A stretch of DNA of 24,106 bases from a virus. The position numbers were made by a program, and so were the translations under genes. The stretch spans positions 1 to 24,106 of IMG/VR virus record IMGVR_UViG_3300027741_003298, one strand, 5' to 3'. The notes beneath the pieces were generated by a model, which was not told the origin of the DNA, ran no database searches, and saw nothing but the letters and a program-made list of their open reading frames with translations. This document shows positions 1-24,106 of the stretch, in pieces. How positions within the stretch are numbered: position 1 is the stretch's first letter; every line of letters begins with the position of its first letter.

Positions 1-351
1 AGTGGAAAGATTGTGCGCATACTCAAAAAACAACACACTGTGCCTTTCAGCGATGAAAAGGACTGGCTGTTGATCGACACTGACCCGGCCAAGGGCAATC
101 GTGGTCTGGGTCTCAAGTGGATACCGGCCCACACACGATTTGAATGGGTCAGGCCCTATCGTGACACCGTGGAGGAAAACTTTGCCGACGGCCGGGGCCC
201 GGGTCGTCCAGGAGACAGCCAACGCCATGGTATTCCCAAGGGTGCTACCATGGCCCAACTGGAAAAGGCTGCAAAAGCACCAGGCCGTAAAGGACAGCTG
301 GCCCGCTGGCAACTAAATATGCGTAGAGGAAAGAAAAATGAGAGCCAATGA
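1..351 (+). CDS. C-terminal part of a phage protein, basic tail (5' truncated)
   Basis: The reading frame is open from the first base, so the gene very probably starts upstream of the window; a GTG at 13 is the only nearby internal start. The visible 116 residues end in a basic module (GDSQRHGIPKGAT, then GQLARWQLNMRRGKK). I recognise this kind of tail from hypothetical proteins of marine T4-like phages, but it has no function I can name. It overlaps the next gene by 14 bases, and that gene also has basic tail modules, so the two may belong to the same class of DNA-associated or head-packaged proteins; that is inference. The SD-like stretch AGAGGA for the next gene lies within its last codons. 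Confidence 0.7.
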   Translation, partial: SGKIVRILKKQHTVPFSDEKDWLLIDTDPAKGNRGLGLKWIPAHTRFEWVRPYRDTVEENFADGRGPGRPGDSQRHGIPKGATMAQLEKAAKAPGRKGQLARWQLNMRRGKKNESQ

Positions 352-2275
352 AATCATCACTGAAAAGTGGAGTGCCAAATACAAGCGCAGTATCAACTGC
401 AGCCACCCTCGTGGCTTCAGCCAACGGGCGCATTGTGCTGGTAAAAAGAAGCACACGGAAAGCCATGAGGTAATGGAACAGGTGTGTCCCGACTGTGGTA
501 TGTGTCAAACACACGGCAATGTCATGGAAATTCGAAAAGGCCAAAAGGACGCAAATGGCTATACCCGTTGCTGGCCTGGCAAGCATGCTGAAGGTACCAA
601 GCAGGGCAAAAACGGTCCTGTACGCAACTGTGAGCCCAACGAGTCGCAAGGTGTGGCGGAAGGTGCCGGCAACAACTTACAAACAATTATAAAGTCTTTC
701 GTTGACAGTCCAAGTGGGCAGAAATATAAAAAATACGATTGTAAAACAATAACCAGGGTATTTGTACAATGGGCAGAACAAAATAAAATTCCAGCACAGG
801 TAATTTCATTGGCTCCGCCCAGTGCTGAATTTATCAAAAAAAATCCACAGTTCAAAGGTAAGAGTGGCCAAGGTGATGGACACATCATGCCTGTGGTCGA
901 CGGCAATGCCATTGACTTTACTGTAAGACAGTTTGGGATTACCAAATCTTTTGAAAATCCATTAGTAACACCAACCAATAGTCTGCCAGCAGTGTATGGC
1001 AGATTTGGATATTTTACAGACAAGCCAGAATGGTTCTTGGGAGGTAAATCTTATTGGATGGGTCCACTAAGTTCAATACCAAACAAAATTTTTAATCAAA
1101 ATTTTAGTGATGAAATGTTAGAGCAAGGTGTGGCGGAAGGCGAAGGTGGTTTGGGTCAAACAGCCGGTATAGGTATAAATGGTAAACAGTTTAACTTCAG
1201 TATTAAAGACCTTATCGCCAAAGCACAAAATTATCCTGAAAAAAAATTAAATCCGCAGTTATTTGTTAAGCAATTGGCAGATAGACACGAGGACCCAAAG
1301 CAAACAGCCGCAAGAGCACAGGCCGCTGATTTACAATATCCTATTATTGTTGTTCAAGATGGCAACACATTGATGATTGCTGATGGCACACATAGAGCAC
1401 AAAAAGCCATAATGAATAAATTGCCTAGTATCAATGCTCGTGTGATACCAGTAAAAGATATGGATGAATTCAGTCAGCAAGGTGTGGCGGAAGGCTCCGA
1501 GAACAATAACCCAATAGCAAATAAAATATTCTTTGCTCGTAGTAATAAAACACCCAAAGGCTGGAGTTATGACCATGTTGGATTTATAACTCAAGATGGA
1601 AAACAAATTCAAATGAGTGGGCATAAAGGCAATGATGTATATGTCACTAACGATGTGACTGATGATCCAGAGTTTCCTAAACAAAATATCAAAATTGTAT
1701 CATTATCAAAACCAGTATTGGTTCCTACAACCAACACAGTAGGAGCAGAAAATTGCGGAACATTTGTAGCAAATGTATTACAAACCAATGGTATAAAAGG
1801 TATTGATACACAAAAAATATATAGTGTGTTCAAAAAACCTCATCAGCAAGGTGTGGCGGAAGAACTCAACGAAGAGTTTGATCTAATCGAAAGCATCATT
1901 GAAGATATTGCCGCCCAAAATGGTGTAGATGCCGAAGCAGTATGGGAAGACCTAGAATCACTCACAGAAGATGAGTTGTATGCATTTGCTGTGACTTCGC
2001 AACTGAACGAAGATTGGCAAAAGGCCAACAAACAGGATCGCACAGCAGGCATGAGTCAGAAAGCTGTGAACGCTTACCGTAGAGAAAATCCCGGCTCAAA
2101 ATTGAAAACTGCTGTGACCACAAAGCCTTCAAAGTTAAAGCGGGGCAGCAAGGCATCAAAGCGCAGAAAGAGCTATTGCTCACGCAGTCGTGGTCAAATG
2201 AAAATGCACAATATTTCGTGTGCCAAGACTCCGGACAAGGCCATCTGCAAGGCACGCCGACGCTGGAACTGTTGA
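338..2275 (+). CDS. modular polyprotein with four QGVAE cleavage-like linkers
   Basis: A 645-residue protein beginning MRANEIITE|K, which resembles the T4 internal-protein capsid-targeting leader (MKTYQEFIAE|A). Four copies of Q-G-V-A-E occur at residues 104-108, 263-267, 381-385 and 504-508, and split it into five parts. Part 1 (about 10-103) is Cys-rich and basic, with CSHPRGFSQRAHCAGKKK and CPDCGMC. Part 2 has Cys135/His182/Asp193. Part 3 has DGTHR at 349-353. Part 4 has His413 and Cys473 (ENCGTF). Part 5 is acidic, then strongly basic, ending in a Cys-containing CSRSRGQMK...ARRRWNC tail. T4 prohead protease cuts after (L/I)-x-E, so V-A-E|G is a plausible cut site. I infer a head-packaged precursor whose pieces are injected. 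Start chosen for the AGAGGA upstream and the leader match. Parts 2-4 are AT-rich. Confidence 0.75.
   Translation: MRANEIITEKWSAKYKRSINCSHPRGFSQRAHCAGKKKHTESHEVMEQVCPDCGMCQTHGNVMEIRKGQKDANGYTRCWPGKHAEGTKQGKNGPVRNCEPNESQGVAEGAGNNLQTIIKSFVDSPSGQKYKKYDCKTITRVFVQWAEQNKIPAQVISLAPPSAEFIKKNPQFKGKSGQGDGHIMPVVDGNAIDFTVRQFGITKSFENPLVTPTNSLPAVYGRFGYFTDKPEWFLGGKSYWMGPLSSIPNKIFNQNFSDEMLEQGVAEGEGGLGQTAGIGINGKQFNFSIKDLIAKAQNYPEKKLNPQLFVKQLADRHEDPKQTAARAQAADLQYPIIVVQDGNTLMIADGTHRAQKAIMNKLPSINARVIPVKDMDEFSQQGVAEGSENNNPIANKIFFARSNKTPKGWSYDHVGFITQDGKQIQMSGHKGNDVYVTNDVTDDPEFPKQNIKIVSLSKPVLVPTTNTVGAENCGTFVANVLQTNGIKGIDTQKIYSVFKKPHQQGVAEELNEEFDLIESIIEDIAAQNGVDAEAVWEDLESLTEDELYAFAVTSQLNEDWQKANKQDRTAGMSQKAVNAYRRENPGSKLKTAVTTKPSKLKRGSKASKRRKSYCSRSRGQMKMHNISCAKTPDKAICKARRRWNC
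646..663 (+). repeat. in-frame repeat copy 1, encodes QGVAEG
   Basis: GCAAGGTGTGGCGGAAGG. The first 17 bases are identical in all four copies (starts at 646, 1123, 1477, 1846), and base 18 is shared by three. All copies are in the same reading frame. This copy joins the basic Cys-rich N-terminal part to the first AT-rich cassette. Confidence 0.95.
664..1122 (+). other. cassette A: Cys/His/Asp papain-like or transglutaminase-like module
   Basis: This stretch encodes about residues 109-262 of the polyprotein. It contains DCKTITRVF (Cys135) at a helix-like start, then GDGHIMPVV (His182) and NAIDFT (Asp193). That order and spacing fit a papain/transglutaminase-like fold, where a Cys at a helix start is followed by His and Asp on strands. 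Repeat-to-repeat length is 477 bases, exactly 159 codons. Base composition is clearly more A/T-rich than the regions before 640 and after 1900. Enzyme activity is inferred only from motif order; the family is not recognised with certainty. Confidence 0.45.
1123..1140 (+). repeat. in-frame repeat copy 2, encodes QGVAEG
   Basis: Identical over 18 bases to copy 1. It separates cassette A from cassette B. The flanking sequences differ (GAGCAAGG versus GTCGCAAGG), so conservation is limited to the repeat itself. Confidence 0.95.
1141..1476 (+). other. cassette B: ParB/sulfiredoxin-like module
   Basis: This stretch encodes about residues 268-380. YPIIVVQDGNTLMIADGTHR ends in D349-G-T-H-R353. A hydrophobic strand, a D-G turn and a (D)GxHR box are typical of ParB-like nuclease/CTPase and sulfiredoxin folds. 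The repeat-to-repeat length is 354 bases (118 codons). It is AT-rich like its neighbouring cassettes. The match rests on one motif, so the family call is tentative. Confidence 0.5.
1477..1494 (+). repeat. in-frame repeat copy 3, encodes QGVAEG
   Basis: Identical over 18 bases to copies 1 and 2. It separates cassette B from cassette C and is preceded by CAG, as copy 4 is. Confidence 0.95.
1495..1845 (+). other. cassette C: permuted NlpC/P60 / LRAT-like module
   Basis: This stretch encodes about residues 386-503. It reads YDHVGFIT (His413), then MSGHKGND (His429), and near the end AENCGTFVANVL (Cys473). His before an Asn-Cys helix is the circularly permuted order of LRAT/YiiX-type NlpC/P60 enzymes (HxG...NCxxF), which act as peptidases, amidases or acyltransferases. 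Repeat-to-repeat length is 369 bases (123 codons). It is AT-rich. The fold assignment rests on motif order and is inference. Confidence 0.5.
1846..1862 (+). repeat. in-frame repeat copy 4, encodes QGVAEE
   Basis: Shares 17 bases with the other copies, then diverges (GAAGAA rather than GAAGGC/GAAGGT), giving E-E instead of E-G at the putative cut. It marks the return to the less AT-rich C-terminal part of the gene. Confidence 0.95.
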
Positions 2276-2276
2276 C

Positions 2277-3104
2277 ATGATTGACATCTGCACTGTGGTG
2301 TTTGAGCCAGAGCTGCTGTATTTGAAAGCCCAGGCACGCAGCATCGAACTGTACTGTGCCAACATTGGCATACGCAGTATCTTGATCATGGTCAACGATG
2401 AACGATCCGTGGCCAACAAAATTGATCCTGCTTGGTGGGGGTCTCTACAAGATCGCGTCACGGTGATCCCACGACAGGCATTCTCAACCAATTTTCCCGA
2501 ACACGGATGGCTTGGCCAGCAAACACTCAAGATGCTGGGTGCTGCTGCCAGCTACAACACCTGGTGCATGGTACTAGACGCCAAAACCATATTTGTAAAT
2601 CCGTTTGAATTGAACGAACTCATGGATGCTCAACAGAGGCCAAACACCGGAATTAGAACTATACAGCCAGTGTTTGAGCCCAGTCGTGTGCGAGTAAGCA
2701 AACTGTTTGATATTGACCAACAACATGTGTTGGGACCAGCTGGTGTGCCATTTTTGTTTCACACTCGGTCCATGAGAGCCTTGATTGCAGATGTAGAACG
2801 CCGTGTTCAACAATCATTCCCAGACTGGTTTCATGCACAGGGCATGATAACTGAATTTATTTTGTACTCAGGGTTTTTGCAATCACAAGGTCGGCTGGAT
2901 CAGTTGTATAACATCGACTCAAACATCATAGAATGCAACAATCTTTGCCACAGCGAAGTGTCACAGTTTGAAACCAAATTTCAAACCATGCCCAGCAGTC
3001 ACACTGTGAGTGTACATCGCGGTGCCTGGAGTCAATTGACTGCAGACCAACAACAAAGATATCAGGACTTTTTACGCAGTCGTGGCATTGCTGCAGAATG
3101 GTAA
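2277..3104 (+). CDS. glycosyltransferase-like protein (DUF6492-type)
   Basis: The 275-residue protein starts at an ATG two bases after the upstream stop (2273-2275). An in-frame GTG at 2220 lies inside the previous gene and is less likely. The N-terminus (IDICTVVFEPELLYLKAQ, then GIRSILIMVND) and the later WCMVLDAKTIFVNPF look like the nucleotide-sugar fold of GT-A-like DUF6492 proteins: an early hydrophobic strand, then a D-x-K/D-x-D-like site where substrate and metal sit. LDAKT takes the place of a classical DxD, so activity is uncertain. It is followed by dehydrogenase-like and deacetylase-like genes, suggesting a glycan or small-molecule modification block. No clear SD is seen, so it is probably translated by coupling to the upstream gene. 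Confidence 0.55.
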   Translation: MIDICTVVFEPELLYLKAQARSIELYCANIGIRSILIMVNDERSVANKIDPAWWGSLQDRVTVIPRQAFSTNFPEHGWLGQQTLKMLGAAASYNTWCMVLDAKTIFVNPFELNELMDAQQRPNTGIRTIQPVFEPSRVRVSKLFDIDQQHVLGPAGVPFLFHTRSMRALIADVERRVQQSFPDWFHAQGMITEFILYSGFLQSQGRLDQLYNIDSNIIECNNLCHSEVSQFETKFQTMPSSHTVSVHRGAWSQLTADQQQRYQDFLRSRGIAAEW

Positions 3105-3121
3105 TAGCAGGACAAATGTTC

Positions 3122-3129
3122 TATAAATA
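3122..3129 (+). promoter_or_regulatory. T4-type late promoter box
   Basis: A perfect TATAAATA in the short gap after the glycosyltransferase-like gene, 18 bases before the ATG at 3148. T4-like phages use this box with the gp55 sigma factor and the sliding clamp for late transcription. It would drive the dehydrogenase/deacetylase pair. Confidence 0.65.
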
Positions 3130-3147
3130 CCAATCAAAGAACTCAAC

Positions 3148-4203
3148 ATGCCCAACCTCAACATACTAATTCTAGGAGCCTCTTATGGGTCCTTGCTGGC
3201 CACCAAGATCTTGTTGGCCGGACATGATGTGACCCTGGTGTGCACCGCCGGCACAGCTGACCTAATTAATCAGGTGGGTACAAGAGTGCGGTTTCCAATA
3301 CGAGGACAAGCCGATACAGTAGAAGTAGATTCACGACACTTGCCGGGTTGGCTACGTGCAGCAACACCTGACAATGTCAATCCCGGTGACTTTGATTTGG
3401 TATGTTTGGCCATGCAAGAACCACAGTATGGTGCTCCCGGTGTGAGAGAGTTGATGATCAGAATTGCTGCACACCGGGTACCATGCTTGTCCATCATGAA
3501 CATGCCACCACCACCTTATCTCCGGCGCATGCCCAGGTTACGGGTGGAAAATTACAGCAAGTGTTATCAGGATGCCGAACTGTGGCAAGATTTTGAACCC
3601 GGCCTTGTCACGCTGTGCAGTCCTGATCCACAGGCATTTAGACCCAGCCCACAAGAACCCAATGTGTTGCAAGTGGGCCTGGCCACCAACTTCAAAGCTG
3701 CCGAATTTGAAGATGCTGCTGCCAACCAAATATTGACAGAATTAGAGCGTGACATGGCCCAATCTCAGTGGCACGGACAGGACTTGCCTGTGAAGTTGAA
3801 GGTACACAGTTCCATATATGTACCCTTGGCCAAGTGGTGCATGCTCATGACCGGCAACTATCGTTGTGTGCAAGCTGACTCGGTGCAATCTATCCAGTCT
3901 GCAGTTCACAGTGACTTGGCCGAATCGCAGTCTGTGTATGAGTGGGCGGAATACCTCTGCTTTGTGCTGGGTGCTGCCCCAGGAGACCTGGTGCCATTTG
4001 AAAAATATTCTCAGGCCGCCCAGAGTTTGCTCAAACCATCTTCGGTAGCGAGATCATTAGCAGCTGGTGCTACCAGCGTGGAGCGAGTGGATCTCTTGGT
4101 CAAACTTGTTGCTGAAGATCTAGGACAGGATTCCTCAATGGTTGCTCACACTGTTGAAAATGTCAACCGCTGGTTGAGTCGCAATCAAAAAATCGCACAA
4201 TAG
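3148..4203 (+). CDS. ketopantoate reductase-like NAD(P) dehydrogenase
   Basis: A 351-residue protein. The N-terminal Rossmann signature is LILGASYGSLLATKILLAGH (GxxxGS instead of the usual GxGxxG), followed by an acid/basic switch region (VTLVCTAG). In the second half, LAKWCMLMTGN resembles the PanE/ApbA motif with a catalytic Lys (Lys229 here) and downstream Asn. Length fits the PanE family with a small extension. The family reduces 2-oxo acids such as ketopantoate with NADPH; the substrate here is unknown, and phage copies may act on other keto-sugars or opine-like compounds. It overlaps the deacetylase gene by one base (TAGTG), suggesting coupled translation. A late-promoter box sits 18 bases upstream. 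Confidence 0.65.
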   Translation: MPNLNILILGASYGSLLATKILLAGHDVTLVCTAGTADLINQVGTRVRFPIRGQADTVEVDSRHLPGWLRAATPDNVNPGDFDLVCLAMQEPQYGAPGVRELMIRIAAHRVPCLSIMNMPPPPYLRRMPRLRVENYSKCYQDAELWQDFEPGLVTLCSPDPQAFRPSPQEPNVLQVGLATNFKAAEFEDAAANQILTELERDMAQSQWHGQDLPVKLKVHSSIYVPLAKWCMLMTGNYRCVQADSVQSIQSAVHSDLAESQSVYEWAEYLCFVLGAAPGDLVPFEKYSQAAQSLLKPSSVARSLAAGATSVERVDLLVKLVAEDLGQDSSMVAHTVENVNRWLSRNQKIAQ

Positions 4204-4745
4204 TGAATCAAACCAAAGCCATTTGCTTGGTAGCACATCCCGATGACTGTGTGATTTTTGGCTACAGTTACATCTACAATCATCCCGAGTGGTCCTGGGC
4301 CATTGGTTATCTAACCTATACACAACAAGATACTCGGGGCGCAGAACTGGCAGCATTTTGGCAGCGCCGAGGTATTCCCACAGTATTTCTGGGGTTTGAA
4401 GATCACTGGCATGACAACGAACAAAAACAATTCACTCGCTGGTCAGCCGCAGAAGCCGAGTCGGCTCTCTGGAACTTGGCCAAACAATATGATGTTGTTC
4501 TCACACACGATGCACAAGGTGATTATGGTCATATACATCATGTGCTGGTTCACCAAGCAGTAAAGCAGCACCCGGCTGTGGTTGAATTCGCTCCTCCCGG
4601 TCAAGGCAATGTGATTCACGAAGTTCCTGCTGATGCATACAGCCTAGATGAACTTCCGCAACATGGTGAAATAATAAAAGGATTTCATGGTCAAGCACAC
4701 CGCAACAGTTATCATGAGCCGGACTCTATAAATACTAGACCATGA
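4203..4745 (+). CDS. PIG-L / LmbE-family N-deacetylase
   Basis: A 180-residue protein with a GTG start that overlaps the upstream TAG. The zinc-site motif AHPDD is at residues 11-15, and a second motif, THDAQGDYGHIHH, gives the remaining His ligand. This is the standard signature of the PIG-L/LmbE family, which removes acetyl groups from N-acetylglucosamine-containing lipids, bacillithiol/mycothiol precursors and antibiotics. The protein is somewhat shorter than many family members (around 220-260). Its stop overlaps the ATG of the GH19 gene. With the neighbouring PanE-like and glycosyltransferase-like genes it suggests editing of a sugar or capsule precursor. Substrate unknown. Confidence 0.8.
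   Translation: MNQTKAICLVAHPDDCVIFGYSYIYNHPEWSWAIGYLTYTQQDTRGAELAAFWQRRGIPTVFLGFEDHWHDNEQKQFTRWSAAEAESALWNLAKQYDVVLTHDAQGDYGHIHHVLVHQAVKQHPAVVEFAPPGQGNVIHEVPADAYSLDELPQHGEIIKGFHGQAHRNSYHEPDSINTRP
4727..4734 (+). promoter_or_regulatory. T4-type late promoter box close to the GH19 start
   Basis: A perfect TATAAATA within the end of the deacetylase gene, only 7 bases before the ATG at 4742. Late transcripts normally begin a few bases after this box, so the message would be nearly leaderless. No SD is visible between box and ATG. Confidence 0.6.
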
Positions 4746-5389
4746 GAGCCCACGAATTCCTGATCGAAACCTCAGTGCCAGGTCATGATGTTGACGAGGG
4801 CATAAAAAGTACCATTGCGGGCCTGGGTCTAGCTGCAGCCGCAGCATCTGGCATGGCTTCACAATACATGCCCAGACCCGCAGAACCTGCGGCTGCTGCA
4901 CAACAGGCCACGCCACAGGCACAGCTACAGGCCACAGCACAGGCTGCTGGTCTCAAAGGTACCGAACTGACGCAATTCATGGCTCAGTGTGCTCACGAAA
5001 CTGCAGACTTTACCCGCATGAACGAAAAAGGCAGCAGCCAGTACTTTGCGAAAAAGTATGAAAATCCCCGGGCCCGAAAGATCTTGGGCAATACACAAGC
5101 CGGAGACGGTGAACGATTCCGGGGACGTGGTTACATACAGCTGACCGGTCGAGACAACTATACTCGTGCAGGCCGTGCACTGAATCTTCCCTTGGACACC
5201 AACCCCGACCTGGCAGCCAGACCCGATGTGGCAGCCAAGGTTGCGCTGTGGTACTGGAAAAACCGTGTGGCCACAAAGGTAAAAAACTTCAGTGACACTG
5301 ACGCTGCCAGCAAAGCCATAAACCCCCGGGGACATCACGTGGATCGCCGTCAGCAACAGTTTGCTCAATACGCACAAGCTCGAATTTGA
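4742..5389 (+). CDS. GH19 chitinase/lysozyme-like protein with capsid-targeting-like leader
   Basis: A 215-residue protein. It begins MRAHEFLIE|T, resembling the T4 internal-protein leader, followed by HDVDE|G at 16-20, another possible prohead-protease site. An Ala/Gly-rich hydrophobic stretch (about 22-40) and an Ala/Gln/Pro linker (about 44-70) come next. The GH19 domain contains FMAQCAHET (Glu86, probable catalytic acid), Glu95 (probable second acid), LGNTQAGDGERFRGRGYIQL and TGRDNY. GH19 phage enzymes cleave peptidoglycan or chitin. The leader suggests packaging in the head and injection, or a tail-tip role, rather than simple endolysin action; that is inference. The start matches the late-promoter box and leader of the neighbouring proteins. 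Confidence 0.8.
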   Translation: MRAHEFLIETSVPGHDVDEGIKSTIAGLGLAAAAASGMASQYMPRPAEPAAAAQQATPQAQLQATAQAAGLKGTELTQFMAQCAHETADFTRMNEKGSSQYFAKKYENPRARKILGNTQAGDGERFRGRGYIQLTGRDNYTRAGRALNLPLDTNPDLAARPDVAAKVALWYWKNRVATKVKNFSDTDAASKAINPRGHHVDRRQQQFAQYAQARI

Positions 5390-5402
5390 CACTAAATACA
5401 GC

Positions 5403-5699
5403 ATGAAACAATATGTTCGAGTGCTGTGTGATGTGGATTGTATATGGCAGCAGCCGCATCCACGCTATCGTGTGTTTGTAAACAACGAACTGTTTGCTGA
5501 ACGCGAGTGGTCCTGGACTGACAGCACCCTGGAAGAAGTGATTCAGATCGAAGCTGAACCTGGCAAATATGTCGTCGGCTATCAACTGCTGCCACATGAA
5601 TCAGCTGAGTTAATTGCCGGCAATCTCCGAGTAGATCACGGCTCAGCTGATGTTGATGGCTGGACTGTGACCATACACCCATGCGATTCCGAGAACTGA
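5403..5699 (+). CDS. conserved phage hypothetical, 98 aa
   Basis: Start taken at ATG 5403, after the GH19 stop (5387-5389); an in-frame upstream ATG at 5361 would overlap GH19. The protein is rich in beta-strand-like segments (YVRVLCDVDCIW, YRVFVNN, WTVTIHP) with no membrane segment or catalytic motif. Function unknown. A CTAAATAC element at 5392-5399 lies 3 bases before the ATG and no SD is seen. It overlaps the next gene by 19 bases. Confidence 0.7.
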   Translation: MKQYVRVLCDVDCIWQQPHPRYRVFVNNELFAEREWSWTDSTLEEVIQIEAEPGKYVVGYQLLPHESAELIAGNLRVDHGSADVDGWTVTIHPCDSEN

Positions 5700-5887
5700 T
5701 CGAAACTACCAGCACTGTGTCAGGTGCCATTGCCACTGTGGCCCAACCTCTAGGCGGGGTGGTGACAAGAAGCGGCGGATCCTTGTTAAGTGGTAAATAC
5801 ACAGTGGATCCTGTTCCCAACACTCCACCCAAATATCGAAGGAAAAAACATGCTGGCGGAAAGTTTAAAAACTCTATTGGCAACTGA
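5681..5887 (+). CDS. small putative head-packaged protein, 68 aa
   Basis: The 68-residue protein starts MRFRELIE|T, again a short amphipathic leader ending in Ile-Glu that resembles a capsid-targeting peptide. The rest contains VSGAIATVAQPLGGVVTRS and a basic tail (PKYRRKKHAGGKFKNS). Small proteins with an 'ATVAQPLGG'-like segment occur in T4-like marine phages, without known role. It overlaps the previous gene by 19 bases and the Dps gene by 38 bases. Its own SD is not evident. The leader places it in the same putative packaged set as the genes at 338, 4742 and 6909; that is inference. Confidence 0.6.
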   Translation: MRFRELIETTSTVSGAIATVAQPLGGVVTRSGGSLLSGKYTVDPVPNTPPKYRRKKHAGGKFKNSIGN

Positions 5888-6290
5888 GTATGCCTACACA
5901 ATTAAATCTCAGCTGTTTCACTGGAACGTGGAAGGTGCTGACTTTGTGCAGTTGCATGAGTTTTTTCAAACCATCTACGAAGATGCCTACAGCGCCATTG
6001 ATCCCACTGCTGAATACATTCGCAGTCTAGAAGAATACACTCCCGGCAGCTTTGAGCGATTCCTGGAACTGAGCCAGATAGGTGGACAAACACGCATACC
6101 CCGAGCCAGACTCATGATCGAAGAGCTGTTGGCCAACAGCATGACCATGATCGAGCTGCTGAATCAGTGCTTTGCCGAAGCCGAAGCCGAAAACAAACAA
6201 GACATTGCCAATTTTATGGCCGAACGACTGAGCCAACACAACAAATATGCTTGGCAAATGCGCAGCTTGCTCAAGGAAGCACGAGCATGA
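5850..6290 (+). CDS. Dps-like ferritin
   Basis: A 146-residue protein starting at ATG 5850, with AAGGA 6 bases upstream; an earlier in-frame start at 5790 lacks an SD. The sequence QLFHWNVEGADFVQLHEFF...IYEDAYSAIDPTAEYIRSL carries the Dps ferroxidase ligands His24, His36, Asp51 and Glu55. Their spacing (12, 15, 4) matches E. coli Dps. The length is close to the usual ~160. Dps proteins form 12-mers that oxidise and store iron and often bind DNA. In a phage it could protect packaged or replicating DNA from oxidative damage, or handle host iron. It overlaps the next gene as ATGA. Confidence 0.85.
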   Translation: MLAESLKTLLATEYAYTIKSQLFHWNVEGADFVQLHEFFQTIYEDAYSAIDPTAEYIRSLEEYTPGSFERFLELSQIGGQTRIPRARLMIEELLANSMTMIELLNQCFAEAEAENKQDIANFMAERLSQHNKYAWQMRSLLKEARA

Positions 6291-6907
6291 GTGCAGATAT
6301 CTATCAAATCATTCAACGACTGGCCCAGATCGAAGAAGGTCAGACCACCCCTGCTGGTGTGAAAAAAGGCCTGAATCCGCAACAACAGTCAGTGCCACAG
6401 TTGCCGGCCCTGTTCAAGCCACAAAAAATTTCTGCGTTGACCAACGCTCAAGATCCTCGACATCCCACAGCCGACTACTTTGTGGGTGAAGATCGCGTCA
6501 ACGAAGCAGATGTGTCCGAAGATCTACTAGACAAGGCGCGACGCCTGGGCGACTACTTGGACTCGGTGGAACAAGAAATTCGCAGTCGTGAACTGCAACA
6601 ACGCCAGCCTGACACCCGAGAGGTGCAGAAGAAGTCCACTGACACTGGCAATTTGAAAGCACCCAAGGCCAAGGCCGTTGAGAGTGCACCGGTCAAGACC
6701 ATTACCTTGGAAAATGGTCGTGTGTGTGAAATACACGGTGACGAGGGTCAAGGTTTTGCCATTCGCCACTCGGGTCGTGACCTCAAGAGTCGTTTTGAAC
6801 AACTGGAACATGCTGTGATTGCCTGCGAAATGTTCAATGCACGCCTGCGTGCCGGAGCTGCCTCAGCGGCTGCGCCCGTTGACACCGATTACATAGAAGA
6901 ACGATGA
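6287..6907 (+). CDS. conserved phage hypothetical, 206 aa
   Basis: Start taken at ATG 6287, overlapping the Dps stop as ATGA; an upstream in-frame start at 6167 lies inside Dps. Near the N-terminus GLNPQQQSVPQLPALFKP resembles a segment I associate with structural or hypothetical proteins of T4-like cyanophages. The middle is charged and helical (ADVSEDLLDKARRLGDYLDSVEQEIRSR) and likely a coiled coil. The C-terminal 70 residues (TITLENGRVCEIHGDEGQGF...HSGRDLKSRF) look like a small compact domain. No catalytic motif. It lies next to the modular 623-aa protein, so it may belong to the same packaged or virion group. Confidence 0.65.
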   Translation: MSADIYQIIQRLAQIEEGQTTPAGVKKGLNPQQQSVPQLPALFKPQKISALTNAQDPRHPTADYFVGEDRVNEADVSEDLLDKARRLGDYLDSVEQEIRSRELQQRQPDTREVQKKSTDTGNLKAPKAKAVESAPVKTITLENGRVCEIHGDEGQGFAIRHSGRDLKSRFEQLEHAVIACEMFNARLRAGAASAAAPVDTDYIEER

Positions 6908-6908
6908 C

Positions 6909-8780
6909 ATGAACTTGCTAGACATTTTTACTGAGAGCACACAACTCCCGCCCAAGGGCACCGAACCGCGTACCTGGGACGAGATGACACCACAACAAAA
7001 ATCATCTGGTGTGAAAGGCCGCACAGTTTGGAACGAAAAAACTCGCAAGTATCGCACCGTGTTTGATGTTCCTGCAGATAAAAAACCTCAAGAACCTGGT
7101 GTGGCGGAAGACTCAGTGGAAGAGGGTTGGAAAGGTGCGTTGGCAGGTGCTGCCCTGGCAGGGCTGGGTGCCTTGAGTGGTGCTCCAGCACAAGCCGCAG
7201 ACTTGAGCAATTTTAATACACAATATCTTCAACAAGTGGTCAGCGGAGAGCACTCTCGTCCCATGGTCAGTGTTGACGATGCCCGAGCAGAACTACAGGC
7301 ACGAGCCGATGGCAAACAACAAGCTGCGCCTGCTCGGCCTGCACAATCTCAAGCAGCAGCCGGCTACAGCAAAGAATGGTTGCAAAAGGCTGCTGATCCA
7401 AATAGAACTGGCCGTTACATGATCAGTGTGGAAAAAGCGCAAGAATTACTAGGCAACATGCAAGAAGGTGCCATGGACGAGACCATCGACTGGGCTCAGA
7501 TTCGACGAGATATAGATGCTGGCTTGAGGTCAACTGTCGACCAATATTCTCGCCGAACACAAGAAAAACAGCCAAAGCCGGGTTTCATGCAACAAGTTGG
7601 ACAAAAACAAATTGGCATGGTCAAGGGCGCCATGCAGGGCTTGCGCGGCGAGCCAGTGGCGGAAGGCTCGCTAACCGAACTAAGCAAAAACACATTGAAG
7701 TCTTACTCCGGAGAACGTGGTACAACTATTCATCAAGACCAACGTGATGCCGATAGAGCAAGAGATACGGCCGCAGACAAAAAGAAGCATGGCAACACAA
7801 AGGCTGCTGCTGATTGGGAAGATGAAGCAAGTTGGTTGGATAAACGAGCCGAAAAAGGTGCAAAAGGTGTTGCACAAGCAGCTATTAAGATTGCCAAGAA
7901 AGGCATGGCGGAAGGCTTCAACGCCGAATACGATGACGAAGCCGGCATGGCACACACCAATCTGCACACCATTGCGAGAGACGCACAGAGTTTGTTAGAC
8001 ATTATCAACAGCCACGAAAACTTGCCTGAATGGGTGCAGGAAAAGATTGTGAAGGCACAGGCCATGCTGTCAGCAGCCTGGGACTATCTAAAAAGTCAGG
8101 AAGAGCAAGGCATTGATCCCAGAATGGGCATGAACGAAATGTCCCGAGTGGGCGGTGTTGGTGACTACAGACAGATACAGACATTCAAAAACCCACCCTC
8201 CCAGGATCCGCAAGATCGCTTGCCCAATCATATAAAAATCTTGATCCAGCAGCTGAAACGCGATCCCAAGTACACTCCGGAACAGCGCCTGGAACTGATT
8301 CAAAATCTTGTCAGTCAACACACCATTGATCGGCAGATTGAAGAAAACATTGCCATTGACTCGCGAGCCCTAGAACCCGGTTCCATTGTGTACAACGGTG
8401 CCATTGGCGTGGGCGAAGTGCTGGGTTCAGATGGTCGCACAGTGCGTGTGCGCAGCTGGGAAGGTCGTGAAAATCGTCTGGCTCCCAGCACAGTGCGTTT
8501 TGTGGCCAATCGCGAAACACAGCCCACCCTGTACACCTGGAAAGGTCGTCCACAAGTGGGTGTGTTGGACCGATTGAACCAGAGATTTCAAGAGCGCGAT
8601 CAAGCCCTGGCCGAACAGCAGTTGGCCGAACTGAGTTTCCTGGGCAGCGAGTGCACCAAGGACTGTTCAGGACATCGTGCCGGCTATGACTGGAGTCATC
8701 GCAAAGGTCTGCGCCAGGCCAACAGCCCATACAGTCCCAGTTTCAACAAAGGTGCTGCACTGGCAGTGGCCGGCAAATAA
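6909..8780 (+). CDS. modular 623-aa protein with VAE/MAE cleavage-like sites
   Basis: Begins MNLLDIFTE|S, a leader like those at 338, 4742 and 5681. Putative cut sites are GVAE|D (64-68), VEE|G (70-73), PVAE|G (249-253) and GMAE|G (332-336); the DNA at these sites keeps GTGGCGGAAG or ATGGCGGAAG. After VEE|G comes an Ala/Gly-rich hydrophobic stretch (75-97). Then an imperfect repeat follows: YLQQVVSGEHSRPMVSVDDA and WLQKAADPNRTGRYMISVEKA. Residues 254-332 are highly charged (many KK, DR, EK). The C-terminal part includes a beta-rich section (IVYNGAIGVGEVLG) and a tail with CTKDCSGHRAGYDWSHRKG. I infer a precursor of packaged peptides, several probably DNA-binding. No enzyme motif recognised. 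Confidence 0.7.
   Translation: MNLLDIFTESTQLPPKGTEPRTWDEMTPQQKSSGVKGRTVWNEKTRKYRTVFDVPADKKPQEPGVAEDSVEEGWKGALAGAALAGLGALSGAPAQAADLSNFNTQYLQQVVSGEHSRPMVSVDDARAELQARADGKQQAAPARPAQSQAAAGYSKEWLQKAADPNRTGRYMISVEKAQELLGNMQEGAMDETIDWAQIRRDIDAGLRSTVDQYSRRTQEKQPKPGFMQQVGQKQIGMVKGAMQGLRGEPVAEGSLTELSKNTLKSYSGERGTTIHQDQRDADRARDTAADKKKHGNTKAAADWEDEASWLDKRAEKGAKGVAQAAIKIAKKGMAEGFNAEYDDEAGMAHTNLHTIARDAQSLLDIINSHENLPEWVQEKIVKAQAMLSAAWDYLKSQEEQGIDPRMGMNEMSRVGGVGDYRQIQTFKNPPSQDPQDRLPNHIKILIQQLKRDPKYTPEQRLELIQNLVSQHTIDRQIEENIAIDSRALEPGSIVYNGAIGVGEVLGSDGRTVRVRSWEGRENRLAPSTVRFVANRETQPTLYTWKGRPQVGVLDRLNQRFQERDQALAEQQLAELSFLGSECTKDCSGHRAGYDWSHRKGLRQANSPYSPSFNKGAALAVAGK
7098..7110 (+). repeat. GGTGTGGCGGAAG, partial copy of the VAE repeat
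   Basis: Thirteen bases identical to the core of the four repeats at 646-1862, in frame to encode G-V-A-E. It appears in a different gene 5 kb away, so the repeat is not confined to the first polyprotein. Confidence 0.85.
7656..7667 (+). repeat. GTGGCGGAAGGC, partial copy of the VAE repeat
   Basis: Encodes V-A-E-G at residues 250-253 in the same frame as the others; the sequence continues with TCG/TCC as in repeat copy 3. Likely the same repeat family, decayed on its 5' side. Confidence 0.7.
7905..7916 (+). repeat. ATGGCGGAAGGC, partial copy of the VAE repeat
   Basis: Encodes M-A-E-G at residues 333-336. It differs from the consensus at one base of the GTG codon (ATG) while keeping GCGGAAGGC. 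Confidence 0.6.
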
Positions 8781-8786
8781 ACATCA

Positions 8787-8870
8787 AGATCACCCTTAGG
8801 ACCGTAACTCTGTTACGTGGTGAGGCCGGCTGCTGGCCTGGGACGGCTGAATTCGCTACTCAGAATCCCA
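8787..8870 (+). other. structured non-coding stretch with three candidate hairpins
   Basis: Hairpin 1 has CACC (8791-8794) pairing with GGTG (8819-8822) around a perfect GTAAC-TCT-GTTAC (8804-8816). Hairpin 2 is AGGCC (8823-8827) with GGCCT (8835-8839). Hairpin 3 has GGGA (8840-8843) with TCCC (8866-8869) enclosing CTGA (8847-8850) with TCAG (8860-8863). They abut each other. No U-run follows, so it does not look like a simple terminator. It could be a small RNA, an mRNA 3' stabiliser or a processing element. Confidence 0.45.
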
Positions 8871-8888
8871 AAAGTGAGCTAGAATTTG

Positions 8889-8917
8889 TTGACTTTTGCC
8901 AATTTCTCAGTTATAAT
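8889..8917 (+). promoter_or_regulatory. strong sigma70-type promoter
   Basis: TTGACT (8889-8894) and TATAAT (8912-8917) separated by 17 bases: a perfect -10 and a one-mismatch -35. It precedes the DsbA-like gene, with AGGAG at 8931-8935 as SD. Consistent with early transcription by host RNA polymerase. Confidence 0.8.
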
Positions 8918-8941
8918 TGTTGACTAATTTAGGAGATATCA

Positions 8942-9202
8942 ATGACTACCAAAACATTCAACGGCGAACAAAAAATCAAGCTGACTCAAATTATTAATGA
9001 AGGCATGGCTGTCATGCACGAGATTGATACCTTGCAGGGCGGACTCACTGACACTATCCGAGCAGTAGCTGAAGAGCTGGAGGTCAAACCCGGAATCCTG
9101 AAAAAAGCCATTCGCCTGGCACACAAGGCCGAATTCGGTAGAGAAAAACAAGATCACGAGACCTTGGAAACTATTCTTGAGACCGTGGGAAAAACACTTT
9201 GA
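8942..9202 (+). CDS. dsbA: dsDNA-binding protein, T4 DsbA-like
   Basis: An 86-residue charged helical protein. The C-terminal pattern (KPGILKKAIRLAHKAEFGREKQDHETLETILETVG) resembles T4 DsbA and its cyanophage relatives, where a KK..(N/A)KLA..(Y/F)..Q/K..(E/H)EE(F/L)E.LYE segment is conserved. T4 DsbA (about 89 residues) binds double-stranded DNA at late promoters and helps gp33/gp55-directed transcription. A strong sigma70 promoter and a clear SD (AGGAG, 6 bases before ATG) precede it. The call is by resemblance, not certain. This DsbA is unrelated to the disulfide isomerase of the same name. Confidence 0.6.
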   Translation: MTTKTFNGEQKIKLTQIINEGMAVMHEIDTLQGGLTDTIRAVAEELEVKPGILKKAIRLAHKAEFGREKQDHETLETILETVGKTL

Positions 9203-10299
9203 GTTTGTCAAAAAATTATCCAATAAGATTATTGGTAAAGGAATACACAAAGTTCCAAATGCCAACTGTTTTTTTGGAAAAAAATCTCAAAGGCAAATTT
9301 TGTCTTTCACCGTTTGTGTCTATACAAATAGACCCCTGGGGTAATGTTAGTCTTTGTGGATGCGATCTCTGGATGCCCACAAAAATTGGCAATTTGTTTA
9401 ATCAAACACTTGATCAATTACTGAGTTCTGAGATTGCAAAAAGCATACGCAACAGTATTATTCGGGGAACTTATGAATATTGCAACGAAAAAACCTGCGG
9501 AATAATACAAAACAACGAGTTGATTAACAATGAGCAGTTGCCACCAAACGTGTATGATTTGATTGAAGATTCGACAAGTTTTGCAATTCCTCATGAGATA
9601 GTAATTGCAGGTGACCGGACCTGTAACTTGTCCTGCCCTAGTTGTCGAACCAGCGTGATACGCACAAGCGATAGTGAACGAGCACGACAACAACAGCTCG
9701 GAAATACTCTTTTTCAAAACTTATTCACACGTCCTAGTGACGCTCCTATCAAAATAACAGTAAGCACCAGTGGAGAGGTATTTGCCAGTACATTTTTGAT
9801 GCAATTTTTATCCAATATTGATCCTGAAAATTTCCCCAATTTAAAATTAAAATTACAAACCAACGGGCTATTGGCCAGAAAAAGATGGCACTTGTTGGCA
9901 AGATTGGTTGATCGAGTTTCCGAGATTACCATAACATTTGATGCAGCAAGATCCAACACCTATGAAATTTTAAGGCGTGGAGGAACTTGGCCAGATTTGC
10001 TTGATAATTTGAAATTTCTGTCTGATCAACGTCAAACAGGTATGAAGCTTTACACACGCATGGTGGTACAACAAGCCAATTGGAACGAAATTTTAGAATT
10101 TTACGATATCAGTCAGCAGTTTGATGCTGATCGTGTAGAGTATGTGAGAATCACAGATTGGGGCACATACGGTACAGAATTTTCAAAACATGATGTTTTA
10201 GATCCCAATCATCCAGAATATGCTGCAGCACAACACATGATACAACAGGTATTGAAATTACCAAAATCCTGGGTTGCCAACGGTATTATCAAAGTCTGA
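9199..10299 (+). CDS. radical SAM protein with N-terminal twitch/SPASM-like domain
   Basis: Up to 366 residues if it starts at TTG 9199 (overlapping the upstream TGA); ATG 9259 is an alternative start with no better SD. The radical SAM [4Fe-4S] site CNLSCPSC gives Cys142, Cys146 and Cys149. Before it lies an unusual N-terminal auxiliary-cluster region: FCLSPF (Cys35), SLCGC (Cys53, Cys55), and CNEKTCG (about 94-99). Such 'twitch' or SPASM domains normally sit C-terminal to the core. Downstream are DWGTYG and DPNHPE, shared with the second copy at 15066. Radical SAM enzymes cleave SAM to make a 5'-deoxyadenosyl radical; the substrate is unknown. The gene is markedly A/T-rich versus its neighbours, suggesting transfer. 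Confidence 0.85.
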   Translation: MSLSKNYPIRLLVKEYTKFQMPTVFLEKNLKGKFCLSPFVSIQIDPWGNVSLCGCDLWMPTKIGNLFNQTLDQLLSSEIAKSIRNSIIRGTYEYCNEKTCGIIQNNELINNEQLPPNVYDLIEDSTSFAIPHEIVIAGDRTCNLSCPSCRTSVIRTSDSERARQQQLGNTLFQNLFTRPSDAPIKITVSTSGEVFASTFLMQFLSNIDPENFPNLKLKLQTNGLLARKRWHLLARLVDRVSEITITFDAARSNTYEILRRGGTWPDLLDNLKFLSDQRQTGMKLYTRMVVQQANWNEILEFYDISQQFDADRVEYVRITDWGTYGTEFSKHDVLDPNHPEYAAAQHMIQQVLKLPKSWVANGIIKV

Positions 10300-10355
10300 C
10301 TAATTTGAGATAATTACAAAAAATAAATCGTCTATATTATAGGCATGTAGAGTGA

Positions 10356-10375
10356 GTGCGAGCTGGAAATCGCAC
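10356..10375 (+). promoter_or_regulatory. candidate translational operator hairpin before DNA polymerase
   Basis: GTGCGA (10356-10361) and TCGCAC (10370-10375) form a perfect 6-bp stem around an 8-base loop (GCTGGAAA), followed at once by AAGGA (10376-10380) and ATG at 10386. T4 gp43 represses its own translation by binding a hairpin with an 8-base loop placed just before the SD; the position here is the same. The loop sequence differs from T4, so protein binding is inference. Confidence 0.6.
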
Positions 10376-10385
10376 AAGGAAAATT

Positions 10386-13046
10386 ATGAGTTACATTGAC
10401 GCCCTTTTTGATCGAGAACGCGACCGCATACATGTGGTAGAGCGTGTGGCCGGAGAACGAGTGTATCGTGAATATCCAGCCGAATACCGTTTCTACTACG
10501 ACGATCCCCGGGGCCGGTTTCGCAGCATCTACGGCACACCTGTAGCAAGATTCAGCACTCGCAACAACAAAGAGTTTCGTAAAGAAGTCAAGATACAGAG
10601 TGGCCGTCAGCTGTATGAAAGTGACATCAATCCCATATTCCGATGCCTGGAAGAAAACTACAAAGGCCAAGATGCCCCTGAACTCAATGTGGCGTTTTTC
10701 GACATTGAGGTGGCGTTTGATCCCGAGCGTGGTTTCTCGCCTGTGGAGGATCCTTTCAATCCCATCACAGCCATATCAGTGTATCTTGCCTGGATAGATC
10801 AGCTGGTCACCCTGGTGGTGCCACCCAATCACATGAGCCGGGCCACTGCAGAGGAAATTGCCGGCGAGTTTTCAAACACTGTGTTGTTTGAGCGAGAAGA
10901 ACACATGCTGAACGCATTTCTTGATCTCATACAGGATGCTGACGCATTGTCGGGCTGGAACTCCGAAGGCTATGACATACCCTATACTGTGAACCGTGTG
11001 ACTCGAGTGCTGAGCCGAGACGACAGTCGACGCTTTTGTCTCTGGGACCAGTATCCCAAAAAGCGCATGTTCGAACGATTTGGTGCCGAAAACGAAACCT
11101 ATGACCTAGTAGGCCGAGTGCACATGGACTATATGCAACTGTATCGCAAGTACACCTATGAGGAGCGACACAGCTACAGCCTAGATGCCATTGGCGAGTA
11201 CGAACTCAACGAACGCAAAACAGCGTTTGAAGGCACCCTGGATCAGCTGTACAATCAAAACTTCCGCACATTTATTGAATACAACCGACAGGATACTGTG
11301 CTGCTGGCCAAGCTGGACCAAAAGCTGAGATTCTTGGATCTGGCCAATGAACTGGCACATGCCAACACGGTGCTGTTGCAGACCACCATGGGTGCTGTGG
11401 CAGTGACCGAACAGGCCATCATCAACGAAGCACATGAACGTGGCATGGTGGTGCCCAATCGCAAACAACGACTCACCGACGATGACACCCAGGCCGCTGG
11501 TGCCTATGTGGCTGTGCCCAAGAAAGGCATACACGAGTGGGTGGGATCAGTGGACATCAACAGCTTGTATCCCTCGGCCATTCGTGCACTCAACATGGGA
11601 CCTGAAACCATTGTGGGCCAACTGAGACCCATCATGACTGACCGACACATTGCGGATCGCATGCGAGGCGGAGCCAGCTTTGCTGCTGCCTGGGAGGGCT
11701 TGTTTGGCAGCTTGGAATATACTGCAGTAATGGAACAACAGCGCGGCACTGAAATCACCATTGACTGGAGTTCAGGCGAGGAGTCGGTGCACTCGGCAGC
11801 AGAAATCTGGCGCATGATATTCGACTCCAATCGGCCCTGGATGCTCACAGCCAACGGCACCATAGTGACCTATGAAGTCAAAGGAGTGGTACCGGGCTTG
11901 CTGGAACGATGGTACTCAGAACGCAAGGACCTGCAGGCCCGCAAGAAAGAAGCCCGGGACAAAAAAGAAGAAGCATTCTGGGACAAGCGTCAACTGGTCA
12001 AGAAAATTAACTTGAACAGTTTGTATGGTGCCATTTTGAATCCTGGCTGCAGGTTTTTTGATCACAGGATTGGCCAGAGTACCACCTTGACTGGTCGGGC
12101 CATTGCTAGACACATGGATGCCTACATCAACGAGTGCATCACTGGCCAGTATGATCATCAGGGCACAGCCATCATCTACGGTGACACTGACTCCTGTTAT
12201 TTTTCGGCGTGGCCTGCTATAAAGAACGAAGTTGCAAATGGCAACATGACCTGGTCAAAAGAAACCTGCATTCAACTGTATGACAGCATAGCCGAACAGG
12301 TCAACACCAGCTTTCCGGCATTCATGGAACAGGCATTTCATTGTCCCAGAGATTCAGGCGAACTGATCCGGGCCGGTCGAGAACTGGTGGCAGACCGAAG
12401 CTTGTTTATCACCAAAAAACGCTATGCTGTCAACATCATTGACCTAGAAAACAAACGCTTGGATGTGGGCGGCCGGCCGGGCAAGACCAAGGCCATGGGC
12501 TTGGACCTCAAGCGATCAGACACACCCCGAGTGATCCAGGACTTTTTGCTGGAGATCCTGGAACGAGTGTTATCGGGTGCTGACCGAGAAGGCATTGTGG
12601 AACGCATTAGAGAATTCAAGTATGAGTTTGCTGAGCGTCCGGGCTGGGAAAAAGGCTCGCCTAAGCGTGTAAACAACTTGACCAAGTACAGCAAAGAAGA
12701 AGCCAGGCTGGGACGGGCCAACATGCCCGGGCATGTGCGAGCAGCCATCAACTGGAATAATTTGCGGCGCATGAACAACGATAACTACAGCATGCAGATT
12801 GTTGACGGCATGAAAACCATTGTGTGCAAGCTCAAGGCCAATCCCCTGGGCTGGACCTCAATTGGCTATCCCACAGACGAACTGCACTTGCCACAGTGGT
12901 TCAAAGAGCTGCCGTTTGACGATGCTGAAATGGAGGCCGCTGTAGTGGACCAAAAGATTGACAACTTGCTGGGTGTGTTGGACTGGGACTTGAGTTCGGC
13001 CACCAATACCGAAAACACTTTCCAAACCTTGTTTGATTTCTCATGA
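10386..13046 (+). CDS. 43: family-B DNA polymerase, T4 gp43-like
   Basis: An 886-residue protein (T4 gp43 is 898). Start at ATG 10386, with AAGGA 5 bases upstream; the in-frame start at 10356 would read through the hairpin. Exonuclease motif I FFDIEV has Asp106/Glu108, and an exonuclease III-like YNRQDTVLL follows. Polymerase motif A is VDINSLYPS (Asp390), motif B KKINLNSLYG, motif C YGDTDS (Asp600/Asp602), then KKRY. The C-terminus TENTFQTLFDFS looks like the PIP-type clamp-binding tail of gp43. It acts in replication with the clamp encoded at 14046. Both exonuclease and polymerase sites appear intact. Confidence 0.97.
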   Translation: MSYIDALFDRERDRIHVVERVAGERVYREYPAEYRFYYDDPRGRFRSIYGTPVARFSTRNNKEFRKEVKIQSGRQLYESDINPIFRCLEENYKGQDAPELNVAFFDIEVAFDPERGFSPVEDPFNPITAISVYLAWIDQLVTLVVPPNHMSRATAEEIAGEFSNTVLFEREEHMLNAFLDLIQDADALSGWNSEGYDIPYTVNRVTRVLSRDDSRRFCLWDQYPKKRMFERFGAENETYDLVGRVHMDYMQLYRKYTYEERHSYSLDAIGEYELNERKTAFEGTLDQLYNQNFRTFIEYNRQDTVLLAKLDQKLRFLDLANELAHANTVLLQTTMGAVAVTEQAIINEAHERGMVVPNRKQRLTDDDTQAAGAYVAVPKKGIHEWVGSVDINSLYPSAIRALNMGPETIVGQLRPIMTDRHIADRMRGGASFAAAWEGLFGSLEYTAVMEQQRGTEITIDWSSGEESVHSAAEIWRMIFDSNRPWMLTANGTIVTYEVKGVVPGLLERWYSERKDLQARKKEARDKKEEAFWDKRQLVKKINLNSLYGAILNPGCRFFDHRIGQSTTLTGRAIARHMDAYINECITGQYDHQGTAIIYGDTDSCYFSAWPAIKNEVANGNMTWSKETCIQLYDSIAEQVNTSFPAFMEQAFHCPRDSGELIRAGRELVADRSLFITKKRYAVNIIDLENKRLDVGGRPGKTKAMGLDLKRSDTPRVIQDFLLEILERVLSGADREGIVERIREFKYEFAERPGWEKGSPKRVNNLTKYSKEEARLGRANMPGHVRAAINWNNLRRMNNDNYSMQIVDGMKTIVCKLKANPLGWTSIGYPTDELHLPQWFKELPFDDAEMEAAVVDQKIDNLLGVLDWDLSSATNTENTFQTLFDFS

Positions 13047-14005
13047 AGCTGCGCCAACTCATTGCTTACAGAAACATGCTGCGTTCGTTTGACGTGGGCA
13101 GCATACGCACAGACACCAACATGAGCCTACAACGCATCATGCACGAGATCGATCAGGCCAGATTTGACTTTTCAACTGAAACACTGCTAGAACAAGACAT
13201 CGATGCAGTGGATTTGGCCATTGGTTCATTCAAACGCAATCTTGAACGGTTGAAACTGCAACTTGATCAAGAAATTGCCGCCGAAGAAGCCGATGCTTAT
13301 ACACAGGCTTTGGCCTGGTACAAAGGCGAAATTCAGCAGAAATCTGTGGAAGCACTGCTCAATCGACACACACGAGTGTCTGCTGCTACCCAAGATCTGA
13401 TGCTGAATCGAATTCGTTACTATAGCGATTGGCGTTATCCCGGCATGATCATCAGACCTGGCAACCGAGATCTTGTGGACCACTTGGTCAACTATGATCC
13501 GTTATATCTCGTGGACATTGATCAGCAGTTGCTGGACCCGGCACTGGATCGGTTCAATGAACAATATCAGCGCAGATTGGGGTGCTATGTGATTGACGAA
13601 TTGGAACATTCTGACATACTAGGCGAGTTGCCCAACAGTCAATTTGGATTTTGTGTAGCTATAGACTACTTCAACTTCAAACCTGTGCCTGTGATTCGGC
13701 GCTATCTGGCGGAATTGTTTGACAAGCTGAGACCAGGCGGTACCTTGGCCTTTACCATCATGGATGGTGATTATGTGCCGGCCTTGTTGCTGACAGAAAC
13801 TGGGTTTGGCTGTTACACTCCTGGATCGGCCGTAATTGACTCAGCTGATGACATTGGTTATGAACTCACCTATCAGTATCACGGTGATGGTGAACCTGTG
13901 ACCTGGCTGGAACTTCGTCGTCCTGGCACCTTGACCAGCCTGCGCGGTGGACAAACTTTGGCAAAAATAATCCCCAAACAAATACAAAACCCCTTGCAAG
14001 TTTGA
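13043..14005 (+). CDS. phage protein with methyltransferase-like C-terminal domain
   Basis: A 320-residue protein overlapping the polymerase stop by 4 bases (ATGA). The N-terminal 100 residues are helical and charged, likely coiled coil (SFKRNLERLKLQLDQEIAAEEAD). From about residue 130 there is a Rossmann-like pattern: YDPLYLVDIDQQLL, then FGFCVAIDYFNF, then LFDKLRPGGTLAFTIMDGD. The 'L(R/K)PGG' plus hydrophobic strand is typical of SAM-dependent methyltransferases, but the usual Gly-rich first loop is not visible, so SAM binding is uncertain. Its location between polymerase and clamp suggests a replication or DNA-modification role. Confidence 0.6.
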   Translation: MKLRQLIAYRNMLRSFDVGSIRTDTNMSLQRIMHEIDQARFDFSTETLLEQDIDAVDLAIGSFKRNLERLKLQLDQEIAAEEADAYTQALAWYKGEIQQKSVEALLNRHTRVSAATQDLMLNRIRYYSDWRYPGMIIRPGNRDLVDHLVNYDPLYLVDIDQQLLDPALDRFNEQYQRRLGCYVIDELEHSDILGELPNSQFGFCVAIDYFNFKPVPVIRRYLAELFDKLRPGGTLAFTIMDGDYVPALLLTETGFGCYTPGSAVIDSADDIGYELTYQYHGDGEPVTWLELRRPGTLTSLRGGQTLAKIIPKQIQNPLQV

Positions 14006-14022
14006 CCTTGAACTTGTATAAT
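13994..14022 (+). promoter_or_regulatory. sigma70-type promoter before the clamp gene
   Basis: TTGCAA (13994-13999) and TATAAT (14017-14022) with a 17-base spacer; a GGAG SD (14035-14038) precedes the ATG at 14046. It lies across the end of the methyltransferase-like gene and would give separate early expression of the clamp. Confidence 0.65.
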
Positions 14023-14045
14023 CAACTCACTACTGGAGAAAACAC

Positions 14046-14768
14046 ATGAGAGATCACTTACTGGACCTGGTGTCCCACACCTATGACCTTGGCTGCATTG
14101 ACTTGGTAAAAATCACTGGAACTGACACCGATACTGTGATCAATGCCATAGCCGAAGATCGCAGCGTGGTGGTGGAAGCAGCATTTGCTGGACCACACGC
14201 AGACTTTGTGGGCACATTTGGCATGCCCAACTTGAACAAGCTGAAAATCCTGCTGAACCTGCAGGAATATCGCGAAAACGCCGATCTCAAAATCGCTCGT
14301 ACCGCAGCAGGCGACGCCGAAGGCATCAACTTCAAAAATGCCGGGGGAGACTTCCGCAACAGCTACAGATTCATGGCCACTGCCATCATCAACGAAAAGC
14401 TCAAGACTCCCAAGTTCAAGGGCGTGAACTGGCACATTGAATTTGTGCCCACGGTGTTGGCTATTCAGCGACTCAAGATGCAAGCACAGGCCAACTCTGA
14501 AGAAACCACTTTTCAGGCACAAACTGATGGCAGTGATCTCAAATTCTCGTTTGGTGATCACAGCACACATGCTGGCAACTTTGTGTTTGCATCCGATGTA
14601 TCTGGGCAACTCAAACGTGCTTGGTCATGGCCTGTGAAGACTTTTATTTCCATCATGGACTTGGTGGGCGACAAAGTGGTAAAAATTTCCAATGATGGTG
14701 CGGCCATGATCACTGTGGATTCGGGCTTGGCTGTGTACAATTATATTTTGCCTGCACAATCTAAATAA
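14046..14768 (+). CDS. 45: sliding clamp, probable T4 gp45-like
   Basis: A 240-residue protein (T4 gp45 is 228). FVGTFGMPNLNKLKILLNL resembles the gp45 'NGFLGIL..L' strand-helix region, and AWSWPVKTFISIMDLVGDKVVKISNDGAAMITVDSG looks like the last strands of a DNA clamp. The N-terminal third gives long beta segments. T4 gp45 is a trimeric clamp tethering polymerase gp43 and activating late transcription through gp55/gp33. Context supports this: it is one gene away from the polymerase and there are TATAAATA boxes in the window. It has its own sigma70-type promoter and a GGAG SD. No exact signature motif exists for gp45, so the call relies on pattern and context. Confidence 0.65.
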   Translation: MRDHLLDLVSHTYDLGCIDLVKITGTDTDTVINAIAEDRSVVVEAAFAGPHADFVGTFGMPNLNKLKILLNLQEYRENADLKIARTAAGDAEGINFKNAGGDFRNSYRFMATAIINEKLKTPKFKGVNWHIEFVPTVLAIQRLKMQAQANSEETTFQAQTDGSDLKFSFGDHSTHAGNFVFASDVSGQLKRAWSWPVKTFISIMDLVGDKVVKISNDGAAMITVDSGLAVYNYILPAQSK

Positions 14769-14777
14769 GGACATGCT

Positions 14778-15062
14778 ATGAAATGGATCAAGCGACATCT
14801 GCGCAACTGGTTGCTGAATGAAGAACCGGAGCTGGAGGCCAAACTCAGCAGAGGCATTAGCACAGTGTCTGCCCGCGAGCAGGACGACGAGAGCGAGGGC
14901 TTGAACATTCATGTGAGATCGGCCATAGGTGGGCGTATTGTGCGGTTCCGTCACTATGATTCCCGAGCCGATCGCAACTATCACAAGGTGTACATTGTGC
15001 CCGAAGATCAGGACTTTGAACGCGAACTGGGTCGCATGATCACTCTGGAAAGCATGAGATAA
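14778..15062 (+). CDS. small conserved phage protein, 94 aa (paralogue of 18885)
   Basis: Starts MKWIKRHLRNWLLN, with an AGGA SD. The body contains LNIHVRSAIGGRIVRFRHYD, NYHKVYIV and FERELGRMITLESMR. The same scheme (MKW..., A.GG..V....YD, D...Y.(I)V...D, EL..(M/I)IT(L/V)E) occurs in the protein at 18885-19178, so the two are paralogues. I recall similar small proteins in T4-like marine phages, with no function assigned. A basic, Trp-rich amphipathic N-terminus followed by a small beta domain could bind membrane or nucleic acid. Confidence 0.75.
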   Translation: MKWIKRHLRNWLLNEEPELEAKLSRGISTVSAREQDDESEGLNIHVRSAIGGRIVRFRHYDSRADRNYHKVYIVPEDQDFERELGRMITLESMR

Positions 15063-15065
15063 GTT

Positions 15066-16136
15066 GTGGATTTTTCAAATATAAAATTATCCCCGGCGTT
15101 AAAGTATACCTTGAGATCCATGCCTCGTGGCAAAAAATACAACGGATCAATCCCATACTCGTGTAGTATGCCTTTCAATCAAGTGAGTGTGGATCAAAAC
15201 GGTGATTGTTTTTTATGTAGTTGCGAAGGGCATTTGCCTATTCCTGTGGGCAAAGTTGATGAATTTGATTCTATAGAAAATGTATTAGATTCTCCAATTG
15301 CTCAGATGTTGCAACAAGACATAAAAGAAAAAAAATACACCTGGTGCGCAGTAGAACACTGTGGGGTAAAATATCGTAATATTACAAAATCTGTATTACA
15401 ATTGAGTATACATATCGATGACAGTTGTAATCTTGCTTGTCCTAGTTGTCGAAGACAAGCATACATGATCGATTCAGGACCAGAATTTGATAAAAAATTA
15501 AATCAAATAAAACATATTTTGTCCTGGCTAGATAAATTTAACAAACACATACTCATAAGTCTTGGTGGTACCGGAGATCCGTTAGCTAGTCATATTTTAC
15601 GACCATTGATCTTGGATTATGAGCCTCGAGAATCTCAAAAGTTTGTTATTACCACAAACGGGTTACTACTAAAAAAACTCATGTCTAGGAGTAAAATAAA
15701 AAAATCAGTGACTCGTTACAGCATCAGTGTCGATGCTGCATCAGAGCAGGTATACGAAAATGTACGCAGACCTGGAAAATGGCACAATCTTGTTGAAAAC
15801 TTGGAATGGATTTCTCAAAATCGAGACAACAGCTCGATCACATTGAACTTTGTGGTTCAAAAAAGCAATTATCAAGATTTGCCGGCATTTGTTGAACTAT
15901 GCCGAAGCCTAAACACAACCGGCACAATAGTACCACTAGATGACTGGGGTACTTGGAATTCGCAACCAGTATTGAATCCTGATGAGTATACCATAAAAAA
16001 TGGCTGCTATACTGACCACAATGTAGTGGATGTTGCTCACCCAGAACATCAACAATTCAATGATATGTTGAAGTCTCTAAGAGGCAATCAACCTAATTTT
16101 ATAAATATTTCTCCATTTTTCAATCGATTCCAATGA
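15066..16136 (+). CDS. radical SAM protein with N-terminal twitch/SPASM-like domain (second copy)
   Basis: A 356-residue protein with a GTG start at 15066 just after the previous stop. The radical SAM motif CNLACPSC is preceded by an N-terminal Cys region: CSMPF, FLCSC, CAVEHCG. This arrangement is shared with the protein at 9199, including the later DWGTW and AHPEH segments, so the two are paralogues. The radical SAM core has LGGTGDPLAS, probably the GGE-like SAM-binding segment, and the strand FVITTNGLL. The substrate is unknown. It is A/T-rich against its neighbours. It precedes the DpdA-like gene with an ATGA overlap, so it might function with DNA-base modification, but it lacks QueE features I can recognise. 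Confidence 0.85.
   Translation: MDFSNIKLSPALKYTLRSMPRGKKYNGSIPYSCSMPFNQVSVDQNGDCFLCSCEGHLPIPVGKVDEFDSIENVLDSPIAQMLQQDIKEKKYTWCAVEHCGVKYRNITKSVLQLSIHIDDSCNLACPSCRRQAYMIDSGPEFDKKLNQIKHILSWLDKFNKHILISLGGTGDPLASHILRPLILDYEPRESQKFVITTNGLLLKKLMSRSKIKKSVTRYSISVDAASEQVYENVRRPGKWHNLVENLEWISQNRDNSSITLNFVVQKSNYQDLPAFVELCRSLNTTGTIVPLDDWGTWNSQPVLNPDEYTIKNGCYTDHNVVDVAHPEHQQFNDMLKSLRGNQPNFINISPFFNRFQ
16100..16107 (+). promoter_or_regulatory. T4-type late promoter box before the DpdA-like gene
   Basis: TATAAATA near the end of the radical SAM gene, 25 bases before ATG 16133. The surroundings are A/T-rich, so a chance match is possible. Confidence 0.45.
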
Positions 16137-17734
16137 CGCAACACAACTTCACAGCCACACAAACTGGCGCAGATGGCCTGAGTCAATGGGCTGTGTTTTT
16201 GCCGGCCATATCCGGCTTCTATGCCACCTACATAGGCAAACAGCGGGATCCTGTGAACGGTCCTTGTGTGGATCCGGCTAGAATGCCCGTGGCCATTCAG
16301 GACATGGAGCAACTGAATTGGCTCAACGCACAAAAAGGCATGTTCCCCTATCGCTGGAGCCTGTATTCGGGAGGACATGCCAACCTAGATCTCACCCGGC
16401 AGGACTGGTCCGAAGATATGGTTCGCAACCGCGATCCCAATACTGTGATGCTGGGAGATTCAGGTGGATTCCAGATTGCCAAGGGCCTGTGGGAAGGTGA
16501 CTGGCGTGCCAACTCGGGTTGTGCCCGGGCACAGAAAAAACGCTCGGCGGTATTGACTTGGCTGGACTCGATCAGCACCTATGGCATGGGCCTGGACATT
16601 CCCACCTGGGTCATACACGACAAAAAAGCCAGTGACGCTTGTCAAATAAAAACCTTAAGTGAAGCTATTGCAGCCACCAGATACAACAACGAATACTTTA
16701 TTCAGCACCGGCGTGGCGTTGCAGAAGGTGGTGCCAGATTCTTGAATGTGTTGCAGGGCGACAATCATGACAATGCCGAAGACTGGTATCAGATCATGAA
16801 AGAGTACTGTGATCCAGTTCGGTACCCTGGCAGGCATTTTGACGGTTGGGGAATGGGCGGACAAAACATGTGCGATGTTCACTTGATATTGAAACGCTTG
16901 GTTGCCTTGCGACACGACAATTTGTTACAGGAGGGATTACATGATTGGATGCACTTTTTGGGCACAAGTAAATTGGAATGGGCAGTACTACTTACGGCCA
17001 TACAACGAGCAGTTCGTAGATATGTCAACCCGCGTTTTACCATCAGTTTTGACTGCGCCTCACCATTCTTGGCCACAGCCAATGGTCAAGTATACCATCA
17101 CATTGACCTCACCCACAACAGCAAATGGAGCTACAAAATGCGACCCATTGCAGACGACAAAAAGTACGCCACAGACACTAGACCGTACGGACAAGCAGCC
17201 CTAGCCGATGGCCTAGTGGATCACTTTGACGAATCGCCGGTGAGCCTGGGGTTACAGATGAAAGATGTGTGCATTTACAAGCCTGGAGATTTGAACAAGA
17301 TCGGCAAAGAAGGCAAAACAAGCTGGGACAGTTTCAGCTATGCGTTGCTGATGGCACACAATGTTTGGACACACATTGAATCAGTGCAACAGGCCAATCT
17401 AGCCTATGATTCTGGACACTCATGGCCGGCCATGATGTGGAATCAAGGCACCAAAGGGCGTACAGGTGATCATGTGAAATTTGACCAAATTGTGGATGCC
17501 ATATTTGCCACCCCAGATCGAGAGGAAAGCGAAGCCATCATAGAACACTACAATCGCTACTGGATGGACATTCCGGGCACCAGGGGCTTTAAAGGTGACA
17601 AAACTGTCAGTGCCAGACCACAGTTCAATGTGTTGTTTGGATTTGAAGAAACTGCAGTTGACAACCAAACATCAGATAGTGTAGAATTAGATCAAGACCT
17701 ATTGACTCAACTGGAACAAGGATCCCTGACATGA
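16133..17734 (+). CDS. dpdA: TGT-like base transglycosylase, DpdA family
   Basis: A 533-residue protein. VMLGDSGGFQIAKG matches the tRNA-guanine transglycosylase (TGT) active site, with Asp109 for base recognition. FTISFDCASPFLATANGQVY aligns with the TGT FDC..P.R..RNG segment, giving the nucleophile Asp307. RHFDGWGMGG corresponds to the TGT G(L/W)..GG loop. Near the C-terminus SYALLMAHNVW corresponds to the TGT helix with the zinc-binding His, but the CxCxxC cysteines are absent. Phage DpdA proteins are TGT relatives that swap guanine in DNA for 7-deazaguanines (preQ0 or derivatives) to escape restriction. Length exceeds bacterial TGT (~375), as in phage forms. folE at the window end and a QueD-like gene at 19192 support a DNA-modification role. 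Confidence 0.8.
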   Translation: MTQHNFTATQTGADGLSQWAVFLPAISGFYATYIGKQRDPVNGPCVDPARMPVAIQDMEQLNWLNAQKGMFPYRWSLYSGGHANLDLTRQDWSEDMVRNRDPNTVMLGDSGGFQIAKGLWEGDWRANSGCARAQKKRSAVLTWLDSISTYGMGLDIPTWVIHDKKASDACQIKTLSEAIAATRYNNEYFIQHRRGVAEGGARFLNVLQGDNHDNAEDWYQIMKEYCDPVRYPGRHFDGWGMGGQNMCDVHLILKRLVALRHDNLLQEGLHDWMHFLGTSKLEWAVLLTAIQRAVRRYVNPRFTISFDCASPFLATANGQVYHHIDLTHNSKWSYKMRPIADDKKYATDTRPYGQAALADGLVDHFDESPVSLGLQMKDVCIYKPGDLNKIGKEGKTSWDSFSYALLMAHNVWTHIESVQQANLAYDSGHSWPAMMWNQGTKGRTGDHVKFDQIVDAIFATPDREESEAIIEHYNRYWMDIPGTRGFKGDKTVSARPQFNVLFGFEETAVDNQTSDSVELDQDLLTQLEQGSLT

Positions 17735-18240
17735 ACCGATCTGGACACGAACACGCTGGATTTTTTATTGGTCGTGAAGTAGAACGCACCCCTGCATTTG
17801 GCAAGCCCACCTTGTTTGTGGTAGGCGTACAATCCATTGATAGCATTGCTGCACACTTGCAGGGTTGTGAACACATCTTTTTTGGTGCCAATCACAGCTT
17901 TGATCCCAGCAACTTTCAGTCCATAACCCAGTGGAGTGACTGGGAAAGCATGATCCAACACTTTTTGGATCTGGGCTATCTATGCACCCTGGACATTCCA
18001 CTCACGGCCGTGGCACAGTTCAACGATGGTGGCCTGTGTGAGCACAACAACTTTATTCCGCAAATTCGAGTGCCTGTGCCCTATGTTCGGTTGTGGAACT
18101 ACAACACCATGATCAAGATCGATGACCAGGACTTTGACAGTTCCAATCCTGGTGTGTGGTGCCACAGTCTGCATAGTCTCATGACTCGAGACACCTTTAC
18201 TCCCTGGAGCGACTACAGCCTTGATCAGGTGGTGTCATGA
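17731..18240 (+). CDS. conserved phage hypothetical adjacent to dpdA
   Basis: A 169-residue protein overlapping the DpdA-like stop by 4 bases (ATGA), so probably translated with it. Seen: GFFIGREVERTPAFGKPTLFVVGVQ, HIFFGANHSFDP, CTLDIPLTAV, NYNTMIKIDDQDFDSSNPGVWCHSLHSL. I recall this pattern as a conserved protein of T4-like cyanophages, without a known function. Conserved Cys/His/Asp residues (CTLD; KIDDxDF; GVWCH) could form a metal or catalytic site. A role with DpdA is suggested only by adjacency. Confidence 0.75.
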   Translation: MNRSGHEHAGFFIGREVERTPAFGKPTLFVVGVQSIDSIAAHLQGCEHIFFGANHSFDPSNFQSITQWSDWESMIQHFLDLGYLCTLDIPLTAVAQFNDGGLCEHNNFIPQIRVPVPYVRLWNYNTMIKIDDQDFDSSNPGVWCHSLHSLMTRDTFTPWSDYSLDQVVS

Positions 18241-18464
18241 ACCAACGAATTCAAAAACTTGCTGAACAGGCACATGTAAATGTTATCACCACTAACGGCA
18301 TGGAACATATTGTAGATGGGTGTTACATTATTTCACCTAACAAGTTGGAAAAGTTCGCCCAGTTGATTGTGCGGGAATGTGCCGAACAGGTTGATTGGAT
18401 ACTTGCTGATGGTGGCAAAACGCAGGGTGATTTGATTAAAGAACATTTTGGAGTTGAATCGTGA
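18237..18464 (+). CDS. small phage protein with EKFA.LIV.EC motif (paralogue of 19895)
   Basis: A 75-residue protein overlapping the previous stop by 4 bases (ATGA). It has KLEKFAQLIVRECAEQVDW and ends LIKEHFGVES. The protein at 19895-20113 repeats the plan (VEKFAELIVAEC...LQEHFGV). Such KFA-LIV-EC/HFGV microproteins are very common in marine T4-like phages; role unknown. Confidence 0.8.
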   Translation: MNQRIQKLAEQAHVNVITTNGMEHIVDGCYIISPNKLEKFAQLIVRECAEQVDWILADGGKTQGDLIKEHFGVES

Positions 18465-18898
18465 AAATTGGACTGAGCCTGAGTCGCTGTGTGCGAGACA
18501 TTGTGAACGGTCAAGTTGACATCAATGACATTTTGGTCATCATCAGTCGAACCGACTTTGATCCGCGAGACGACGAACACTGGACCGATATCTGGCAGGG
18601 TTATGGTGGTGGCCACCGCTTGGGCAGCGCCTGGAGTCAACCTGAGTGGAACGAGTTCGGCGCCGAAGACGAAGCCCGTGTGCGTGAGGTGTGTGTTCGG
18701 CTGTGGGAAACTGGTCGGCTGCATCAACCCAGACAGTTTGGTGGTCACCCGCAGCGACGCCGAGAAGTTTGGTTGGAGGCAATCTTGCCTGACTCGGAAC
18801 TGGAACACAATCCTGCAGCCCGCGCAGCCTGGGAACAATTTCAGATCGTGAGTGAGTTGACAAACCTACCACACAGAGGCTACAATGAAGTGGTTTGA
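18461..18898 (+). CDS. conserved phage hypothetical, 145 aa
   Basis: Starts at GTG 18461, overlapping the previous stop as GTGA. It begins MKIGLSLSRCVRDIVNGQVD, with ISRTDFDPRDDEHWTDIWQGY and GRLHQPRQFG following. These segments look familiar from T4-like marine phages, but no function is established to my knowledge. The charged DDEHW and RLHQPRQFG boxes may be a catalytic or nucleotide-binding site; nothing in the sequence proves it. The end overlaps the next gene by 14 bases. Confidence 0.75.
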   Translation: MKIGLSLSRCVRDIVNGQVDINDILVIISRTDFDPRDDEHWTDIWQGYGGGHRLGSAWSQPEWNEFGAEDEARVREVCVRLWETGRLHQPRQFGGHPQRRREVWLEAILPDSELEHNPAARAAWEQFQIVSELTNLPHRGYNEVV

Positions 18899-19178
18899 TC
18901 AGTGGTTTTATCACAAGTGTCGCTGGGCCTGGGATCGAGCTCAGCAAGAGGAAGAATCCCAAGACGAATTCCAATTGAGCCTACCGTTTGACAACAAGAT
19001 AAAATCTCAGGGATTCAAACTGGAGGTGTATCGTGCCACTGGTGGTCTGGTGGTAGAATCCACTGTGTACGATGCCAAGCTGGATGATGATCGACATGGC
19101 CTGTATGTGATCAACGATGATGCAGACCTGGGACACGAACTGGCCAAGATCATCACTGTGGAACGATTGAAACTGTAA
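18885..19178 (+). CDS. small conserved phage protein, 97 aa (paralogue of 14778)
   Basis: Starts MKWFDQWFYHKCRW, then LEVYRATGGLVVESTVYD, RHGLYVINDDADLGHELAKIITVERLKL. The plan matches the 94-aa protein at 14778 (Trp-rich N-terminus, A.GG, YD, D.DLG.EL..IIT.E). Function unknown. It overlaps the previous gene by 14 bases. Its C-terminus is closer to the form I recall in marine phages (DLGEEL.KIIT.ESL.). Confidence 0.75.
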   Translation: MKWFDQWFYHKCRWAWDRAQQEEESQDEFQLSLPFDNKIKSQGFKLEVYRATGGLVVESTVYDAKLDDDRHGLYVINDDADLGHELAKIITVERLKL

Positions 19179-19191
19179 ACAAGGAAACAAC

Positions 19192-19635
19192 ATGAACCAA
19201 ACGCAAAGAGAAACTGTGGACCGAATTGTGTCGGCTGCTGAAAGAAAAATCTGGATCACATTCCAGCGCGAAGGCATTCACTGCTATCCAGCTGCAGCCA
19301 CAGATCCAAAACTAGCAACAGGAGATGAATATGATGTGAGCTTTTTGGCATCACCGCATAGACACCAATTTCACTTCCAGGTCTGGATTGATGTGTTTCA
19401 CAACGACCGTGATATTGAGTTTATTCAGTTCAAACGCTGGTTGGAAAATCTCTACAAATCTGCTACACTTGCACTAGACTATAAAAGTTGCGAGATGATT
19501 GCAGACGACCTATATACACAGATTGCAGCTCGATATCCCAATCGAGCTGTGTGGATTGAAGTGTCCGAAGATGGTGAGAACGGATGCTTGATCAAATATG
19601 AACTTTCTCGCCCGGCTCAATCAATTGTTATCTAA
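19192..19635 (+). CDS. QueD/PTPS-like T-fold candidate
   Basis: A 147-residue protein with an AAGGA SD. REGIHCYP (His30) and PHRHQFHFQVWIDVFH (His56, His58) line up with the zinc-binding H...HxH of QueD/6-pyruvoyltetrahydropterin synthase. IEFIQFKRWLENLY resembles the 'DF..lK' helix of that fold. Later LDYKSCEMIADDLYTQI and VWIEVSEDGENG resemble the (PT)xE.(L/I)A helix and the final E-containing strand. The usual catalytic Cys before HGH is not visible, so it may be a divergent or inactive relative. If active it would turn dihydroneopterin triphosphate into carboxytetrahydropterin, a step toward preQ0, fitting DpdA and FolE nearby. Tentative. Confidence 0.5.
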   Translation: MNQTQRETVDRIVSAAERKIWITFQREGIHCYPAAATDPKLATGDEYDVSFLASPHRHQFHFQVWIDVFHNDRDIEFIQFKRWLENLYKSATLALDYKSCEMIADDLYTQIAARYPNRAVWIEVSEDGENGCLIKYELSRPAQSIVI

Positions 19636-19646
19636 TAGGAAATATC

Positions 19647-19898
19647 ATGAGTAAACCACAAATCCGACCCAATCCCCGAGTGTATGCCTTGTTTGAAGAA
19701 CTGGAGCATTATCTGGAATTCTGTCAGGACTATGGCTATCGTTTCAACGAAGCTGATCTCTACAACTTCAAGAGCTATGCTTGGCAACAGTACAACAAGT
19801 TTGTGCAGGGCAAGTATGCCAAGAACATGTGGTACGAAGATGGTCGCCGCTTTGCTGGATACCGTCCCATGCGAGCACCTTCTGCAGAAGCCACATGA
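19647..19898 (+). CDS. conserved phage hypothetical, 83 aa
   Basis: Starts MSKPQIRPNPRVYALFEELEHYLEFCQDYGYRFNE with an AGGAAA SD. It is highly charged and helical, rich in Tyr/Phe/Trp and basic near the end (KYAKNMWYEDGRRF). Similar small proteins occur in T4-like marine phages; no function is known. It overlaps the next gene as ATGA. Confidence 0.75.
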   Translation: MSKPQIRPNPRVYALFEELEHYLEFCQDYGYRFNEADLYNFKSYAWQQYNKFVQGKYAKNMWYEDGRRFAGYRPMRAPSAEAT

Positions 19899-20113
19899 CA
19901 CCCAGAGTTCAAGATCTCGTCCTGCAGGTGGGAACTGACACCTCAGGCAAATGGATGAGGGTAGATCAGGTGGAAAAGTTCGCCGAGTTGATTGTGGCGG
20001 AATGTTTAGGCATTGTACACGATGCTGAACGAGGTGGTAGTAATGAAATATGGGACAATGCCGTGAAGTTTATTAGACGAGATTTACAAGAACATTTCGG
20101 AGTTAACCAATGA
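19895..20113 (+). CDS. small phage protein with EKFA.LIV.EC motif, second copy
   Basis: A 72-residue protein. Start taken at ATG 19895 (overlapping the upstream TGA); an in-frame upstream start at 19781 lies inside the previous gene. It contains VEKFAELIVAECLGIV and ends in LQEHFGVNQ, like the protein at 18237. Its stop overlaps the glycosyltransferase ATG. Confidence 0.7.
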   Translation: MTPRVQDLVLQVGTDTSGKWMRVDQVEKFAELIVAECLGIVHDAERGGSNEIWDNAVKFIRRDLQEHFGVNQ

Positions 20114-21312
20114 GAAAACTTTACTACATGGGCCTGGAAGCCTATGATTCCAGATACACACTACAGCTCACTGAGTGGAACCGGCGTGTGTTTGACCGCC
20201 GTGGCCTGGATGTGGTGTATGTGCCGGGCTTGACCCTAAACAACAGTCAAAAGATTTCAGTGGGACAGGTGCTGGATGCGCATGGTCGTAGCTACTTTTC
20301 CATGAGCCAGATGATGAATCTGGTGCGACTCATGCAGCAAGGAGAGGTCACCTCACAAGATGTCATCTACTTTGAAGACATGTTCTCCCCCGGCATCGAG
20401 AGCTTGCCCTACATCATGGACCAGATTCCTGCAGATCAGCGGCCCCGAGTGTATGTTCGCTGCCTGGCACAGAGCATTGATCCCGATGACTTTGTGCATG
20501 TGTGGGGCATGGAGAAATGGATGGGTCTGTATGAAAAGATGGTCAATGAGTTTGTGACTGGGGTATTGGCCACCAATGAAGAAATGGTGGCTCACATGCG
20601 TATTGCAGGTTGGACTGCGCCAATCTACAACATCTCGGGCTTGGCATTTGGTCGTGACGAAGTGCTGGAACGCATTGGTGGTGCTGACAACATCCGACCA
20701 TTTGGGGATCGCCCGCGCCGAGTGGCATTTGCCGCCAGGTTCGACCAAGAAAAGCAACCGGGCTTTTTCATGGACCTGATTGAAATGTACGGTTACTTGA
20801 CCACCGAACCCTGTGAGTTTGTGATCTACTCGGGAGGAGAACTGCGCAGCAACAACCCCGAGCTTGTGGCTCGTGCTCGAATGCTTGAACAGGAAGGCAA
20901 GTTGAAAATCTATGACAACTTGAAAAAGGACGAATACTATGCTCTTCTTAACAATACTCGTGTGCTGTTCAATTGTGCTTTACAAGACTGGGTGTCAAAC
21001 ACAGTTAGTGAGGCTGATACTCTTGGTTGCAATGTATTATATCCTGCTTATCGCAGTTTCCCCGAGACTTTTGCCAATGATCCAAACCGTCTCTATGTCC
21101 CTTGGTCAATAGATGATGCCTATCACAAGATGCAGAATCTCCTGCGTGAACCACATCACAACATGGGCTTGATTGCAGCCTGGAACGACGGCACAGTGGA
21201 TCGTGTGGTGGACATCATCACTGGTTCAGGCGAGCAGTGGAACCGAGCTGGCCCAAGATATCGTGATCATGTGAGCCACGAAAAATATCAAGTGACAAAG
21301 ATAGAAGAATGA
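20110..21312 (+). CDS. GT-B glycosyltransferase (GT4-like)
   Basis: A 400-residue protein. The C-terminal half carries the GT-B signature: RRVAFAARFDQEKQPGFF (start of the nucleotide-sugar domain), LKIYDNLKKDEYYALLNNTRVLFNCALQDW, then SNTVSEADTLGCNVLYPAYRSF, the E-x7-E-like donor-binding part of GT4 enzymes. It transfers a sugar to an unknown acceptor: host surface, phage DNA or a phage protein. It is followed directly by a GalE-like epimerase (ATGA overlap), suggesting a coupled sugar-supply/transfer unit. No transmembrane segment seen. Confidence 0.8.
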   Translation: MRKLYYMGLEAYDSRYTLQLTEWNRRVFDRRGLDVVYVPGLTLNNSQKISVGQVLDAHGRSYFSMSQMMNLVRLMQQGEVTSQDVIYFEDMFSPGIESLPYIMDQIPADQRPRVYVRCLAQSIDPDDFVHVWGMEKWMGLYEKMVNEFVTGVLATNEEMVAHMRIAGWTAPIYNISGLAFGRDEVLERIGGADNIRPFGDRPRRVAFAARFDQEKQPGFFMDLIEMYGYLTTEPCEFVIYSGGELRSNNPELVARARMLEQEGKLKIYDNLKKDEYYALLNNTRVLFNCALQDWVSNTVSEADTLGCNVLYPAYRSFPETFANDPNRLYVPWSIDDAYHKMQNLLREPHHNMGLIAAWNDGTVDRVVDIITGSGEQWNRAGPRYRDHVSHEKYQVTKIEE

Positions 21313-22259
21313 GTCGAGTCATTGTTACCGGTGCCGCTGGCTACATTGGTGGCGAAATTGCCCTGCGTTTACATGACGCCGGACATCGAGTGGTAGGCAT
21401 TGATCGCAGAAGCTGTCCGCCACATCTGGTGTCGGCATTTTACGAGTATGTGTGCAACGATGTTGTGAGTTCCCAAGCCTTGGAAACCATTGGGCATTAT
21501 CGTCCTGATGCCATCGTTCACTGTGCCGGCACTAGTCTAGTGGGACCCAGCATGGCTGCGCCCGCTGACTACTATGAAAACAATGTGGTCAAGACCAAAC
21601 GCTTGTTGGATGCTATATTAAAGGTAACACCGCGCACCAGATTCATATTCAGTTCAAGTGCAGCAGTATATGGCATTCCGGTGATGACGCCCTGTGACGA
21701 AGTGGATCCCAGAGAACCCATATCACCCTATGGCGAAAGCAAGATGATGACAGAACAGATGCTAGCTAGTTACCATCGTGCTTACGGCCTGGACTATGTG
21801 GCGTTTCGCTACTTCAATGCCTGTGGTGCTGACTCGCAAGGCCGTCATGGCCAAGAACCCGGCGCCACACACATCATTGCTCGTGTGCTGGAAAGCGTCA
21901 GAGACCAGCAGCCGTTTGTGCTGAATGGCACCAGCTATGCAACCCCAGATGGTACCTGTGTGAGAGACTATGTGCATGTACAGGACATTGCAGATGCACA
22001 TGTGAGTGCGCTGTATGACACTACCCCTGCAGGCATATACAATCTTGGCACCAATACCGGCACCAGCAATCGAGAGATTGTGTCCGCTGCCGAACGCATC
22101 ATTGGTCAAAGGGTGCAGGTAATCGAAGGTGCAGCCAGACCCGGTGACCCCGATGTGCTCACAGCCAGCAATGATCGATTTGGCACAATTTATCCCGAGT
22201 GGCGCAAGTACACCCTGGATGACATGATAAACCATGCTTGGAGATGGTATGTTCGATAA
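21309..22259 (+). CDS. galE: UDP-glucose 4-epimerase-like, GalE family
   Basis: A 316-residue protein (GalE is about 338). NAD-binding GAAGYIGG is at the N-terminus, followed by DAIVHCAGTS. The catalytic set is SSSAAVYG (Ser) and YGESKMMTE (Tyr-x3-Lys), then YFNACGAD and DGTCVRDYVHVQD, typical of GalE. It interconverts UDP-sugars such as UDP-Glc/UDP-Gal, probably feeding the flanking glycosyltransferases. The specific substrate is not certain, since extended SDRs also include dTDP-glucose dehydratases. It overlaps the next gene by 11 bases. Confidence 0.9.
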   Translation: MSRVIVTGAAGYIGGEIALRLHDAGHRVVGIDRRSCPPHLVSAFYEYVCNDVVSSQALETIGHYRPDAIVHCAGTSLVGPSMAAPADYYENNVVKTKRLLDAILKVTPRTRFIFSSSAAVYGIPVMTPCDEVDPREPISPYGESKMMTEQMLASYHRAYGLDYVAFRYFNACGADSQGRHGQEPGATHIIARVLESVRDQQPFVLNGTSYATPDGTCVRDYVHVQDIADAHVSALYDTTPAGIYNLGTNTGTSNREIVSAAERIIGQRVQVIEGAARPGDPDVLTASNDRFGTIYPEWRKYTLDDMINHAWRWYVR

Positions 22260-22836
22260 AATTTTGAAATTTGAGCAGGAGCTGGCTGCCTACACTGGTG
22301 CACCCTATGCAATCATGACCGACTGCTGTACCCATGCCATTGAACTGTGCATGCGATACGACAGGGTTGAATCATGTGAGTTTACTCCTTATACCTATCT
22401 CAGCATACCCATGCTCATGCACAAACTCAATATCAGTTACCGGTACCTAGACGAGGCCCAACAGACCTGGAGCGGCGAGTATCATTTTGTGGGCACTAGA
22501 ATCTGGGACAGTGCCCGCCGCTTGGAACCCAACATGTACCGTGATGGGCAAATGCAATGCATCAGCTTTGGACACACCAAGATCTTGGAAATAGGTCGCG
22601 GTGGTGCCATACTGCTAGACGATGTGGAAGCCTATGACATCATGCTGCAACAACGCTATGATGGTAGAGACTTGGCTGTGAAACCCTGGCAGAATCAGCA
22701 GGTGTTTAGAGTAGGCTATCATTATCGACCCACCATTGAAGAAGCCGAACGAGGATCTGAGTTGTTGGCACAAGCAGGTTCGGGTGCATGTCAAACTGTG
22801 GCCTACCCAGACTGTAGAACTATTACTATAATTTGA
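22249..22836 (+). CDS. short DegT/DnrJ-like aminotransferase fold protein
   Basis: A 195-residue protein. The start is placed at ATG 22249 because GGAG lies 5 bases upstream; ATG 22234 in the same frame lacks an SD. The large PLP domain of DegT/DnrJ/EryC1 enzymes is recognisable: FEQELAAYTGAPYAIMTDCCTHAIEL, then WDSARRLEP (Asp87, pyridine-nitrogen contact), then SFGHTKILEIGRGGAILLDD with the likely PLP lysine Lys111. Normal family members are about 370-400 residues, so the C-terminal small domain is missing, without a visible frameshift relic. It may be a minimal enzyme, a partner protein or a decaying gene. Its context points to amino-sugar synthesis. Confidence 0.75.
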   Translation: MFDKILKFEQELAAYTGAPYAIMTDCCTHAIELCMRYDRVESCEFTPYTYLSIPMLMHKLNISYRYLDEAQQTWSGEYHFVGTRIWDSARRLEPNMYRDGQMQCISFGHTKILEIGRGGAILLDDVEAYDIMLQQRYDGRDLAVKPWQNQQVFRVGYHYRPTIEEAERGSELLAQAGSGACQTVAYPDCRTITII

Positions 22837-22840
22837 TACT

Positions 22841-23851
22841 GTGAAACACATTAATTTTATTGCATCTGGCACAATTCAATACAATGCTATTGTGCACAAT
22901 CGGCACGACGACGCAGAACAAAAATTTTTGCAAGTATTAAAAGACAGTAAGTTCAGCCCAAGTGATTTTGTTGGCAAAAAAATAATAATAGATTTTAGAG
23001 GCGAAGGATCTGGCGAGATCGAAGCTGCGCCTTTGGTCAATATCATAAAAAAATTATCAACTCAAGATCTCATGGTGTTGTTTAATGCCAGTGTAGAGGT
23101 CGAAAATTTACCATACCATGCTGTGTGCATGCCTACTTGGATGACCACTCACTGCAATTGGTTATCCTACATAGAGTCGGTACCTTACTGCGATACCATT
23201 GATCGAAAATTTTTATGTTTGATGCGCAGACCAAACGATGCTCGGGCAAAGACGGCCAAAAGTTTGTTGGAACTTGGCAACAGTGTGAGAATGAGTTTTG
23301 GTAGTCAAGGAGCTGATTATACCAATTCTCTCTATCGAGATTGGTTTCCTGAAATTACTTTGCCCATCACAATCGACGGCATAGTGGAAAGAACTGACGG
23401 TGAAATACTATTGCATAATCATGTGAGCTCGGTATTTCACAGTTGTTTGTTCAATATTGTTGCCGAAACCGGCAGTCAGAGTGACACGTTTTATACTCAA
23501 ACTATTTTTATAACTGAAAAAAGTTTCAAAGCCTTTGCCTTGCGTCAGATACCCATTTGGGTTGCCATGCCAGGTTTGGCTGCCGAAGTAAGAAAACTAG
23601 GGTTTGACATGTTCGATGATATCATTGATCACAGCTATGATTCAATACCGGACGAAGATTCCAGAATTCATGCCGTGATGCAACAGGTAAAAAAACTCAA
23701 TCATGACATGACTTTGGACCAATGTCAATCCATGAGGCGAGATCTTCAAGACAGGTTGCAAAAGAATTTTGAATTGGTTCAATACCATCGTGACCAGGCA
23801 CATCCCTTGCACATAAAGATAGTACACGATTTTGAAAACCGAATTCGTTGA
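22841..23851 (+). CDS. glycosyltransferase-like protein
   Basis: A 336-residue protein from GTG 22841, shortly after the DegT-like stop. The C-terminal half reads FNIVAETGSQ, then FITEKSFKAFALRQIPIWVAMPGLAAEVRKLGFDMF, close to the 'TEK.f.al..g.iPi..g' segment of GT10-like and related GT-B enzymes. RKFLCLMRRPNDAR resembles the preceding strand of such phage proteins. Acceptor unknown. It is A/T-rich and differs from the preceding genes in codon choice, suggesting separate acquisition. It is the last gene of the sugar block. Confidence 0.7.
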   Translation: MKHINFIASGTIQYNAIVHNRHDDAEQKFLQVLKDSKFSPSDFVGKKIIIDFRGEGSGEIEAAPLVNIIKKLSTQDLMVLFNASVEVENLPYHAVCMPTWMTTHCNWLSYIESVPYCDTIDRKFLCLMRRPNDARAKTAKSLLELGNSVRMSFGSQGADYTNSLYRDWFPEITLPITIDGIVERTDGEILLHNHVSSVFHSCLFNIVAETGSQSDTFYTQTIFITEKSFKAFALRQIPIWVAMPGLAAEVRKLGFDMFDDIIDHSYDSIPDEDSRIHAVMQQVKKLNHDMTLDQCQSMRRDLQDRLQKNFELVQYHRDQAHPLHIKIVHDFENRIR

Positions 23852-23877
23852 CAACTAAATCCAACTTAACTTACAAT
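23848..23877 (+). promoter_or_regulatory. sigma70-type promoter close to folE
   Basis: TTGACA (23848-23853, perfect) and TACAAT (23872-23877, one mismatch) with an 18-base spacer. The expected start of transcription, about 6-7 bases on, falls at or next to the ATG at 23884, so the message would be leaderless; no SD is visible. Confidence 0.65.
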
Positions 23878-23883
23878 CACAAC

Positions 23884-24106
23884 ATGGAAAAAAATCTATC
23901 ACAAGTGTTGCGTGAACGCATGCAAGCCAACGGCAAGAGGTTCTGGGCCGGCGACAACATCAGCGACTACATGCACGAGTCTGACAGACAGCACCTGATT
24001 GAAGAAGCCACCACTGCATTCGAGGGGGTACTAGATGCATTATTGATCGATCGAGAAAACGATCCCAACAGCCGAGGCACAGCCCGACGCTTGGCCAAAA
24101 TGTATT
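23884..24106 (+). CDS. folE: GTP cyclohydrolase I, N-terminal part (3' truncated)
   Basis: Seventy-four codons are visible before the window ends. The sequence begins MEKNLSQVLRERMQ and reaches ENDPNSRGTARRLAKMY, which fits the FolE N-terminal signature (D-P-N-x4-T-x-x-R-(V/L)-A-K-M-Y). FolE converts GTP to dihydroneopterin triphosphate, the first step of both folate and preQ0 synthesis. In phages it commonly feeds 7-deazaguanine DNA modification, in line with the DpdA-like gene at 16133 and the QueD-like gene at 19192. The catalytic zinc residues lie beyond the window. Confidence 0.8.
   Translation, partial: MEKNLSQVLRERMQANGKRFWAGDNISDYMHESDRQHLIEEATTAFEGVLDALLIDRENDPNSRGTARRLAKMY

Follow-up and report, generated by a model that had tools for sequence, protein, structure and literature searches.

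In-frame DNA repeats at the boundaries of exchangeable cassettes in a putative head-packaged polyprotein of T4-type phages

The mobile regulatory cassettes of T4-type phages (PeSLs) are intergenic promoter/stem-loop elements, and in the polymorphic toxin, Rhs and CDI systems cassettes are swapped behind a conserved junction, at times with a cleavage motif, at one C-terminal slot. The internal proteins of phage T4 (IPI-IPIII and Alt) have the leader alone in common and are injected anti-restriction proteins (PMC12373910; PMC3012670). The targeting peptide is removed by T4 gp21, which cuts after L/I-X-E (PMC9026906), and the cuts fall after S/A-X-E in phiKZ and after A-X-E in SPN3US (PMC9026906; PMC5694885). 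Polyvalent proteins have been likened to the polyproteins of RNA viruses, and their release by embedded peptidases was suggested (PMC5512222).

The DNA analysed in this study, hereafter the window, is the whole stretch of 24,106 nucleotides from position 1 to 24,106 of the IMG/VR virus record IMGVR_UViG_3300027741_003298. An earlier note on this DNA had claimed that one ORF, here ORF 338-2275, is divided by four repeats into cassettes of whole codons (for the layout see Table 1). Four exact copies of GCAAGGTGTGGCGGAAG were indeed found in this ORF, with start-to-start distances of 477, 354 and 369 bases, each divisible by 3, and all four copies encode QGVAE in frame. A search with the 16-mer, allowing up to 3 mismatches, gave 6 matches in the window against 0.26 expected, a number reached by none of 100 shuffles; near copies are located in ORF 6909-8780 at 7095-7110 (PGVAED) and 7899-7914 (KGMAEG), together with an extra VAEG site at 7656-7665. 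The GC content is 0.38, 0.39 and 0.34 for cassettes C1, C2 and C3, respectively, and reaches 0.51 and 0.47 in modules N and D, which flank them in the same ORF, in agreement with the claim that the cassettes are AT-rich. For C1 and C3, the pair compared, no sequence similarity was found, as expected for cassettes that had been described as unrelated to each other. The alignment with phrog_727 runs as one stretch over residues 58-645, and looks like that of an N-D protein into which the cassettes had been inserted. The array C1-C2-C3 in this order was found only once, in the window itself.

Table 1. Location of the ORF, its modules, cassettes and repeats, and of the second probable cassette protein in the window (a slash marks the putative cut)
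Feature	Position	Strand	Basis or remark
ORF of 645 aa: targeting-like peptide, N module, C1, C2, C3, conserved C-terminal module D	338..2275	+	
Capsid-targeting-sequence-like N-terminus MRANEIITE, end I-T-E	338..364	+	sequence; resembles commonest starts in related loci
N module (WSAKYKRSINCSHP... VRNCEPNES)	365..645	+	directly after QGVAE in other phages
Repeat 1, GCAAGGTGTGGCGGAAG, encodes QGVAE/G	646..662	+	exact copy
Cassette C1, papain/transglutaminase-like fold (predicted)	662..1123	+	relatives, model, fold comparison
Repeat 2, GCAAGGTGTGGCGGAAG	1123..1139	+	exact copy
Cassette C2, ParB_N-like	1139..1477	+	phrog_17560 and BLASTP matches
Repeat 3, GCAAGGTGTGGCGGAAG	1477..1493	+	exact copy
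Cassette C3, permuted NlpC/P60-like fold (predicted); best-sampled mobile cassette	1493..1846	+	protein scan, model, contexts
Repeat 4, GCAAGGTGTGGCGGAAG	1846..1862	+	exact copy
Module D, DUF6321 (PF19846), C-terminus basic and Cys-rich	1862..2272	+	PF19846 E 2e-8
Second probable cassette protein, start MNLLDIFTE; sites PGVAED, PVAEG, KGMAEG	6909..8780	+	ORF, near-repeat matches

Relatives of module D are encoded in 591 of 599 IMG/VR stretches among the matches listed. A fixed protein co-evolving as one unit was sought in these relatives, and the result was the reverse, in favour of the claim that the cassettes are exchangeable: between ...VRNCVPNES and EEFDLIE..., the content of 17 orthologs that share the N and D modules varies from 4 to 408 aa. 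The empty insertion site consists of 4 aa (for instance in locus L163), L095 carries a bare QGVAEG at the insertion point (8 aa), and the loaded inserts are 79, 109, 120, 220, 245, 388 and 408 aa in length, all seven different and that of the window the longest. The insert of L209 has a related cassette in other phages, where QGVAE flanks it. Four loaded orthologs (L162, L186, L209 and L229) are without a complete QGVAE, indicating that other joins or decayed copies exist.

The 17-mer CAAGGTGTGGCGGAAGG was detected in at least 120 IMG/VR stretches, and at least 33 viral loci contain two or more copies. Among the matches listed, the frame that encodes QGVAEG is the longest open frame in 161 of the 163 exact viral copies, and the viral ORFs in this frame are at minimum 101 aa and at median 593 aa in length. 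In cellular genomes, 70 stretches carry single copies each, none of the 70 examined having two, and QGVAEG is the longest open frame in 25 of the 70; these cellular copies are compatible with chance. At the GVAE sites, which were not themselves selected on, yet lie within contigs picked by the repeat, GGT, GTG, GCG and GAA are used at frequencies of 0.95, 0.84, 0.85 and 0.89, against a background of 0.44, 0.21, 0.07 and 0.80. When 20 contigs were picked by protein similarity alone, a degenerate pattern detected 30 sites, of which 22 share a single one of the 256 possible spellings; the reversed control pattern gave no match in the same 20 contigs. The preferred codons, together with the uniform spelling in protein-picked contigs, indicate that the element is conserved both as a peptide and as DNA. 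The DNA repeat and the motif that it encodes form a single element, with the frame and the synonymous codons both conserved.

The presence of copies in many unrelated proteins, with a lone copy in L095 and none in L163, might also be expected of a small selfish element inserting in frame, like the Rickettsia palindromic elements, with the shuffling as a by-product. We consider this very improbable, because whole cassettes move and homology breaks at the repeats, as described below, and because the near-uniform frame is beyond what indiscriminate insertion predicts. By inspection the 17-mer is neither palindromic nor an inverted repeat, and an insert of the Rickettsia type was rejected as a candidate on this ground.

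For analysis of cassette mobility, C3 was retrieved by protein similarity, independently of the repeat, and this protein scan yielded 28 loci, to which copies in other loci of the collection were added. The relatives are 84-98% identical, and the contexts in which they lie number 20 on the left and 17 on the right, counting each distinct one once. In pairwise comparison of the DNA, identity is about 0.29 outside, rises to 0.7-0.86 in the left repeat, reaches up to 1.0 within the cassette, is 0.8-0.92 in the right repeat, and falls back to about 0.3 within 5-10 bases beyond the far repeat; exceptions include L151 and L152, in which C3 is present and the repeat is decayed or absent. The cassettes are mobile, with boundaries at the repeat, and the breaks of homology at DNA level coincide with the repeats, which was the check that had been proposed for the junctions. 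In a set of 191 non-redundant proteins, 12.3% of the internal homology ends lie no more than 5 aa from a site in each of the two proteins, whereas random placement gives 0.24% (200 draws, highest 0.7%). At 75% identity or higher, 108 of 274 right homology ends lie 0-4 aa past a site, forming a sharp histogram peak that BLAST extension through the repeat may sharpen by a few residues but cannot generate. At 50% identity or higher, 17.5% of the unique homology ends are at a site; taken together with the inserts of L162, L186, L209 and L229 mentioned above, this indicates that the repeat is not the sole junction. The 217 internal cassettes, a small sample, include 26 families with at least two members, and in nearly all of these families the neighbours differ. 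The decayed junctions QDVSEG and QEVT still delimit C3 in L140-L145 and L152, and their position at the ends of C3 suggests that repeats erode after exchange. Overall, the cassette interpretation of the earlier note is supported.

The strong conservation of 17-20 bp as DNA across unrelated contexts could be explained if a dedicated site-specific recombinase recognised the repeat, as in an integron-like cassette system within ORFs. This is improbable, since the repeat is without symmetry, synonymously changed or decayed copies still flank cassettes, and general recombination genes of the RecA/UvsX family were identified in 6 of 10 long relatives.

All the cassette instances are from metagenomic IMG/VR contigs, and neither the 30-base repeat consensus nor cassette C3 gave a credible match against 50,697 phage records; in the ortholog of Synechococcus phage DSL-LC02 both modules, N and D, are retained and QGVAE is absent. 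With no isolate of this collection carrying C3 or an above-chance repeat match, the mosaics might be chimeric metagenome assemblies formed at a repeat, but we regard this as extremely improbable. Assemblers usually work with k-mers longer than the repeat, the joins are in frame, the C3 architecture recurs in six metagenome records (L140-L145) and the C1 architecture is shared by L126 and L127, and one and the same gene exists in empty, single-repeat and loaded versions.

The N-terminus MRANEIITE has the form of the T4-type targeting peptides, which are about 10 residues long with L/I-X-E at the end, and the commonest targeting-type starts in the related loci are MRANEFITE, MRATEFITE and MRAKEFIVE. 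Such targeting-like starts are moderately enriched among the site-bearing ORFs (41% vs 18%). The segments after targeting-like peptides and those after QGVAE were found to be homologous at equal offset in 258 pairs, C1, N and D included: a relative of C1 in L125 is placed directly behind a targeting-like peptide (MRIQELLTE/SETSLQTI), the N module is found in both positions (MRANEFITE/GWSQKYK and QGVAE/EWSQKYK), and so is module D (MKMNDILNE/DLIEEFDLIES and QGVAE/DLSEEFDLIES). Peptidase_S77 was identified in 10 of 20 long relatives and Gp23 in those same ten, and the capsid protein of one of these ten has its nearest counterparts, with about 65% identity, in jumbo phages, among them PA5oct and Paride. 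The 24-kb window is too short to include the gp21 and gp23 genes and carries neither; both are known from the relatives' contigs that cover head genes. The V-A-E of the repeat is near the T4 gp21 motif L/I-X-E, though not identical to it. In a test of the P3 residue at homology junctions, VAE was the commonest tripeptide (35 of 498), and among the same 498 tripeptides hydrophobic-x-E was without general enrichment, so that it is the equivalence of positions on which the case for a protease motif is built. This equivalence, combined with the gp21-type cutting and with the occurrence of Peptidase_S77 and Gp23 in relatives, leads us to infer that QGVAE is a candidate internal head-protease site.

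The difference between VAE and L/I-X-E leaves room for an uncut, head-associated multidomain ('polyvalent') protein, in which QGVAE would be a permissive linker at recombination junctions and the likeness to a protease site incidental, all the more as polyvalent proteins with disparate domains are known or predicted to be packaged in virions (PMC5512222). We consider an uncut protein rather improbable, given that the same domains stand at equal offset behind [ILV]xE targeting-like peptides and behind QGVAE, that the VAE core and the frame are kept in copies with a changed Q or following G, and that a gp21-type protease is present in every relative covering head genes.

As to the nature of the cassettes, C1 has 4 relatives with 71-85% identity, in which C27, H74 and D85 are invariant, and its model (pLDDT 82.8) is nearest to SseI, protein glutaminase and the C-terminal domain of Pasteurella toxin (VIA-align Z 8.0-7.2). 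The model of C3 (pLDDT 71), with H28 and C88 as invariant residues, is nearest to a Bacillus cysteine peptidase, YiiX, H-REV107 and TseH (Z 6.4-5.4). The predicted folds are papain-like for C1 and permuted NlpC/P60-like, of the cysteine hydrolases, for C3, the moderate Z values being informative for the fold class only. Pfam and PHROGs name a function for neither C1 nor C3, and nothing significant was matched when the PDB was searched by sequence. C2 resembles ParB_N in sequence, as judged from the matches to phrog_17560 (E 3.5e-12) and to the ParB_N cassette of L150 (BLASTP 2e-7); close relatives of C2 were not found in IMG/VR. The claim that each cassette resembles a different fold holds in part: C1 and C3 both gave papain-superfamily models, whereas their circular permutations differ and C2 is ParB_N-like. 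Locus L150 (L150:311-3511) encodes a 1067-aa array of deaminase, C3, ParB_N, TAT-like stretch, LysM and lytic transglycosylase (SLT). The predicted cassette folds and the domains of L150 fit proteins that would act on the host at entry. A TAT-signal-like stretch (PF10518, under the curated cut-off) is located inside cassettes of L056, L101 and L150, an odd position for such a signal.

Several other ORFs of the window were noted. A GH19 endolysin-like ORF at 4742-5389 (PF00182 E 8.5e-13, phrog_181) has the targeting-like start MRAHEFLIE/TS, as would be expected if the head contained a packaged muralytic enzyme. A Dps/ferritin-like protein is encoded at 5790-6290 (PF00210 E 1e-18; phrog_3636, DNA-binding protein), adjoined by a short ORF at 5681-5887 with the targeting-like start MRFRELIE. 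The ORF at 9199-10299 is of the radical-SAM type, with Pfam matches to Radical_SAM and SPASM, and a second ORF of this type, by eye only, is at 15066-16136. The 533-aa ORF at 16133-17734, with no Pfam or PHROG match, looks by eye only like a relative of tRNA-guanine-transglycosylase/DpdA, a resemblance that would hint at modified bases in the DNA.

We propose that the product of ORF 338-2275 is a polyprotein packaged in the head of a large T4-type phage, with exchangeable cassettes released by protease, a model that we hold to be probable as a whole. The N-terminal targeting peptide would bring the polyprotein into the prohead core, where a protease of the gp21 type would cleave it behind IITE and behind every QGVAE, freeing N, C1, C2, C3 and D; the freed proteins would be retained in the capsid and pass into the cell together with the DNA. 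The QGVAE-encoding DNA of 17-20 bp would be the junction for gain, loss and swap of cassettes between phages, the simplest route being short-homology recombination in co-infection, and ongoing exchange would hold the DNA spelling uniform. As the reading frame through the repeat is always the same, each exchange would be in frame and give a ready-made cut domain. Cleavage, packaging, injection, the effector role and the recombination pathway are what we infer from the genomes compared. We lean slightly toward the broader proposal that one short DNA word serves as both recombination junction and prohead-protease site, and that diverse large T4-type phages share a pool of in-frame, self-releasing cassettes, borne as polyproteins within the capsid, for virion-delivered effectors.

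If true, the model would explain how phages swap injected proteins without loss of frame. The tag CAAGGTGTGGCGGAAGG / QGVAEG would then list unannotated virion-delivered domains straight from metagenomes, ORFs cut at the tag would give candidate mature proteins, and the origin of internal-protein diversity would become testable. The arrangement also suggests a natural design for loading several polyprotein cargos into a capsid via one targeting peptide. A description of such repeats or of such a system was not found in the PMC full text under open licence, a scope within which absence is weak evidence. Among head-packaged phage proteins, the dual-use cassette array may well merit recognition as a separate kind.

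Compared with the known systems, the repeats resemble PeSLs in that a short repeated DNA is the exchange junction in T4-type phages, but differ in being placed within ORFs and encoding a peptide; the PeSL class was rejected after the finding that QGVAEG is the longest open frame in 161/163 of the copies listed, in long ORFs. As in the polymorphic toxin, Rhs and CDI systems, cassettes are swapped at a conserved junction, but here there are several internal slots flanked on both sides; that class was likewise rejected, the variation being internal and the C-terminal D module conserved. Disparate domains in one polypeptide, a mark of the polyvalent proteins, are present, with C1 papain-like, C2 ParB-like and C3 permuted NlpC/P60-like by prediction. 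Like the polyvalent proteins of phages and conjugative elements (PMC5512222), the ORF combines unrelated domains with a predicted DNA-coupled entry; unlike them, it has repeated candidate head-protease sites in place of release by an internal peptidase domain, and they are not known to have a conserved in-frame DNA repeat as cassette junction. With the T4 internal proteins it shares the form of the [LI]xE targeting peptide of about 10 residues (PMC9026906) and the variable cargo; a gp21-type protease and gp23 are encoded in 10 of the 20 long relatives. Unlike those single-cargo genes, it carries several cargos per ORF, joined by repeat-encoded QGVAE sites.
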